A DNA stretch of 64,000 nucleotides from Pseudomonas sp. FP453 (lineage in GTDB: Bacteria; Pseudomonadota; Gammaproteobacteria; Pseudomonadales; Pseudomonadaceae): positions 4,344,501 to 4,408,500 of the forward strand of contig NZ_CP117435.1 of NCBI RefSeq assembly GCF_030687495.1, given 5' to 3'. The translations under genes and the position numbers were made by a program. The notes under the pieces are model-generated. The model ran no database searches. It had not been told where the DNA came from and saw only the letters and a list, made by a program, of their open reading frames with translations. Shown here in pieces: positions 1-64,000 of this stretch (position 1 is its first letter; every line of letters begins with the position of its first letter).

Positions 1-605
1 CCGCCGCCCGCCTGGCGGCCGTTGCCGATGCCCAGCGCGAGCAGGTCGCCTTTCCAGTGGAAGCCCGGCCCTTCCAGCTCACCGTAAGCCGCCTTCAGTT
101 CACTGAAACGGGTCAAGCCGGTAAACAGGTAGGCGGCGCCACCGAGGACCTTCTTCAAGTCTTCGGAGGTGTTGGCCGTGACCTGGCTGCCGAAGCCGCC
201 GGTGGCCATGTTGAGGAAGATCTGCCCGCCGGCCTGGCCCAGGTCGATGGCCCTTGGCGGCACATCCAGCAGCGCCAGCGCCTGGGCCGGCTCCAGCGGC
301 ACGCCGGCGGCGCGGGCGAAGTCATTGGCGGTGCCCAGGGGCATCAGCACCAGGCTGGCGTCGGTCTTGGCGTGGGCCATCGCTTCGGCGACGTCACGCA
401 AGGTGCCGTCGCCACCGCCCGCGATCAAATGGGTGTAGCCCGCATCCAACGCCTCATGGACCAGGCGCTCGGCATCACCGCCCTCCCACGTGACCCGTAC
501 CGCCAGCTCCCAGCCCTGCTCACGCCGGGCCTGCACGGCCGCGCGTACGTCCTCGTTGAGGGCTTGCTTGCCGTGGAGGATCAACAGTGCCTTGGGGCTG
601 GTCAT
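1..605 (-). CDS. yegS: YegS/DAGK-type lipid kinase, C-terminus cut by window edge
   Basis: The reading frame opens at an ATG at 605 (MTSPKALLIL...) and runs off the left edge, leaving about 201 residues. It contains the diacylglycerol-kinase nucleotide-binding motif GGGDGT (in LIAGGGDGTLRD) and the following PLGTANDFAR segment, both hallmarks of the YegS/BmrU/DAGK catalytic domain. The family phosphorylates lipids such as phosphatidylglycerol or diacylglycerol at the membrane. YegS is normally about 300 residues, so roughly a third is missing beyond the window. The 92 bp between it and the upstream lipoprotein gene hold nothing recognisable. Family assignment is firm; the exact substrate cannot be read from sequence. 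Confidence 0.85.
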   Translation of the reverse strand, partial: MTSPKALLILHGKQALNEDVRAAVQARREQGWELAVRVTWEGGDAERLVHEALDAGYTHLIAGGGDGTLRDVAEAMAHAKTDASLVLMPLGTANDFARAAGVPLEPAQALALLDVPPRAIDLGQAGGQIFLNMATGGFGSQVTANTSEDLKKVLGGAAYLFTGLTRFSELKAAYGELEGPGFHWKGDLLALGIGNGRQAGG

Positions 606-697
606 AGCGGGCTTACTCCTGGTTGCAAAGGTGCATGAAGGATGTGGACCTTTGCTGGCGGGAAAAAAGCCATGGTGACGCAAATAAATTGCGCCGG

Positions 698-1249
698 TCA
701 GAAATTATCCATCGCGTTGCACATCGGGACCTTGCTCACCGGCGTCGGCTCGATGCGCTGCCATTGCTTGCCGTCCACCGGCAACTCGTCGAGCAGGAAC
801 GAACAATCCGCCGACATCGACGCCTGCACCAAGTAGTCGCGCCCGGGCTTGGGCACGAACGTCATGGTCTTGGCGCACTGGCGAGGGTATTGCAGCCGGC
901 CCAGGTAGTGGAATGCGATGGGCTTGTTGGCCGGCACCACCAGCTCCGACGTGACCGCGCCCGCCCACGAATAGACGGGGCCGGGCATGCCGAGGCTGGC
1001 GCCGTTGTGATCCGGGAAACCGGCTTTGACCGAGGCCATCACCCCGGCGCCGGGCACGCTCCAGTCCAGGCAATCACGCCCCGGCACCGCACGCACCAGG
1101 CCGTCGGTGACCAGGCGCACGCGGGCGGTCTCGCCACTTTGCGGCGGCACGTAGCCGGTGGACAGCGAACGGATGTTCGCCACCTGGCCGCAACCGCCGA
1201 GCGCCAACAGCAGCACGGCGGGGATAACAGGTAACAGTCTCATCTGCAT
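698..1249 (-). CDS. Putative lipoprotein, unknown function (183 aa)
   Basis: The predicted protein begins with a short lipoprotein signal (hydrophobic PVIPAVLLLALGGC) with the acylated Cys near residue 20. The rest is globular, about 160 residues, with several scattered cysteines (GRDCLDW, RQCAK, SADCSFL, MCNAMD) that could form disulfides in the periplasm. A start two codons downstream (MRLLP...) is equally possible. I do not recognise the domain. It is the last of three consecutive lipoprotein genes downstream of the two-partner secretion locus but is separated from the next by a large inverted repeat at 1271-1373, so it is probably transcribed separately or attenuated. Confidence 0.7.
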   Translation of the reverse strand: MQMRLLPVIPAVLLLALGGCGQVANIRSLSTGYVPPQSGETARVRLVTDGLVRAVPGRDCLDWSVPGAGVMASVKAGFPDHNGASLGMPGPVYSWAGAVTSELVVPANKPIAFHYLGRLQYPRQCAKTMTFVPKPGRDYLVQASMSADCSFLLDELPVDGKQWQRIEPTPVSKVPMCNAMDNF

Positions 1250-1270
1250 AAGTACTCCATGGAAACGCTG

Positions 1271-1373
1271 AACCTGTGGCGAGGGAGCTTGCTCCCGCTG
1301 GGCTGCGCAGCAGACCCAAAAAGCATGGGAGCGCTTCGCACTCCAGCGGGAGCAAGCTCCCTCGCCACAGGTT
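1271..1373. repeat. REP-type long inverted repeat (GTGGCGAGGGAGC family)
   Basis: Two 31-nt arms at 1271-1301 and 1343-1373 are exact reverse complements (AACCTGTGGCGAGGGAGCTT... and its inverse), separated by about 41 nt. This is a REP doublet of the family containing GTGGCGAGGGAGCTTGCTCCC, known from P. fluorescens-group intergenic regions. It differs in sequence from the GTGGGAGC-type doublets found elsewhere in this window. It lies between two lipoprotein genes and may stabilise or terminate transcripts. Confidence 0.9.
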
Positions 1374-1399
1374 GAGTGTTCATCCTTAACGGACAGGCG

Positions 1400-1726
1400 T
1401 CAGGGCTGGCGGCAGTTCTGGTTGACCGACAAGTTCGGCGCCGGCTCATAGCTCACGCGCTGCAAGCCATCGGCGCCCTGGAACAGGAAGTACTTGGCGC
1501 GGCAGTCCTTGAACATCGGCGAATACCCCTCGGCCCGGAAGCCCTGGCCATCGACCTGCTTGGTCACGGTGTTGTTGCGGCTGACCACGGCCAGCACCTT
1601 CTGGTAGCTGTCACCCATGTTCACCCCGGGCTCGCCGGTGATGGCCGCCGACGAGGCGCAACCGCCCAGGGTGATTGCCGCCAGCACCAGTGCAGCGCCG
1701 TACAGTCCATTGCGTAAAGTGTTCAT
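1400..1726 (-). CDS. Putative lipoprotein, unknown function (108 aa)
   Basis: The N-terminus is a clear lipoprotein signal ending in the lipobox ITLGGC with Cys at about residue 23, followed by a mature part of about 85 residues. Two further cysteines (FKDCRAK and NQNCRQP) may pair in the periplasm. The mature sequence GDSYQKVLAVV...VTKQVDGQGFRAEGYSP suggests a small folded domain, but I cannot assign a family. It sits 24 bp downstream of the lipoprotein gene abutting the haemagglutinin gene and could belong to the same transcript. An accessory or immunity role is only inference from position. Confidence 0.7.
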   Translation of the reverse strand: MNTLRNGLYGAALVLAAITLGGCASSAAITGEPGVNMGDSYQKVLAVVSRNNTVTKQVDGQGFRAEGYSPMFKDCRAKYFLFQGADGLQRVSYEPAPNLSVNQNCRQP

Positions 1727-1750
1727 TGCGTGTGTCCTTTGGGTGAGGGA

Positions 1751-2062
1751 TTAACGGCGGCCGTCACAGACCGGCGACTCACCGATACGGCCGAGCTTGC
1801 ACAGGTCCATATTGTCTTTACGCGTGAAGCCTGCGTCCTTCATGCAGTAGAAGCGCGTCAGCACCACATCGATCGGCGAGTTGTCTCCCGTTCCCGCCAA
1901 GTTGGTGTAACCGCAGGCGCGCATTGCACTCTTGACGCCCTCTAAAGAGACTCCGCTTTTTTGCCACTCGGTGAAATCCGGAGGCGGCGGTTGAAAGCCC
2001 CTTCCTGTACAGCCGAGCAATAGGAAAACGCAAACACTCGACAGCAAACTGCTCCTGAACAT
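1751..2062 (-). CDS. Small lipoprotein downstream of TpsA; candidate immunity protein
   Basis: The ORF can start at 2077, overlapping the tpsA stop as ATGA, or at the ATG at 2062. The second has a good ribosome binding site (AGGAAGG a few bases upstream), which itself lies over the tpsA stop region, so I chose it (103 aa). The start MFRSSLLSSVCVFLLLGC is a lipoprotein signal with the acylated Cys at about residue 18. The mature part has the pattern W-x-K-x-G, then a CGY, then FYCMKDAGF, which resembles small proteobacterial lipoproteins with paired Cys residues. Its position directly after a large exoprotein is that of cdiI-type immunity genes. Periplasmic lipoproteins are also typical immunity partners of phospholipase effectors. 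The immunity role is inference. Confidence 0.7.
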   Translation of the reverse strand: MFRSSLLSSVCVFLLLGCTGRGFQPPPPDFTEWQKSGVSLEGVKSAMRACGYTNLAGTGDNSPIDVVLTRFYCMKDAGFTRKDNMDLCKLGRIGESPVCDGRR

Positions 2063-2073
2063 GACGCCCTTCC

Positions 2074-5000
2074 TCATTGTTTGACGCGCATGAAATGTGA
2101 CATGCCATCGGGTGAGTCCATCCAGAATGGCCGGCAGTTATCCCCGCCCTTGCCATAGCAGTTATGCACGGTTTTATCGCCGCCCAGCACTTTCAGCCAC
2201 TCCCACAGGCGGACGCTGCCATCTGGAATCGTACCGCCAGTCCCGGCGTTGAAACCTACGCCCGGTGTCCGCGCAACGGGGTCGAAATTGTGGTTCTGGT
2301 ACTGCAGCGCCATCGCCTCGCGCTGTGCTTCAAAACTGAGCGATGAACGGTCCTGCAAGACCCCCAGCAGCGAATCGGCCTTTTGCACGCTGTAGGCCGC
2401 GCCGAAGAAGTTCATCGACGTGCCGCCCAGCACACCCACGTTTGCCGGATCACGCGCCAACGACTCCATCGCACTGCCCGTGGTCAACGTGCCACGGCTG
2501 TGACCATCGATGTGTAGCCCGCTTTGACCAAACTGGACCATATAGTCCTTGGTCTGCACGGCTGCGTTGGACAAGCCCCAGAAATCATTTTCGAAATTCT
2601 TCTGATAGGCCGCGATCATCAACTCGGACGTGAAGTTGTTGGCTTTCTCGAAGTGGATCAAATACTGCGGCCCGGTATCGGCACTGCTGTGTTGTTCGGC
2701 ATATTTGGCCGCACCGTCGATGTCGTTGAAAATACCGTTGTTGGCAATGTGTACCTTGCCATCCGGCCCAGGCTTGAGGTTGCGCTTTTCTTCGTCGTTC
2801 AATTCCCGGCGCTGAACGTTGCCCTTTTCATCGAGCATCGCCTTGCCATCTTTGTCTTTCAACACCTCATACACCCGCGCCTTCTCAAGGAAGATCTTGC
2901 GATACGCCTCATCCGCCAGCATCGACACCTGGTTGTAGAACTCACGCTTGATCTCTTGCTCAGCCTCGACCTTGCGCCCCATCTCCGCCACGTCCAGGCG
3001 CTCCACGGCAACGTGGGCAGCCTCGGTATTGCGGTTGAGGTTGGCAATCGTCTGGTCAACCGTCATCCCGGCGACCACGCGCTGGCGCTCGGCATTGGTG
3101 ATCACCAGGGTGCCGGCGCTGATGGCGCTGCGGGTATCGCTGTCGGCGGAGTCGGAATCCGAACCGTTGGCGAGGCTGTTGGCGAGCAGCGCCTTGGCCG
3201 TGCCGAGCTTGCCGTCGAGCATGTCCGAACTGAGCTCCACCCCGGAAGTCTTGACGCTCGCTTCGGAGGTGTTGTGGATGTCGGCCACGGTCAGCGTGCC
3301 GGTGGTCAGGCTGTTCTTGCCGTCGGCGATGGCCTTGTCGGTGCTGGAAATCACGCCGCCCTTGAGGTCGGTGTTGCCGCGCACGTTGAGGTCGAAACCG
3401 CCGTCGCCGGCGCGAATCCCCGATTGCTCGATGACGCTGGCAAAGTTGGACTTCTGCTTGGTGTTGCTGGAGCTGAAGCTGGCCGTTGCAGCGCCGGCGC
3501 AGACCGGCGGGATGCAGATGCTGATGCCGGCACTCATGCTCTTCTGCTCGGAGGCAAATGTGCTGGTGTCTTGCAGGCTCTCGATATTCAAGTCGCCGCC
3601 GACGTCGGCCTTGACCTTGTCAGCCGAGACCACCGCGCCGCGCAAGGTGGTGTCCTTGCCGGACACCAAGGTTGCCTGATTGCCCGCCGTCACATGGGTA
3701 TTGCTCCAGACCAGGTCATTGCCATCGGCATTGCCGCGGCTTTGGGACGCCGAAGCGTTGAAGCTCAGGCCGTTCTTCTCGCTGCCAAAGGAGATGCCGA
3801 TCCCCAGGCTGCCGTTCACGCTTTTGTTCGTGCTGTGTTGCTCGATGGTGTTCTCAGCACCCGCCAGCAGGATATTGCCGTCGGCCTTGAGCAACGCATC
3901 GTTGCCGGCAGTGATCTGGCTGCCCTGCACCGTCAGGTCGTTATTGCGCTTGCCGCCGGTGGCCACAATCGACACATCGTGCCCTGCCGCCACGGTCGAG
4001 CCGGCCGCCGTGTTGGAGGTCTGCTCGCTTTTGTTCTCGCTCTTGTTCATACCCAGGGCGATGCTCAAGTTGATCCCGCCCGCCGCTGCCGGGTCGGCCA
4101 TCACTTGGGTATGTGCTTCGGTGCCGGCCCAAAAGGTGTTCAGCGCGGCCAGGGTTTTCATGCGTTTGTCGTCGGTGCGCTCGGCGGCCTTGTTCATGCG
4201 CTGGCCGGTTTGCACGGCGTTGACGATCGGGTTGGTCAGGGTCAGGCTCACGCCGGTCTGCTTGAAGCGCTGCTCCTGCTGCTGCGCGGCAAGGTTGCGC
4301 GCTTCGAGGATATTCACCTCGGACGCCTCGATCGACACATCGCCCTTGGGCGCGCTGACATTGCTGCCGACTTGGCGGTATTCGCCACCGGAGCTGATCA
4401 GCACATTGCCATCGGTGGAACCCACACTGCTGGCGGCGGCCGTGGTCTGCTGGCTGCTGTCCTTGTTGGTCTGTTGCTGCGAGCCGATGGTGACGGCAAT
4501 CGCGCCGCCGCTGAACATGCCGCTGGTCTTCACGTCCTTGGTGTGTTTTTCGTCGAGGGTCTCGGTGGCCGCCAACACCTTGATGTCATTGCCCGCCACC
4601 AGCGCCGTGCCCGAGGTCGAGACCACGTTGCTGCCGGTAATGGTGATGTTGTTGCCGGCCTGCATCACCGCCTGCTCGCCGCTGAAGGTCGAGCCTTGCG
4701 CGGTGGTCTGGGCCACCGTGTCACGGGTGGTGGTGGTCTTGCTGGAGAACATGCCGTTGCTGCCCTTGACCTTGTGCGCCTCATCCGCCGTGCTGAAGCG
4801 CTCGCTGGCTTCGACGTTGATATCGCGGTTGGCGCTGACGGACACGGCACCGGCGTCACTGTTGACCAGCGCGCCGCGTGCCTGCACGTCACGCCCGGCG
4901 CCCAGGCGGATATCGCCCGTGGCTTGTACCGAGCTGCCGACTTCGCTGCGCCCGGCTTCCTTGCGCCAGTTGTCGCCGTCCCATTGGTTGGCCTGGGTGA

Positions 5001-8000
5001 AGGACTCGTTCACCGTGCTCAAGGTGATGTCGTTGCCCGCCACCAGCGCCGTCTTGCCGCCGACGCCGGTGTTGCTGACCTGGGCCGCTTGCAGGTTGAT
5101 GTTGTTGCCGGCGGTGGCAATCAGGTTGGCCGCCGGTGCCGACACATACAGCCCTGCTACACGCGACAAGGCGGTGCGGGTGCCCTGCGCGCTTTCGCTG
5201 TCGGTGGTGATCGAACGCACATTGATGTCGTTGCCGGCACTCAGCGCCAGGCGACTGTTGGCGCTGATCAGGCCGCCGATGTTGTTCAGGTCCTGGCTGG
5301 CATTCAACGACACGTCGTTGCCCTGGATGCGCCCGCCGAGGTTGTTGAGGTTCTGCACACTGACGTTCACGCCATCGCGCCCGGAAAGACTGCCGCTGTT
5401 GACCAGGTCACCGCGCACGTCGAGGTTCAAGGTGCGCCCGGCCATCAGCGCGCCGGAGCCGTCGATATCACCCTCACGCACCCGCACGTACACCTGCGGC
5501 ACCAGCACCTTGCGCACTTCGCCGCTGGCCAGGGTCACGTCCTTGGACACCAGCCACACGATATCGCTGGTCAGCTGCGCCATTTGCGCGGCGGTCAGCG
5601 CCACGCCCGGGATCAGCTTCCACTGATCGGCCAGGGTCACCGCGCTGTCGATCATGCCGCGGTACTGCGCTTCGTCACTCGCATAGCCGTCGACAAAACG
5701 GCGCCCGGTGAGTTGGGCGACTTGTTCGCGGATCAGCTTCTGCTCGTAGAAGCCATCGCCGAGGCGCTGTTGGGTGCCAGCCGGGTCGAGGTTCAGGCGT
5801 TCGAGCATGTAGTCCGAGGACAGCCACTTGCCGTAGTTGGCGAAGCGCGGGTCGGTCTCCACCAGGTAACCGGCGGTGCTGTTGGGGTTGATCTGGTACA
5901 GGCTGCTGTTGGGCAGGTCCGGGTTGAAGCCACCGGTACGGATCTGCTCTACCGCGCCGCCGGCGTTCTGCTGGGTCAGCGCTTGCACTTCGCTGATCGG
6001 GGTCACCGCATAGGTACGCCCGGCACCGGCCAGGTCACCCGTGCCGGCCGCGCTGTCGGTGACCTTGGCCAAGACCAGCGCGCCCACCTGGGTGCCCGTG
6101 CCGTTGATCGCCGCGTACTCGGTAAACACCGTCGGTTTCAGCGAGATCTGCTCGATCAACGGCGCCGGGGTATACGCCGTGACGTTAAGGCCCTGGCGGT
6201 CACGGCCTTTGCGCTGGATACGGTAGTAGCTGGCCAACGTGCCGCTGTCGGTGGTGACCTTCTGCCCAGTCAGTTCGGTGTTGATCACCGTGCCGACGCT
6301 GGCATTCAGCGCCTGGCCGGCGATGATCCGGCTCTTGTCGTTGAACACCTGGTCGGCAATCAGGTTGATGTTGCCACCGGCAAGGATCTGCGCCGGGTCC
6401 GAGGCGACGATCTGCGTCTCGGTGACGGTGCGGTTGTAGTCGTAGCGGAGCCAGCGCGTGCCGTAGCCTTCCGGTGTCACCAGGTGCAGGACTTCGTCGT
6501 TGTACAGCGAGATCTGCCCCGGCAGGTAGCGGTTGGTCGAGCCCGACAGCAGGTATTCCTGCAAGGCCTGGGTGGACACCTGCACCTGCTGGGTGGCGAA
6601 GTGTTCGTTGGTGTTGTTGATCTGCTTGGCGTTGACGCTGAGGCTGCCCAGCGCTTCGACGGTGGCGCTGGCGTTGTTCAACACCTGCGCCTGGCCCGTG
6701 GCCTGGTCATTGGCATCCAGGGCGCCGCCGATCAGCAGGTTGCCGGTGCTGAAGATCAAGCCGTGCTCACGGTTGTTGATGACCTGCGCGCCGATATCCA
6801 GGCGGTTGCGTGCGGCAATCGTCGCCGCCGATGCGCCTTCGACGGTGTTGTTCAGGGTGCCGGCGGAGATGCCGAGCAGATCGCCATAGATGCGCCCGGT
6901 GCCGAGGTTGTTCAGGGTCGCGGTGGTCAGGCGCGTGGCCTCGCCGTCGATCAGCCCACGGTTGTCCAGTTGTGTGGCCGCGCTGACCTGCACCTTCGGC
7001 GCACTGATCACACCGCTGGCGGTGTTGTCGACAACGTTGGCGTCGAGGCGCAGCAGGTTGCCGGCCTGGAGCGCGCCCTGGTTGGTCAGGCGCCCGCTGG
7101 TGGCCAGCGACACGTTGCCATTGGCCTGGAACAGGCCGTTGTTGACGAAGTCCTGGGTCAGGCGGAAGGTCAGGTCACCCAGGCTGAGAACCTTGCCGTT
7201 GCCGCCGTAGCTGGCGCTGTCGAGCAGCAGCGATTGCCCGGCGATCAGGGTGCCCGCGCCGTTATTGATAGCCTGGCGTTTTTGCGCGAGGTCACGATCG
7301 GCCACGGTCAGCGTGCTGCCAGCCGAGATGATCCCTTGTTCGTTGTCCAGGGTGCCGCTGCCGGTAACGCTCAGCGTCGTGTCGGCGACGATCGAACCGC
7401 CACGGTTGCTGACGCTGTCCGCATCCATCGCGACGGACTGGCCCTTGATACCCTGGTTGGCGCCCTGGGTGCTGCTGTTATCCACACTGGCAGCGGTCAA
7501 CAGCAGGTGCCCGTCGGCGCGCAACAGACCGGCCTGGTTGCTCAGGTGCTGGGCGTTGACGTCCAGGGTGGCGGCGCTGCCGATAAAACCCTGGTCGTTG
7601 AGCAACTGGCCCGCACGCACGCTGACGTCGCGCTGGCCGAGGATGCCACCGGTGCTGCCGGAGTTGCGGTTGCTCAGCTGTTGGCCGTGGGTGTCGATCT
7701 TCAGGCTCGACTTGGCCTGCACGATGCCGCCGTCGTTGTTCAGCACGCCGCTGTCGACGGTCAGGGTATCGCTGGCATTCAGGGTGCCCTGGGCGTTGTT
7801 CAATTGCTGGCCCTGGGTGTTGAGCAACAACTGCGCGCCGGTGATCACCCCGCTGCTGTTGCTCAAGCCTTGGGCGTTGACGGTCAAGGCCTTCGCGGCT
7901 TCCAGACGACCGCCGGTGTTGTCGAGCGCCGTTGCGTCGCTGTTGAGCAGCAGGTCGCCCGCGACCGAACCGAGGGTCCCGCCCTGATTCAGGACGCTGC

Positions 8001-9840
8001 CGGCCTTGACCGTCAGCGTCTGCGTCGCCGCGACGGTGCCCTTGGCATTGTTCAATTGCGCGGCGGTGACTCCCAGCGCGCCGCCGGCGGTGATCTGCCC
8101 GTTGCTGTTGTCCAGGGTGCCGCCGTTGAGGGTCAGCTGCGCGGCGCTCACCAGCTTGCCGTTGCCGTTGGCCAGGTGCTGGCGGGCGGTGACGGACAAA
8201 TCGCCAAGGGCACCGGACTGCACCAGGCCGCCGCTGTTGTTCAGGCTGTCGGCACTGACGTCGAGGCCGCCGCCGCTGGCGAGGATGCCGCTGCTGTTGT
8301 CGAGGTTGCGGGTGACGCTCACGCGCATGCCGGCAGTGCCGGTCTGCACCCATTTGCCGCCGACGTTGGACAGGTCCAGCGCGGTGACGCCGATCTGCGC
8401 CGCGCCGACCTGGGCGGCATCGCTGAGCAGGGCCTGATTGGCGTTGGCGGTCAGCGCCTGGCTGGCGGTGACGCGGCTGCGGCGCAGGTCCAGATTGCCA
8501 GCGGTGCTGGTCAACGCGACGGTCTGGGCCGAGGTCTGGCTGTCACTGAGGTCAACCTGCGCGGCGTTGGCGGTAAGCTTTTGCGCCGCAAGGTTCTGCC
8601 CCTTGGCCGTGATCGTGCCGGCCGAAGTCAGGGTGAGCGAACCACTGTCGCCGAGCTTGCCGGCGCTGTCGACGCCCGCCGCGAGTGCGGAACCGGCGTG
8701 GCTGCGAATCGCGCCCTTGGCGGTCAGGCGCGCATCGCCCTGGGCGGAGGCAATGCCCTTGTTATCGATATCGGCGGCGGTATTCAGGTCCAGGTTGCCT
8801 TGGGCGTACAGCGTGCCGCTGTTGTCGATGCCCTTGTCAGCGGTGGCCGTCAGCTGGGTCGCGCTGCTGATCTGGCCACGGTTTTCGATGCGCCCGTCAC
8901 TGCCAATCACCACTTCACCGGCACTGGAGCCGATCTGCCCGGCGTTGCGCACGCCCACGCCGGCGCCGTTGCCCACCAGGGTGATCTTGCCGGCATACAT
9001 GCCGCCCAGTTGCGCCACGTCGATGGCTACCGCTGGTGTGTCAGCGGGCGCGGCACCGGTGGTGCCCGCCTTGATCGTCAGGTCCTTGGACCAGATGCCC
9101 GCGTTGACTTCGACCGTGCGCGCAATGATCTCGGTGTAGTCGGCGCGGCTGCTGTCCATGCCTTCGCCACCGATGCTGATCTTGCCGCCCGAGACCTGGT
9201 AGCCGCTGATCAGGCCATTCTCGAACTGCGCGCGCCCGGTGGTCAGCGTGGCGCGGTCGGCGTTGATAAAGCCGCACCCTTCGCACGCGATGCCCGACGG
9301 GTTGGCAATCACCACCTGGGCCTTGGAACCGGCCACTTCGACAAACCCGCGCAACTGGCTCGGGTTGCTCGAATTGACTTCGTTGAGGATCACCCGCGCG
9401 CTGCCATTGGCCAGCGCACGGTTGCCTTCGATCCAGCCGGCCAGCTGGGTCTGGCTGTTGGTCGCGGCGTTGTTGAGGATCACCCCGCGCTTGTCCACGT
9501 CGAACTGCGAATAGGTGTTGCGCGACACGCCTGCGTCGCTCGGGCGGGTGATGTCCACCACCGGCGCGCCATTGCCAGCGGCACCGATGGTCGGGCGTTG
9601 GCCCGCCGGTGCCGAGCCATCGGCCACGATCTGCGCCTGCACCGGCGCCACCAGAGTGACCCAGCCCATGCCCACCATCAGCGCAAACCGCAGCGGCGTG
9701 AGGGTTGCCGTCACCGGGCTGACCGAGGACACGCCGCGCGTGGTGCCGGGGGCCTTGCAGGCGCTCTTGACGTTCTCGGCCACCACCATCAGCAGGCCGC
9801 GGGCCTTGTTGAATACAACTCGAAACAGATGCTTATTCAT
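2074..9840 (-). CDS. TpsA filamentous haemagglutinin-type exoprotein with hydrolase-like C-terminus (2588 aa)
   Basis: The start at 9840 has AAAGGA 7 nt upstream. Residues 1-26 form an extended signal peptide (ESPR type), with a second hydrophobic stretch at about 52-68 and likely cleavage near residue 70. Residues 70-330 are the TPS secretion domain, including NPSGIACEGCGF (about 180-191) and ATLTTG. A very long beta-helical region of haemagglutinin repeats (NNxGG, LxNxxG, AGxxL units) follows to about 2100. The last 250 residues are globular and contain GHSRG with Ser2448, DPVARTP with Asp2520 and VHNCYG with His2559, in the order of an alpha/beta-hydrolase triad. No VENN motif or recognised nuclease toxin domain was seen. 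The protein is exported by the TpsB encoded upstream and may be modified by the HlyC-like enzyme between them. Adhesin and effector roles are both possible. Confidence 0.93.
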   Translation of the reverse strand: MNKHLFRVVFNKARGLLMVVAENVKSACKAPGTTRGVSSVSPVTATLTPLRFALMVGMGWVTLVAPVQAQIVADGSAPAGQRPTIGAAGNGAPVVDITRPSDAGVSRNTYSQFDVDKRGVILNNAATNSQTQLAGWIEGNRALANGSARVILNEVNSSNPSQLRGFVEVAGSKAQVVIANPSGIACEGCGFINADRATLTTGRAQFENGLISGYQVSGGKISIGGEGMDSSRADYTEIIARTVEVNAGIWSKDLTIKAGTTGAAPADTPAVAIDVAQLGGMYAGKITLVGNGAGVGVRNAGQIGSSAGEVVIGSDGRIENRGQISSATQLTATADKGIDNSGTLYAQGNLDLNTAADIDNKGIASAQGDARLTAKGAIRSHAGSALAAGVDSAGKLGDSGSLTLTSAGTITAKGQNLAAQKLTANAAQVDLSDSQTSAQTVALTSTAGNLDLRRSRVTASQALTANANQALLSDAAQVGAAQIGVTALDLSNVGGKWVQTGTAGMRVSVTRNLDNSSGILASGGGLDVSADSLNNSGGLVQSGALGDLSVTARQHLANGNGKLVSAAQLTLNGGTLDNSNGQITAGGALGVTAAQLNNAKGTVAATQTLTVKAGSVLNQGGTLGSVAGDLLLNSDATALDNTGGRLEAAKALTVNAQGLSNSSGVITGAQLLLNTQGQQLNNAQGTLNASDTLTVDSGVLNNDGGIVQAKSSLKIDTHGQQLSNRNSGSTGGILGQRDVSVRAGQLLNDQGFIGSAATLDVNAQHLSNQAGLLRADGHLLLTAASVDNSSTQGANQGIKGQSVAMDADSVSNRGGSIVADTTLSVTGSGTLDNEQGIISAGSTLTVADRDLAQKRQAINNGAGTLIAGQSLLLDSASYGGNGKVLSLGDLTFRLTQDFVNNGLFQANGNVSLATSGRLTNQGALQAGNLLRLDANVVDNTASGVISAPKVQVSAATQLDNRGLIDGEATRLTTATLNNLGTGRIYGDLLGISAGTLNNTVEGASAATIAARNRLDIGAQVINNREHGLIFSTGNLLIGGALDANDQATGQAQVLNNASATVEALGSLSVNAKQINNTNEHFATQQVQVSTQALQEYLLSGSTNRYLPGQISLYNDEVLHLVTPEGYGTRWLRYDYNRTVTETQIVASDPAQILAGGNINLIADQVFNDKSRIIAGQALNASVGTVINTELTGQKVTTDSGTLASYYRIQRKGRDRQGLNVTAYTPAPLIEQISLKPTVFTEYAAINGTGTQVGALVLAKVTDSAAGTGDLAGAGRTYAVTPISEVQALTQQNAGGAVEQIRTGGFNPDLPNSSLYQINPNSTAGYLVETDPRFANYGKWLSSDYMLERLNLDPAGTQQRLGDGFYEQKLIREQVAQLTGRRFVDGYASDEAQYRGMIDSAVTLADQWKLIPGVALTAAQMAQLTSDIVWLVSKDVTLASGEVRKVLVPQVYVRVREGDIDGSGALMAGRTLNLDVRGDLVNSGSLSGRDGVNVSVQNLNNLGGRIQGNDVSLNASQDLNNIGGLISANSRLALSAGNDINVRSITTDSESAQGTRTALSRVAGLYVSAPAANLIATAGNNINLQAAQVSNTGVGGKTALVAGNDITLSTVNESFTQANQWDGDNWRKEAGRSEVGSSVQATGDIRLGAGRDVQARGALVNSDAGAVSVSANRDINVEASERFSTADEAHKVKGSNGMFSSKTTTTRDTVAQTTAQGSTFSGEQAVMQAGNNITITGSNVVSTSGTALVAGNDIKVLAATETLDEKHTKDVKTSGMFSGGAIAVTIGSQQQTNKDSSQQTTAAASSVGSTDGNVLISSGGEYRQVGSNVSAPKGDVSIEASEVNILEARNLAAQQQEQRFKQTGVSLTLTNPIVNAVQTGQRMNKAAERTDDKRMKTLAALNTFWAGTEAHTQVMADPAAAGGINLSIALGMNKSENKSEQTSNTAAGSTVAAGHDVSIVATGGKRNNDLTVQGSQITAGNDALLKADGNILLAGAENTIEQHSTNKSVNGSLGIGISFGSEKNGLSFNASASQSRGNADGNDLVWSNTHVTAGNQATLVSGKDTTLRGAVVSADKVKADVGGDLNIESLQDTSTFASEQKSMSAGISICIPPVCAGAATASFSSSNTKQKSNFASVIEQSGIRAGDGGFDLNVRGNTDLKGGVISSTDKAIADGKNSLTTGTLTVADIHNTSEASVKTSGVELSSDMLDGKLGTAKALLANSLANGSDSDSADSDTRSAISAGTLVITNAERQRVVAGMTVDQTIANLNRNTEAAHVAVERLDVAEMGRKVEAEQEIKREFYNQVSMLADEAYRKIFLEKARVYEVLKDKDGKAMLDEKGNVQRRELNDEEKRNLKPGPDGKVHIANNGIFNDIDGAAKYAEQHSSADTGPQYLIHFEKANNFTSELMIAAYQKNFENDFWGLSNAAVQTKDYMVQFGQSGLHIDGHSRGTLTTGSAMESLARDPANVGVLGGTSMNFFGAAYSVQKADSLLGVLQDRSSLSFEAQREAMALQYQNHNFDPVARTPGVGFNAGTGGTIPDGSVRLWEWLKVLGGDKTVHNCYGKGGDNCRPFWMDSPDGMSHFMRVKQ

Positions 9841-9864
9841 GCAGATCCTTTGCGCGGTGGCTGA

Positions 9865-10386
9865 TCAGAGCGCGTCGCTGGGTAACGGGTGAGTGGCAAA
9901 CCAGGCTTGCGCCTCCAGGTCCAGGACGGCGATGCCCTGGAAATTCAAGACGCGCAAGCCGCGCGCTTCGCCTTTGTGGTGCAGCGCGCGAAACACCTTG
10001 CCGGGCCACAAACGGCGGCGCAGCAAGCTGCTGATGCGCCGGGTGTGGCCAAACGGTGCGACCCAGTCGTTGATCCACAACCGCTCGCCGCTGTCCCAAT
10101 CCTCGGCGGGCAGGCACACCGCCGGTGCCCGCAGGTAACGTGCCTCGGCGTCGGCACTGAGGTTGAGCCACGAGAGGAAAAACACCGGCCGCCCGCCTTC
10201 GCTGATCAAGATGAACTGGCGCCGCTTGATCGCCGGTAGCAACAGCGTCGACAGGCTGTGCAACGGCGCATCGCGATGGGCCGCCGAGTGCATCCACAGC
10301 CACACCGCCGAGCCCAGCACCTGGGCTTCGTCGATGGGGCTGTCGGCCCGCTCGGGGGCGAGCACCTCCAGGGTATCGTGCTGCAT
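9865..10386 (-). CDS. HlyC/CyaC-family toxin-activating lysine acyltransferase
   Basis: I start it at the ATG at 10386 because AAGGAGG lies 5 nt upstream; the frame extends to a TTG at 10401 without a better signal. The 173-residue product follows HlyC along its length: W-x-x-x-S-x-x-H-R (catalytic-type His37), LPAI-x-x-x-QF, SW-x-NLS-x-x-x-E-x-x-YL, and EDW-x-SG-x-R-x-W-x-x-DWVAPFG with the partner Asp107. HlyC enzymes transfer a fatty acyl chain from acyl-ACP to internal lysines of RTX toxins in the cytoplasm. No RTX protein or type I exporter is present. The gene sits between tpsB (12-nt overlap with the longer frame) and tpsA (24 bp gap), so the likely substrate is the haemagglutinin. I recall hlyC-like genes in meningococcal TPS loci as well. 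Confidence 0.88.
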   Translation of the reverse strand: MQHDTLEVLAPERADSPIDEAQVLGSAVWLWMHSAAHRDAPLHSLSTLLLPAIKRRQFILISEGGRPVFFLSWLNLSADAEARYLRAPAVCLPAEDWDSGERLWINDWVAPFGHTRRISSLLRRRLWPGKVFRALHHKGEARGLRVLNFQGIAVLDLEAQAWFATHPLPSDAL

Positions 10387-10397
10387 GCTGGCCTCCT

Positions 10398-12143
10398 TCA
10401 AAATGACCAGTTGGCGCTGAAGCCACTGGTCACGTCGGCGGTCTGGAAGCCCTTGGGTTTTTCCAGGGGCTTGCCGGTGTAGATGTCATAGGAAAACTGC
10501 TTGTAGCCGCCACGCAGGCCCACCACCGCACCGGCCAGGCGTCGGCCCGAGAGGTACTGGGTGGAATGCCCGCCGACTTCGCCATAGTCCACGCCCAGGT
10601 AGAGTTCCTGGCCGGTGTTGGCCAGGCTCAGGCCGAGGTCGTTGCTGAAGGTCCAGCCGCGTTCGGCCGAGAGGATCTGCTCGCCGTCGAAACCGCGCAC
10701 GGTGTAGCGTCCGCCAATCGAAAAGCGGTCCTGGGGGATCAGCGGCGTACGGTTCCACTGCCCGCGCCAGCCGGCGATGTAGCGCAGGCGTTGGTCGGCC
10801 AGGGTGAACGGCAGCTGCAATTGGGCGTTGGCGGTGATGATCTGCGAGCGCGAGGTGCCTTCGCCGTTTTCCTCTTCAGGCGCGCGCAATGCATCGCGGG
10901 CGCCGGTGCCACGGCGATAGCCGACGCCGAGGTCGAGGGTGCTGGCGCCGATGAATTCACGGTGGTTGATCCCCGCCTGCCAACCGGCCATGCGCCGGCG
11001 TTGCAGTTCGATCTCGGTGTCTTCGATGTAGTTGCTGGAGGTGCGGCTCCAACCGCCGACCGACACGGTGGTCTTGCGCACCGCATCGCGGTAGATCACC
11101 CGTGACAGTTGCACCTCATTGGTCCGGCTGCGGCCACTGTAGGAATACGCCTGGTTCACCCCGGCAATCGTCTGGTGGTAGTCGTACTCGCTGGACGTCA
11201 GGCTCAGCTGCCAATAGTCGTAGGGCACCGAGTAATGCACGGTATGGCCCTTGGAACCACGGTCGCCACTTTGGCCGCCGCCCAGATCATGGTTGAAGCT
11301 GATGTAGAACAGGTCGTTGAGGCTGGCCAGGTTATCCAGCGACAGCGCGACGTTGCCCTGGTACTTGCCGGTCTGCTTGCTGCCGGAATCGTCCACCGAC
11401 AGGCTGACCCGTACCGGAATCGCCTGCTTCCAGGCGATCACCACATCGCTCTCGCCGGGCTGCGCATCCGTGCCTTCGGCCGGGGTGATCTGCACGTCGG
11501 CTTCGGCGGTGGGCACGCGCTTGAAGTTCTCCAGCGCCTGCTCGATGTCGCGCAGGTTCAGCACATCACCCGGCGATGCGGGCATGGCGTTCCAATAATT
11601 GGCGCGGGCGGAGGTGCCTTCGGCAAAACGGATGTGCTTGATCCGCCCCGGCACCAGCACCAGCGACAGCGTGCCCTGGTTCAAGTCCTGGGCCTCGGCG
11701 AGGACACGGGTGGTGATGAAACCCTTGGCGATGATCGCGTTTTGAATGCGCTTCATCGTCAGGTTGATACCGGCGGAACCGACGCAACGCCCTTGCACAG
11801 GATCGTCCGCCGGGTTGGCGGCGCGCAGGGCCCACTGGAAGTCTTCGGCCTGCTCGCCACGGAGGACCACGCGGTCGATCTTGAAGCACGGCGTTTCATT
11901 GCGCGGCAGACGCAGGTTGCCGGCGCTGTCCAGCGGCGCTTCCAGACGGACGTCGGGGGATTGCTCCAACTGCTCGCGCTGGGCGCGTTCACGTTGTTGC
12001 TGCAGGAGTAATTGTTGGGCAGGTGCTTGCGGTTCAGCCGCTAAAGCCGATGCACTGGTCAGGAAACCGACAAGGGAACAGGTGGCGACGCAAGACTGCA
12101 GCAAAACAGACGGTTTTGTTCTAGGTAAAGCGTCGAAAGACAT
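10398..12143 (-). CDS. TpsB outer-membrane transporter (ShlB/FhaC family)
   Basis: The ORF is open upstream to 12212, but the ATG at 12143 (MSFDALPRTK...) is preceded by AAGGA and begins a plausible signal peptide ending around ALAAEPQ. The 581-residue product has an N-terminal Gln/Arg-rich helix (QQLLLQQQRERAQREQLEQ), a POTRA region (CFKIDRVVL...RIQNAIIAKGFITTRV...LVLVPGRI) and a C-terminal 16-strand barrel. The L6-loop motif VRGF is present in GGRYTVRGFDGE. The protein ends in Phe (SANWSF), as outer-membrane barrels do. The family recognises the TPS domain of its partner in the periplasm and threads it to the surface. It is the first gene of the tpsB-hlyC-tpsA operon. Confidence 0.93.
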   Translation of the reverse strand: MSFDALPRTKPSVLLQSCVATCSLVGFLTSASALAAEPQAPAQQLLLQQQRERAQREQLEQSPDVRLEAPLDSAGNLRLPRNETPCFKIDRVVLRGEQAEDFQWALRAANPADDPVQGRCVGSAGINLTMKRIQNAIIAKGFITTRVLAEAQDLNQGTLSLVLVPGRIKHIRFAEGTSARANYWNAMPASPGDVLNLRDIEQALENFKRVPTAEADVQITPAEGTDAQPGESDVVIAWKQAIPVRVSLSVDDSGSKQTGKYQGNVALSLDNLASLNDLFYISFNHDLGGGQSGDRGSKGHTVHYSVPYDYWQLSLTSSEYDYHQTIAGVNQAYSYSGRSRTNEVQLSRVIYRDAVRKTTVSVGGWSRTSSNYIEDTEIELQRRRMAGWQAGINHREFIGASTLDLGVGYRRGTGARDALRAPEEENGEGTSRSQIITANAQLQLPFTLADQRLRYIAGWRGQWNRTPLIPQDRFSIGGRYTVRGFDGEQILSAERGWTFSNDLGLSLANTGQELYLGVDYGEVGGHSTQYLSGRRLAGAVVGLRGGYKQFSYDIYTGKPLEKPKGFQTADVTSGFSANWSF

Positions 12144-12351
12144 TTCGCATCCTTGTGAGTGAAACTTCCTACATTCGCAGGCTTGGTCACCACAAAGACA
12201 TAAAAGTGCCATGGGAATGTATGGCCCTGTGACACATTTCGCAAAAACGAGGGGTTGGGGAAGGCTTGGTTTTTTTGTTGGAAGGCTCTATTTCAAGGCC
12301 TGGAGCTGACTTAGGTGAATTCGACAATAATTCAACTTTTGTACAGCTTTG

Positions 12352-12440
12352 TGTGGGAGCCGGGCTTGCCCGCGATGCAGGCACCTCGGTGTGTCAGTCA
12401 TACCGAGGTGATGCGATCGCAGGCAAGCCAGCTCCCACAG
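12352..12440. repeat. REPIN (GTGGGAGC-type REP doublet)
   Basis: The left arm TGTGGGAGCCGGGCTTGCC and the right arm GGCAAGCCAGCTCCCACA are inverted around a short centre that itself forms a hairpin (CACCTCGGT / ACCGAGGTG). Total length is 89 bp, matching the other doublets in this window. Confidence 0.9.
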
Positions 12441-12461
12441 GCGAACGGTGAACGACATGAG

Positions 12462-12701
12462 AAATACCGGTCGGCTCTAAGGCCGCCGCGCTCTGGCTTT
12501 GATCTGGGGTCGCCCCGAACGCAGGCTTGAAGCCGTGGGCAACCCGGCGAAGCTGGCTCGCCGAAAAGTGTCCACCATGTCCCCGCACACCCGTCAACCA
12601 TGTCTCTGGTCCGTACAGGCTCCTCCAAAAGTGACCCGCTGTAAGAGCAGAACCCTAAGTGACCGTTACCGCAGCAATGGATATGTACTCTGACCCAAAG
12701 G
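12462..12701. repeat. Composite intergenic repeat, copy A (internally deleted)
   Basis: The copy begins AAATACCGGTCGGCTCTAAG and ends with the block TCCAAAAGTGACCCGCTGTA...GTACTCTGACCCAAAG. Both ends match copy B at 12842-13162 with few changes, but the middle is shorter and diverged, and lacks the long three-way-junction palindrome. Confidence 0.8.
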
Positions 12702-12721
12702 CCCTCAGCGCCTGCTACATA

Positions 12722-12752
12722 GCCTTCGCGAGCAAGCCCGCTCCCACATTTG
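12722..12752. repeat. Single REP element
   Basis: CCTTCGCGAGCAAGCCCGC followed by TCCCACA is one arm of the REP family seen elsewhere. It lies just outside composite copy A and has no inverted partner close by. Confidence 0.7.
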
Positions 12753-12790
12753 GATCGGGTACATCCGACAAACTGCAGTCGCCCGTCAGA

Positions 12791-12821
12791 CCGCTATCGC
12801 AGGCAAGCCAGCTCCCACAGG
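12791..12821. repeat. Single REP element
   Basis: CCGCTATCGCAGGCAAGCC followed by AGCTCCCACAGG is a REP arm in the same orientation as the one at 12722. It directly precedes composite copy B. Confidence 0.75.
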
Positions 12822-12841
12822 GGAAAGGAGATCCACAGGGT

Positions 12842-13162
12842 AAATACCGGTCGGCTCTAAGGCCGCCGCGCTCTGGCTTTTGATCTGGGGTCGCCCCGTC
12901 AAACACGCTGGCCGAACGCAGGCTTTGGAGCGTGGGTAACCCGGCAGGACGCCGGGTTAGCCGCACTGGGCCAGGGATGGCCCATTGCGGCGGCCCACGC
13001 TCCAAAGCCGGAGAGAGGGCATGCCGAGCCTAGGCGAGGCACCGAGTGTTGGGGCGAGGACCTTTGGGTTACTTTTGGGTCCCTCCAAAAGTGACCCGCT
13101 GTAAGAGCGGAACCCTAAGTGGCCGTTACCGCATCAATGGATATGTACTCTGACCCAAAGGC
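12842..13162. repeat. Composite intergenic repeat, copy B (full-length form)
   Basis: The unit starts AAATACCGGTCGGCTCTAAG as copy A does and ends with the same TCCAAAAGTGACCC...CTGACCCAAAG block. Its middle carries a 16-bp stem enclosing two abutting hairpins (12921-13009), followed by GGAGAGAGGGCATGCCGAGC and TTGGGTTACTTTTGGGTCCC. I recognise the overall sequence as a dispersed intergenic repeat of Pseudomonas genomes; no transposase is encoded. Confidence 0.8.
12921..13009. repeat. Three-way-junction inverted repeat (stem plus two hairpins)
   Basis: The outer arms 12921-12936 (GGCTTTGGAGCGTGGG) and 12994-13009 are perfect complements over 16 bp. Inside, 12937-12945 pairs with 12951-12959 (9 bp, 5-nt loop). 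12960-12972 pairs with 12979-12991 (13 bp, one mismatch, 6-nt loop). The stems abut with no spacer except two bases (12992-12993), so the whole 89 nt folds into a clover-like junction on either strand. Confidence 0.9.
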
Positions 13163-13180
13163 TCCAGCGCCTGACACATA

Positions 13181-13207
13181 GCTATCGCAGGCAAGCCAGC
13201 TCCCCCA
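13181..13207. repeat. Single REP element
   Basis: GCTATCGCAGGCAAGCCAGC followed by TCCCCCA is a slightly degraded REP arm just downstream of composite copy B and next to the DUF2802 gene stop. Confidence 0.7.
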
Positions 13208-13231
13208 TTTTGATTGGGGTACAACCAAGGA

Positions 13232-13624
13232 TCAGCTTTTGTGCAGCTTGCTCATCAGCTGCGCCTCAGCCTGGGTCAGCCCGCAGGACTGGGTCAACTC
13301 ATCCACCGTCGCCCCCATCCCTACCAACTTCGCCGCCTGGGCAAACGACAGGCTCGACGGATCACGCTGCTCGATCTGCGCCAGCTTGTCCGGCAACGGC
13401 GCCAGGATCGCGCGCAGTTCGTGCACTTCGTCGCCCACCCGCACCGCCGTCTGCTGGTAATGATCAACCCGCTTGACCAACTCCAGCACACGCCGATCAC
13501 GCACGGCGTCGCGCTCGGCCTGTTGCAGGGCCACTTCCCGTTGCTGGCGCAGATAGCGCAGCAGGAAGGCCAACGTCCCGGCCCACAACAGGGCCAGGAC
13601 GATCACCGCCGCTTCAAGAAACAA
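13232..13624 (-). CDS. DUF2802-family protein, membrane-anchored coiled coil
   Basis: This 130-residue protein has one N-terminal membrane helix (about residues 3-24), a charged coiled-coil region (RQQREVALQQAERDAVRDRR...) and a C-terminal helix-turn-helix-like segment (AAKLVGMGATVDELTQSCGLTQAEAQLMSKLH) typical of DUF2802. The start is directly adjacent to the cheW stop, so the two are co-transcribed at the end of the chemotaxis operon. Pseudomonas genomes commonly carry this gene after cheW. The function is unknown; a role near the polar chemotaxis array is only suggested by position. Confidence 0.8.
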   Translation of the reverse strand: MFLEAAVIVLALLWAGTLAFLLRYLRQQREVALQQAERDAVRDRRVLELVKRVDHYQQTAVRVGDEVHELRAILAPLPDKLAQIEQRDPSSLSFAQAAKLVGMGATVDELTQSCGLTQAEAQLMSKLHKS

Positions 13625-14110
13625 TCAGATGTTCTCCAGATCCGACCATTCTTCTTCGCTCATCATCTTGTCCAGCTCAACCAGAATCAGCAGCTCGCCG
13701 TTCTTGTTGCACACGCCCTGGATAAACTTGGCGGACTCTTCGTTGCCCACGTTCGGCGCGGTTTCCACTTCCGATTGGCGCAGGTAAACCACTTCGGCCA
13801 CGCTGTCGACCATGATGCCAACCACTTGCTTGTCGGCTTCGATGATGACGATACGGGTGTTGTCGTTGACTTCAGTCGGCACCAGGCCAAAACGCTGGCG
13901 GGTGTCGATCACGGTCACCACGTTGCCGCGCAGGTTGATGATGCCCAGCACGTAGCTCGGCGCACCTGGCACGGGCGCGATCTCGGTGTAGCGCAGCACT
14001 TCCTGCACGCGCATCACGTTGATCCCGTAGGACTCGTTGTCCAGCTTGAAGGTTACCCATTGCAGGATCGGATCATCCAAACCTTGTGCGGACGCTGACT
14101 TGTTGTTCAT
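13625..14110 (-). CDS. cheW: Chemotaxis scaffold protein CheW
   Basis: The 161-residue single CheW domain has the expected signatures: WVTFKLDNESYGINVMRVQEVLR near the N-terminus, the APSYVLGIINLRG core and a RQRFGL segment after VVTVIDT. CheW couples chemoreceptors to the CheA kinase in polar arrays. It follows the parC-parP pair by 80 bp, an arrangement typical of the main chemotaxis cluster of Pseudomonas and Vibrio. Confidence 0.95.
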   Translation of the reverse strand: MNNKSASAQGLDDPILQWVTFKLDNESYGINVMRVQEVLRYTEIAPVPGAPSYVLGIINLRGNVVTVIDTRQRFGLVPTEVNDNTRIVIIEADKQVVGIMVDSVAEVVYLRQSEVETAPNVGNEESAKFIQGVCNKNGELLILVELDKMMSEEEWSDLENI

Positions 14111-14190
14111 ACCCCTGACCCCTTCAAATGCCGCTATGTACGGCGTGTGTGCTTCATTGGCCCCGAAACATCGCGGCCCTTATTGTTCAA

Positions 14191-14970
14191 TCAACTGCGT
14201 GTAGTCACCGGCATCGACTTGACGGCGCCGCTGGCGATCAACTCGGCCAGTTCGGATACGTCGAGCAATGCGCACATGTGTTCGATCACGGTGCCCGCCA
14301 GCCAAGGCCGCTGGCCCCGGTGGCTGCGCCATTTGATTTCGTTCGGGTCCAGGCGCAACGAGCGGCTGACCTGATGCACCGCCAACCCCCACTCGTAGCC
14401 CTGCACCGAGATCACGTATTGCAGGCCCTGGCGGAAGTCGTCGCGGTAGCGGTCGGGCATCACCCAACGCGCGGTGTCGAGGACTTTGAGGTTGCCGGCC
14501 TGGCTGGGCAGGATGCCGAGGAACCACTCCGGTTGCCCGAACAGCGGCGTCAGCTCCTGGCCTTCCAGGGAATAGATCGAGCCCAGGCACACCAGCGGCA
14601 CCGCCAGGGTCAAGCCGGCGACGTCGAACAGCAGGCATTCGAACGGCTCGGCGGCCCAGCTCGGGCGGCCATCGGTGGTGACCGGCGGCGGTGTGATGCT
14701 CGGCGGCAGATGGACTTCCACCACCGGTGCGACCACCACGGGGGCCACTACGGCCGGCGTGATCGGCACCACCACCTGGGCATCGCGGGCTTGTTCTTCG
14801 AGCACCGCCAGCTGGAACTCATCCAGTGTGGCCGGCGGCTCGACGACCGGCTCCAGCACCAGCAGCGGTTCAGGCAGTTCTTCGGCGGTCGCATCCTGGA
14901 GCAAGGCATCCAGGTAGGATTCCAGTGCCAGTTGCGGCCGGGTCTTGAATTCGACAGGACGGTTCATCAA
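14191..14970 (-). CDS. parP: ParP, CheW-domain protein for polar array localisation
   Basis: The 259-residue protein has a Pro/Val-rich linker (about 35-100) and a C-terminal CheW-like domain (about 110-255: PFECLLFDVAGLTLAVPLVCLGSI...). The start overlaps the end of the ParA-like gene by 4 nt, giving translational coupling. In Vibrio and P. aeruginosa such a CheW-domain protein, ParP, works with the ParA-type ATPase ParC to anchor chemotaxis arrays at the cell pole and stabilise CheA in them. Assignment rests on domain layout plus position between parC and cheW. Confidence 0.85.
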   Translation of the reverse strand: MMNRPVEFKTRPQLALESYLDALLQDATAEELPEPLLVLEPVVEPPATLDEFQLAVLEEQARDAQVVVPITPAVVAPVVVAPVVEVHLPPSITPPPVTTDGRPSWAAEPFECLLFDVAGLTLAVPLVCLGSIYSLEGQELTPLFGQPEWFLGILPSQAGNLKVLDTARWVMPDRYRDDFRQGLQYVISVQGYEWGLAVHQVSRSLRLDPNEIKWRSHRGQRPWLAGTVIEHMCALLDVSELAELIASGAVKSMPVTTRS

Positions 14971-15755
14971 GCCACCTGCGCCACAAGCTGCTGGGACAGC
15001 AGGTGCTTGAGCAGCGCGCGGTAGGCCATCACGCCACGGCTCTTGCCGTCGAACTGCGACGGCGTGAGGCCGGCGCGGCTGGCGTCACGCAGGCGCGTGT
15101 CCACCGGGATGTAGCCGTTCCAGATGGTCTCCGGGTAGGCATCGCGCAGTACGCGCAGGGTGCCGAGGGACGCTTGGGTGCGGCGGTCGAACAGGGTCGG
15201 CACGATGCTGAACGGCAGCGCCTGTTTGCGCGAGCGGTTGATCATCGCCAGGGTGCTGACCATGCGTTCCAGGCCTTTGACCGCCAGGTGCTCGGTCTGC
15301 ACCGGGATCACCAACTGCTGGCTGGCCGCCAACGCGTTGACCATCAGCACGCCCAGCAACGGCGGGCTGTCGATGATGGCGTAGTCGAAGTCCTGCCACA
15401 GTTGCGCCAGGGTCTTGGCGATCACCAGGCCCAGGCCGCTCTGCCCCGGCGACTGGCGCTCAAGGGTGGCCAGCGCCGTGCTGGACGGCAGCAGGGAAAT
15501 GCGCTCGTTGCTGGTGGGCAACAGCAGCTGCCCCGGCAGGTCGGCCGGCACGCTGCCCTTGTGCAGGAACAGGTCGTAGCAGCTGTGTTCCAGCGCATCC
15601 GGGTCGTAGCCGAAATAGCTGGTCATCGAGCCGTGGGGGTCGAGGTCGACCACGACCACACGCTTGCCCGCCTCGGCCAGCAAGCCAGCGAGGGCGATGG
15701 AGGTGGTGGTCTTGCCGACCCCACCTTTTTGATTGGCAACTGCCCAGACTCTCAT
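14967..15755 (-). CDS. parC: ParC, ParA-family ATPase of the chemotaxis cluster
   Basis: The 262-residue MinD/ParA-type protein carries a deviant Walker A motif (NQKGGVGKTTTS, residues about 8-19), the VDLDPHGS motif and the IDSPPLLG Walker B region. There is no ParB partner or parS-like site nearby; instead it is coupled to a CheW-domain gene. This is the chromosomal ParC that positions chemotaxis arrays at the pole, not a plasmid or chromosome segregation protein. It lies 50 bp downstream of motD. Confidence 0.88.
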   Translation of the reverse strand: MRVWAVANQKGGVGKTTTSIALAGLLAEAGKRVVVVDLDPHGSMTSYFGYDPDALEHSCYDLFLHKGSVPADLPGQLLLPTSNERISLLPSSTALATLERQSPGQSGLGLVIAKTLAQLWQDFDYAIIDSPPLLGVLMVNALAASQQLVIPVQTEHLAVKGLERMVSTLAMINRSRKQALPFSIVPTLFDRRTQASLGTLRVLRDAYPETIWNGYIPVDTRLRDASRAGLTPSQFDGKSRGVMAYRALLKHLLSQQLVAQVA

Positions 15756-15805
15756 TCAGTTGGTTCCTCCCGGTGGGCACAGGCGCGACCGAGACATTGC
15801 ATAGG

Positions 15806-16693
15806 TTATTGAGCCGGTGACGGAGAATTGACGGAGCTCTGCCGAACCGGCGGCGTTACCACTGCCGGTGCAGTTTGTGTGCCAGCGCGCTTCAAGGCCG
15901 CGTCCGGTGTTGCATTGGCCGTGCCGGTACCGGTCAGGCTGCGGCGCACATCGAGGTTGCGCGACACCACCAGCACCACCCTGCGGTTCTTCGCGCGGCC
16001 TTCCACCGTGGCGTTGTTCGCCACCGGCTGGAATTCGCCATAACCCACCGACGCCATGCGCCCGGGGTTCACGCCTTGCATCGCGAGCATGCGCACGATG
16101 CTCGATGCGCGCGCCGACGACAGTTCCCAGTTGGTCGGGTACTGCGCGGTGCTGATGGGGAAATTGTCGGTGAAGCCTTCGACGTGGATCGGGTTCTCGA
16201 ACGGTTTGAGAATGCCCGCGACCTTGTCGATGATGGTGAACGCCTGGTCACTGGGCAGCGCATCGGCACTGGCGAACAGCAGGCTGGAATTGAGTTCGAT
16301 CTCGACCCACAACTCATTGCCGCGCACGGTCATCTGGTTGGAGCTGATCAAGTCGCCAAAGGCCGCGCTGATATCGTCGGCGATGCTTTTCAGCGGGTCG
16401 CTGGTGCCACCGACGCCAGCGGCGGTTTCGTCGCTGTCGTTGACCAGCGGCTTGGCCGGGGTCACGGTCCTGGGCCGTTCCTCACCAATGGGAATCGGCT
16501 TGAGCGAGCGATCGGCGTCGTTGAACACGCCGATCAGCGCTTGGGAAATGACTTTGTACTTGCCTTCGTTGATCGACGAGATGGAGTACATCACCACGAA
16601 AAACGCGAACAGCAAGGTGATGAAGTCCGCGTAGGACACCAGCCAGCGTTCATGGTTGACGTGCTCTTCAGGCTCGCGACGGCGACGGCTCAC
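15806..16693 (-). CDS. motD: Flagellar stator protein MotD (MotB-like)
   Basis: An ATG at 16699 sits only one base after GGAGGT; the GTG at 16693 has the usual 7-nt spacing, so I prefer it (295 aa). The N-terminus has a short basic tail, then the stator helix SYADFITLLFAFFVVMYS with the proton-binding Asp. The C-terminal half is an OmpA-like peptidoglycan-binding domain (FADA..., GFTDNFPI, NWELSSARA, GYGEFQPVANN, RRVVLVV). It follows motC in the che operon. MotCD is the second stator of Pseudomonas, important on viscous media and surfaces. Confidence 0.93.
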   Translation of the reverse strand: MSRRRREPEEHVNHERWLVSYADFITLLFAFFVVMYSISSINEGKYKVISQALIGVFNDADRSLKPIPIGEERPRTVTPAKPLVNDSDETAAGVGGTSDPLKSIADDISAAFGDLISSNQMTVRGNELWVEIELNSSLLFASADALPSDQAFTIIDKVAGILKPFENPIHVEGFTDNFPISTAQYPTNWELSSARASSIVRMLAMQGVNPGRMASVGYGEFQPVANNATVEGRAKNRRVVLVVSRNLDVRRSLTGTGTANATPDAALKRAGTQTAPAVVTPPVRQSSVNSPSPAQ

Positions 16694-16708
16694 AATCATG
16701 ACCTCCCA

Positions 16709-17449
16709 TCAGTCCATGAAGCCCTGGAGCTTCAATTCGATGGAGCGCGGGTTCTCGCCCTCGGCAATCGACAGGATGCCTTCCAGCAACATTTCGCGGT
16801 AACGCGACTGGCGCTGGGCAATCGACTTGAGCTTGCTCGCCACCGGCAACAACACCAGGTTGGCACTGGCCACGCCGTAGATGGTGGCGACAAACGCCAC
16901 GGCAATGCCGCTGCCCAGTTGCGAAGGGTCGGCGAGGTTGCCCATCACGTGGATCAGGCCCATCACCGCACCGATGATGCCGATGGTCGGCGCGTAGCCG
17001 CCCATGCTTTCAAAGACTTTGGCGGCGTTGATATCGCGGCTTTCCTGGGTGTAGAAATCCACTTCCAGAATGCTGCGAATCGCTTCCGGCTCGGCGCCGT
17101 CCACCAGCAGTTGCAGGCCTTTGCGCGCGTAGCTGTCGGGCTCGGCATCGGCCACGCCTTCGAGGCCCAGCAGGCCTTCCTTGCGGGCGGTGAGGCTCCA
17201 GTTGACCACGCGATCAATGCCACCGGCCAGGTCGACGCGCGGCGGAAAGATGATCCACACCAGGATCTGCATGGCGCGCTTGAACGAGCTCAACGGCGAC
17301 TGCAACAACGCCGCACCGACGGTGCCGCCGATCACGATCAACGCGGCCGGGCCGTTGGCCAGCGCACCAAGGTGGCCGCCTTCGAGGTAGTTGCCGCCGA
17401 TGATGGCGACAAACGCCATGATGATGCCGATCAGGCTCAACACATCCAT
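16709..17449 (-). CDS. motC: Flagellar stator protein MotC (MotA-like)
   Basis: This 246-residue membrane protein has four predicted helices and the MotA/TolQ-type signature around GGYAPTIGIIGAVMGLIHVMGN with conserved prolines. It begins where cheB ends (1-nt overlap region) and is followed by motD, forming the motCD stator pair. The stator conducts protons and drives rotation against FliG. Confidence 0.94.
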   Translation of the reverse strand: MDVLSLIGIIMAFVAIIGGNYLEGGHLGALANGPAALIVIGGTVGAALLQSPLSSFKRAMQILVWIIFPPRVDLAGGIDRVVNWSLTARKEGLLGLEGVADAEPDSYARKGLQLLVDGAEPEAIRSILEVDFYTQESRDINAAKVFESMGGYAPTIGIIGAVMGLIHVMGNLADPSQLGSGIAVAFVATIYGVASANLVLLPVASKLKSIAQRQSRYREMLLEGILSIAEGENPRSIELKLQGFMD

Positions 17450-18576
17450 TAGAGGCAGGCCTCCACCAGATGCTTGCCGATGTCGTCCAGGCTGTAGATG
17501 GCGTCGGCCAGGTCAGCCTTGACGATGGCCATGGGCATGCCATAGATCACGCAGCTGGCTTCGTCCTGGGCCCAGATCGCACTGCCGCCCTGCTTGAGCA
17601 GGCGCGCGCCTTCACGGCCGTCGGCGCCCATGCCGGTGAGGACCACCGCCAGAACTTTGTCGCCGTAGGACTTGGCGGCCGAACCGAAGGTGATGTCCAC
17701 GCACGGCTTGTAGTTCAGGCGTTCATCCCCCGGCAGGATTTTGATCGCGCCACGGCCATCCACCATCATCTGCTTGCCACCCGGGGCCAGCAGCGCCAGG
17801 CCAGGGCGCAGGATGTCGCCATCCTCGGCTTCCTTGACGCTGATGCGGCACAGCTTGTCGAGGCGTTCGGCGAAGGCCTTGGTGAACGCGGCGGGCATGT
17901 GCTGGATCAGCACGATGGGCGCCGGGAAGTTCGCCGGCAATTGCGTCAACACCCGCTGCAGGGCCACCGGGCCGCCGGTGGACGTACCAATGGCGACCAG
18001 CTTGTAGGCTTTGCGCTTGGGCGCTGGCGAGTGCGCGCTCGGCGCTGCGGCGCGAACCGGTGCGGCGGCTGGCGCAGGCCGGGGCACCGGCGCAGGGGCC
18101 GGGCGACCGAACGACGACGTCGGCGCAGGCGCCGCCGCAACCGGTGCAGGCGCAGGCGCGCTGAACAGGCTGCGACGGTTGCTGCGGGAAATGCTGTGGA
18201 CTTTCTCGCACAGCAGTTGCTTGACCTTCTCGGGGTTGCGCGAGATGTCTTCGAAATTCTTCGGCAGGAAGTCCACCGCACCCGCGTCCAGCGCATCGAG
18301 AGTGACTCGGGCGCCTTCGTGGGTCAGCGAGGAGAACATCAACACCGGGGTCGGGCAGCGTTGCATGATGTGGCGGACTGCGGTGATGCCATCCATCATC
18401 GGCATCTCGTAGTCCATGGTGATGACGTCAGGCTTCAACGCAATGGCTTGATCAATCGCCTCTTTGCCGTTGGTGGCCGTGCCGACCACCTGGATGCTTG
18501 GATCGGCGGAAAGAATTTCCGAGACGCGGCGGCGGAAGAAACCCGAATCGTCCACCACCAGGACCTTGACTGCCAT
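17449..18576 (-). CDS. cheB: Chemotaxis protein-glutamate methylesterase CheB
   Basis: The frame is open to 18627, but ATG 18576 ([13 protein letters not shown]) has GGAG 6 nt upstream and starts exactly at the receiver domain; the product is 375 residues. Residues 1-120 are a receiver with phospho-acceptor Asp55 (VITMDYEMP). An Ala/Pro-rich linker of about 60 residues follows. The C-terminal methylesterase domain has the IGTSTGGP nucleophile motif and QHMPAAFT. It removes methyl groups from chemoreceptors after phosphorylation by CheA. Confidence 0.95.
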
Positions 18577-18623
18577 AAACACTCCGTTAGGCGGGGCGGG
18601 CAAACCGCCCTGCCCCACCAGAA

Positions 18624-20822
18624 TCAAATACGCCGAGCGGCGTAACGCTTGAGCATGCTCGGAACATCGAGAATCAGCGCGATCCGACCGTCACCGGTGA
18701 TGGTCGCGCCCGACATGCCCGGGGTTCCCTGCAGCATTTTGCCCAAAGGCTTGATCACCACTTCTTCCTGGCCAACCAGTTGATCAACGACAAAGCCGAT
18801 CCGCTGAGTGCCCACGGAGAGGATCACCACATGGCCTTCGCGCTGCTCTTCATGCTTGGCCGATGCCACCAGCCAGCGCTTGAGGTAGAACAGTGGCAAC
18901 GCCTTGTCGCGCACGATCACCACTTCCTGGCCGTCCACCACGTTGGTGCGCGACAGGTCGAGGTGGAAGATCTCGTTGACGTTGACCAGCGGGAAGGCGA
19001 ACGCCTGGTTGCCCAGCATCACCATCAGGGTCGGCATGATCGCCAAGGTCAACGGCACCTTGATCACGATCTTCGAGCCCTGGCCCTTGGTCGAGTAGAT
19101 ATTGATCGAGCCGTTGAGCTGGCTGATCTTGGTCTTCACCACGTCCATGCCCACACCGCGGCCGGACACGTCGGAGATCTCGGTCTTGGTCGAGAAGCCC
19201 GGGGCGAAGATCAGGTTGTAGCACTCGGTGTCGGTCAGGCGGTCGGCGGCGTCCTTGTCCATCACGCCACGCTTGACCGCGATATTGCGCAGGATCGCCG
19301 GGTCCATGCCTTTGCCGTCATCGGTGATCGACAGCAGGATATGGTCGCCTTCCTGTTCCGCCGCCAGAATCACCTTGCCGTTGCGGGACTTGCCCGAGGC
19401 TTCGCGTTCTTCCGGGGTTTCGACGCCGTGGTCGACGGCGTTGCGCACCAAGTGGACCAGCGGGTCGGCCAGGGCCTCGACAAGGTTTTTGTCGAGGTCG
19501 GTTTCTTCACCCACCAGTTCCAGGTTGATCTCTTTCTTCAGCTGGCGCGCAAGGTCGCGAACCAGGCGCGGGAAGCGGCCGAAGACTTTCTTGATCGGCT
19601 GCATCCGCGTTTTCATCACGGCGGTTTGCAGGTCGGCAGTGACCACGTCGAGGTTCGACACGGCCTTTTGCATGGCTTCATCGCCGCTGCTCAGGCCCAG
19701 GCGCACCAGGCGGTTACGCACCAGGACCAGTTCGCCGACCATGTTCATGATGTCGTCCAGGCGTGCGGTATCCACCCGCACGGTGGTTTCGGCTTCACTG
19801 GCAGGCTTTTCCGCGGCGGCCGCTGCCGGTGCCGCAGCCCGTGCAGGCGCTGCTGCGGCGGCAGGTGCCGGAGCGGGTTTGGCCGCCACCGGTGCCGCTG
19901 CCTTGGCGGCCACTGGTGCAGGAGTTGCGACCGCAGCCGAGGCCGAGGCCCCCACTTCGGTGAACTTGCCTTTGCCGTGCAACTCGTCCAGCAGGGACTC
20001 GAATTCGTGATCGGAAATCAGGCCGTCAGCAGCCGGTGCAGCAGCAGCCGTTGGCGCCGCAGCCGCGACTTCCGGCAAGGCGTCGGCCACGAACGTACCC
20101 TTGCCGTGCAGTTGGTCGAGCAACGCTTCGAATTCATCGTCGGTGATGTCGGTGCTGGCAGGCGCGGCAGGCGCCTCGACAGCAGCGGCAGGCGCAACCG
20201 CATCGGCAGCGAACTGGCCTTTGCCGTGCAACTGGTCGAGCAACGATTCGAATTCGGCGTCGGTGATGTCTTCGCCCGTTGGCGCAGCAACTGCCGCCAC
20301 CGGAGCTTCGGCCTCAGCCTTGACCGCATTGAGGGAGTTGAGCAGCTGTTCGAACTCGCTGTCCGTCACATCCGCCTCGGCCTCGACCACAGGCTCCGGC
20401 GCCGCTTCTGCGACAGGCGCAGCCGAGGTGTCGGCCGGCTCTGCCAGGCGCGCCAGGGCGGCCAGCAGTTCCGGGGTGGCCGCGGTGATCGGTGCACGTT
20501 CGCGCACCTCGCTGAACATGCCGTTGACCGCATCCAGTGCTTCGAGAATCACGTCCATCAATTCCGAATCAACGTGACGCTCACCCTTGCGCAGGATGTC
20601 GAACACGTTCTCGGCGATGTGGCAGCACTCCACCAGCTCATGGAGCTGGAGGAAGCCGGCGCCCCCTTTTACAGTGTGAAAACCGCGAAAAATTGCATTG
20701 AGCAGGTTCGCATCATCCGGTCGGCTTTCCAGCTCGACCAGTTGCTCGGACAACTGCTCTAAAATTTCGCCGGCCTCTACAAGGAAATCCTGAAGGATTT
20801 CTTCATCGGCGCCGAAGCTCAT
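18624..20822 (-). CDS. cheA: Chemotaxis histidine kinase CheA
   Basis: The 732-residue kinase has an N-terminal Hpt domain with phosphorylatable His49 ([10 protein letters not shown]). A long Ala-rich region follows, containing four copies of a short motif of the form EFExLLDxLHGKG. Next are the dimerisation helices, the ATP-binding domain (N box NAVDHGVE, G1 DDGKGMD, G2 [10 protein letters not shown]) and a C-terminal CheW-like domain ([18 protein letters not shown]). It is co-transcribed with cheZ and cheY. The linker repeats are described under findings. Confidence 0.96.
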
Positions 20823-20833
20823 GTGGGTGCTCC

Positions 20834-21622
20834 TTAGAAGCCTAAACTGGATAACAGGTCATCAACATCATCTTGACCCGATACAACGTCTTCACGTTTA
20901 TCGGCATGAATCTGCGGACCTTCACCCTTGGCGAGATGTTTTTGTGGATCTTTTTCCGAGAGGATCGCTTCGCGGTCATGTTCGATGCCGGCAAAACGGT
21001 CAACCTGGCCTGCCATGAGCACCAATTTGAGCAAATTGCTTTCCACTTCGGTGACCAGTTGGGTCACGCGCTTGATCACCTGACCGGTGAGGTCCTGGTA
21101 ATCCTGGGCCAGCAGAATGTCATTGAGGTTGCTGGAAACCGTGCGGTTGTCCTGCTCGCTGCGTGACAGGAAACCTTCGACCCGACGCGCCAATTCACGA
21201 AACTCTTCGGCCCCGACTTCGCGACGCATGAAGCGGCCCCAGTCGTGGCCCAAGGCCTGGGCTTCGTTGGCCATGCCGTTGACCAGGGGCGTGGCGTTTT
21301 CCACCAGGTCCATGGTGCGGTTGGCCGCCGCCTCAGTCAGCCTGACCACATAGGACAGGCGTTCGGTGGCATCGGTAATCTGCGAGATTTCTTCGGCCTG
21401 GGGCATGTGCGGGTCAATCTGGAAATTGACGATCGCACTGTGCAGCTCGCGTGTGAGCTTGCCCACTTCCTGGTACAGGCCACGGTCACGGGTCTGGTTG
21501 AGCTCATGGATCAACTGCACCGCGTCGCCGAACTGGCCTTTTTCAAGGCTGTCGACCAACTGGTGAGCATGCTTCTTCAGGGTCGACTCGAAGTCTCCCT
21601 GTGATGTTTCTTTATGCTCCAT
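20834..21622 (-). CDS. cheZ: CheY-P phosphatase CheZ
   Basis: The 262-residue helical protein contains the CheZ catalytic segment (NDILLAQDYQDLTGQVIKR, with the conserved Gln in AQDYQDLTGQ) and ends with the CheY-binding tail (QDDVDDLLSSLGF). It lies between cheY and cheA with small gaps. CheZ dephosphorylates CheY-P to reset the motor. Confidence 0.95.
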   Translation of the reverse strand: MEHKETSQGDFESTLKKHAHQLVDSLEKGQFGDAVQLIHELNQTRDRGLYQEVGKLTRELHSAIVNFQIDPHMPQAEEISQITDATERLSYVVRLTEAAANRTMDLVENATPLVNGMANEAQALGHDWGRFMRREVGAEEFRELARRVEGFLSRSEQDNRTVSSNLNDILLAQDYQDLTGQVIKRVTQLVTEVESNLLKLVLMAGQVDRFAGIEHDREAILSEKDPQKHLAKGEGPQIHADKREDVVSGQDDVDDLLSSLGF

Positions 21623-21640
21623 AGCTCCCCCGCGATGGCA

Positions 21641-22015
21641 TTAGCCGTGGATGCGTTCGAAGATTTTCTCGATCTTCTCTTTCAGCGCCAATGCCGTGAA
21701 AGGCTTGACCACGTAACCGTTGACCCCGGCCTGGGCGGCTTCGATGATCTGTTCACGCTTGGCTTCGGCGGTCACCATCAGCACCGGCAAGCTGCGCAAT
21801 TTTTCGTCCGCACGCACGTGGCGCAGCAGGTCGATACCGGTCATGCCCGGCATGTTCCAGTCGGTTACCAGAAAGTCGATGCTCCCGCTGTTGAGGATCG
21901 GAATCGCCGTAATGCCGTCATCCGCCTCGACCGTGTTTGTGAACCCAAGGTCACGCAACAGGTTTTTAATGATCCGCCGCATCGTTGAGAAGTCATCAAC
22001 GATGAGGATTTTCAT
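21641..22015 (-). CDS. cheY: Chemotaxis response regulator CheY
   Basis: The 124-residue single receiver domain starts at [10 protein letters not shown] (ATG 22015); the frame extends to a TTG at 22039 but the shorter start matches the family. The acidic pocket is present (VDD), with phospho-acceptor Asp52 (LVTDWNMPG), the Thr in MVTAEA and Lys in VKPFTA. It is the first gene of the che-mot-par operon and binds FliM when phosphorylated. Confidence 0.96.
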
Positions 22016-22183
22016 GTTCTTGTCCAATTCGACCTCCAAGCAGTCTTAAACGCGCCCAGCACCTGGACGCGCCATTTCAATCAACAGGCGTTACACAAAA
22101 AGGACTGCCCAGGGCACCACGGGGCAAACCCGCAAAAGCCGGTGGCCTTCACGGGTTCGCCTGCAGTGTCCCCACACCGCCTG

Positions 22184-22924
22184 TCAGCGCGCGCGCCACT
22201 CTCCCAATCGCCCCCGCAAGCGGGCTGCGCACTGGCTATGCAGCTGGCTGACACGCGACTCGCTGACCCCCAGGACCTCACCGATTTCCTTGAGGTTCAG
22301 CTCTTCGTCGTAGTACAGCGCCAAGACCAGTCGCTCACGCTCCGGCAAATTGGCAATCGCGTCCGCCAACGCGCCCTGGAAACGTTCGTCTTCCAGGTCA
22401 CGCGACGGCTCAAGATGTGCACTTGCGCCGTCCTCATGCAGCCCCTCGTGTTCGCCGTCCTGTAGCAGGTCGTCGAAACTGAACAGGCGGCTGCCCAAGG
22501 TATCGTTCAAAATCCCGTAGTAATCGTCGAGACTCAATTGGAGTTCGGCCGCAACTTCGTGATCTTTAGCGTCGCGACCGGTTTTTGCTTCAATTGCACG
22601 AATTGCGTCACTGACCATGCGTGTATTGCGGTGTACCGAACGCGGCGCCCAATCCCCTTTACGCACTTCATCGAGCATCGCACCCCGGATGCGGATACCC
22701 GCATACGTCTCGAAACTCGCACCCTTGCTCGCGTCGTATTTGGTCGAGACTTCGAGCAGGCCGATCATGCCAGCCTGGATCAAGTCTTCGACCTGCACAC
22801 TCGCGGGCAAACGCGCCAGCAGGTGATAGGCGATGCGTTTGACCAGAGGCGCATAGCGCTCGATCAATTCGCCCTGGCTGTCACGTGCCGACTTCTTGTA
22901 AAGGTTGTAGCCGCTGGCTGTCAT
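22184..22924 (-). CDS. fliA: Flagellar sigma factor FliA (sigma-28)
   Basis: The start at 22924 overlaps the fleN stop as ATGA, so I reject the longer in-frame extension; the product is 246 residues. It has sigma-70-family region 2 (LVKRIAYHLLARLPASVQVEDLIQAGMIGLLE), region 3 and a region 4.2 helix-turn-helix (LKEIGEVLGVSESRVSQLHSQ). FliA directs late flagellar genes such as fliC, whose upstream region carries a matching promoter at 52638-52664. Confidence 0.96.
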   Translation of the reverse strand: MTASGYNLYKKSARDSQGELIERYAPLVKRIAYHLLARLPASVQVEDLIQAGMIGLLEVSTKYDASKGASFETYAGIRIRGAMLDEVRKGDWAPRSVHRNTRMVSDAIRAIEAKTGRDAKDHEVAAELQLSLDDYYGILNDTLGSRLFSFDDLLQDGEHEGLHEDGASAHLEPSRDLEDERFQGALADAIANLPERERLVLALYYDEELNLKEIGEVLGVSESRVSQLHSQCAARLRGRLGEWRAR

Positions 22925-23754
22925 AGCACCGGTCCTGCGCTCGTCTGATGCACCAATCGCTCGACGAAAAACTCCAGATGCCCCCGCGGGTTGGCGGGCA
23001 ACGGCCAGGTATCGACCTTCTGGGCAATAGCCTTGAACGCCAGTGCGCACTTCGAACGAGGGAACGCTTCATAGACCGCACGCTGCTTTTGCACGGCCTT
23101 GCGCACACACTCGTCATAGGGAACTGCGCCGACGTATTGTAAGGCGACATCGAGGAAGCGATCCGTGACCTTGGTCAACTTGGCGAACAGGTTGCGGCCT
23201 TCTTGCGGGCTCTGGGCCATGTTGGCCAGGACCCGGAAGCGGTTCATGCCGTAGTCACGGTTGAGCAGCTTGATCAGGGCGTAGGCGTCGGTGATCGAGG
23301 TGGGTTCATCGCAGACCACCAGCAAGACTTCCTGCGCGGCGCGCACAAAGCTGACCACGGACTCGCCGATCCCGGCGGCGGTGTCGATCACCAGCACGTC
23401 GAGGTTGTCGCCGATATCACTGAACGCCTGGATCAGGCCGGCATGTTGCGCCGGGCTCAGGTGCACCATGCTCTGGGTGCCCGAGGCGGCCGGCACGATG
23501 CGGATCCCGCCAGGCCCCTGCAGCAGCACGTCGCGCAGCTCACAGCGGCCCTCGATCACATCGGCAAGGGTATGTTTGGGCGTCAGCCCCAGCAGAACGT
23601 CGACGTTCGCCAGCCCCAGGTCAGCATCCAGCAGCATGACGCGACGGCCAAGCTCTGCCAGGGCCAGGGACAAATTCACTGACACGTTAGTTTTCCCGAC
23701 GCCACCTTTGCCGCCGGTCACCGCGATCACCTGTACGGGATGCATGCTGCCCAT
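22921..23754 (-). CDS. fleN: Flagellar number regulator FleN (FlhG), MinD-like ATPase
   Basis: The 277-residue ParA/MinD-type ATPase has the deviant Walker A motif TGGKGGVGKTNVS, the LLDADLGLANVD motif and VIDTAAGI. In Pseudomonas FleN binds FleQ and restrains flagellar gene expression so that flagellar number stays low. It is coupled to fliA by a 4-nt overlap and lies 105 bp downstream of flhF. Confidence 0.95.
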   Translation of the reverse strand: MGSMHPVQVIAVTGGKGGVGKTNVSVNLSLALAELGRRVMLLDADLGLANVDVLLGLTPKHTLADVIEGRCELRDVLLQGPGGIRIVPAASGTQSMVHLSPAQHAGLIQAFSDIGDNLDVLVIDTAAGIGESVVSFVRAAQEVLLVVCDEPTSITDAYALIKLLNRDYGMNRFRVLANMAQSPQEGRNLFAKLTKVTDRFLDVALQYVGAVPYDECVRKAVQKQRAVYEAFPRSKCALAFKAIAQKVDTWPLPANPRGHLEFFVERLVHQTSAGPVL

Positions 23755-23859
23755 TTTATTTCTTTACCTTGTCTTGCTTAGACGCAGGCTACATGGCTTG
23801 GCCGCGTGAATCGCTTGCAGACCATCGATGTAGGTACATTTCACGGTGTTCGTACTGCC

Positions 23860-25176
23860 TCAACCCACCCGCTTTGCCGGGTGGTGATAGAGGTCAGCGA
23901 ACATATCGGCCATCGCTTCCTCGCTAGGCTCTTCTTGCATTTGTACGCTGACTGCCCGGCTGACCAACTGATGACGGCGCGGCAGATGCAAATCATCTGG
24001 AATCCGCGGCCCGTCGGTCAGGTAGGCGACCGGCAGTTCATGGCTGATAGCCAGGCTCAACACTTCGCCCAGGCTCGCCGTCTCATCCAGTTTAGTCAGG
24101 ATGCAACCGGCCAGCCCGCAACGCTTGTAGCTGTGATACGCAGCGGTAAGAACCTGTTTCTGGCTGGTGGTTGCAAGCACCAGGTAATTTTTCGATTTGA
24201 TCCCGCGCCCGGCCAGGCTTTCCAGCTGCATGCGCAAGGCCGGGTCGCTGGCTTGCAGGCCGGCGGTGTCGATCAGCACCACGCGTTTGCGCAGCAGCGG
24301 ATCGAGGGCGTTGGCCAGGGACTGGCCCGGGTCGACGTGGGTCACCGACACATTGAGGATGCGCCCCAGGGTCTTGAGTTGTTCCTGGGCACCGATGCGG
24401 TAGCTGTCCATGCTCACCAGCGCGATATTCTGCGCGCCGTACTTGAGCACGTAACGCGCCGCCAGCTTGGCCAGGGTGGTGGTCTTGCCCATGCCGGCAG
24501 GGCCGACCATGGCGATCACGCCACCTTCTTCCAGGGGTTCGATTTCCGGGGTGACGATCATCCGCGCCAGGTGCGCCAGCAACATGCGCCAGGCCTGGCG
24601 AGGTTCTTCGATTTCGGTGGTCAGCGCCAGCAGGTCGCGGGACAACGGGCCGGACAGGCCGATGCGTTGCAGGCGGCGCCAGAGGTTGGCCTGGGCCGGC
24701 TTGCTGCCTTGCAGCTGCGTCCACGCCAGGGAGCCCAGCTGCACTTCCAGCAGCTCACGCAGGCCGTTGAGTTCAAAGCGCATCGAGTCGAACACACGCT
24801 GGTCAACCGCGGCGGCCGGGGCTGGCGCTGCGGGACGTGGCGGTTCGGTCAACGTCGGCTCGACCAGCGGCTCGGCAGCGGTGAGCGGCAGGCCGGCGAA
24901 CAACTGGCGATTGGTGGTGGCATCGCTGTCGCCACGCATGCTCAGCTCAGCCTGGGCCGAGACGATGCGCGAGGCGGTCTTGCGCAGCTCGTCTTCGAGT
25001 TCCATGTTCGGCACACGCGGGGCCAGGGCCTGGGGGGTGTAATCCAGGGCAGCCGTCAGCTCGACACCGCCGGCAATCCGACGGTTACCGATAATCGCGG
25101 CATCGGCGCCCAGCTCATCACGTACCAGTTTCATGGCCTGACGCATATCGGCGGCGAAAAAACGCTTCACTTGCAT
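23860..25176 (-). CDS. flhF: Flagellar placement GTPase FlhF
   Basis: The 438-residue SRP-type GTPase has an N-terminal basic domain (MQVKRFFAADMRQAMKLVRD), a Pro/Ala-rich middle and a C-terminal NG domain with G1 GPAGMGKTTTLAK, VSMDSYRIGAQEQL, the G3-type VLIDTAGL and G4-type TKLDE. FlhF sets the polar site of flagellar assembly. It is 11 bp downstream of flhA in the flhA-flhF-fleN-fliA operon. Confidence 0.95.
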   Translation of the reverse strand: MQVKRFFAADMRQAMKLVRDELGADAAIIGNRRIAGGVELTAALDYTPQALAPRVPNMELEDELRKTASRIVSAQAELSMRGDSDATTNRQLFAGLPLTAAEPLVEPTLTEPPRPAAPAPAAAVDQRVFDSMRFELNGLRELLEVQLGSLAWTQLQGSKPAQANLWRRLQRIGLSGPLSRDLLALTTEIEEPRQAWRMLLAHLARMIVTPEIEPLEEGGVIAMVGPAGMGKTTTLAKLAARYVLKYGAQNIALVSMDSYRIGAQEQLKTLGRILNVSVTHVDPGQSLANALDPLLRKRVVLIDTAGLQASDPALRMQLESLAGRGIKSKNYLVLATTSQKQVLTAAYHSYKRCGLAGCILTKLDETASLGEVLSLAISHELPVAYLTDGPRIPDDLHLPRRHQLVSRAVSVQMQEEPSEEAMADMFADLYHHPAKRVG

Positions 25177-25187
25177 AACCCACTACC

Positions 25188-27320
25188 TCAGCCGTTGGGC
25201 CCTACTGTCGCGACGATAGTCACTTGCTTGTTGTCAGGAATTTCCTGATAAGCCAAAACGTGCAAATTCGGCACTGCCAGGCGTCCAAACCGCGACAGCA
25301 TCGCCCGGACGGGGCCTGCCACCAGCAGAATCACTGGATGGCCCTGCATTTCCTGGCGCTGTGCGGCGTCGATCAACGAACGCTGCAGTTTTTCAGCCAT
25401 GCTTGGCTCCAGCAGAACGCCCTCTTCCTGGCCTTGTCCTGCCTTCTGGATACTATTGAGCAATATTTGTTCCAACCTTGGTTCCAAGGTGATCACAGGC
25501 AGCTCAGACTCAGTGCCTACAATGCTTTGCACGATTGCGCGGGACAATCCGACGCGCACCGCCGCCACCAGCGCGGCAGTATCTTGACTCTTGGCGGCAT
25601 TGTTGGCGATGGCCTCGGCAATGCTGCGGATGTCGCGCACCGGCACCTGTTCGGACAACAACGCCTGCAACACCTTGAGCAATTGCGACAGCGACAGCAC
25701 GCCCGGCACCAGCTCTTCGGCGAGTTTTGGCGAGGCTTTGGCCAGCAAGCCCATCAATTGCTGGACTTCCTCGTGGCCGATCAACTCATGGGAGTGCTTG
25801 TAGAGGATCTGGTTGAGGTGCGTGGCAACCACGGTGCTGGCGTCTACCACGGTGTAGCCGAGGGACTGCGCCTGGCTGCGCTGGCTGATTTCGATCCACA
25901 CCGCTTCCAGGCCAAAAGCCGGATCTTTGGCGGTTATGCCGTTGAGCGTGCCGAAGACCTGGCCGGGGTTGATCGCCAGTTCGCGGTCCGGGTAGATCTC
26001 GGCTTCGGCCAGGATCACCCCCATCAGGGTCAGGCGGTAGGCGCTTGGAGCCAGGTCGAGGTTGTCGCGGATATGCACGGTGGGCATGAGGAAGCCCAGG
26101 TCCTGGGACAGCTTCTTGCGTACGCCCTTGATCCGCGCGAGCAACTGGCCGCCCTGGTTGCGGTCCACCAGCGGAATCAGGCGGTAGCCGACTTCCAGGC
26201 CGATCATGTCGATGGGCGTGACGTCGTCCCAGCCCAGTTCTTTGGTTTCCGAGGCGCGGGCCGGGGATGGCAGGAGTTCCTGCTGACGGGCGACTTCTTG
26301 CAGTGCTTGCACCTTGACGGCGTTTTGCTTTTTCCAGAACAGGTACGCCGCACCGCCCGCCAGGGCCGCCATGCTCAGGAACGACACATGGGGCATGCCC
26401 GGCACGATACCCATGATCGCCATGATGCCCGCCGCCACGGCCAGGGCCTTGGGCGAGGCAAACATCTGCCGGCTGATCTGCTTGCCCATGTCTTCGGAGC
26501 CCGAAGCACGGGTCACCATGATGGCGGCAGCTGTAGATAACAACAGTGATGGCAATTGCGCCACTAAACCGTCACCGATGGTCAGCAAGGCATACACACG
26601 ACCGGCATCGCCGAAGGTCATGCCGTGCTGGAAGATACCGACGGCCATGCCACCGATCAGGTTGATGAACAGGATCAGCAAGCCGGCGATGGCGTCACCG
26701 CGCACAAATTTGCTGGCACCGTCCATGGAGCCGTAGAACTCGGCTTCCTGGGCCACTTCGGCACGGCGGGACTTGGCTTGGTTCTGGTCGATCAGGCCGG
26801 CGTTGAGGTCGGCGTCGATGGCCATCTGCTTGCCGGGCATCGCGTCGAGGGTGAAGCGTGCGCTCACCTCGGAAATCCGCCCGGCGCCCTTGGTCACCAC
26901 GACGAAGTTGATGATCATCAGGATCGCGAACACCACGATACCGACCACGTAGTTACCGCCGATCACCACCTCACCGAAGGCCTGGATCACCTTGCCGGCG
27001 GCGGCGTGGCCGTCCTGGCCGTGCAGCATCACCACCCGGGTCGACGCCACGTTCAGCGCCAGCCGCAGCAGGGTCGCCACCAGCAGGATGGTCGGGAACA
27101 CCGCAAAGTCCAACGGCCGCAGGGCGTACACGCAGACCAGCAGCACCACGACGGACAGGGCAATGTTGAAAGTGAAGAACACGTCCAAAAGGAACGGCGG
27201 CATCGGCAACATCATCATTGCCAGCATCACCAGCAACAACAACGGCACACCCAGATTGCCCCGCGACAGGTCAGTCAGGGTGCCACGGGCCGTGCTGAAC
27301 ATTTGAGAGCGATCTACCAC
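25188..27320 (-). CDS. flhA: Flagellar export gate protein FlhA
   Basis: I start it at the GTG at 27320 because GAGGAA lies 5 nt upstream; the frame is open a few codons further. The 710-residue protein has eight N-terminal membrane helices, the FHIPEP signature region (RISEVSARFTLDAMPGKQM, then DADLNAG) and a large cytoplasmic C-terminal domain. It is the central ring of the flagellar type III export gate. A probable sigma-54 site lies 63 bp upstream of the start. Confidence 0.96.
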   Translation of the reverse strand: MVDRSQMFSTARGTLTDLSRGNLGVPLLLLVMLAMMMLPMPPFLLDVFFTFNIALSVVVLLVCVYALRPLDFAVFPTILLVATLLRLALNVASTRVVMLHGQDGHAAAGKVIQAFGEVVIGGNYVVGIVVFAILMIINFVVVTKGAGRISEVSARFTLDAMPGKQMAIDADLNAGLIDQNQAKSRRAEVAQEAEFYGSMDGASKFVRGDAIAGLLILFINLIGGMAVGIFQHGMTFGDAGRVYALLTIGDGLVAQLPSLLLSTAAAIMVTRASGSEDMGKQISRQMFASPKALAVAAGIMAIMGIVPGMPHVSFLSMAALAGGAAYLFWKKQNAVKVQALQEVARQQELLPSPARASETKELGWDDVTPIDMIGLEVGYRLIPLVDRNQGGQLLARIKGVRKKLSQDLGFLMPTVHIRDNLDLAPSAYRLTLMGVILAEAEIYPDRELAINPGQVFGTLNGITAKDPAFGLEAVWIEISQRSQAQSLGYTVVDASTVVATHLNQILYKHSHELIGHEEVQQLMGLLAKASPKLAEELVPGVLSLSQLLKVLQALLSEQVPVRDIRSIAEAIANNAAKSQDTAALVAAVRVGLSRAIVQSIVGTESELPVITLEPRLEQILLNSIQKAGQGQEEGVLLEPSMAEKLQRSLIDAAQRQEMQGHPVILLVAGPVRAMLSRFGRLAVPNLHVLAYQEIPDNKQVTIVATVGPNG

Positions 27321-27382
27321 CGGTATTCCTCGTGTCCTTTGAAGCAAAGTTTTGACGCCAGAAGGCGTCTTGGAGGCGGTAT

Positions 27383-27398
27383 TGCAAGAAGCCTTCCA
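27383..27398 (-). promoter_or_regulatory. Candidate sigma-54 promoter of flhA operon
   Basis: On the minus strand the sequence TGGAAG-N5-TTGCA has the exact spacing of a sigma-54 -24/-12 element (consensus TGGCAC-N5-TTGCA). It is 63 bp upstream of the flhA start, which fits FleQ/RpoN control of this operon in Pseudomonas. Confidence 0.6.
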
Positions 27399-27441
27399 AC
27401 TTTTGCTTCAACGGGCAGATCACGGTGAAAGCCCATACACA

Positions 27442-27531
27442 TGTGGGAGCGGGCTTGCCCGCGATGGCGGCAGACCAGCCCCGAACAAGTTGACTGACAC
27501 TGCGCTATCGCGGGCAAGCCCGCTCCCACAA
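27442..27531. repeat. REPIN between flhA and a cold-shock gene
   Basis: TGTGGGAGCGGGCTTGCCCG at the left and its inverse CGGGCAAGCCCGCTCCCACA at the right enclose about 50 bp. The total is 90 bp. This copy uses the GCGGGCTTGCCCGC variant rather than the AGCTGGCTTGCC variant. Confidence 0.92.
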
Positions 27532-27565
27532 TTGACCGTGTTCGGCTTGAGATAGAGGAAAAGGC

Positions 27566-27769
27566 CTAGAGGGCGCGGACGTTTTCGGCCTGCGGGCCTT
27601 TTTGGCCCTGAGTGATGCCGTACTCGACTTTCTTGCCCTCTTCAAGGGTTTTGAAACCGTCCCCCGTTATCGCAGAGAAGTGAACAAACACATCCGCCGA
27701 GCCGTCGTCCGGCGTGATAAACCCAAACCCCTTCTCCGCGTTAAACCACTTCACAGTGCCTGTTGCCAT
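27566..27769 (-). CDS. CspA-family cold-shock protein
   Basis: The 67-residue product is a complete cold-shock domain: [15 protein letters not shown] with RNP1 (KGFGFI), VFVHFSAI with RNP2 (VFVHF), and the GPQAENV end. These proteins bind single-stranded RNA/DNA and act as RNA chaperones. It sits between flhA and a divergent relative 25 bp upstream, inserted into the flagellar cluster and flanked by REPINs. Confidence 0.93.
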
Positions 27770-27794
27770 TGCCGTTCTCCCGACTTCTCATTCA

Positions 27795-28001
27795 TCAACC
27801 CGAGATAAGTGTGATGCTGGCTGCAAATACGCCCTGGGGCCGGTGGATCCGCGCAAATCTCACCCGCTGCCCTTCGCTGAGCCGAACCCCGGCAGAGCTG
27901 ACGAGGTCCACAGGCACCTGCTCGCTCCCGCCATCCATTGCGATCACACCCTCACCCGTCTGGTGGTTGTAAGATTTGACCGTTCCGGAGACCCACTTCA
28001 T
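27795..28001 (-). CDS. Divergent cold-shock-domain-like small protein (68 aa)
   Basis: The protein opens with VSGTVKSYNHQTGEGVIA, which aligns with the start of a cold-shock domain (GTVKWFNxxKGFGFI). It ends FARIHRPQGVFAASIT, like the final strands. However, the RNP1 aromatic residues are lost (GEGVIA in place of GFGFI) and RNP2 reads VPVDL instead of VFVHF. It probably keeps the OB fold but is unlikely to stack nucleic-acid bases in the canonical way. It lies 25 bp upstream of a canonical csp gene and may be co-transcribed with it. Confidence 0.7.
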   Translation of the reverse strand: MKWVSGTVKSYNHQTGEGVIAMDGGSEQVPVDLVSSAGVRLSEGQRVRFARIHRPQGVFAASITLISG

Positions 28002-28124
28002 TGCTATCTCTCTGCTTCCTGCGGCGCGTATCTAGCGCCATGGAACCGCGAGAAGGGCCAGCTGGCTACTGTCAGAGTTGACAGGTAGGGAAGGGTTTTC
28101 GACAAACGGTACAAGGACGGCTTC

Positions 28125-28209
28125 AGGGCCTCATCGCGGGCAAGCCCGCTCCCACAGGTTGGCAGCACAGTGATTTATGTGGGAGCTGGCTTGCCTGCGA
28201 TGAGGCCCT
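28125..28209. repeat. REP doublet in inside-out orientation
   Basis: The outer ends AGGGCCTCATCGC and GCGATGAGGCCCT are perfect inverses, and the GCTCCCACA / TGTGGGAGC ends face inward. This is the opposite arrangement to the 90-bp doublets elsewhere. It lies just downstream of the flhB stop. Confidence 0.88.
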
Positions 28210-28226
28210 TACAGGCATTGCAAACC

Positions 28227-29363
28227 TCAGGAATCGCGGCGCAACTCTGGCGGAATCGGCAGATCCTTCAACGGGTCCGGCCGCTTGCCCTTGCCCGCGC
28301 GGTACTGGCGGATCTGATAGACATACGCCAGCACCTGGGCCACCGCCAGGTACAGCCCGGCAGGGATTTCCTGGTCGAGGTCGGTGGAATAGAAAATCGA
28401 CCGCGCCAGCGCCGGCGACTCCAGCAGCAGGATGTCGTTGGCCACTGCGATTTCGCGGATCTTCAACGCGGTGAAGTCGCTGCCCTTGGCCAGCAACATC
28501 GGCGCACCGCCCTTCTCCGGGTCGTACTTGAGCGCCACGGCGTAGTGGGTCGGGTTGGTGATAACCACGTCGGCGTCGGGCACCGAGGCCATCATCTTGC
28601 GCTGGGACATTTCCCTCTGCAGTTGGCGAATGCGTTGCTTGACCTCGGGGCGCCCCTCCTGATCCTTGTGTTCGTCGCGCACTTCCTGCTTGGTCATCAG
28701 TAGTTTCTTGTGGCTTTCCCACAACTGGATCGGCGCATCCACCGCGGCAATGATGATCAGCCCGGCCGCCATCCACAGCGCGCTCCAGCCCACCACCTGC
28801 ACGCTGTGGATGATCGCCGACTCCAGCGGCTCATGGGCGATGCGCAGCAGGTCGTCGATGTCGGACGACAACACCATCAGCGCCACAAACAGAATCACGA
28901 TGAACTTGGCCAGGGCCTTGAGCAACTCCACCAAAGCCTTGGCGGAGAACATGCGCTTGAGCCCGGCGCCGGGGTTCATGCGGCTGAATTTCGGCGCCAT
29001 GCTGCCGGCGGCAAACAACCAGCCGCCGAGGGCGACCGGGCCGATCAGCGCGGCCAGCAGCAAGGTGATCAACACCGGCTGCACCGCCAGAATCGCGATC
29101 TTGCCCGAGTGCAGCAGGTATTGGCCCATGGCGCCGGGGCTGAGCAACACCTCGCGGGGCAAGGTGAAGTTGTGCTTCATCAGCTCCATCAGGTCCAGCG
29201 CCAGGCCACCGCCGTAGATCAGCAAGGCACCGGCGCCGGCCATCATGGTCGCTACGGTATTCAGCTCCTTGGAGCGGGCGATCTCGCCCTTTTCCCTGGA
29301 GTCCTTTTTGCGTTTCTCCGTGGGGTCTTCGGTCTTGTCCTGACCACTCTCGCTCTCGGCCAT
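28227..29363 (-). CDS. flhB: Flagellar export switch protein FlhB
   Basis: The 378-residue protein has four membrane helices and a C-terminal cytoplasmic domain with the self-cleavage motif NPTH (VVITNPTHYAVAL). Cleavage there switches export from rod/hook to filament substrates, in concert with FliK. It is the last gene of the fliLMNOPQR-flhB operon. Confidence 0.96.
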   Translation of the reverse strand: MAESESGQDKTEDPTEKRKKDSREKGEIARSKELNTVATMMAGAGALLIYGGGLALDLMELMKHNFTLPREVLLSPGAMGQYLLHSGKIAILAVQPVLITLLLAALIGPVALGGWLFAAGSMAPKFSRMNPGAGLKRMFSAKALVELLKALAKFIVILFVALMVLSSDIDDLLRIAHEPLESAIIHSVQVVGWSALWMAAGLIIIAAVDAPIQLWESHKKLLMTKQEVRDEHKDQEGRPEVKQRIRQLQREMSQRKMMASVPDADVVITNPTHYAVALKYDPEKGGAPMLLAKGSDFTALKIREIAVANDILLLESPALARSIFYSTDLDQEIPAGLYLAVAQVLAYVYQIRQYRAGKGKRPDPLKDLPIPPELRRDS

Positions 29364-29366
29364 GAT

Positions 29367-30155
29367 TCAGCGCGCCCGTGCCAGATCACGTAAGAACTGC
29401 AAGGCGTCGGACGCCAGCGGTTGATACTGATTGAGAATGTCGGCCATGCCGACCCAGAAAATCCCCATGCCCAAGACCAGGGTCAACGGGAAACCGATGG
29501 AGAAGATGTTCAATTGCGGCGCCGCCCGGGTCATCACGCCAAACGCGATGTTGACCACCAGCAACGCGGTGATCGCCGGCAACACCAGCAGCAACAGCGA
29601 CGCGCCCAGCACCCAACTGAGGCGCCCGACCAGCTCCCAGAAATGGTTGACCACCAGCCCCGAGCCCACGGGCAAGGTGGTGAAACTCTCGGTCATCACC
29701 TCGAACGCCACCAGATGGCCGTTCATGGCCAGGAACAGCAAGGTCACCAGCATGGTCAGGAACTGCCCGATCACCGCCACCGACACGCCGTTGGTAGGGT
29801 CGACCATGGACGCAAAGCCCATGCCCATCTGGATCGAGATGATTTGCCCGGCGATCACAAAGGCCTGGAAGAACAGGGTCAGCGAAAAACCGAGGATCGC
29901 GCCGATCAGGATCTGCTCGGCAATCAGCAACAGCGCACTGAGGTCCAGCGCATTCACCGGTGGCATCGGCGGCAAGCCGGGCACGATCACCACGGTAATG
30001 GCAAAGGCGAAATACAGGCGGATGCGCTTGGGCACCAGGGTCGTGCCAAACACCGGCATGGTCATCAGCACCGCCATGACCCGGAACATCGGCAGGATGA
30101 AGGACGCCACCCAGGTGCTGATCTGGGTATCGGTCAAGGCCAGTACGGACTGCAT
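29367..30155 (-). CDS. fliR: Flagellar export protein FliR
   Basis: The 262-residue, six-helix membrane protein matches FliR, with FRVMAVLMTMPVFG early and LGFSLTLFFQAFVIAGQIISIQMG in the middle. It forms the export gate core with FliP and FliQ. It is separated by only 3 bp from flhB and 4 bp from fliQ. Confidence 0.96.
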   Translation of the reverse strand: MQSVLALTDTQISTWVASFILPMFRVMAVLMTMPVFGTTLVPKRIRLYFAFAITVVIVPGLPPMPPVNALDLSALLLIAEQILIGAILGFSLTLFFQAFVIAGQIISIQMGMGFASMVDPTNGVSVAVIGQFLTMLVTLLFLAMNGHLVAFEVMTESFTTLPVGSGLVVNHFWELVGRLSWVLGASLLLLVLPAITALLVVNIAFGVMTRAAPQLNIFSIGFPLTLVLGMGIFWVGMADILNQYQPLASDALQFLRDLARAR

Positions 30156-30159
30156 CAGG

Positions 30160-30429
30160 TCAGCCGATCAACTGCGGAATACTGCCGTACAACTGCAGGA
30201 TGTATTCCATGAACGTCTGCACCAGCCACGGGCCGGCGACGATCAGGGTAATCAGCATCACCAGCAGGCGCGGCAGGAAGCTCAAGGTCTGTTCGTTGAT
30301 CTGCGTCGCGGCCTGGAACATCGCCACCAGCAGGCCCACCAACAGGCTCGGCACCACCAGCACGGCAACCATCATGGTGGTCAGCCACAGCGCTTCACGG
30401 AACAGGTCGACGGCTACTTCTGGAGTCAT
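30160..30429 (-). CDS. fliQ: Flagellar export protein FliQ
   Basis: This 89-residue protein with two membrane helices (TMMVAVLVVPSLLVGLLVAMFQAATQINEQTLSF) is FliQ of the FliPQR export core. The FQAATQINEQTLSF segment is the family signature. Confidence 0.96.
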   Translation of the reverse strand: MTPEVAVDLFREALWLTTMMVAVLVVPSLLVGLLVAMFQAATQINEQTLSFLPRLLVMLITLIVAGPWLVQTFMEYILQLYGSIPQLIG

Positions 30430-30433
30430 TGCG

Positions 30434-31177
30434 CTATACCCCGCCGAAACTGCCGGCCAGGGTGCCGATAATCAGCGCCCAACCGTCCACCAGCACAAAC
30501 AGCATGATCTTGAACGGCAACGAGATGATCAGCGGCGACAGCATCATCATACCCATCGCCATCAGCACGCTCGCCACCACCAGGTCGATGATCAGGAACG
30601 GGATAAAGATCATGAAGCCGATCTGGAATGCGGTCTTCAATTCCGAGGTGACAAACGCCGGCACCAGGATGGTCAGCGGCGCCTGATCCGGGGTGGCGAT
30701 GTCGGTGCGCTTGGACAGGCGCATGAACAGCTCCAGGTCGCTGGAGCGGGTCTGCGACAGCATGAAGTCCTTGATCGGGCCCTGGGCCTTGTCGATGGCG
30801 ACCTGGGCCGTGATGGTTTCCGCCAGGTAAGGCTGCAGCGCTTGCTGGTTCACCTTGTCGAACACCGGCGCCATGATGAACAGCGTCAGGAACAAGGCCA
30901 TGCCGGTGAGGATCTGGTTCGACGGTGTCTGCTGCAAGCCCAGGGCCTGGCGCAGGATCGAGAACACGATGATGATCCGCGTAAAGCTGGTCATCAGCAT
31001 GACAAACGCCGGGATAAAACTCAGCGCCGTCATGATCAGCAGGATCTGCAGGCTGACCGAATACTCCTGCGCGCCCGCCGCGTTGGTGCCCAGGGTAATC
31101 GCCGGGATCGACAACGGGTCGGCGGCGAACGCCAATGGCGCCGCCAGCAACAGCATGAGCGTCAATAAAACGCGCAT
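30434..31177 (-). CDS. fliP: Flagellar export protein FliP
   Basis: The 247-residue protein has a cleavable signal peptide, then the FliP signatures [27 protein letters not shown] and [23 protein letters not shown] (both longer in the protein). It overlaps the fliO stop by one nucleotide. It forms the pentameric base of the export gate. Confidence 0.96.
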
Positions 31178-31614
31178 TACTTCTTATCCTTCTGATCCTT
31201 GCCCAGCAACTCCATCAGGCGCTGGGCGAATTCTGGCGTGGCGGACTCGGTCTGATCCACGCTCACGGGGGTCTTGAGCACATGCAGCGGAGTGATGCGG
31301 CCAGGTGTGAGACCCAGCAGGATCTGTTCCTCGCCGACTTGCACCAGCACCAGCCGATCACGCGGGCCGAGGGCGCGCGAGCCGATCAGCTCGATCACCT
31401 GGCCATTGCCCGGACCGACGTTCTGCACCCGGCGCATCAGCCAGGCCAGCACGAAAATCAGGCCAACCACCAGCAGCAGGCCCAGCACCAGCTGCGTCAA
31501 CTGGCCACCGAGGCCGCTGCCGGCCGGCGCCGCCGTGGCGGCCTGGGCAATCGGCTCGGCGGCCATGGCGCCCAATGGCAGCGCGAATAACAGTCCTACC
31601 ATCAGGCGGTTCAT
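31177..31614 (-). CDS. fliO: Flagellar export assembly protein FliO
   Basis: This 145-residue protein has an N-terminal hydrophobic signal, a membrane helix ([21 protein letters not shown]) and a cytoplasmic tail ([28 protein letters not shown]). FliO assists assembly of the FliP complex. Its place between fliN and fliP confirms the assignment. Confidence 0.93.
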
Positions 31615-31615
31615 A

Positions 31616-32083
31616 TCAGCGCAGCTTCTTGATGCGTTCGCTCGGGCTGATCACGTCGGTCAGGCGGATGCCGAACTTTTCGTTGACCACCACCACTTCG
31701 CCGTGGGCAATCAGGGTGCCGTTGACCAGCACATCCAGCGGCTCACCGGCCAGGCGATCGAGCTCGATCACCGAACCCTGGTTGAGTTGCAGCAGGTTGC
31801 GGATGTTGATTTCGGTGCTGCCCACTTCCATGGAGATCGACACCGGGATGTCGAGGATCACATCCAGGTTCGGCCCATCGAGGGTCACCGGCTCGTTGTT
31901 TTTCGGCACGCTGCCGAATTCTTCCATCGGCAGGCGGTTGCCGGCCGGCGCGGTGGCGGCGTCGGCGGCCAGCAGCGCGTCGATGTCGTCCTGGCCAACA
32001 TCGCCGGTCTCTTCCAGGGCAGCCGCCCATTCGTCAGCCAGGGCCTGGTCTTCGGCGGAAGTGTTTTCGTGTTCGGTAGCCAT
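31616..32083 (-). CDS. fliN: Flagellar motor switch protein FliN
   Basis: The ATG at 32083 (MATEHEN) has GAGG upstream and is preferred over the open extension to 32104; the product is 155 residues. The acidic N-terminal part is variable. The C-terminal SpoA domain (DVILDIPVSISMEVGSTEINIRNLLQLNQGSVIELDRLAGEPLDV) forms the C-ring base with FliM. Confidence 0.95.
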   Translation of the reverse strand: MATEHENTSAEDQALADEWAAALEETGDVGQDDIDALLAADAATAPAGNRLPMEEFGSVPKNNEPVTLDGPNLDVILDIPVSISMEVGSTEINIRNLLQLNQGSVIELDRLAGEPLDVLVNGTLIAHGEVVVVNEKFGIRLTDVISPSERIKKLR

Positions 32084-32117
32084 TACATGTCCTCGGCGCA
32101 GCAAAAATTAAAGTTGA

Positions 32118-33086
32118 TCAGCGGCGGTTGATCGGTTCGATCACTTGCAACGCCAGGTTGCCCTTGTGGGAACCGAGCTTGACCTTGAACGACGGCACGC
32201 CGTTGGCGCGCATGATCATTTCTTCCGGCAATTCCACGGGGATCACGTCGCCCGGCTGCATGTGCAAGATGTCGCGCAGGCGCAGTTGGCGGCGGGCCAC
32301 GGTGGCGCTCAGGGGCACGTCCACATCCAGCAAGTCTTCGCGCAGGGCCTTGACCCAGCGTTCGTCCTGGTCGTCGAGGTCGGACTGGAAACCGGCGTCG
32401 AGCATTTCGCGCACCGGCTCGATCATCGAGTACGGCATGGTCACGTGCAGGTCGCCGCCACCGCCATCGAGTTCGATGTGGAAGGTCGACACCACAATGG
32501 CTTCGCTGGGGCCGACGATGTTGGCCATGGCCGGGTTCACTTCCGAGTTGATGTACTCGAAATTGACTTCCATGATCGCCTGCCAGGCTTCCTTCAAGTC
32601 GATGAAGGCTTGCTCCAGCACCATGCGCACTACGCGCAGTTCGGTGGGGGTGAATTCACGGCCTTCGATCTTGGCGTGACGACCGTCGCCGCCGAAGAAG
32701 TTGTCCACCAGCTTGAACACCAGCTTGGCGTCGAGGATGAACAGCGCCGTGCCGCGCAGCGGCTTGATCTTGACCAGGTTGAGGCTGGTGGGCACGTACA
32801 GCGAGTGCACGTATTCACCGAACTTCATCACCTGCACGCCGCCCACCGCCACGTCCGCCGAGCGGCGCAGCATGTTGAACATGCTGATCCGCGTGTAACG
32901 GGCAAAACGTTCGTTGATCATCTCCAGGGTCGGCATGCGCCCACGGACGATGCGGTCCTGGCTGGTCAGGTCATAACTTTTGACGCTGCCGGGTTCGGCA
33001 GCCATTTCGGTCTGCACCAGACCATCGTCGACGCCGTGGAGCAGCGCGTCGATTTCATCCTGGGACAGCAGGTCTTGCACGGCCAT
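32118..33086 (-). CDS. fliM: Flagellar motor switch protein FliM
   Basis: The 322-residue protein begins with the CheY-P binding segment (LLSQDEIDALLHGVDDG), followed by the middle domain (with GG-type loops and YVHSLYVPTSLNL) and a C-terminal SpoA domain. It forms the C-ring with FliG and FliN. It lies 10 bp downstream of fliL. Confidence 0.96.
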   Translation of the reverse strand: MAVQDLLSQDEIDALLHGVDDGLVQTEMAAEPGSVKSYDLTSQDRIVRGRMPTLEMINERFARYTRISMFNMLRRSADVAVGGVQVMKFGEYVHSLYVPTSLNLVKIKPLRGTALFILDAKLVFKLVDNFFGGDGRHAKIEGREFTPTELRVVRMVLEQAFIDLKEAWQAIMEVNFEYINSEVNPAMANIVGPSEAIVVSTFHIELDGGGGDLHVTMPYSMIEPVREMLDAGFQSDLDDQDERWVKALREDLLDVDVPLSATVARRQLRLRDILHMQPGDVIPVELPEEMIMRANGVPSFKVKLGSHKGNLALQVIEPINRR

Positions 33087-33095
33087 GTCGTGATC

Positions 33096-33596
33096 CTACT
33101 GCAGTACGTAGTTGGTAAAGAGCACTTGCTCGATTGCGACTTTGCCGAGCTCTTTCTGGGACACTTCCTGCACGCTTGCGGTGACCTTCTGGCGCAGCAT
33201 TTCCTGGCCGACCGGGGTGGCCAGGGCGTCGAAGCTTTGGGCGGAGAACAGCATCACCAGGTTGTTGCGGATCACCGGCATATGCACCTTGAGGGCATCC
33301 AGGTCGGCCTGGTTGCGCGCCAGCAAGGTCATGCTGACTTGCAGGTAGCGTTGGCGGCCGTTCTGGTTGAAGTTGGCGACAAAGGCCGGCAGCATCGGCT
33401 CGAAGATTGCCGGTTGCTTGACGTTACTGGCGGTTTCGGCAGCCGGTGCCGGTTTGCTTGCACTGCTGTGCATGATGTACCAGGTGCCACCGACAGAGGC
33501 GCCGATAGCCAGGATCAGGCCCACGACAATCATCAGGATAAGCTTGAGCTTGCCTTTGCCTGCGGGTGCTTTTGCTGCGTCGTCGCTCTTCGCCAT
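33096..33596 (-). CDS. fliL: Flagellar basal body-associated protein FliL
   Basis: The 166-residue protein has a short cytoplasmic Lys-rich N-terminus, one membrane helix (LKLILMIVVGLILAIGASVGGTWY) and a periplasmic FliL domain ending in VLFTNYVLQ. FliL surrounds and supports the stator. It is the first gene of the operon that runs to flhB; a sigma-54-type promoter lies 51 bp upstream. Confidence 0.95.
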   Translation of the reverse strand: MAKSDDAAKAPAGKGKLKLILMIVVGLILAIGASVGGTWYIMHSSASKPAPAAETASNVKQPAIFEPMLPAFVANFNQNGRQRYLQVSMTLLARNQADLDALKVHMPVIRNNLVMLFSAQSFDALATPVGQEMLRQKVTASVQEVSQKELGKVAIEQVLFTNYVLQ

Positions 33597-33646
33597 GCCA
33601 ATAATCCGTCACTATTCGGGGATTCATAGATCTACGGAAAGGCAAG

Positions 33647-33662
33647 AGCAAGTGTTATGCCA
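33647..33662 (-). promoter_or_regulatory. Sigma-54 promoter of the fliL operon
   Basis: On the minus strand the sequence reads TGGCAT-N5-TTGCT, one change from the -24 consensus with perfect spacing to a good -12 box. It lies about 51 bp upstream of the fliL start, as expected for a FleQ-dependent class II operon. Confidence 0.75.
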
Positions 33663-33706
33663 GAGTTGTCTGGTAATGCGAGGAAGCAGCTACACCCCAA
33701 ATCAAC

Positions 33707-33796
33707 TGTGGGAGCTGGCTTGCCTGCGATAACGGTGTGTCAGTGAATACATCTGTCACTGATAGATCGCTATCGCAGGCAAGCCAGCTCCCACAT
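33707..33796. repeat. REPIN between fliL and fliK
   Basis: TGTGGGAGCTGGCTTGCCTG and its inverse CAGGCAAGCCAGCTCCCACA lie 90 bp apart end to end. The centre carries a second inverted pair (CAGTGAATAC/ATCTGTCACTG). Confidence 0.93.
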
Positions 33797-33816
33797 GGAC
33801 CGCGTTCCTGCTGGGA

Positions 33817-35133
33817 TCAGGCATAGTAATCGACGGCGCTGGAGCCGATCACCGTTGACGTCACCGGCGCAACCGCTTCAGCCACTTCAGCATGGGCACC
33901 GCTGTCACTATCACCCCCACGCCCACCGATACCACTCACGCCACGCGCCTGGCCCTGCTGCTGTTGCTGCTCCTGGCCACGGGACTGGTCCGACACGTTC
34001 ACATCCACCTGTCCCATGCCCTGCTGGGCAAACATCTCGCGCAGGCGCCCGGACTGGCTTTCCAGCGCTTCACGCACCACGGCATGGCCGCTCATGAAGC
34101 TGACCTGGGCCTGCTGGTCCGCCGTCATATTGACTTTGATATCCAGGCGCCCCAATTCCGCTGGCTGCAACTGGATCTCGGCGGACTTGAGGTTTGCGCT
34201 GGACAGGTACATCACGCGGTTGACCACTTCTTCGGTCCAGCCGCTCTGGTGCATGGCCAACGGCGTGTTAGTGGCCGGCGGCAAGGCATTCGCGGTTTTC
34301 GGCGTGGCGGCCTGGGTCAACGCAGCCAGGCGGTTGGCGAAGTCATCGACACGGGTGTCGCTGCTGGCGCCCTTCAAGTCCTTGAGACCGTCTTCGATCA
34401 GCCCGCTGAAGGCCTTGTCGCCACCTTGGTCAGTGCTGTCCTTGGCGGCTTGCTGGTCGACCATATTGGCCAGGCCAGCCGTGAAGTTTTGCGCAGCGGT
34501 GGGCTGGTCCAGGTTTGGCGCAGGTTTCTGCGGCGACTGGCTGCTGGCGGAGACGTGGCCGCCCTGCTCCATCGCCAGGCGTACGGCCGGCATGGAATCG
34601 AGGGGGTCCGCCTCGGGGTCGAAGGCTGGCTGCTTGACCTCATCGGTCACCACCAGCGGTGCGGTGGCCACGGGCGCAGGCTTGCTGTCGTCAGTAACAG
34701 TCACCACCGGCACGACTACAGCCGGCGTGACCGTTGCCACCAAGGCCGGGTCGACTGCCGGGTCAGTGGGAGGCTGCTGCGCCAGGGCCGGGCCGACAGG
34801 TTTGTCGTCATCCGTGCTGGCGCTGTCGTCGGACTTGGCGGGCGGTTTGGCAGGCAAAGGATTGCCGCTATCGGCAACCGCCGGCTTGCTGGCGGCAGGT
34901 TTGTCATTGCTGTCCACCTGCTTGGCATTGGCGTCGGCAGGCTTGTCGCGTGTGGTTTTTGACGGCGCGTCGTCGGCCTTTGCCACCGGTTTTGCCCCCT
35001 GGCTGGCGAACACCTGGGCAAAGCCGGCGCCCTTGTCACGCGGCTCCACGGCCGCTGCCGGGGGGTTGGCAGCGGGCGCTTGCGGCTTGGCCGCAGGGGC
35101 AGCCTGGAGGAGCGAATTCGGGGCGACTGGCAT
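33817..35133 (-). CDS. fliK: Flagellar hook-length control protein FliK
   Basis: The ATG at 35133 (MPVAPNSLLQ) begins the protein; the upstream open frame runs through a REPIN and is not coding. The 438-residue product is Pro/Ala/Asp-rich and probably disordered over the first 250 residues. It carries the C-terminal hook-length domain: AEIQLQPAELGRLDIKVNM, a LREMF segment and a Gln-rich tail. FliK measures hook length and triggers the FlhB switch. Confidence 0.93.
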   Translation of the reverse strand: MPVAPNSLLQAAPAAKPQAPAANPPAAAVEPRDKGAGFAQVFASQGAKPVAKADDAPSKTTRDKPADANAKQVDSNDKPAASKPAVADSGNPLPAKPPAKSDDSASTDDDKPVGPALAQQPPTDPAVDPALVATVTPAVVVPVVTVTDDSKPAPVATAPLVVTDEVKQPAFDPEADPLDSMPAVRLAMEQGGHVSASSQSPQKPAPNLDQPTAAQNFTAGLANMVDQQAAKDSTDQGGDKAFSGLIEDGLKDLKGASSDTRVDDFANRLAALTQAATPKTANALPPATNTPLAMHQSGWTEEVVNRVMYLSSANLKSAEIQLQPAELGRLDIKVNMTADQQAQVSFMSGHAVVREALESQSGRLREMFAQQGMGQVDVNVSDQSRGQEQQQQQGQARGVSGIGGRGGDSDSGAHAEVAEAVAPVTSTVIGSSAVDYYA

Positions 35134-35239
35134 AGGTAAAGGTCTCCACTGCATGGGGTCGGGGATGCAGTAACAGGAGATAGAGCAAGAGTCGGGCCAG
35201 GTTGCCGAGTGCGACTTGAAATGCGGGAGCTGGCTTTTC

Positions 35240-35327
35240 TGTGGGCGCTGGCTTGCCTGCGATGCGGGCAACTCGGTATTTCAGTTAAACCGTGGTGATG
35301 CTATCGCAGGCAAGCCAGCTCCCACAG
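35240..35327. repeat. REPIN between fliK and hptB
   Basis: The left arm TGTGGGCGCTGGCTTGCCTG (one change from the consensus) and the inverted right arm CAGGCAAGCCAGCTCCCACA enclose 88 bp. A further degenerate REP-like GCGGGAGCTGGCTTTTCTG lies just left at 35224. Confidence 0.9.
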
Positions 35328-35328
35328 G

Positions 35329-35676
35329 TCAGAGCTGGAAGCGCTGGCGCTCCGACTCATACAGCGGCCGCACCAGCGCAAATTCGTGATCGATCTGATC
35401 CACCAGCTCACCCAAGTCACTGCCAGGCGCCTGCGCCGACTCCGCCTCCAACCGCTGGCACAACTGCGCCAGCCGCACCGCGCCCAGGTTGCCGCTGCTG
35501 CCCTTGAAGCTGTGGGCGATGCGCCCGAGCGCCTTGGCGTCATCCCGCGCCTTGCGCAGCGCTTCGACGCGCTTTTGCGAATCGTCGAGGAAGGTATCCA
35601 GCAAGCGCGGATACTCACCTTCCATCACTTCCTGCAACCCCGATAACACGTCCGGGTCCAGATGAATCTCAGCCAC
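35329..35676 (-). CDS. hptB: Histidine phosphotransfer protein HptB
   Basis: The 115-residue Hpt domain carries the phosphorylatable His55 in IAHSFKGSSGNLG. It lies downstream of a phosphatase-type response regulator and an anti-sigma antagonist. This matches the P. aeruginosa hptB-hsbR-hsbA module, where HptB receives phosphate from hybrid sensors (RetS and others) and passes it to HsbR. The module links the Gac/Rsm network to motility and surface attachment. Confidence 0.88.
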   Translation of the reverse strand: MAEIHLDPDVLSGLQEVMEGEYPRLLDTFLDDSQKRVEALRKARDDAKALGRIAHSFKGSSGNLGAVRLAQLCQRLEAESAQAPGSDLGELVDQIDHEFALVRPLYESERQRFQL

Positions 35677-35706
35677 TTGTTCGCTCCTTGATCAAGAATC
35701 GGCGGA

Positions 35707-37425
35707 TTATGCCTGAGCCGGCCACGAAAACTCCACGCAGACGCTCCGCCCGCCGTCGGACCAGTGCACGTCGCCGCTCAATTGACGCACCAGGTTCAGC
35801 CCCCGGCCCGACAGGCGATCAACCTCCAGCGGGCGCGCCAGCACCTGTTCCACGTCAAAGCCGGCGCCGCTGTCTTCGATGCGCAACGACATCTGCCCGC
35901 CCGTCGCCGTCGGCACCACCTGCACGTGCACCCGCACGTAACCGCCGCTCAACTGCGCCAACCGCTCGTTGCGCTGGCGATAGTAGTCGGCAAAACCGTG
36001 CACATCCCGCTTGAGCCGCGAGTCCAGGCCCAGCACGCCGTGCTCCAGGGCGTTGGAATACAGCTCGGCCATCACGCTGTACAACGCCCCGCTGCGCTCG
36101 CGCAGGCCGTGGATTTCCAGCAACAGTTGCAGCAAGTACGGCAACGGGTTGTAGCGCTTGAGGGTCTCGGCGCGAAACTCGAAACTCACCGACCAATCCA
36201 GCGGGCACGACTGGCTGCTGTCGGTATACAGTGGCCCGGTCGCGCGCAGGGACTGCCCGGCTTGCAGGGTGATTTCCACCATGCTCACGTCATCCCGCGC
36301 CTCACCGCGAAACCCGGCCAGGGCTTGCTCGATCTCGGCAAACAAAAGGTCGGGCTCGCGGTTGGCGGCAAATACCTGATGCAGGCGCTCGACGCCAAAC
36401 AGCTGGTCATTGCTGTCAGCCGTGTCGAGCACGCCATCGGAGAGCAAAAACACCCGGTCACCCAGGGCCATCGGCCACACCTCGGTGCGGTCATCGAAGG
36501 CTTCGGCCGACAGCACGCCCAACGGCAGATGCCGCGGCACCAACGCCGTGCGCTTGCCGCTGGCGACTTCATGCACATAGCCTTCGGGCATGCCGCCGTT
36601 CCACACTTCCACCACACGGCGCTGGGTGCTCAGGCACAACAGGGTGGCGCAGCAGAACATGTCCACCGGCAGGATGCGTTTGAGCTTGACGTTCATCTCC
36701 CGCAGGATCTGCGCCAGGCCGTAGCCCTTGGCGGTCATGCCGTAGAACACTTCCGCCAGGGGCATGGCGCCCACCGCCGCCGGCAAGCCGTGGCCGGTGA
36801 AGTCGCCCAGCAACACATGCATATCGCCCGACGGCGTATAGGCCGCCAGCAACAGGTCGCCGTTGAACAGCGCATAGGGCGATTGCAGGTAGCGGATATT
36901 CGGCGCGGCGTTGATACAGCCCGAATGCGCCACCTTGTCGAACACCGCCTTGGCCACCCGTTGCTCATGCAGCAGGTAGTCGTGGTGCCGGGCGATCAGG
37001 TCGCGCTGTTGCAACACCGTGGCCTGCAAGCGGCGCAGGCGATCCATGGCGTTGATCTTCGCCGCCAGGATCAGCGGGTTGTAGGGCTTGGCCATGAAGT
37101 CATCGCCGCCGGCATCCAGGCACTGGGCCAGGGCCGAACTCTCACGCAGGGAGGTGAGGAAAATCACCGGCACCAAGGTTTCGCCGGCCAATTGCTTGAT
37201 CTGGCGTGCCGCTTCAAAACCATCCATCACCGGCATCAGCGCGTCCATCAACACCAACTGCGGGCGCTCGCGGGCAAACACTTGCACCGCGTCCAAACCA
37301 TTGCTGGCGGTGAGCACCTGATGCCCCTGGCGCCGCACGATGGTGGACAACAACAGCAGGTCGGTGGCGCTGTCTTCGGCGATCAGCACCGTCAGCGGCT
37401 CAAGCACGGGGGCCAGGCCGCTCAA
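35707..37425 (-). CDS. hsbR: Response regulator HsbR (receiver, PP2C phosphatase, HATPase)
   Basis: The 572-residue protein has three modules. Residues 10-130 are a receiver with Asp61 (LVLMDALMPVMDG). Residues 190-390 are a PP2C/SpoIIE-type phosphatase (GDFTGHGLPAAVGAMPLAEVF, FLLSDGVLDT). The C-terminal 150 residues are an anti-sigma-type HATPase (YSNALEHGVLG, RIEDSGAGFD, GRGLNLVRQL). The P. aeruginosa counterpart controls the phosphorylation state of HsbA by opposing kinase and phosphatase activities. Its start overlaps hsbA by 4 nt. Confidence 0.9.
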   Translation of the reverse strand: MSGLAPVLEPLTVLIAEDSATDLLLLSTIVRRQGHQVLTASNGLDAVQVFARERPQLVLMDALMPVMDGFEAARQIKQLAGETLVPVIFLTSLRESSALAQCLDAGGDDFMAKPYNPLILAAKINAMDRLRRLQATVLQQRDLIARHHDYLLHEQRVAKAVFDKVAHSGCINAAPNIRYLQSPYALFNGDLLLAAYTPSGDMHVLLGDFTGHGLPAAVGAMPLAEVFYGMTAKGYGLAQILREMNVKLKRILPVDMFCCATLLCLSTQRRVVEVWNGGMPEGYVHEVASGKRTALVPRHLPLGVLSAEAFDDRTEVWPMALGDRVFLLSDGVLDTADSNDQLFGVERLHQVFAANREPDLLFAEIEQALAGFRGEARDDVSMVEITLQAGQSLRATGPLYTDSSQSCPLDWSVSFEFRAETLKRYNPLPYLLQLLLEIHGLRERSGALYSVMAELYSNALEHGVLGLDSRLKRDVHGFADYYRQRNERLAQLSGGYVRVHVQVVPTATGGQMSLRIEDSGAGFDVEQVLARPLEVDRLSGRGLNLVRQLSGDVHWSDGGRSVCVEFSWPAQA

Positions 37426-37727
37426 CTGATGTCGAACAGTTTGTCGAAGTTGGAGATGGCGAGGATCTTGCGCACATCGGAATTGCTGTTGACCACCTGC
37501 ACGTCCGCGTTGTCACCGCCGGCGTGATCACGCAACAGCAGGAGCATGCCCAGGGCCGAGCTGTCCATGTAGGTGGTGTCTTTCAGGTCGACCACGTACA
37601 ACTCGGGCACCTTGTAGAAGCGTTCGTAGGATTCGCGAAACGTCTGGTGGCTGCCGAAATCGAACCGACCCTTGATCGCGATCGTCAACTTCTTCCCGTC
37701 CAGGGATACTTCAGACTCGACTGACAT
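37422..37727 (-). CDS. hsbA: Anti-sigma factor antagonist HsbA (STAS domain)
   Basis: The 101-residue STAS protein has the phosphorylation-site loop YMDSSALGMLLLLRDHAG, with Ser56 as the expected acceptor. In P. aeruginosa HsbA in one state binds the anti-sigma factor FlgM, freeing FliA, and in the other state promotes a diguanylate cyclase. It is the first gene of the hsbA-hsbR-hptB unit, here placed between fliJ and fliK. Confidence 0.9.
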   Translation of the reverse strand: MSVESEVSLDGKKLTIAIKGRFDFGSHQTFRESYERFYKVPELYVVDLKDTTYMDSSALGMLLLLRDHAGGDNADVQVVNSNSDVRKILAISNFDKLFDIS

Positions 37728-37803
37728 GTGACTGCTTCCTTGTCATTGGCGGTAGACACAGGTTTAGCAGCTGAACGCCACAGCAGCAACACAGAGGATC
37801 AAA

Positions 37804-37892
37804 TGTGGGAGCTGGCTTGCCTGCGATAGCGGTGTATCAGTGGGCTCATCTGTAGCTGATGTACCGCTATCGCAGGCAAGCCAGCTCCCACA
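37804..37892. repeat. REPIN between fliJ and hsbA
   Basis: TGTGGGAGCTGGCTTGCCTG and its inverse flank a centre with GATAGCGGTGTATCAG and its near inverse. Total length is 89 bp. It sits between the end of the fliE-fliJ operon and the start of the hsbA unit. Confidence 0.93.
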
Positions 37893-37910
37893 GTAGGTCA
37901 GTGGTGATGG

Positions 37911-38360
37911 TTAGTATTGGGATTGGCGCGGGAGGCGCTGTGATAACTCATCCAGCAGCTTTTGCTCACGCTTGTCTTCCAACGCCCGCGCTTCGTCGAT
38001 GTAGCGTTGCACCAGCTTGCGCAAGCCCTCGACCCGGGCGTACGCCTGCTGCCAGCTGTCGCGGGCCTTTTCGAAGTTGTTCTGGTGCCAGAGCAGGCTT
38101 TGGCGCTGTTGGTCGACGGCGGTTTCCAGCTGATTGAGAAAGCCCTGGTAGCCCATCAACCATTGGCCCGACACGCCCTGGGTGCCGCGTTCGATCCACT
38201 GTTGCTGGTATTCGCCGCGAAAGCGCTCCAGGTCGCCGAGCTTGCTTTCCGCCAGGCGCACCTGACCCTGGAAATACCCCAGGCGTTGCACCGCGGTTTT
38301 TTCGGCCTTTTCGGCCATGTCCACCACTGGCGCCAGGCGCGACGAACGAGTGCTGGCCAT
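37911..38360 (-). CDS. fliJ: Flagellar export chaperone FliJ
   Basis: The 149-residue protein is almost entirely coiled coil (LGYFQGQVRLAESKLGDLERF..., VDQQRQSLLWHQNNFEKARDSWQQAYARVEGLRKLVQ). It is a soluble export component that links the FliI ATPase to FlhA. It is the last gene of the fliEFGHIJ operon, 3 bp after fliI. Confidence 0.94.
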   Translation of the reverse strand: MASTRSSRLAPVVDMAEKAEKTAVQRLGYFQGQVRLAESKLGDLERFRGEYQQQWIERGTQGVSGQWLMGYQGFLNQLETAVDQQRQSLLWHQNNFEKARDSWQQAYARVEGLRKLVQRYIDEARALEDKREQKLLDELSQRLPRQSQY

Positions 38361-38363
38361 GGC

Positions 38364-39722
38364 TTAGCCGCCCGGTGCCGGGGCGAAGATCGAGTTCAGG
38401 TGCGCTTCGCTTTCGCCCATGCTGATTTTGTCGTTGAGGCCCTGGCGCAGGTAGGTCACCAGTTGCGGTTGCAGGGCAATCGCCAGGTCGGTGTCGCGGT
38501 CGCCACCGGCCACGTAGGCGCCGACGCTGATCAAGTCGCGGCTCTGCTGGTAGCGCGACCACAGCTGCTTGAACTGCTGCGCCCGCGCCATATGCGTCGG
38601 CGTGACCACCGACGGCATCACCCGGCTGATAGACGCTTCGATGTCGATGGCCGGGTAGTGCCCCTCCTCCGCCAAACGTCGCGACAGCACGATGTGGCCG
38701 TCGAGCACGCCCCGCGCCGAGTCGGCAATCGGGTCCTGCTGGTCATCGCCTTCGGACAACACAGTGTAGAACGCGGTAATCGAGCCACCCCCGGCCTCGG
38801 CGTTACCGGCACGCTCCACCAGCTTGGGCAGCTTGGCGAACACCGACGGCGGATAGCCTTTGGTGGCGGGCGGCTCGCCGATGGCCAGGGCGATTTCCCG
38901 CTGGGCCTGGGCGAAACGGGTGAGCGAGTCCATCAGCAACAGGACGTTCTTGCCCTTGTCGCGAAAATATTCGGCGATGCGCGTGCAGTACATGGCGGCG
39001 CGCAGGCGCATCAGCGGCGCATCATCCGCCGGCGAGGCGACCACGACTGAACGCTTGAGGCCTTCTTCGCCGAGGCTGTGCTCGATGAATTCCTTCACCT
39101 CGCGGCCCCGTTCGCCGATCAGCCCGACCACGATGATGTCGGCCTCGGTAAAGCGGGTCATCATGCCCAGCAACACCGACTTACCCACGCCGGTACCGGC
39201 AAACAGGCCCAGACGCTGGCCACGGCCGACCGTCAACAAACCGTTGATACTGCGGATGCCCACGTCCAGCGGCTGGCTGATGGGGTTGCGCTTGAGCGGG
39301 TTGATCGTGGGGCCGTCCATCGGCACCCAGTCTTCGGCTTTCATGCCGCCCTTGCCGTCCAGCGCACGGCCGGCGCCGTCGAGCACGCGGCCGAGCATGC
39401 TCATGCCCATGGGCAGGCGGCCGGTGTCGGCCAGGGGCACCACGCGGGCGCCGGGGGCAATACCCGCCAAGCTGCCGACGGGCATCAGGAAAATCTTGCT
39501 GCCGGAGAAGCCCATCACTTCGGCTTCGACCTGCACCGGGTGGTAGCTGTCGTCGTTGATCACCAGGCAACGGCTGCCCATGGCGGCGCGCAAGCCTTCG
39601 GCTTCGAGGGTCAGGCCGACCATGCGCAACAGGCGCCCTTCAAGGATCGGCTGGCCGGGCAACTCCGTGGCCTCGGCATAACCGCTCAGGCGCTTGGCGA
39701 AGCTGGTGCGATCAAGGCGCAT
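38364..39722 (-). CDS. fliI: Flagellum-specific export ATPase FliI
   Basis: The 452-residue F1-beta-like ATPase has the Walker A motif [11 protein letters not shown], Walker [19 protein letters not shown] and the [23 protein letters not shown] region. It energises unfolding of substrates in the export apparatus. It overlaps fliH by 11 nt. Confidence 0.96.
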
Positions 39723-40476
39723 CGGGGGCGTCCAGGTCCACGCTCAGATCTGGCTCGGCCGGGTTCAGCACCTGCTCGTGGGCCTGATCCAGCAGCTTGG
39801 CCATGATCTGGCTGATGCGGGTTTCCACCGTGGCATCGATGCGGCTGTGTTCGGTTTCGACGCGGCAACCACCGGGCTGCAACGCCGCGTCTTCGACGAT
39901 GCGCCAGGTTTCTTCATGGCGCTCGCGCAGGGCTTTGACCTGTTCGAAATCCTGCGGGTTGATGTACAAGCGCACATTGCCGACGCCCAGGGGCAGCAGC
40001 TTGAGGGCTTCACGCATGACGCTTTCGATATGGCTGGAATCGAGCACCAGTTCGCGCTGGATCACCTGGCGCGCGATGTGCTCCACCAGGCCGACCATGG
40101 ATTTCTCCAGCTGCGAATCCTGCTCGGCAATCGGCTCGAACAGGCTGCGCATCAGGCGCTCCAGGCTGCCCAGCTTGGCGCTGAGCGCGGCCTCGGCTTC
40201 CTGGCGGACCTTGAGGGTGGAGCTGCGAAAGCCGTCTTTTTCACCGGCGGCGAAGCCTTCGTTGTAGGCCTCCTGGCGGATGCTTTCCAACTCTTCGAGG
40301 GTCAGTGGCTGGACTTCGTCCAGCGGCACTTCTTCCATTTCCACCGGCAGTTCGGGTTCCGGCTCAGGCTCGGGTTCCGGCACATGCGGGTCGAAGCTGG
40401 GCAACGACCAGATGTCGAACCCGCCGACATCCCGCGCGCGAATCAGATCGCTGGGCGTCTCATCTTTGTTCGACAT
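39712..40476 (-). CDS. fliH: Flagellar export ATPase regulator FliH
   Basis: The 254-residue protein has an acidic run of alternating Pro/Glu ([12 protein letters not shown]) near residue 36-47, a central helical region and a C-terminal V-ATPase-E-like domain ([39 protein letters not shown]). FliH holds FliI at the base of the export gate. Its start is 10 bp from the fliG stop. Confidence 0.95.
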
Positions 40477-40486
40477 GGGGCGCGCC

Positions 40487-41506
40487 TTAGATCATTTCTT
40501 CGCCGCCCTTCCCGCCGAGAACGATTTCTCCGGCTTCGGCCATACGGCGGGCAATGGTGAGGATTTCTTTCTGCGCCGTTTCCACGTCGCTGACGCGCAC
40601 CGGGCCCTTGGCTTCGAGGTCGTCGCGCAACAGTTCGGACGCACGCTTGGACATGTTCTTGAAGATCTTCTCCTTGACGCCTTCGTCCGAACCCTTGAGG
40701 GCCAGCACCAGCACGTCGGAGGACACTTCGCGCAGCAACGCCTGGATGCCACGGTCGTCGACATCGGAGAGGTTGTTGAACACGAACATGAGGTCTTCGA
40801 TCTGGCCGGACAGGGTGTCGTCGATCTCGCGGATCGAGTCCATCAGCTGGCCTTCGACCGAGCTGTCGAGGAAGTTCATGATGTCGGCGGCACGCTTGAT
40901 ACCACCCAAGGTGGTGCGCGCGGCATTCGAGTTGCCGGAGAACTGCTTCTCCAGGATCGTGTTGAGTTCTTTCAGCGCCGCCGGTTGCACGGTGTTCAGC
41001 GACGACACGCGCAGGATGATGTCCAGGCGCACTTTGTGGTCGAAGTGGCCGAGCACTTCACCGGCCTGGTCCGGGTCGAGGTACGCGACGACGATGGCCT
41101 GGATCTGCGGGTGTTCGAAGCGGATCACGTCGGCAACCGCGCGCGGTTCCATCCACTTGAGGCTGTCGAGGCCACTGGTGTTGCCGCCCAGCAGGATGCG
41201 GTCGATCAGACCGTTGGCCTTGTCTTCGCCCAGGGCCGAAGTGAGCATCTTGCGGATGTAGCTGTCGGAGCCGACGCCCAGGCTGGTCTGGTCGCCGACG
41301 ATTTCGACGAACTCGCTCATCACCTGTTCGACTTGCTCGCGGTGCACATTGCGCATTTGCGCCATGGCCACGCCGACGCGCTGAACCTCTTTGGGGCCCA
41401 TGTGACGCAGCACTTGGGCGGCATCGGTTTCACCGAGGGACAGCAGCAGAACCGCCGCTTTGTCGACCTTGGTGAGCTTGGCAACAGCGGCTCGATTATC
41501 ACTCAT
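40487..41506 (-). CDS. fliG: Flagellar motor switch protein FliG
   Basis: The 339-residue protein matches FliG throughout: KAAVLLLSLGETDAAQVLRHMGPKEVQ at the N-terminus, the EHPQIQAIVVAYLDP segment, and the C-terminal torque-generating helix (FVFNNLSDVDDRGIQALLREV). It overlaps the fliF stop by 8 nt. It links the MS ring to the stator. Confidence 0.96.
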   Translation of the reverse strand: MSDNRAAVAKLTKVDKAAVLLLSLGETDAAQVLRHMGPKEVQRVGVAMAQMRNVHREQVEQVMSEFVEIVGDQTSLGVGSDSYIRKMLTSALGEDKANGLIDRILLGGNTSGLDSLKWMEPRAVADVIRFEHPQIQAIVVAYLDPDQAGEVLGHFDHKVRLDIILRVSSLNTVQPAALKELNTILEKQFSGNSNAARTTLGGIKRAADIMNFLDSSVEGQLMDSIREIDDTLSGQIEDLMFVFNNLSDVDDRGIQALLREVSSDVLVLALKGSDEGVKEKIFKNMSKRASELLRDDLEAKGPVRVSDVETAQKEILTIARRMAEAGEIVLGGKGGEEMI

Positions 41507-43280
41507 CTGCGTTGATCCACTCTTTCACGACCTGGGCCACACGGCCCGGGTCTTCTGCCACCAGACTTTTGATTGCATTCAACTGCGCGTCGTACCCTTC
41601 GCTCGGGCTTGGCAACAGGATGCTTTGCGGGCCGCCGAGGCTGACGCGGTCGTTGGCCAGTTCGCCGTCCAGGCCGCCCATGCCACCCAACTCGACGTCG
41701 CTGCCACCAAAGGCTGCCAGTTGTTTCTTGCTGCCATTGCCGGTGATGTTGTTGAGCACCGGGCGCAGCACGCCGAACACCAGCACCAGGATGAACAACA
41801 CACCCAGCACTTGCTTGACGATGTCCCAGAACCACGGCTGCGTGTAGAACGCCGCTTCGGCGATCACTTCACCACGCTCGGCGGAGAACGGCATGTTGAT
41901 CACGCTGACGCTGTCGCCACGGCTGGCGTCGAAACCGACCGCGTCCTGCACCAGGCGGGTGAAGCGCGCCAGTTCATCGGCGCCCCACGGCGCACGGGTG
42001 ATGGTGCCGTCTGCCGCGTTGACCTTGACCTGATCATCGACCACCACCGACACCGACAGGCGATTGACGCGGCCCTGTTGCTGCTTGGTGTGGCTGATGG
42101 AACGGTCGAGCTCGAAGTTCTTGGTGGACTGGTTACGCTTGTCCGCCGGGTACGGCGCGAGCATCGGCTGGCCGGTGGCCGGGTCCATGATCTGCTGGCC
42201 GTTGGCGTCCAGCAGCGGTTGGCCCGGGGCGATGGCGCCCGCGGTGGCTGCGGCGCCACCCGTGGTTTGCGGCGCCGAGGCTGGTGCAGGTGGCTGGTTG
42301 CTCAGGGCACCCGGCACACCTTGCGGGCCACTGCTGGCGGTGCGTTGTTCGCTGGTGGACTGCTCGCTGCGCAGCGCGGGCTGGTCCGGGTTGAATTGTT
42401 CGGAGGTCGACTCGACGGCGCTGAAGTCCACATCGGCCGACACTTCCGCCTTGTAGCGGTCGTTGCCGAGCACCGGTTGCAGGATGTTGTGCACGCGCTG
42501 GGTGAGCATGCTTTCCATGCGGCGGCTGTAGTCGAATTGCTTGCCGGCCTGGGTCAGCGCGGAGTTCTCGGCCATGTCCGACAGCAGGTTACCCTTCTGG
42601 TCGACCACGGTGATCTGCGACTTGCTCAACTCAGGCACGCTGGTGGCCACCAGGTTGATGATCGCCAGCACCTGGCCAGGCTCGAGGGAGCGGCCGGAGA
42701 ACAGCTCCACCAGCACCGAGGCGCTTGGCTTGCGCTCATCGCGCACAAACACCGAGCTTTTCGGAATGGCCAAGTGCACGCGGGCGCCCTTGACGTTGTT
42801 CAGGCTGGAGATGGTGCGGGCCAACTCGCCTTCCAGGCCGCGACGGTAGCGGGTGGCTTCCATGAACTGGGAAGTCCCCAGGCCCTGGTCTTTGTCGAGG
42901 ATTTCAAAACCGATATTGGCGTCGGACGGCGTCACGCCGGCGGCGGCCAGCTTCATGCGCGCACGGGCCACGTCGTCGGCCTTGACCAGCAAGGCGCCGG
43001 AGTTGGGCTCAACGGTGTAAGCGATGTCGGCGGCGGCGAGGGTTTCCATGATCTGCTTGGAATCCATGCCCGCCAGGCTGCCGTACAACGGGCGGTAATC
43101 CGGTTGCTGCGACCACAACACCACGGCAAAACCAATCGCCACGCTGGCAGCCAGGCCGACCATCAGGCCCACCTGACGCAACATGGTCATTTCGGAGAGG
43201 TTTTCCAGGAACGACAGGCCAAACAGCGGCGGCTTGCCGTCTGCCTTGGCGGGTGCGTTGTCCACGACTGCTTCTGCCAT
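41499..43280 (-). CDS. fliF: Flagellar MS-ring protein FliF
   Basis: The 593-residue protein has a membrane helix near residues 40-55, ring-building motifs in the periplasm (YRPLYGSLAGMDSKQIMETL, VRVHLAIPKSSVF-like segment), a Ser/Ala/Pro-rich loop around 330-380 and a second membrane helix near 460. The C-terminus (KSLVAEDPGRVAQVVKEWIN) binds FliG. It is the second gene of the fliE operon. Confidence 0.96.
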   Translation of the reverse strand: MAEAVVDNAPAKADGKPPLFGLSFLENLSEMTMLRQVGLMVGLAASVAIGFAVVLWSQQPDYRPLYGSLAGMDSKQIMETLAAADIAYTVEPNSGALLVKADDVARARMKLAAAGVTPSDANIGFEILDKDQGLGTSQFMEATRYRRGLEGELARTISSLNNVKGARVHLAIPKSSVFVRDERKPSASVLVELFSGRSLEPGQVLAIINLVATSVPELSKSQITVVDQKGNLLSDMAENSALTQAGKQFDYSRRMESMLTQRVHNILQPVLGNDRYKAEVSADVDFSAVESTSEQFNPDQPALRSEQSTSEQRTASSGPQGVPGALSNQPPAPASAPQTTGGAAATAGAIAPGQPLLDANGQQIMDPATGQPMLAPYPADKRNQSTKNFELDRSISHTKQQQGRVNRLSVSVVVDDQVKVNAADGTITRAPWGADELARFTRLVQDAVGFDASRGDSVSVINMPFSAERGEVIAEAAFYTQPWFWDIVKQVLGVLFILVLVFGVLRPVLNNITGNGSKKQLAAFGGSDVELGGMGGLDGELANDRVSLGGPQSILLPSPSEGYDAQLNAIKSLVAEDPGRVAQVVKEWINADE

Positions 43281-43296
43281 GACTTAAATCTCGTCC

Positions 43297-43626
43297 TTAA
43301 ACCGGCATCTGCATGATGTCTTGATAGGCTTGAACCAACTTGTTACGCACCTGGGTCAACGCCTGGAACGACACGCTGGCTTTTTGCGAAGCGACCATCA
43401 CATCGGTGAGGTCCACGCCGCTTTTGCCGATTTCGAACGCGGTGGCCAACTGGCTGGAGGCTTGCTGGGTGTCACTGACTTTATTGATCGCCTGGCCGAG
43501 CATGTCGGCGAAGCTGCTTTGGCCCAATTCCGGCGCTTGCGCGACGGATTTCGGTTGAGCCATGGCATCCATTTGCATGGAGCGCATATCCAACATCAAC
43601 CGATTGAACTCAATACCCTGGCTCAT
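43297..43626 (-). CDS. fliE: Flagellar hook-basal body protein FliE
   Basis: The 109-residue protein has the FliE features [18 protein letters not shown] and [32 protein letters not shown]. It joins the MS ring to the rod. A near-perfect sigma-54 promoter lies about 62 bp upstream, and it starts the fliEFGHIJ operon. Confidence 0.95.
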
Positions 43627-43687
43627 GACCTTCTCTCTCCGACAACCCGCAAATTTTTGACACTACGCCGCAATTACTAGGGGAAGT

Positions 43688-43703
43688 AGCAACAAGGGTG
43701 CCA
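43688..43703 (-). promoter_or_regulatory. Sigma-54 promoter of the fliE operon
   Basis: On the minus strand the site reads TGGCAC-N5-TTGCT, matching the -24/-12 consensus at every fixed position. It lies about 62 bp upstream of fliE and about 55 bp downstream of the fleR stop, consistent with FleQ-dependent transcription. Confidence 0.88.
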
Positions 43704-43757
43704 GCTCTGTATCGATTCGTAAGAAAAGGCGACAAACCTTGTCGGCCTTGGTACCAG

Positions 43758-45134
43758 TTAGGTGGCAAACAGATACGCTTCCACATCCATCCCCGCATCG
43801 CGCATCTGCGCCAGCTTGTAGCGCAGGGTGCGCGGGCTGATGCCCAGGCGTTCGGCGGCCTCTTTGCGGCGGCCGCGCTCGGCGCGCAGGGTGTCGATGA
43901 TCATCTGGAATTCGCGGCGGCGCAGGTCGTCGCCCAGGGCACCGGCAGATTCGGCTTCGACAGGCACCGGCGCGGGTGCCAGGCTCGGCAATGGCGCCGC
44001 GCCGCTGCCCATGGCCAGGCAGAAATCCTGGGGCTGGATCAGGCCGCCCTGTTGCAGGATCAGAGCGCGCTGGATCGCATTGTCCAATTCCCGCACGTTG
44101 CCGGGCCATGGATAGGCGATCAGGCACGCCTGGGCCTCGCCCGACAGACGTGCCTGGGCGTGCTTCATTTTTTTGACGTGGTTGTTCAGCAGGCGCTCGG
44201 CCAGCGGAATGATGTCCGCCTGGCGTTCACGCAGCGGGCGCCACGCCAGGGGGAACACCGACAGGCGGTAGAACAGATCCTCACGGAAACGCCCCGCCGC
44301 CACTTCGCCGGCGAGGTCGCGGTTGGTGGTGGCGACCACACGGATATCCAGCTGGATCGGCTTGCGTGCGCCGACCCGCTCCACTTCACGCTCCTGCAAC
44401 ACGCGCAGCAACTTGGCTTGCAGGCCCAGGGGCATTTCGGAAATCTCATCGAGCAGGATCGTGCCGCCGTCGGCTTGTTCGAACTTGCCCGCCTGGGCCG
44501 CAATGGCACCGGTGAACGAGCCCTTTTCATGGCCGAACAAGGTGGCTTCCAGCATGTTGTCGGGGATCGCCGCGCAGTTGATCGCGACAAACGGCTGGCT
44601 GGCGCGGCTGGATTGCTGGTGGATATAGCGCGCCAGCACCTCCTTGCCGGTGCCGGACTCGCCGGAGATCAATACCGTGGAGTCGCTGCGCGCCACGCGG
44701 GCGGCCAGTTCCAGCAATTGCGCACTGGCCGGCTCGAAGGCAATCGGCCCTTCGCCGTCGCTGGCCGGCAGTACGCCGAGGGCATGACGGGCCACCAGCT
44801 CGATCAGGGCTTTCGGTTCGAACGGCTTGACCAGGTAATCCGCCGCGCCTTGGCGCATGGCGTCGACCGCGCGCTCCACGGCGCCATGGGCGGTCATCAG
44901 CAGCACCGGCAATTGCGGCTGGCGGGCGCGCAGCAGGCCGAGCAACTGGTGGCCGTCCATGCCGGGCATGTTGACGTCGCTGACCACCAGGCTGAAGGGT
45001 TCCTGCTCGACCGCGTGCAAGGCTTCCTCGGCTGAACCGACCGCCCGATAGTCATGGCCCGCCAACAACAGCGTGTCAGCCAATGCCTCACGCAGGGCGC
45101 GATCGTCTTCTACCAATAAAACCTTGATTGCCAT
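43758..45134 (-). CDS. fleR: Sigma-54-dependent response regulator FleR
   Basis: The 458-residue protein has a receiver domain with Asp53 (VVSDVNMPGMDG), an AAA+ domain with Walker A GESGTGKE and the sigma-54-contact motif GAFTGA, and a C-terminal Fis-type helix-turn-helix (RRKEAAERLGISPRTLRYKL). In Pseudomonas it activates class III basal body and hook genes after phosphorylation by FleS, whose gene is 6 bp upstream. Confidence 0.95.
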   Translation of the reverse strand: MAIKVLLVEDDRALREALADTLLLAGHDYRAVGSAEEALHAVEQEPFSLVVSDVNMPGMDGHQLLGLLRARQPQLPVLLMTAHGAVERAVDAMRQGAADYLVKPFEPKALIELVARHALGVLPASDGEGPIAFEPASAQLLELAARVARSDSTVLISGESGTGKEVLARYIHQQSSRASQPFVAINCAAIPDNMLEATLFGHEKGSFTGAIAAQAGKFEQADGGTILLDEISEMPLGLQAKLLRVLQEREVERVGARKPIQLDIRVVATTNRDLAGEVAAGRFREDLFYRLSVFPLAWRPLRERQADIIPLAERLLNNHVKKMKHAQARLSGEAQACLIAYPWPGNVRELDNAIQRALILQQGGLIQPQDFCLAMGSGAAPLPSLAPAPVPVEAESAGALGDDLRRREFQMIIDTLRAERGRRKEAAERLGISPRTLRYKLAQMRDAGMDVEAYLFAT

Positions 45135-45140
45135 GTTCGC

Positions 45141-46334
45141 TTACTCCGCGCTTGCCGCGCCTGAAAACAGCGGCAAGGTCATCAATGCACAGGTGCCACG
45201 CCCCAATCGGGAACGCAGCTGCAATTCTCCCTGATGGGCGCGTGCCACGGCCTTGACCACGGTCAGGCCCAGGCCCGTTCCGTTGGTCTTGGTGGTGAAA
45301 AAGGGTTCGCCGAGGCGCTGCAGCACCTGCGGGTCGATGCCGCTGCCGCTGTCACTGATGCACAGGCGCAGGGTTTGCGCGCGGCTGTACAGGTGAATCT
45401 TCAGGCGCGCGCCGGGGGTGCTGGCCTGGGTGGCGTTTTCGATCAGGTTGAGCAAGGCGCCGACCAACGTGTCGCGGTTGCATAGCAACTCGCCGAGGTG
45501 GCTGTCGCATTGCCAACGCACTTCGGCCTCCTGGATATGGGTGGACGCGGCGGCTTGCAGGGCGCGCATCAGGTCGGCCGGGGTGACGCGGTCGGTCAGC
45601 GGCAATTCGCCGCGGGCGAACACCAGCATGTCGCGCACCTGGTGCTCCAATTCGTGCAGACGCTCCTTGAGCCTGCCAGCAAAACGTTGCTGGGTTTCTG
45701 GCGGCAGTTGCTCATCAGTCAAATGACTGGCGTAGATCAGCGCGGCCGACAGCGGCGTGCGGATCTGATGCGCCAAAGAAGCGACCATCCTGCCCAACGA
45801 CGACAAACGCTCATGGCGCGCCAGTTGGTCTTGCAGGTGACGGGTTTCGGTGAGGTCGTTGAGCAGCACCAACTGGCCGGGCTCAGCGTCGAGGGAGCGC
45901 GTGGCGATGGACAGGCGGCGACCGTCCTTCAGGGAGATTTCATGGCCGTCGTCTTCACGGGGCGCGAAGCAGCGGGTGATCACGTGGCGCCACAGCTCGC
46001 CTTCCAGCGGCAGGCCGAGCATGTCGCCGGCGGCCGGGTTGGCTTCGCGCACGCGGCCGTCTTCGTCGATGACGATCACGCCACCGGGCAACAGCGACAA
46101 CAGGTTTTGCAGACGGTTGGCCAGGCGCTCTTTCTCGGCCAGCTCTTCCATGCGCTGCGCACTGACCACCGCCAGCTCGCCTTTAAGCTCGGAAACCCGG
46201 GCTTCCAGCAGGCTGTAGGAGTCTGTCAGTTGGCTGGACATCTGGTTGAACAGCGAAAAGGCCTGTTCCAGGCCATTGCGGCTGAGCTGTTCGGCATCGG
46301 GAGCCGAAGATAGTTGGGCGGCGTGGGGCATCAT
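45141..46334 (-). CDS. fleS: Flagellar sensor kinase FleS
   Basis: The 397-residue kinase has no membrane helices, so it is cytoplasmic. It carries a coiled-coil segment (about 45-80), a PAS domain (about 80-165), the H-box SLAHQIRTPLSAAL with His189 and an HATPase domain (ENATQA, DSGSGID, TKTNGTGLGLTVVK). Two adjacent ATGs make the start uncertain by one codon. It forms an operon with fleR driven by the sigma-54-type site at 46385-46400. Confidence 0.95.
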   Translation of the reverse strand: MMPHAAQLSSAPDAEQLSRNGLEQAFSLFNQMSSQLTDSYSLLEARVSELKGELAVVSAQRMEELAEKERLANRLQNLLSLLPGGVIVIDEDGRVREANPAAGDMLGLPLEGELWRHVITRCFAPREDDGHEISLKDGRRLSIATRSLDAEPGQLVLLNDLTETRHLQDQLARHERLSSLGRMVASLAHQIRTPLSAALIYASHLTDEQLPPETQQRFAGRLKERLHELEHQVRDMLVFARGELPLTDRVTPADLMRALQAAASTHIQEAEVRWQCDSHLGELLCNRDTLVGALLNLIENATQASTPGARLKIHLYSRAQTLRLCISDSGSGIDPQVLQRLGEPFFTTKTNGTGLGLTVVKAVARAHQGELQLRSRLGRGTCALMTLPLFSGAASAE

Positions 46335-46384
46335 GCTCTCTCGCTTGGCTGACCGTCAGTTAAACGGAACGTTGCGAGGGTTGT

Positions 46385-46400
46385 AGCAATACCCGTGCCT
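46385..46400 (-). promoter_or_regulatory. Sigma-54 promoter of fleSR
   Basis: The minus strand reads AGGCAC-N5-TTGCT, keeping the essential GG and GC dinucleotides at the right distance. It is about 51 bp upstream of fleS and directly downstream of the fleQ terminator. In P. aeruginosa fleSR is a FleQ/RpoN target. Confidence 0.78.
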
Positions 46401-46401
46401 A

Positions 46402-46434
46402 AAAAAAAACCGCTGACTAATCAGCGGTTTGTGA
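46402..46434 (-). terminator. Rho-independent terminator after fleQ
   Basis: On the minus strand an AACCGCTGA / TCAGCGGTT stem with a short loop is followed by a run of at least eight T residues. It lies just beyond the fleQ stop and separates fleQ from fleSR. Confidence 0.9.
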
Positions 46435-46442
46435 TTTAGGCG

Positions 46443-47915
46443 TCAATCATCCGCCTGTTCATCGCCATCTCGACGGCTCATGCCGTACTTGCGCATCTTC
46501 TCCACCAGGGTGGTGCGGCGGATACGCAAGCGCTCGGCGGCGCGGGCGACGATGCCGTTGGCGTCGTCCAGGGCCTGTTGGATCAGGCCTTGTTCCAGGT
46601 TGCCGAGGTAGTCTTTGAGGTCCAGGCCTTCCGGCGGCAGCATGGCGGTAGACGCGAAGTCCGGCGTGTGGCCGTTGATCGCTACCCGCTCTTCCATGTC
46701 GCTGCGGATGTCATTGAGCTGCTCGTCTTCGTCATCGACGTAGCGGAATTTCTTCGGCAGCTCGACCACGCCGATCACACCGTAGGGGTGCATGATCGCC
46801 ATGCGCTCCACCAGGTTGGCCAGCTCGCGCACGTTGCCTGGCCAGCCGTGACGGCACAGGGACATGATCGCAGCGGAATTGAAACGGATCGAGCCGCGCT
46901 TCTCGTGCTCCATGCGCGAGATCAGTTCGTTCATCAGCAGCGGGATGTCCTCCACGCGCTCGCGCAGCGGGGCCATCTCGATCGGGAAAACGTTGAGGCG
47001 GTAGTACAGGTCTTCGCGGAAGCTGCCCACCTCGATCATGCTTTCGAGGTTCTTGTGGGTGGCCGCGATGATGCGCACATCGACGCTCTGGGTCTTGTTG
47101 CTGCCCACACGCTCGAAGGTACGCTCCTGCAACACGCGCAGCAGCTTGACCTGCATCGGCAGGGGCATATCGCCGATTTCGTCAAGGAACAGGGTGCCGC
47201 CGTTGGCCAGCTCGAAACGCCCGGCACGGCTGGTGATCGCCCCGGTAAAGGCGCCCTTCTCGTGGCCGAACAGTTCGCTTTCCAGCAGCTCTGCCGGGAT
47301 CGCCCCGCAGTTGACCGGCACAAAAGGCCCGTCGCGGCGCTTGGAGTGATAGTGCAGGTTGCGCGCGACCACTTCCTTGCCGGTGCCCGACTCGCCGAGG
47401 ATCAGCACGCTGGCGTCGGTGTCGGCCACTTGCTGCATCATCTGGCGCACGTGCTGGATCGCACGGCTGGTGCCGACGAGGCTACGGAACAGGTTGGGTT
47501 CGCGGTGGCGGCCGCGCTCGCGGGCCTGGTCGTACATCTCGCGATAGACCTGGGCGCGGTGCAGGGAATCAAGCAATTTGCTGTAGCTGGGCGGCATTTC
47601 CAGGGTGGACAGCACGCGGCGGCGCTGGTCTTCGGGCAGCTCGACGGAAGAAATATCGCCCATCAGCAACACGGGAAGGAACTCATCCCACGTAGACAGT
47701 GTCTTTAACAAGCCCAAAACAGCGCCAGGAGCGTTTACCGTCCCGATCAGCACACAAATGACTTCACGGCTCGATGACAATGAGCTGACCGCCTGCTGCC
47801 AGTCATGGCTGCCGCAGGGCAGATTTTCTTCGCCAAGAAAATTCAAAATCACCGCTAAATCGCGGCGGCGGACGCTATCGTCATCAATCAGCAGAATTTT
47901 GGTTTCACGCCACAT
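46443..47915 (-). CDS. fleQ: Flagellar master regulator FleQ
   Basis: The 490-residue enhancer-binding protein has a degenerate receiver ([11 protein letters not shown] where the phospho-acceptor Asp should be), an AAA+ domain with GESGTGKE and GAFTGA, and a C-terminal helix-turn-helix ([22 protein letters not shown]). FleQ binds c-di-GMP, is antagonised by FleN, and turns on the sigma-54 flagellar promoters while controlling exopolysaccharide genes. A FleQ-box-like palindrome lies about 130 bp upstream. Confidence 0.96.
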
Positions 47916-48047
47916 GCAATAGCAACTTCCCTAGTTAACTCAAGTGCCCTGAAGTCTGGGCAATCTAGATGGCTGTAAGCATTTTCTGCTTTACACCCCT
48001 CTGAAATCTGAAAACAGCACTAGTTAAGTCAAAAAATCACGCGCAGT

Positions 48048-48061
48048 CAAATTTATGACGC
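48048..48061. promoter_or_regulatory. FleQ-box-like palindrome upstream of fleQ
   Basis: GTCAAATTTATGAC is a near-palindrome with the GTCA-N6-TGAC half-sites of the FleQ consensus (GTCANTAAATTGAC). It lies in the 169-bp gap between fliT and fleQ and could serve fleQ autoregulation. It could also be coincidental. Confidence 0.45.
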
Positions 48062-48084
48062 GCATTCGGTTTAACTGAGCCCGT

Positions 48085-48382
48085 TCAGCCGAACAGATGG
48101 TAAACCTTTGACGCATTTTTAGCTTGGTTGATCTGCGACATCTCTTCAAAAATCGCCTGTCTTTCGCCAGTGGTCACTTCCAGCAACTGCTGATACACCG
48201 CCAGCAGACTCTCCAGCTTCTCGCGCACGCGCATCCTCGTCCACCGGCGCCTCGCTGAGCACCTCATCGATCACCGCACGGCAGCCCATATCCAGCTCAC
48301 CGACAGCATCCCAATTGCGCTCGGCCAACGCGCTTATCAGGGCGTCGCGGGCTTCATCGATGCGTTGCAGTGCTTGGCTCAT
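48085..48382 (-). pseudogene. fliT: fliT, flagellar export chaperone, frameshifted
   Basis: Translation from the ATG at 48382 (MSQALQRIDEARDALISAL, GAGGT upstream) gives a FliT-like N-terminus up to about SEAPVDEDA. The frame then drifts into an unrelated Arg/Gly-rich tail ending at 48146. The natural C-terminal half (VREKLESLLAVYQQLLEVTTGERQ, ending ASKVYHLFG at 48085) is intact in the next frame. One extra base in GCGCGTGCGCG near 48222-48234 restores the expected joint, giving about 98 residues. FliT is the FliD chaperone and a minor regulator. Either a real mutation or a sequencing/assembly error is possible. Confidence 0.8.
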
Positions 48383-48407
48383 GATGTGTACCTCAAGGCG
48401 CTTGGCC

Positions 48408-48797
48408 TTATTGTGGAGCGATGGCATCCCAGCCGGACTTGACGGTAATCAGCAACCGCGCGACTTCGTCGATCATGTCGGCATCGTTCACCTGGTTGGC
48501 TTCAACCAGACGGTTGCTCATGTAGTCATACAGCGCATCCAGCTGCTGTACCGAGGCCGGATCTTCCGCTTTTTCCGGTTCGAGGCCATCACGCAGGCCA
48601 GAGATGATTTCAATCGCCTTGCCCAGCATCAGACCTTTCTGAGCGATATCGCCACGGCTCAATGCCCCCTTGGCCTGCGCCATGCGATCAAGGCCGCCTT
48701 CCATCAGCATCTGCACCAGGCGGTGCGGGCTGGCTTCGGAGACTTGGGCGTGGGAATTGACCTTCTGGTACTGGCGAAGGGCTCTCATCGGGTTCAT
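48408..48797 (-). CDS. fliS: Flagellin export chaperone FliS
   Basis: The 129-residue helical protein has the FliS pattern: YQKVNSHAQVSEASPHRLVQMLMEGGLDRMAQAKGAL at the start and LDALYDYMSNRLVEANQVND in the second half. It binds the flagellin C-terminus until export. It is between fliD and fliT. Confidence 0.95.
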   Translation of the reverse strand: MNPMRALRQYQKVNSHAQVSEASPHRLVQMLMEGGLDRMAQAKGALSRGDIAQKGLMLGKAIEIISGLRDGLEPEKAEDPASVQQLDALYDYMSNRLVEANQVNDADMIDEVARLLITVKSGWDAIAPQ

Positions 48798-48936
48798 GTT
48801 GCTACCTCGTTACTGGCCATGTCGAATAGGGTTGCTTAACCAGTTTTTCGACCACGTCACAAAATTCTTTAATCCAGGCGTCATACGCCAGACCACCGGT
48901 AAAGCCTGCTGCGGGGCGCCGAAGCGCCCCCACGAA

Positions 48937-50307
48937 TCAGGACGACGACTTCGCGTTGTTCAGCGAGTTGAGGGTGGTCATGATGCTGGAGCTGCTGGCG
49001 TTGATCTGCGCGATCATCGTATCCATCGCGGTGTACTTGGCGCTCAGGGACTTCTTCAAGGCCTCCATGCGCACGTCCAGGTCGGAGGATTCGGTGGTCA
49101 GCGAGGTCAACTTGTTGTTGAGGTCGGTGGCGCGCGTCGCCAGGGTGCCGGTGGTGCCGACGTAGCTGGCGGTGGCTTTGTTCATGCGGGTGATCAAGCC
49201 CGTGTCGCCAGTGAAGAACTTGGCCACATCGCCAGCGCCCTTGACCACTGCCTTGTCCCACGCCTTGTCGTCCAGGGTCAACAGGCCGGTTTTCTGGTCC
49301 GTGGTAATCCCCATCTGTGCCAGGCTGGTCATGCTGCCCGCACCGGAGCCGCTGGTCAGTTCGGTACGCATGCTGTTCACCAGCTGACGCATCGACGCAT
49401 CACCCGTCAAGGCGCCCGCAACGGTCGTCGACGCATCGCCTGTGGCGGTCACCTTGGTCTGGGTGTTGATCGCCGTAGTCAACGCGTTGTACGCGGTAAC
49501 GAAGGACTGCACCGAGGTCTTCAGGGTGTCGGTATTGGTGGCCACGGTGATGGTGGTGGTCGGCTTGGTCAAGTCAACGGCCAGCAAGTCGAGGGTCACA
49601 CCACTGATGGCGGAATCGATCTTGTTGGTGGCGGACGACATCGCGACGCCGTCGATGCTGTACTTGGCGTTGGCCGGGGGCTTGCCTTGGTCGTAACCGA
49701 CGGCAAGCTCCGAGTCACCGCTGAGGGTGATATCGGTGCCATCGCCGGTCTTGGTCGACGTCAGGACCAGACGTGCGCCGTTGGAGTCGCTCAGCACGTT
49801 GGCACTGATACCCTGGGCCGAGAGCTGGGTGTTGATGGCTTCACGCACTTCCTTGAGGGTCGCGCCGCCGGCAATCACCACGTCGTAGCTTTTGTCGCCC
49901 TGGTTAATGGTCAACGTCTGCGCTTCGTCAGTGCTGTTGGCCTTGCCCGTGGCACCGTCCGTATTCACCTTGCTGGTGACTTTGGCGGCGGTGGCCAGGC
50001 TATCGACCTTTACCTCGTACTTGCCGCTGGAAGCACCGTCACCCAAGGTGACCTTGATGTTCTTCTCTTCGGAGGAACTGGCAGAAAGCCCGTTGAACGC
50101 AGAGACGTTGTTCAACTTGGTGATTGCCGCCTGATAGGCTTCCAACGCGGTTTTGATCGAGCCGACAGCCGACAACTTGATAGTCGCGTCTTTTTGCTGA
50201 CTGGTGATCTGGGCCAGCTTGGGTGCCTTTTCAGCCCCAACCAGTGCCTCGACGATCGCTTGCGTGTTGTAGCCCGAACCTGGGCCGGAAATCGTTGAAC
50301 TAGCCAT
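48937..50307 (-). CDS. fliD: Flagellar filament cap protein FliD
   Basis: The ATG at 50307 (MASSTISGPGSGYN) has AAGGAG upstream; the longer frame is rejected. The 456-residue cap protein has terminal coiled-coil segments (ALEAYQAAITKLNNVSAF; SDLDVRMEALKKSLSAKY) and central domains with flagellin-hook-IN-like repeats (TLKEVREAINTQLSAQGISA). It guides flagellin insertion at the filament tip and can act as an adhesin. Confidence 0.95.
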   Translation of the reverse strand: MASSTISGPGSGYNTQAIVEALVGAEKAPKLAQITSQQKDATIKLSAVGSIKTALEAYQAAITKLNNVSAFNGLSASSSEEKNIKVTLGDGASSGKYEVKVDSLATAAKVTSKVNTDGATGKANSTDEAQTLTINQGDKSYDVVIAGGATLKEVREAINTQLSAQGISANVLSDSNGARLVLTSTKTGDGTDITLSGDSELAVGYDQGKPPANAKYSIDGVAMSSATNKIDSAISGVTLDLLAVDLTKPTTTITVATNTDTLKTSVQSFVTAYNALTTAINTQTKVTATGDASTTVAGALTGDASMRQLVNSMRTELTSGSGAGSMTSLAQMGITTDQKTGLLTLDDKAWDKAVVKGAGDVAKFFTGDTGLITRMNKATASYVGTTGTLATRATDLNNKLTSLTTESSDLDVRMEALKKSLSAKYTAMDTMIAQINASSSSIMTTLNSLNNAKSSS

Positions 50308-50390
50308 CTGCTTATTCTCCTTGTCCTGAAGCGGCCGTTTTTTGGCGCTCAAGCGCCGATGCCGCAATCAGAAACATGTTTCGTGCCAAC

Positions 50391-50741
50391 TCAAGCCTTG
50401 CTATCAAACAGCAGGCTGCTGGCATCGCTCAAATTCTGCGCCAATTTCAGCGCGGTCTCCGATGGAAGCTGTCGAATCACTTCACCACTGTCGGTGGCGA
50501 TCACCTTGACGACCACTATGCCAGTGGAGTCATCGATGGAAAAATCCAGGTTGCGCTGTGAAGCCTGCACAAACTCACGCATATCGGTGACGGCTTTTTC
50601 CAGCGCAACGCGCTGCGGCTCTTCGCTCGCCGGCACTTTCGCTTCACTGTTGGCCGCAGGCTGGGCCTGGGCGACAGGTGCAGTGCTGGGCTGGGCTACG
50701 GCAGCCGGGTACGGCGTGTTCAGCTTGATGCTCATGTCCAT
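50391..50741 (-). CDS. flaG: FlaG-family flagellar protein
   Basis: The start at 50741 has GGAGGT 6 nt upstream. The 116-residue protein has a variable Pro/Ala-rich N-terminus and the conserved C-terminal FlaG domain (NLDFSIDDSTGIVVVKVIA, then SGEVIRQLPSETALKLAQNL). FlaG influences filament length in Pseudomonas. It lies between fliC and fliD. Confidence 0.93.
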   Translation of the reverse strand: MDMSIKLNTPYPAAVAQPSTAPVAQAQPAANSEAKVPASEEPQRVALEKAVTDMREFVQASQRNLDFSIDDSTGIVVVKVIATDSGEVIRQLPSETALKLAQNLSDASSLLFDSKA

Positions 50742-50763
50742 GTCATCACCTCCAAACTGAAAA

Positions 50764-50798
50764 AACGGAAGGGCACGTTATTCACGCACCCTCCCGTT
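50764..50798 (-). terminator. Probable terminator after fliC
   Basis: On the minus strand an imperfect stem (AACGGGAGGGTGCGT pairing with ACGTGCCCTTCCGTT, with three imperfect positions) is followed by TTTTTT. It lies just after the fliC stop and before flaG, and would let fliC be made in excess of flaG and fliD. Confidence 0.7.
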
Positions 50799-50816
50799 AT
50801 TTAACCGCTACCGCTA

Positions 50817-52556
50817 TTACTGAAGCAGCTTCAGAACAGAGGATGGCAGTTGGTTGGCCTGGGACAGGATCGCAGTGGAAGCCTGTTGCAGGGTTTGTTG
50901 CTTGGTCAGTTCAGCAGCTTCGGAAGCGAAGTCAGCGTCTTCTACGCGACCTTTGGCAGCGGAGGAGTTCTGCGAAATGCTCTGCAGGTTGGCCACGGTG
51001 CTGGCGAAACGGTTTTGTACGGCACCCAGCTGCGAACGCTGGCTGTCGATCTGCTGCATGGCGTCGTCCAGAGCCTGGATAGCCTGCTGCGAAGAAGCGG
51101 CGGACAGGATGTTCAGGTCGGAAACGCTGGTTTCCATGGTCACGGCGGTTTTGGTGCCGTTGGCAGCAACAGTGGTCAGGCCCAGGGCTTTCAGACCGGT
51201 ACCGGCGCTGCCGTCTTTGATGGTGATGTCTTTGTCTGCGAACAGGCTCAGAGTACCGTCAGTGTTTTTGCTGGCCTGTACACCGGTGCTAGCGCTGTTG
51301 ATCGAAGCTACAACTGCGTCAGCGGTGTCGCCTTTCTTGAACTTGACTTCTACGCCGTTGACGGAGATGGAAGTATCGTCGGTCAGTTTGGCCTGAGTGG
51401 TACCGGCAGACAGACCCAGTTGCGACAGTGAACCGCTGTTAGTGTTAGCCAGCTTGATGTCTGCACCGTTGCCCGAGGTCAGCTTGAGACGACCTTCGGT
51501 GAAGGTAGCGGAAGCACCCGCTGCAGCGCCGCCAGCAGCATTGGTGAGCTTGGTGAGAACGGTCGACATGGCGTCGCCTTTCGCCCAAGTTACTGCAGCA
51601 CCGTTTACAGTGATCGCACCGTCAGAGGTCAGGTTGCTGGTAGTGGCAATGGCAGGGTTAGCAGTCAGCTTCAGGTTAGCCAAGCCATCAGTTTTGGCAG
51701 CGACTGGGGGTGGGCCAGCAGAAGCAGTTACAACATCGCCAGCTGCGAGGTTGATAGCCTTGGTGGAGCTCAGTGTCAGGACGCCAGTAGCATCGGTGCT
51801 TGCAGTAACACCGGTGGTAGCTGTCTCTTTGTTGATAGCAGCAGCTGCGGCAACACCCAAGTCACTAGCTGCGACAGCACCGAAAGTGATTGTTGTACCG
51901 TTGATTTTGATATTGTCGCTCGCCACAGTAGCGCCGACAGCAGCGGAACCCGAGACAGTGGCTTTATCAGTGAGTACCGAGCCAGTAGTGGTAGCAGCGA
52001 GACCGCTCAATGCGGTGCTGTTAACGGTGGCTTCGCTGAAGTTGCCTTTCAGCGCGGTGGAGCTGATGTCGGTCATGCCGAACGAGATAGTCTCGTTGGC
52101 GTTGGCGCCGATTTGGAAAGCTACGTTCTGGAACGAGCCGTCCAGCAGATTACGACCACCGAAGGTAGTGGTGCTGGCGATACGGTTCAGCTCGCCCACT
52201 TTAGCGGTGAATTCTTGCTGCAGGGAAACACGGTCAGCGTCGCTTTTATCACCGTTCGCCGCTTGCAGGGCGAGTTCACGCAGACGCTGCAGGGTGTTGG
52301 TGGATTCTTGCATCGCGCCTTCAGCAGTCTGGGCAATCGACACGCCGTTGTTGGCGTTGGCGATGGCAACGTTCAGGCCTTTGACCTGGTTGTTCAGACG
52401 GTTGGCGATCTGCATGCCGGCAGCGTCGTCTTTGGCGCTGTTGATTTTCAGGCCGGAGGACAGACGGTTCATCGACTGGCTCAGAGCGTCGGAAGCCTTA
52501 TTCAGGTTCTTCTGGACCCCCAGAGACGTGATGTTGGTGTTAACTGATAATGCCAT
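50817..52556 (-). CDS. fliC: Flagellin FliC (579 aa, enlarged variable centre)
   Basis: The conserved N-terminal D0/D1 part ([39 protein letters not shown]) and C-terminal part ([19 protein letters not shown]...[12 protein letters not shown]) flank a central region of about 300 residues. The centre contains at least three units of the flagellin-IN type ([39 protein letters not shown]). Base composition in the centre drops to about 55-57 percent GC in sampled lines, lower than most of the window. A FliA promoter lies upstream and a terminator follows. No glycosyltransferase genes are adjacent. Confidence 0.97.
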
Positions 52557-52637
52557 GACGAAATCCTCGTTGGATGGGATGCTGCGGCTTCCGGCCCTGG
52601 CAACCGCCGGGTGTGGCCTAGAGAACCTTCGTAATAG

Positions 52638-52664
52638 TTATCGTCGTGTGTGCCGGTTGCTTGA
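52638..52664 (-). promoter_or_regulatory. FliA (sigma-28) promoter of fliC
   Basis: On the minus strand TCAAG is followed after 14 bp by GACGATAA, close to the Pseudomonas FliA consensus (TCAAG-N14-GCCGATAA). It lies about 80 bp upstream of the fliC start. Confidence 0.85.
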
Positions 52665-52768
52665 GTCTTTTTTTTGATTTTTTTGCTGGCTTGGTGCCAC
52701 CCCTTGCAATTCAAGGGCTTACACAGGCGCAAAACCCAGTATTCATTGGCTTTTCTGGCGCCAAATAA

Positions 52769-52806
52769 AAAACGCCGATGATCGAGCGATCATCGGCGTT
52801 TTTTGT
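52769..52806. terminator. Bidirectional rho-independent terminator
   Basis: The palindrome AACGCCGATGATCG / CGATCATCGGCGTT has a very short loop and is flanked by A-runs on the left and T-runs on the right, so it would work on both strands. It separates the KAS III-like gene from the fliC promoter region. Confidence 0.92.
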
Positions 52807-52822
52807 ATTGCCGGTTAAAGCG

Positions 52823-53752
52823 TCACGGACGATAGAGAATCGCCGAGCCCCACGACAGGCCCACACCAAAACCACTGATCGCCACACGCTTCCAGGTGGC
52901 GTCCATCACGTGCTTTTCCAGCAGCAGCGGAATGCTCGACGACACGGTGTTGCCGGTCTCGACCATGTCCTTGATGAACTTCTCCACCGGCGCTTCTTCA
53001 AAGCGGCGCGCCACGGCATCGACAATCGCCGCACTGCCCTGGTGAATGCAGAAGGCATCGATGTCGTCGGCCTTGAGGTCCGACTCATTGAGCAGCTCGT
53101 GCAGATGCGCTGGCACTTTAAGCAGCGCGAAGTTGAACACCTGGCGCCCGTTCATGAAGAACACGCCGTCGCTGACCTTCAGGTGCGGCGCGCCGGAACC
53201 GTCGGTGCCGAACTTCGACTTGCCCAGCAGCCAAGGCGCGTCTTCACCCATCCACGTGGCGGTGGCGGCGTCGCCGAACAGCATGGTGGTGTTGCGGTCT
53301 TCCGGGTCGACGATCTTCGAATACGGGTCGGCGGTGACCAGCAGACCGTTTTTCAGGCCGGCGGCTTCCATGAAGCCCTTCATCGCGTAGATGCCGTAGA
53401 CGTAGCCGGAGCAGCCCAGGGAGATATCGAACGCGGCCACGTGGGTCGGTAGGCCCAGTTTGTCCTGGACGATGGCGGCGGTGTGGGGCAAACCCTCTTC
53501 ATCACCGTTCTGGGTGACGACGATCAGCGCGTCGATGGACTCGCGCGAAAGCGTAGGGTTGTTGGCAAACAAAGCGTTGACTGCCTCGACACACAGATCG
53601 GAAGTTTCCTGGGCAGCTTCCTTGCGCGGCAGGAACGCCGAACCGATCTTGCCAATGATGAACTCTTCATCCTTGGCGAATTTGGCACCCTGGGCGTAGT
53701 TATCAATGCCGTCGGCCGGCACGTAACTGGCGATGCTTTTTATGCCAATCAT
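52823..53752 (-). CDS. Beta-ketoacyl-ACP synthase III-like protein
   Basis: The 309-residue thiolase-fold protein has the KAS III catalytic triad in order: Cys114 in LGCSGYVYG, His237 in CIHQGS and Asn268 in ETGNTVSSS. It ends with the GFGVGLSWGSA loop. It lies alone between fliC and flgL, away from fatty-acid genes. In P. syringae a KAS III gene occurs at this same site together with two flagellin glycosyltransferase genes and is involved in building the acyl-modified glycan; those glycosyltransferases are absent here. A role in a flagellin modification or another acyl product is inference. Confidence 0.9.
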   Translation of the reverse strand: MIGIKSIASYVPADGIDNYAQGAKFAKDEEFIIGKIGSAFLPRKEAAQETSDLCVEAVNALFANNPTLSRESIDALIVVTQNGDEEGLPHTAAIVQDKLGLPTHVAAFDISLGCSGYVYGIYAMKGFMEAAGLKNGLLVTADPYSKIVDPEDRNTTMLFGDAATATWMGEDAPWLLGKSKFGTDGSGAPHLKVSDGVFFMNGRQVFNFALLKVPAHLHELLNESDLKADDIDAFCIHQGSAAIVDAVARRFEEAPVEKFIKDMVETGNTVSSSIPLLLEKHVMDATWKRVAISGFGVGLSWGSAILYRP

Positions 53753-53982
53753 TGTGGCTTCCCAATACTAAATAGCTGGAGAACACCCCGCGAACTGCCT
53801 CGCGAAGTGGTGACAATAAAGGGGACAAACCCCGTGAAGAACTCGCTGAAAGCCGCTGCGCAAGGCGCCTTGGACGACTTATCCTTTTCACACGATACAG
53901 TGAAGATGCGCTTTATGACTCGCAGGTCACCTAATTGTGTGTGCTTTCTGCAAAACCTTCAAACAATTAAGTCCCGGAAACG

Positions 53983-54016
53983 ACAACGGCCCAACCTGTT
54001 TCCAGGCTGGGCCGTT
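53983..54016 (-). terminator. Stem-loop after flgL, probable terminator
   Basis: On the minus strand AACGGCCCAGCCTG and CAGGTTGGGCCGTT pair almost fully around a GAAA loop, right after the flgL stop. The T-run after it is weak (GTCGTTTCC), so termination may be partial. The rest of the 280-bp gap up to the KAS III-like start holds no feature I can name. Confidence 0.65.
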
Positions 54017-54033
54017 GCTGTGCAGCGGGCCGA

Positions 54034-55623
54034 TTACATCTTGTTGAACAGGCTCAGCTGGGAGATTTTCACGAACGCCAGCTGCGAGGCTTGCAGCATG
54101 GTTTGTTGCAGGCTCAGGTTGATCGCGGCTTCGGCGAAGTCAACGTTGCCCAGCGAACTCATGGTGGTGGCGTTCGCCAGGCTCAGGCTGGTGTTTTCGG
54201 CGCTCTGGATATCCAGGGTGTTCAGCCGTGCGCCGATATCCCCGCGAACCTGGTCGATCTGGCTGTAGGCGTTGGTCAGGTTGCCGATGGACCGGGCGAC
54301 CACGTCCTTGAGCTCCTTCTGCGCTGCCGGGTTGCCATCCGACGGGGTCTCCAGCGTGCGGCGCAGGCGGCTGAGGGTGTCGAGCACGTTTTCGTTCTTG
54401 TTGCTGGTGGCGCCCACCAGGAACTGATCGCCATCTGCCGGTGCCGGCGCAGTGGTCACGCCCAGCGTCACGCCCGCCACGGTGATCGAGGTCGCGCCCG
54501 CAGCCAGCGTGTCATTGGCGATGGATTTACTGTCTGCCGTGTAAGGCTGCGCGTAGACGTTATAGCTACCGCCCGCACCGAATTTGACCACCAGGCCGGC
54601 GTTGGGAAAGGTGCTGGCGTAAGCCGCCGGATCACTCACCGAACCACCGGTCAACTGGGCCGCGCTTGGGTTGCTGGCGGTACGCGAAACACTGAACGAG
54701 TCCGGCTTGAGGGCCAGGGTGAACTCGCGGTCTTTTACCAGCGCATCCGACGGCGCGCCCGGCAAGACGTCTTTGCCCAGGTTCAGGCCGATGTCGAACT
54801 TGACCCCGCGCAGGCTGATGGTCGAACCGCCTTCCTTGGTGGAGTCAAAGGTGCCGTTGCCCGCGATCTCGGACGTGATGTCTTTGCCGGTGCTGTCACT
54901 GACGGTGTATTGGGTGCTGCTGAGGAACTTCAGCGTGTAAGGCTGGCCGTCGGCAAACTTCACATCGACACCCGACGCAATCAGGCCCGCCGAGATCGTG
55001 ACCTTGCCGTCATCCACCGCCGGCGGAACCAGCACCGGTGTGGCCTGGGTACGACCGGTGTTGGCCGAGGTCTCGAGCATTTTCTTCGCGGTATCGCCCA
55101 TCGGCACCGACAGATTCTCCGCCACCCGCAGGTTCAGCGCGGTGTCATCGCCCTGATAGGTGTAGGTGCCATCGTTGTTGCGCGTGTAGGGCGGCGTATC
55201 GGTCTTGCTGCCGGAGAACAGGTAGTTGCCGCTGGCATCCTTGGTATTGAGCAGACCCATGATCTGGTCTTCCAGGGCACCGATTTCGGCGGCGGTCGAT
55301 TTGCGGTCAGCATCGCTGATCCCGACGTTACCGGCCTTCAGCGCCAGCTCACTGGCGCGCTGGATCGCCGTGTTGATGTTCTGCAGCACGCTGTCTTCGG
55401 TCTGCAGCGAGTTTTTCAGCGTGTCGATATTGGTGTTGTACTGCCCCAGCATGTCTTTCTGCTGTTGCAACATCAGCAAACGCGCGGCCGCGACCGGATC
55501 ATCCGCGGCGGTTTGCACGCGAACGCCAGAGCTGGCCTGGTCCTGCGCTTTCACCACACTGGAATAGTTTTCCTGGTACTTGGCGGAGCTGGTTTCGAAG
55601 TACTGCTGTGTAGAAATACGCAT
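54034..55623 (-). CDS. flgL: Hook-filament junction protein FlgL (HAP3)
   Basis: The 529-residue protein has flagellin-like ends (STQQYFETSSAKYQENYSSVVKAQDQASSGVRVQTAADDPVAAARL at the start; DFAEAAINLSLQQTMLQASQLAF near the end). The enlarged middle (about 170-430) makes it longer than the roughly 317-residue Salmonella protein, as is usual in Pseudomonas. It joins the hook to the filament with FlgK, whose gene is 14 bp upstream. Confidence 0.95.
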   Translation of the reverse strand: MRISTQQYFETSSAKYQENYSSVVKAQDQASSGVRVQTAADDPVAAARLLMLQQQKDMLGQYNTNIDTLKNSLQTEDSVLQNINTAIQRASELALKAGNVGISDADRKSTAAEIGALEDQIMGLLNTKDASGNYLFSGSKTDTPPYTRNNDGTYTYQGDDTALNLRVAENLSVPMGDTAKKMLETSANTGRTQATPVLVPPAVDDGKVTISAGLIASGVDVKFADGQPYTLKFLSSTQYTVSDSTGKDITSEIAGNGTFDSTKEGGSTISLRGVKFDIGLNLGKDVLPGAPSDALVKDREFTLALKPDSFSVSRTASNPSAAQLTGGSVSDPAAYASTFPNAGLVVKFGAGGSYNVYAQPYTADSKSIANDTLAAGATSITVAGVTLGVTTAPAPADGDQFLVGATSNKNENVLDTLSRLRRTLETPSDGNPAAQKELKDVVARSIGNLTNAYSQIDQVRGDIGARLNTLDIQSAENTSLSLANATTMSSLGNVDFAEAAINLSLQQTMLQASQLAFVKISQLSLFNKM

Positions 55624-55637
55624 CGTCCCAGACTCCC

Positions 55638-57686
55638 TTAAAGGCTATTGATCAATGTGGTAAAGGTTTCTTGCGCGGCCTTGATGATCTGCGACGACGC
55701 GGTGTAGTACTGCTGGAACTTGATCATGTCGCCCGCCTCGTCATCCAGGTTGACCCCGGACACCGAGTTGCGCGCGCCTTTATTGGCGGCCAGCAAGGCG
55801 CCGGTCGCGGCCACATCGACACTCGACTGGCTGGCCTTCGCGCCCACCTGGGACACCAGGCGGCTGTTGGCGCCCACCAGGCTCACGCCGACGTTGCCGT
55901 CGCCCATGCCAACGGTGGCCTTGGTTTGCAGGTCAAGCAACTGCTGCGCGTTGCGGCCGTCGGACTTGCCGGCGCTGTTGAACGAGAACGTGGTGCTGTC
56001 ACCGTCAGCCGGCGAGCCGTTGATGGTGGTGTCGAATTTGAAGCCCGAACCCGGGATCGGCGTACCGGTCGCATCCAGCTCGGGCACATTGACGGTGATC
56101 TTGTTGCCCTGCCCCGGCACGATGGTGCCGGTGCCAATCGCCTTGCCCTGGGCGTTGCTGATCGTATAGGACTGGGTGCCGTCGGCGGCCGGTTTGCCAA
56201 ACACCATTTTCACCGGCATCAGGCCTTCGATGTTCGTGCGCAGCTTCGCCGTGTCCGCACCGCCATGGATATCCAGTGGCGCCGTCAGCGTCGGCTGGGT
56301 AAAGGTGCCCGTGCCGCTGTTGGTCTTGCCGCCTTCGCCAATGAGTGGGCCGGCAAAGGCGAGCTTGTTGGCATCCGCCATGTCCACGCCGATAGCGCTG
56401 GCACCGTTGGCCGTCGGGCTGACCTTGAAGCTGTCGCCATAGCTCATCGTGCCTTTGCCATCGAGCGTCACGGTCACGCCGTCAAACGACACGGGGACGG
56501 TGGTAGAGCTGATGTCGAAGTTGCCCATGGACTTACCGTCCGAGCGCTCCACGGTGATCATGTTCGGGTTGGTCTTGTCGCTGAACGTGATCTTGTAGTC
56601 ATACGTCGTCAGCTTGCTGCTGTCGTTGATCGTCACATTCAGGTTGCTGGACGCGGCGCTGTTGCCCGCCGCTGCCTGGCTGCGCGAAGCAATGGCGGTT
56701 GCGCTGTTGATGTCCTTGAACAGCGACGTGCCGAAGTCACCGTTCAGATCCAGGCCCTGGCCCAGCTGATTGTTGATCGTATCGGCAGTCGCAATCGCCA
56801 GGCGCCCCAGCTCGTTGATGGCCGGCATCAGGGCGTCGCTGCGATAGCGCAACAAGCCGCCAATGCTGCCGCCGCTGATCACCGAGCCCATGTCCAGGGC
56901 GGTGCCATTGACGTTCAGCTGGATGGTGTACTGGCTGTTGTCGTCCTTGCTCGGTACCGCCGAAATCGTGTTGGCAATCCCGCCTTCCACCAGCGACTGA
57001 CCGGTGCCGGTATTGATACTGAATTGGCCGTTCTTCTCTGTCGCGGTAACGCCGATCAGTTCATTGAGCGCGCGCACGGCCTCGTTGCGTGAGTCCAGCA
57101 GGTTCGCTGGCGCGGCGGTTGCCGAGCCCTGGGCCTGGGAGATCTGCTTGTTCAGCGAAGCAATCGAGGAGGTCAGTTGATTGACCTGATCACTCATGGT
57201 GCTCAGCTGGCTGTTGATGGTTTCTTTCTGCTGGGTCAGCTGCGTCGAGATCGAGTTGAAGCGGTTGCTCAGCGTCTTGGCGTTGGACACCAGCAGCTGG
57301 CGCGCCGACAGGTCATTCGGGTTGGACGACGCGGTCTGCAGGGTTGCAAAGAACGAGCTCAGCGCCGACGACATGCCGGTGGTCTTGTCCGACAACACTT
57401 TGTCGATGGCACTGACCTGCCCCAGGTAGGCATTGGCATCGCTGCTCAGCGCGGTGCTGTTCTGGTACGCCGCATCCAGGTACTCGTTGTACACCCGACG
57501 CACATCCGCCAGGGTCGTGCCGGTGCCGATGAACACGCCGCCGAACTGGTTCGACGCGCTGGCGTTCTGGGTGGCCTGCTGACGTGAGTAGCCCGCGGTG
57601 TTGACGTTGGCAATGTTATTACTCAAGACCGACAACGATCCTTGAGCGGCATTGAGCCCTGACATCCCGATACTGAGCAAACTCAT
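55638..57686 (-). CDS. flgK: Hook-filament junction protein FlgK (HAP1)
   Basis: The 682-residue protein starts with the axial-protein motif (SLLSIGMSGLNAAQGSLSVLSNNIANVNTAGYSRQ) and ends with the matching helix (GVNLDDEAGDMIKFQQYYTASSQIIKAAQETF). The middle is variable and Thr/Gly-rich. It lies 10 bp downstream of flgJ. Confidence 0.96.
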   Translation of the reverse strand: MSLLSIGMSGLNAAQGSLSVLSNNIANVNTAGYSRQQATQNASASNQFGGVFIGTGTTLADVRRVYNEYLDAAYQNSTALSSDANAYLGQVSAIDKVLSDKTTGMSSALSSFFATLQTASSNPNDLSARQLLVSNAKTLSNRFNSISTQLTQQKETINSQLSTMSDQVNQLTSSIASLNKQISQAQGSATAAPANLLDSRNEAVRALNELIGVTATEKNGQFSINTGTGQSLVEGGIANTISAVPSKDDNSQYTIQLNVNGTALDMGSVISGGSIGGLLRYRSDALMPAINELGRLAIATADTINNQLGQGLDLNGDFGTSLFKDINSATAIASRSQAAAGNSAASSNLNVTINDSSKLTTYDYKITFSDKTNPNMITVERSDGKSMGNFDISSTTVPVSFDGVTVTLDGKGTMSYGDSFKVSPTANGASAIGVDMADANKLAFAGPLIGEGGKTNSGTGTFTQPTLTAPLDIHGGADTAKLRTNIEGLMPVKMVFGKPAADGTQSYTISNAQGKAIGTGTIVPGQGNKITVNVPELDATGTPIPGSGFKFDTTINGSPADGDSTTFSFNSAGKSDGRNAQQLLDLQTKATVGMGDGNVGVSLVGANSRLVSQVGAKASQSSVDVAATGALLAANKGARNSVSGVNLDDEAGDMIKFQQYYTASSQIIKAAQETFTTLINSL

Positions 57687-57696
57687 GATTCAGACC

Positions 57697-58959
57697 TTAT
57701 AAATGTGTGGTTGCGCCAGCGGCAGCGTAGTTCTGGTAGCTGTTCATCGTTTTGGCGATCTGCGAAATCTTGCTGGCATAGTCTGGGTCGGTTGCGTAAC
57801 CGGCCTTTTGCAACTCGCGTACAAACTGTTCCGGGTTGTCGGCCGACTTCACAACTTCTTTATAGCGATCATTGCTTTGCAGCAATGTCACGAGGTCGTG
57901 GAAGCTGTCCTGGTACGAATCGTAGGAGCGGAACTGCGCCGTTTCCTTGACCATCGCGCCATCGCGGAACTCGCTGGTGATCGCGCGGGCCTGTCCGCCC
58001 TGCCAGCTCTGGCCGGCCTTGATGCCGAACAGGTTGTGGCTGCTGCTGCCGTCTTCGGCACGCATCACCGACTTACCCCAACCGGTCTCCAGCGCGGCCT
58101 GGGCCACCAGGTACTTCGGATCGACGCCAATGCGCGCGGCGGCCGCCTTGGCCATCGGCAGCATGGTGGCGACAAATTCGTCCTGGGAGCCGAAGGCTTT
58201 TTTCGCCGGCGCCAGCGGTGGCTGGGCAATGGCGCGGCCATAGACCTGCATGCGCCCGCTTGGCACGGCAAAGGTGCGCGCGGTGCTGTTGATCACGTTG
58301 TCTTCGGCAGCGCTGTTACGCAGTGGCGCGGCCTTGGCCACGCTGGTGTCGGTGCTTGGCACGATGCCGGCCAGCAGGCGATCCGTCAGCTTGCTCGGCA
58401 AGGCGATGCGGCGCTGGTTCATCAGCTCCATGTCATTGCTGTGGGACGCCGCGGCGCCCGCCTGCGGCTCCGCCACGCGATACGCCCACAACGGGCGCTG
58501 GCCATTGGAACGACCCAGCGGACCCTCGGCCTGGGTACCGGCGCCGATTTCCGTCGGCACGTCCACCTTCTTCGCCGGCTCAGCCGCCGCCGGGCCTTGC
58601 AAGGTGGCCGCCTGGGCTTCCACCGGTTTGTTCTTCTGCATCTGGCGCATCAGCACGTCGGCCAGGCCGATACCGCCGCCTTCGCGGGACATCGATACCG
58701 CCAGTTGCTGGTCGTACATTTCCTGGTACTGCTTGGCCGCCGGGGTGTTCATCGGGTTGTCTTTACCCAATGCCTCAGTCGCCGAACGCATGGACTTGAG
58801 CATCTCGCTCAGGAACAGCGACTCGAACTCCTGCGCCACCTTGCGCATGTTGCCTTCGCTGTTCTTGTCGGCACCGACCTTGAGCTGGTTAAGCCGGTTC
58901 AAGTCGGAGTACGACCCCGAGTCCGCCGTGCTGGTGATCCCGCTCTTGCGCATATCCAT
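57697..58959 (-). CDS. flgJ: Peptidoglycan hydrolase and rod-capping protein FlgJ
   Basis: Three nearby ATGs are possible; I chose the one at 58959 because GAGG lies 8 nt upstream (58965 is the longest). The product of about 420 residues has the N-terminal rod-cap domain (KVAQEFESLFLSEMLKSMR, MYDQQLAVSMS). A long variable linker follows, and then the C-terminal glucosaminidase domain with the catalytic-type Glu in AQAALETGWGKS and the NLFGIKAG segment. It opens the peptidoglycan for the rod. It is 10 bp downstream of flgI. Confidence 0.95.
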   Translation of the reverse strand: MDMRKSGITSTADSGSYSDLNRLNQLKVGADKNSEGNMRKVAQEFESLFLSEMLKSMRSATEALGKDNPMNTPAAKQYQEMYDQQLAVSMSREGGGIGLADVLMRQMQKNKPVEAQAATLQGPAAAEPAKKVDVPTEIGAGTQAEGPLGRSNGQRPLWAYRVAEPQAGAAASHSNDMELMNQRRIALPSKLTDRLLAGIVPSTDTSVAKAAPLRNSAAEDNVINSTARTFAVPSGRMQVYGRAIAQPPLAPAKKAFGSQDEFVATMLPMAKAAAARIGVDPKYLVAQAALETGWGKSVMRAEDGSSSHNLFGIKAGQSWQGGQARAITSEFRDGAMVKETAQFRSYDSYQDSFHDLVTLLQSNDRYKEVVKSADNPEQFVRELQKAGYATDPDYASKISQIAKTMNSYQNYAAAGATTHL

Positions 58960-58969
58960 GGCCATGGCC

Positions 58970-60085
58970 TCAGATCACGATCAGGTCGGCTTGCAACGCG
59001 CCGGCCTGTTTCAGGGCTTCAAGGATCGCCATCAAGTCGCCGGGCGCTGCGCCCACCTGGTTCACCGCGCGGACAATCTCATCCAGGGTGGTGCCGGGGC
59101 CGAACTTGAACATCGGCTTGGCTTCTTGCTGGGCATTCACCCGCGAGCGCGGCACCACGGCCGTCTGGCCATTGGACAACGGCCCAGGCTGGCTGACGAT
59201 GGGGTCTTCGGTGATGGTCACGGTCAGGCTGCCGTGGGTCACCGCGGCCGGCGACACCTTGACGTTCTGGCCGATCACGATGGTGCCGGTGCGCGAGTTG
59301 ATAATGACTTTGGCCACCGCCTGGCCTGGATCGACTTCGAGGTTTTCCAGGATCGACAGGTAGTCCACACGCTGGCTTGGGTCCAGCGGCGCGGTCACGC
59401 GGATCGAGCCGCCGTCGATGGCTTGCGCGACGCCAGGGCCGAGCATGTCGTTGATCTTGTCGACCACGCGCTTGGCGGTGGTGAAGTCGGAACGGTTGAG
59501 GTTCAGGGTCAGGCTGTTGCCCTGGTTGAAGCCGCTCGGCACGGTGCGTTCCACCGTGGCGCCGCCCGGAATGCGCCCGGCGGACGGCACGTTGACGGTG
59601 ATCTTCGAACCGTCGCGGCCTTCGGCGTCAAACCCGCCCACCACCAGGTTGCCCTGGGCGATGGCGTAGACGTTGCCGTCGATACCCTTGAGCGGGGTCA
59701 TCAGCAAGGTGCCGCCGCGCAGGCTTTTCGAGTTGCCGATGGAGGACACGGTGATGTCCACCACCTGGCCCGGCTTGGAGAACGCCGGCAAGTCGGCACT
59801 GATGGACACGGCCGCGACGTTTTTCAGCTGCACGTTGCCCGAACCGGCCGGCACCTTGATACCGAACTGCGAGAGCATGTTGTTGAAGGTCTGCAGGGTG
59901 AACGGGGTCTGGGTGGTCTGGTCACCCGTGCCGTTGAGTCCCACCACCAGGCCGTAGCCGATCAACTGGTTGGAGCGCACGCCGGAGATGCTGGCGATGT
60001 CTTTCAGGCGTTCGGCCTGGGCGACGGCGCTCAGGGACAGCAACAAGGCCGCCACCATCAGCTGTTTGAAGTTCAAAATGGCCAC
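58970..60085 (-). CDS. flgI: Flagellar P-ring protein FlgI
   Basis: The 371-residue protein has a cleavable signal ([16 protein letters not shown], cut before ERLKDI) and the FlgI hallmarks [21 protein letters not shown] and [19 protein letters not shown]. It forms the periplasmic P ring. It begins directly at the flgH stop. Confidence 0.96.
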
Positions 60086-60781
60086 CTAGAAAGGGAACAG
60101 CGGGCTAAGGAAGAAACGGTCGAACCAGCCCGGCTGGCTCGCATCGGCAAACGAACCCGTACCCGAATAGGTAATGCGCGCATCGGCAATCCGCGTGGAC
60201 GGCACGGTGTTGTCGGTGGAGATGTCATCGGCACGCACCATGCCGGCAATTCGCACCAGCTCGTCGCCGGTGTTGAGGGTCATCCACTTTTCACCGCGTA
60301 CGGCGATGATGCCGTTGGGCAACACATCGGCCACGGTCACGGTGATCGAACCGGTCAGGCTGTTGCCCTGCCCCGCCGCGCTCTTGCCGTTGGTGGCACG
60401 GTCGCCGCTGTAGCCGGCTTCCAGGCTCAGGTCACCACTGCCCAGCGGGTTGTTGGTGTTGGGGATGCCGCCAAACAGGGAGGTCAGGCCGATGCCGGTC
60501 TTGCTGGTCTTGCCGATCTGCGAGTTGGCGTTTTTGCTGGCCTGGGTCTTCTCGTTCAGGGTGATGGTGATGATGTCACCGACCCGGAACGCCTTGCGGT
60601 CGCTGTACAGGTTCTGTTCGAAACCGGCCTGGTAGATCGAGCCATTGTTGGCCGCCGCCGGCAACGGCGTGCGTGGCAACACCGGCGCGTAGTACGGGTC
60701 ATTGGGTTTCGGCGTCGGGGCGACACAGCCCGCGAGCACGGCAATCCCACTCAATGCCAGAACAGAAACGTAGCGATTCAT
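60086..60781 (-). CDS. flgH: Flagellar L-ring lipoprotein FlgH
   Basis: The 231-residue protein has a lipobox (IAVLAGC, acylated Cys at about residue 19) and the FlgH signatures [20 protein letters not shown] and [21 protein letters not shown]. It forms the outer-membrane L ring. Confidence 0.96.
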
Positions 60782-60834
60782 GACCCTTACCTCACGGTGT
60801 TGCAGGCGCCCTCAAGGGCGCCCCATAGACTTGA

Positions 60835-61620
60835 TTACAGATTCTGCGTGACGAACGAGAGCATCTGGTCGGCAGTGGAGATCACCTTGGAGTTCATCTC
60901 GTAGGCGCGCTGGGTGGTGATCATGTTGACCATCTCCTCGACCGTGCTCACGTTGGAGGTTTCCAGGGTGCTTTGCAGCGTGGTACCAAAACCGTTCAGG
61001 CCAGGGGTGCCGATTTGCGGCGCGCCGCTGGAGGCGGTTTCGAGGAACAGGTTGTTACCCATGGCTTGCAGGCCGGCCGGGTTGATGAAGTCGGCGGTTT
61101 GCAGGTTGCCGATCACTTGCGACGCCGGGTTGCCGGCCACGGTGATGGACACGGTGCCGTCATTGCCGACGGTGAAGGTCTTGGCATCGGCCGGGACGAT
61201 CACGGCAGGCTCCAGGGCGAAACCGTTGGCGGTGACCATCTGACCGTTGGAGTCCAGGTGGAAAGTACCGTCACGGGTGTAGGAAGTAGTGCCATCCGGT
61301 TGCAGGATCTGGAAGAAACCACGGCCGTTGATCGCCATGTCCAGCGGCTGGCCGGTCTGTTGCAGGTTACCGGCGCTGAAGTTCTTCTGGGTGCCGACAA
61401 TCGCCACACCCGTACCCAGTTGCAGGCCCGACGGCAGTTCGCTGTCCTGGGTCGATTGGGCGCCCGGCTGCTTCTTGATCTGATAGAGCAGGTCCTGGAA
61501 TTCGGCACGGTCACGTTTGAAACCCGTGGTCGACACGTTGGCCAGGTTGTTGGAGATGGTGGTCAGGTTGGTGTCCTGGGCGGACAGACCGGTTTTGGCA
61601 ACCCATAGAGCCGGAAGCAT
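60835..61620 (-). CDS. flgG: Flagellar distal rod protein FlgG
   Basis: The 261-residue protein has the N-terminal axial motif (LWVAKTGLSAQDTNLTTISNNLANVSTTGFKRD) and the C-terminal helix (TSNVSTVEEMVNMITTQRAYEMNSKVISTADQML). It forms the distal rod. It is 61 bp downstream of flgF. Confidence 0.96.
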   Translation of the reverse strand: MLPALWVAKTGLSAQDTNLTTISNNLANVSTTGFKRDRAEFQDLLYQIKKQPGAQSTQDSELPSGLQLGTGVAIVGTQKNFSAGNLQQTGQPLDMAINGRGFFQILQPDGTTSYTRDGTFHLDSNGQMVTANGFALEPAVIVPADAKTFTVGNDGTVSITVAGNPASQVIGNLQTADFINPAGLQAMGNNLFLETASSGAPQIGTPGLNGFGTTLQSTLETSNVSTVEEMVNMITTQRAYEMNSKVISTADQMLSFVTQNL

Positions 61621-61681
61621 GCTGTTCTCCTTTGTGCGCCTGTTTGTTGGCGCGCATCACAAATTAGTTAGTGGGTTGCAA

Positions 61682-62422
61682 TCAGGTCATTGCCATGACG
61701 CGCGTCATGGCCTGATCGTCTTCCTTGGCGCTGTTCATCATCTTGATGTGCAGCTCGAATTGCTTGGAAAGCGCCAGCACTGCGGTCATTTCTTCCACCG
61801 CATTCACGTTGCTCGCCTGCAGGAAACCCGAGGTCAGCTTGACGCCCGCATCGACCTGGGCCGGCTGGCCGTCCTTGGTGTGGATGCTGCCATCCAGACC
61901 CTTGGTCATGTTCTTCAGATCGGGCTGCACCAGCTTGATCCGGTCCACTTCAGCCATCACACGCGGGCCTTCGCCCATGGCGCGGATGCTGATGGTGCCG
62001 TCGGCGCCCACTTCGATTTTCTGCTGGGGCGGCACGGCAATCGGGCCGCCGTTGCCCATGATCGGCATGCCGTTGCCGGCACGCAGCACGCCCAGCGCAT
62101 CGACGTTCATGCTCGCGCTGCGCACGTAGGCTTCGCCGCCATCCGGGGTCTGCACGGCCATCCAGCCGTCGCCGCTGACGGCCACGTCCAGGTCACGGCC
62201 GGTTTCGATCATGGCGCCGGGGCTGAAGTCGGTGGCCGGGCGTTCGGTGAGGGCAAACGCCCGCGCCGGAAAGCTGTCACCAAATACCGGCATCGAACGC
62301 GCCTGTTCCAGGTCACGTTGGAAACCATTGGTGGAAATGTTCGCCAGGTTGTTGGCATGGGCCTTCTGCGCCAGAGCATTCTGGCTGGCGCCGGTCATTG
62401 CCACATAAAGGTACTTGTCCAC
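61682..62422 (-). CDS. flgF: Flagellar proximal rod protein FlgF
   Basis: I start it at the GTG at 62422 (VDKYLYVAM), which has AGAGGAA upstream; the longer ATG start at 62458 has no such signal. The 246-residue protein has the axial motif (ASQNALAQKAHANNLANISTNGFQRDLEQ) and the matching C-terminal helix (NVNAVEEMTAVLALSKQFELHIKMM). It is the first gene of the flgF-flgL series here; flgB-flgE are not in this window. Confidence 0.95.
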   Translation of the reverse strand: MDKYLYVAMTGASQNALAQKAHANNLANISTNGFQRDLEQARSMPVFGDSFPARAFALTERPATDFSPGAMIETGRDLDVAVSGDGWMAVQTPDGGEAYVRSASMNVDALGVLRAGNGMPIMGNGGPIAVPPQQKIEVGADGTISIRAMGEGPRVMAEVDRIKLVQPDLKNMTKGLDGSIHTKDGQPAQVDAGVKLTSGFLQASNVNAVEEMTAVLALSKQFELHIKMMNSAKEDDQAMTRVMAMT

Positions 62423-62478
62423 GCTCTTTCCTCTTTCTGACGGACGTTTGCCGCCCACCGCTGTGCTGATGAGGCTTA

Positions 62479-62494
62479 AGCAATTTGCGAACCA
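62479..62494 (-). promoter_or_regulatory. Candidate sigma-54 promoter of flgF
   Basis: The minus strand reads TGGTTC-N5-TTGCT, with the invariant GG and GC at the correct distance but a weak -24 box. It lies about 57 bp upstream of the flgF GTG. In Pseudomonas flgFGHIJKL is a sigma-54-dependent unit. Confidence 0.5.
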
Positions 62495-62636
62495 ACTTTC
62501 AAAAAGAGGGCGAGATACAAGCGGAGCAAGGGTTTGCGGGCTAGTGACGGGAAATGGGTGTGGAGTGAGAGTCGAAAAAACGGCGGACTACTGCCGTAAG
62601 CGGCAAGCGCTGGTCTCATTGGCGACAACGATCAAA

Positions 62637-62726
62637 TGTGGGAGCTGGCTTGCCTGCGATAGCGGTGAATCAGTCAGCATCTACTTCACTGATACACCGC
62701 TATCGCAGGCAAGCCAGCTCCCACAC
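62637..62726. repeat. REPIN between flgF and the PhhR-like gene
   Basis: TGTGGGAGCTGGCTTGCCTG and its inverse lie at the ends of 90 bp; the inner GATAGCGGTG / CACCGCTATC pair extends the hairpin. It lies directly after the stop of the TyrR-family gene. Confidence 0.93.
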
Positions 62727-62739
62727 TTTTAACAGCGCT

Positions 62740-64000
62740 CTACTTTTCTACCTTGATCACTTCGTAATCGCGCAACTTATTGGCAATGGTGGTATGGGAA
62801 ACCCCCAAGCGCTTGCCCAACTGCCGACTGCTCGGATGCTCGGCGTACAAACTTTCCAGCACCGCCTTCTCGAACCGCCCGACGATCTCTTCCAACCCAC
62901 CCTCCAGGGAAAAATCGCCAAGCGGTTGACGCAACCCGTAGTCCGGCAATCGAACATGCTCAACCTTCACCGTACCGCCTTCGCACAATGACACCGCCTG
63001 GAACAGCACGTTTTCCAGTTGCCGCACATTACCCGGCCAGTGGTAGTGGCTGAGCTTCTCCATGGCAGCGGGCGCGAGCTTGGGCAGCGGGCAACCAATC
63101 TGCCGGCTGGCCTGATCGAGGAAGTGCTCAACCAACGGCGCCAAACCATCCAGGCATTCGCGCAGCGGCGGGATATGCAGCGACAGCACATTGAGGCGAT
63201 GGTAAAGATCCTGGCGAAACTCGCCACGGGCGCAGAGTTCCGACAAGTCCACCTGGGTCGCGCAGATCACGCGCACATCCAGATACACCTCTTCATCGCT
63301 GCCCACACGCCGGAAGCAACCGTCCTGCAAAAACCGCAGCAGCTTCACCTGCAAACGCGCACTCATTTCCCCGACACCATCGAGAAACAACGTCCCGCCC
63401 GCCGTCAGCTCCAACAGCCCGAGCTTGCCCTCGGCCCGCGCCCCCTCAAAGGCGCCGGGGCCGTAGCCAAACAGTTCGGTCTCGGCCATCGACTCCGGCA
63501 AACCGGCACAGTTGAGTGCCATCAGCGGTGACTGCCCCCTCGGGCTGGCCAGGTGGCAGGCACGCGCCAGCAATTCTTTGCCGGTGCCGGTTTCACCTTC
63601 TATTAATAGTGGTGCATCCAAAGGCGCCATGCGCCGGGCCTCACGAACCACGGCGGCCATCACCTTGGAGCTTTGGAAGATGCTGTCAAAGCCGCGCAGC
63701 TCCTGCTTGCGCACATTGTAGATACGCTCACCCACGCGGTCGGCACGGTGCAGGGTCAACACGGCGCCGGCCATGGCCTCGCTGTCATCGTGTTCGGAGG
63801 ATTGCAGCGGCGCGATGTCCGCCAGGAACACGTCACCCTTGACCTTGACCCGCAAGCCATTGATCCGCGATTTGCTCGCGCGCACCAGCTCCGGCAAGTC
63901 GAAGTCTTCGGCATAACGCGACAGCGGAATGCCCGGCACCTCATCCACGCGCACCCCGAGGAGCTGCGCCGCCGCACGGTTGGCAGCAACAATGGAACCG
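62740..64000 (-). CDS. phhR: TyrR-family aromatic amino acid regulator PhhR, N-terminus cut by window edge
   Basis: The frame continues past the right edge (the preceding codons read GSIVAANRAAAQLLGV, a PAS-type segment), so about 420 C-terminal residues are visible. It has a PAS region, an AAA+ domain with GETGTGKE, and the segment GYGPGAFEGA where true sigma-54 activators have GAFTGA. A short C-terminal helix-turn-helix (SSRQLGKRLGVSHTTIANKLRDY) ends it. The altered loop is typical of TyrR/PhhR, which work with sigma-70 polymerase. It likely controls phenylalanine and tyrosine catabolism and is not a flagellar gene. Confidence 0.88.
   Translation of the reverse strand, partial: GSIVAANRAAAQLLGVRVDEVPGIPLSRYAEDFDLPELVRASKSRINGLRVKVKGDVFLADIAPLQSSEHDDSEAMAGAVLTLHRADRVGERIYNVRKQELRGFDSIFQSSKVMAAVVREARRMAPLDAPLLIEGETGTGKELLARACHLASPRGQSPLMALNCAGLPESMAETELFGYGPGAFEGARAEGKLGLLELTAGGTLFLDGVGEMSARLQVKLLRFLQDGCFRRVGSDEEVYLDVRVICATQVDLSELCARGEFRQDLYHRLNVLSLHIPPLRECLDGLAPLVEHFLDQASRQIGCPLPKLAPAAMEKLSHYHWPGNVRQLENVLFQAVSLCEGGTVKVEHVRLPDYGLRQPLGDFSLEGGLEEIVGRFEKAVLESLYAEHPSSRQLGKRLGVSHTTIANKLRDYEVIKVEK

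Follow-up and report, generated by a model that had tools for sequence, protein, structure and literature searches.

What does a giant two-partner-secreted exoprotein of Pseudomonas carry at its C-terminal end, and is that end the lipolytic tip of an adhesin or the toxin of a contact-dependent weapon? The exoprotein studied here is encoded in a stretch of 64,000 nucleotides from Pseudomonas sp. FP453 (hereafter the window), whose genome is a single contig of 6.28 Mb. An initial annotation placed Ser2448, Asp2520 and His2559, with two cysteines near the histidine, in a protein of 2588 residues. The minus-strand ORF at 2074..9840 carries all three exactly there, and the cysteines are Cys2561 and Cys2569. 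The same annotation held that the exoprotein would deliver a lipase or phospholipase rather than being only an adhesin; the hydrolase tip stands, while the lipid substrate is inferred. The feature itself is real and well supported, and a contact-toxin cassette accounts for it better than a lipase-tipped adhesin does.

The genes at the locus run in the order tpsB, hlyC-type acyltransferase, tpsA and lipoprotein (Table 1). Pfam identifies a TpsB/TpsA pair with FHA repeats, as in CDI-type two-partner systems, and the acyltransferase gene, whose initial in-frame ATG lies at about 10386, sits between tpsB and tpsA as in the class IV (cdiBCAI) arrangement. It was found in 10 of 13 loci searched, at 55-99% identity; of the remaining three, L104 and L069 begin inside tpsA and L070 was not shown to span the interval. 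Residues 1-2333 of TpsA are 51% identical to a CdiA-like protein of another genome (G136, locus L101), and the similarity departs thereafter. All Pfam repeats lie upstream of the last 259 residues, on which no family was found even at E 10. Many CDI systems, not all, have a pretoxin domain or motif before the toxin, one class being listed with the motif 'none' (PMC4725963); such motifs, sought as Pfam profiles, had no match in TpsA. PADLOC, queried with five proteins, also returned no match. On the opposite strand, an open frame of 2446 codons (2524-9864, +) runs antisense to almost the whole of tpsA, probably as an effect of codon composition.

Table 1 Features of the locus, with positions in the window
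Feature	Position	Strand	Basis
tpsB, outer-membrane transporter (CdiB/ShlB-like), 604 aa	10398..12212	-	Pfam ShlB 1.4e-104, POTRA_2, POTRA_3
HlyC-type lysine acyltransferase gene (CdiC-like)	9865..10401	-	Pfam HlyC 7.7e-34
tpsA, CdiA-like exoprotein, 2588 aa	2074..9840	-	Pfam ESPR, TPS, Fil_haemagg, Fil_haemagg_2
C-terminal alpha/beta-hydrolase domain, residues ~2345-2588	2077..2808	-	Alignments, models, fold searches
NGIFN, residues 2368-2372, end of early core strand	2725..2739	-	N2368 22/25, G2369 24/25
Ser2448, predicted nucleophile in HSRG	2497..2499	-	25/25; strand-Ser-helix elbow in both models
Asp2520 (DPVARTP), predicted catalytic acid	2281..2283	-	25/25
His2559 (VHNCYG), predicted catalytic His	2164..2166	-	24/25
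Cys2561 and Cys2569, possible disulfide by the His loop	2134..2160	-	Each 22/25, jointly absent in L030, L031, L032
Exchanged toxin/immunity cassette: hydrolase tip and lipoprotein	1751..2900	-	75% DNA identity inside, 96% either side vs L023
Predicted lipoprotein, candidate immunity protein, 108 aa (ATG overlapping tpsA stop) or 103 aa (from 2062)	1751..2077	-	Lipobox LLGC, tpsA overlap, co-exchange

We are close to certain that the tip is an alpha/beta-hydrolase. Two models, of the window's domain and of a relative at L070, both contain a Rossmann-like core with the putative nucleophile at a strand-helix turn, as is characteristic of this superfamily: in the former, strand 153-158 leads into Ser159 and helix 160-173, and in the latter, strand 141-147 ends on Ser147 and is followed by helix 148-162. 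Among the 50 matches listed for each fold search nearly all are alpha/beta-hydrolases, judged by title or from what is known of the proteins, and clear titles of another kind number two in one search and three in another. The matches comprise lipases, cutinases and a phospholipase A1, together with thioesterases and carboxylesterases, and in the better model VIA ranks Obc1, cutinases and a phospholipase A1 highest. A library of viral protein structures gave no match at E <=0.001. Sequence searches are far less telling: the single window sequence found nothing significant in the PDB, and a 22-row profile gave five matches, of which four are alpha/beta-hydrolases at weak E of 0.22-1.8, a hint only; in three of the four the displayed alignment covers the nucleophile elbow. 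Pfam matches on 22 hydrolase sequences were likewise weak (DUF7379 in two, best 0.012; Abhydrolase_5 in one, E 0.029). Lipase_3 is absent from the Pfam result of the window's domain at E 10 and from the 10 families matched by any of the 22 sequences. Of the earlier proposal of a class-3-type lipase, the fold and the Ser-Asp-His order are thus retained, as conservation, models and fold matches agree, and membership in the class-3 family is not supported by any profile match.

The conservation counts in Table 1 come from an alignment of 25 sequences including the window's, equivalent to 19 clusters at 85% identity. Counted per cluster, Ser2448 and Asp2520 are kept in 19/19 and His2559 in 18/19, with the alignment near the histidine gappy in L031 and L032. 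The order serine, acid, histidine is constant across relatives, as expected of the superfamily, at identities to the window as low as 19% in a 22-row alignment from which the partial or duplicate loci L001, L002, L012-L016, L018, L020-L022, L025, L029, L033 and L036-L038 were left out (L018, L020 and L021 were used in other alignments). The free substitution of Ser2448 or His2559 that would have spoken against a triad is therefore not seen. Arg2449, Glu2406 and Tyr2393 are invariant in the 25 sequences and Lys2414 is kept in 23. Two details of the initial annotation needed correction. The first glycine of its GxSxG elbow is kept in just 16 of the 25 sequences, which makes HSRG the family motif, and its domain limit at 2640 falls short, as the NGIFN strand end lies beyond it. 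Both conservation and the predicted fold also reject a plain adhesin with a chance GHSRG, and His2517 (NHxxDPV) was rejected as the catalytic histidine on account of its lower conservation (20/25). Two relatives have variant elbows in place of HSRG, QSRSG in L030 and LSRG in L034; they keep the serine, aspartate and histidine and may differ in activity. The absence of both Cys2561 and Cys2569 from the same three rows fits a putative disulfide bracing the His loop of an extracytoplasmic domain.

The closest published description is that of Tox-ABhydrolase2, a toxin domain predicted by Zhang et al. in 2012, with the motif order NG, [DE], [KR], HSxG, D, H and a target stated there to be unclear (PMC3482391). 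The window's domain has every element in that order (N2368-G2369, E2406, K2414, HSRG, D2520 and H2559), E2406 and K2414 being assigned to [DE] and [KR] by our reading of the published motif row. It is therefore probably a member of the family, as judged from the motif row.

Comparison with Pseudomonas sp. KBW05 (locus L023) points to exchange of the tip. DNA identity between the two loci is 96% over tpsB, hlyC and the tpsA backbone, drops to 75% over 1751-2900 (borders set by eye from the identity profile) and returns to 96% beyond. Synonymous divergence follows the same course: dS stays at 0.127-0.164 across tpsB, hlyC and the backbone, reaches 1.22 in the tip and 1.39 in the lipoprotein gene, and falls to 0.095 and 0.18 in the two genes that follow. 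This roughly eightfold rise at synonymous sites indicates that a diverged allele took the place of the earlier one, over and above any selection on the protein. The same contrast between tip and backbone, less sharp, is seen in L021 and L022; in L017, L019 and L020 the protein identity of the tip falls inside the backbone's range or exceeds it, and its dS is higher than that of every backbone segment. A variable C-terminus swapped together with the adjacent gene on a conserved backbone is what is expected of CDI-type two-partner systems, and a tip exchanged with its lipoprotein behind a tpsB-hlyC-tpsA operon has the appearance of a toxin with its immunity partner, not of a host-directed exoenzyme.

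The gene exchanged with the tip encodes a small protein with a hydrophobic start followed by a lipobox, and the small lipoprotein family has no Pfam family at E below 0.06. Within 450 nt downstream, an ORF with a lipobox accompanies 21 of 24 hydrolase tips, against 0 of 20 non-hydrolase tips on the same kind of backbone (Fisher p 1e-9, an optimistic value because the loci are related). The control tips were drawn from 40 matches with no known hydrolase, and one fixed detector, written after inspection of the genes behind hydrolase tips, was applied throughout. It missed L030, L031 and L032, where by eye the next ORF has a hydrophobic start and then a cysteine; the count was kept at 21/24. Outside the genus the lipoproteins differ, with about 300 residues in L027, L028 and L030, 129 in L026 and 113 in L035. 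Five further proteins of about 220 residues (L085, L087, L088, L090 and L096) apparently contain two copies of the lipoprotein domain, and the short stretches examined at these loci showed no hydrolase motif.

Downstream of the candidate immunity gene, the window has two more genes for small lipoproteins, at 1400-1726 (-) and 698-1249 (-), both outside the exchanged cassette. Between them, at 1271-1370, lies an inverted repeat (gcgagggagcttgctcccgc / gcgggagcaagctccctcgc), which we take to resemble Pseudomonas REP elements.

Matches to the last 259 residues of TpsA occur in 14 of 398 genomes of the genus, in some as fragments only, and a 14-row profile finds matches in 7 of 369 genomes of the class and 6 of 398 of the phylum, each count including the window's own genome and both including G649. 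Seven of 10 matched frames outside the genus have 1979-3259 residues, the others being shorter (L029, 152; L034, 661; L036, 1009). The tip of Pseudomonas sp. CBZ-4 (L016) is 100% identical to that of the window. The module immediately before the tip (residues 2101-2300) has matches in 38 of 199 genus genomes at E 1e-20. From the 44 matches listed 30 were taken as loci, of which four run on into the hydrolase and 26 have no HSRG in the stretch examined, 22 of these ending before a stop codon. In all 20 non-hydrolase matches read to the stop codon, 16 of them among the 26, the HSRG motif is absent.

Plasmid and phage records gave no match to the tip, and five scans of a viral contig collection gave two useful loci, L069 and L070 (L071 repeats L069), with none from two of the scans. 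At L070 a single ORF (116-595, +) fuses an immunity-type lipoprotein to a short piece of hydrolase domain and stands upstream of backbone fragments and an intact tip. Another ORF on this contig is presumably integrase-like.

The lipoprotein gene also occurs without an intact tip. Of 199 genus genomes, 21 have a match to a lipoprotein profile, in several cases a partial or broken one; an intact tip is present in four of these genomes (G000, G079, G121 and G143) and a tip fragment in two (G004 and G136), and the other 15 have no match to the last 259 residues of TpsA, the more sensitive profile having been run on few of them. Seven genomes that lack an intact hydrolase tip keep eight intact lipoprotein genes between them. 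Selection was assessed on these eight, whose complete reading frames are close to that of the window gene; matches that were partial, broken or double-domain were excluded. The tip-less genes are under purifying selection (e.g., dN 0.041 and dS 0.318 for G191 against G052). In G101 and G197 the chromosomal site is the window's at either flank; tpsA has been lost along with almost the whole of tpsB, and the lipoprotein gene is intact. The two further lipoprotein genes also stay at this site (81-82% and 75-78% identical) despite the loss of tpsA. Elsewhere, lipoprotein genes stand in tandem (L019 and L069), extra tip or backbone fragments occur (L032, L034 and L070), and L106 has a tip and lipoprotein with no full tpsA within 18 kb. 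The pattern is that described for orphan CDI modules (PMC9086364).

On these grounds the tip and the lipoprotein are very likely a toxin/immunity pair, and we regard it as probable that the whole is a CDI-type system, its alpha/beta-hydrolase warhead attacking the envelope of the target cell and the lipoprotein conferring immunity, both activity and neutralisation being predictions. We propose that TpsB exports TpsA, which the HlyC-type enzyme probably acylates in the manner of CdiC in class IV systems, as the gene order suggests. Upon contact with a neighbouring cell the C-terminal hydrolase would be delivered into the periplasm, where Ser2448, Asp2520 and His2559 would hydrolyse an ester of the envelope, most plausibly in a membrane phospholipid. 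The lipoprotein would serve as the matching immunity protein, probably tethered to the periplasmic face of the outer membrane, and would block toxin arriving from siblings. The envelope is the probable site of action because the partner is a lipoprotein, the cysteines are co-conserved and no pretoxin match was found.

For a phospholipid substrate we put the chances at about even. It is preferred because Tle3/Tli3 (PMC9860674) and TslA/TilA (PMC10730906) are described as antibacterial phospholipases with lipoprotein immunity and because the best structural neighbours, headed by Obc1, cutinases and a phospholipase A1, include lipases. The same pair could instead act on something other than a lipid, e.g., a thioester, a peptide or an ester on a surface glycan of the target envelope, given that the fold spans many activities, that thioesterases and carboxylesterases are also among the fold matches and that the target of the similar Tox-ABhydrolase2 was left open (PMC3482391); we judge this possible and rather unlikely. 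That the tip might be a catalytically dead hydrolase, purely structural or used in TpsA processing, could be argued from the elbows of L030 and L034, but the retention of the triad residues in such distant relatives makes it very improbable.

Other readings concern the partner and the target. The lipoprotein could be an accessory factor for the secretion or folding of TpsA, comparable to BcpO, a predicted lipoprotein of Burkholderia CDI loci whose loss is described as lowering CDI activity (PMC9086364), and the direct overlap of its gene with tpsA would suit such a role. An accessory factor would, however, hardly be swapped along with the tip while the remainder of tpsA stays nearly identical, follow hydrolase tips and none of the 20 others, and persist where tpsA is lost, and we consider it improbable. 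Nor does the co-swapped lipoprotein, with its tandem copies and orphan cassettes, find any reason in an adhesin or lipase directed against plants, insects or protists; a literature on Pseudomonas two-partner proteins and plant or insect hosts exists (e.g., PMC7784888) and the fold is cutinase-like, but this too seems improbable, marginally more so than the accessory role.

If the toxin/immunity reading is correct, the hydrolase tip and its lipoprotein antidote would add enzymatic attack on the envelope to what CDI filaments are able to do, and would assign roles to the toxin family predicted in 2012 and to a small lipoprotein family. A toxin of this kind would need no inner-membrane receptor and would therefore offer a test of where delivery stops. 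In a literature search that covered mostly titles and summaries, subscription papers and preprints aside, no account was found of a two-partner-secreted hydrolase toxin whose immunity protein is a lipoprotein. The chances seem evenly balanced that this is the first CDI-type system with an envelope-acting enzyme toxin, that is, a two-partner-secreted phospholipase with no cytoplasm-entry step and an outer-membrane lipoprotein as immunity, the lipoprotein partners varying in other genera of the class and phylum.

Individual features of the locus are found in several known systems. With Tox-ABhydrolase2 as described (PMC3482391) it shares the motif order, filamentous haemagglutinin repeats, type V secretion (there one of several routes) and occurrence in proteobacteria; the published immunity partner is Imm-SUKH, however, whereas here it is a lipoprotein. 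The likeness to class IV cdiBCAI loci (PMC8510554, PMC9086364), in which CdiC adds lipid to the receptor-binding domain, an LPS-binding one with an acylated lysine, extends from the succession of transporter, HlyC-type acyltransferase, giant CdiA-like protein and small downstream gene to the exchangeable C-terminus with immunity and the orphan modules. The toxin of the class IV example is Ntox25, which dissipates the proton gradient, in contrast to the hydrolase and lipoprotein partner seen here, with no Pfam pretoxin match. Lipolytic passengers of type V secretion are also known from the autotransporter lipases EstA and PlpD, named for types Va and Vd (PMC6555100), whereas the present tip belongs to a type Vb protein and to a toxin/immunity cassette. 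Further parallels come from other secretion systems. In Tle3/Tli3 (PMC9860674) an alpha/beta-hydrolase phospholipase A1, delivered by the T6SS, is neutralised by an outer-membrane lipoprotein, a likeness in the kind of partners. TslA, a Ser-Asp-His phospholipase A toxin, is paired with an immunity lipoprotein family in variable tandem clusters, although in a Gram-positive T7SS and with an N-terminal toxin domain (PMC10730906). The cassette described here would be the type Vb counterpart of these T6SS Tle/Tli and T7SS TslA/TilA pairs.
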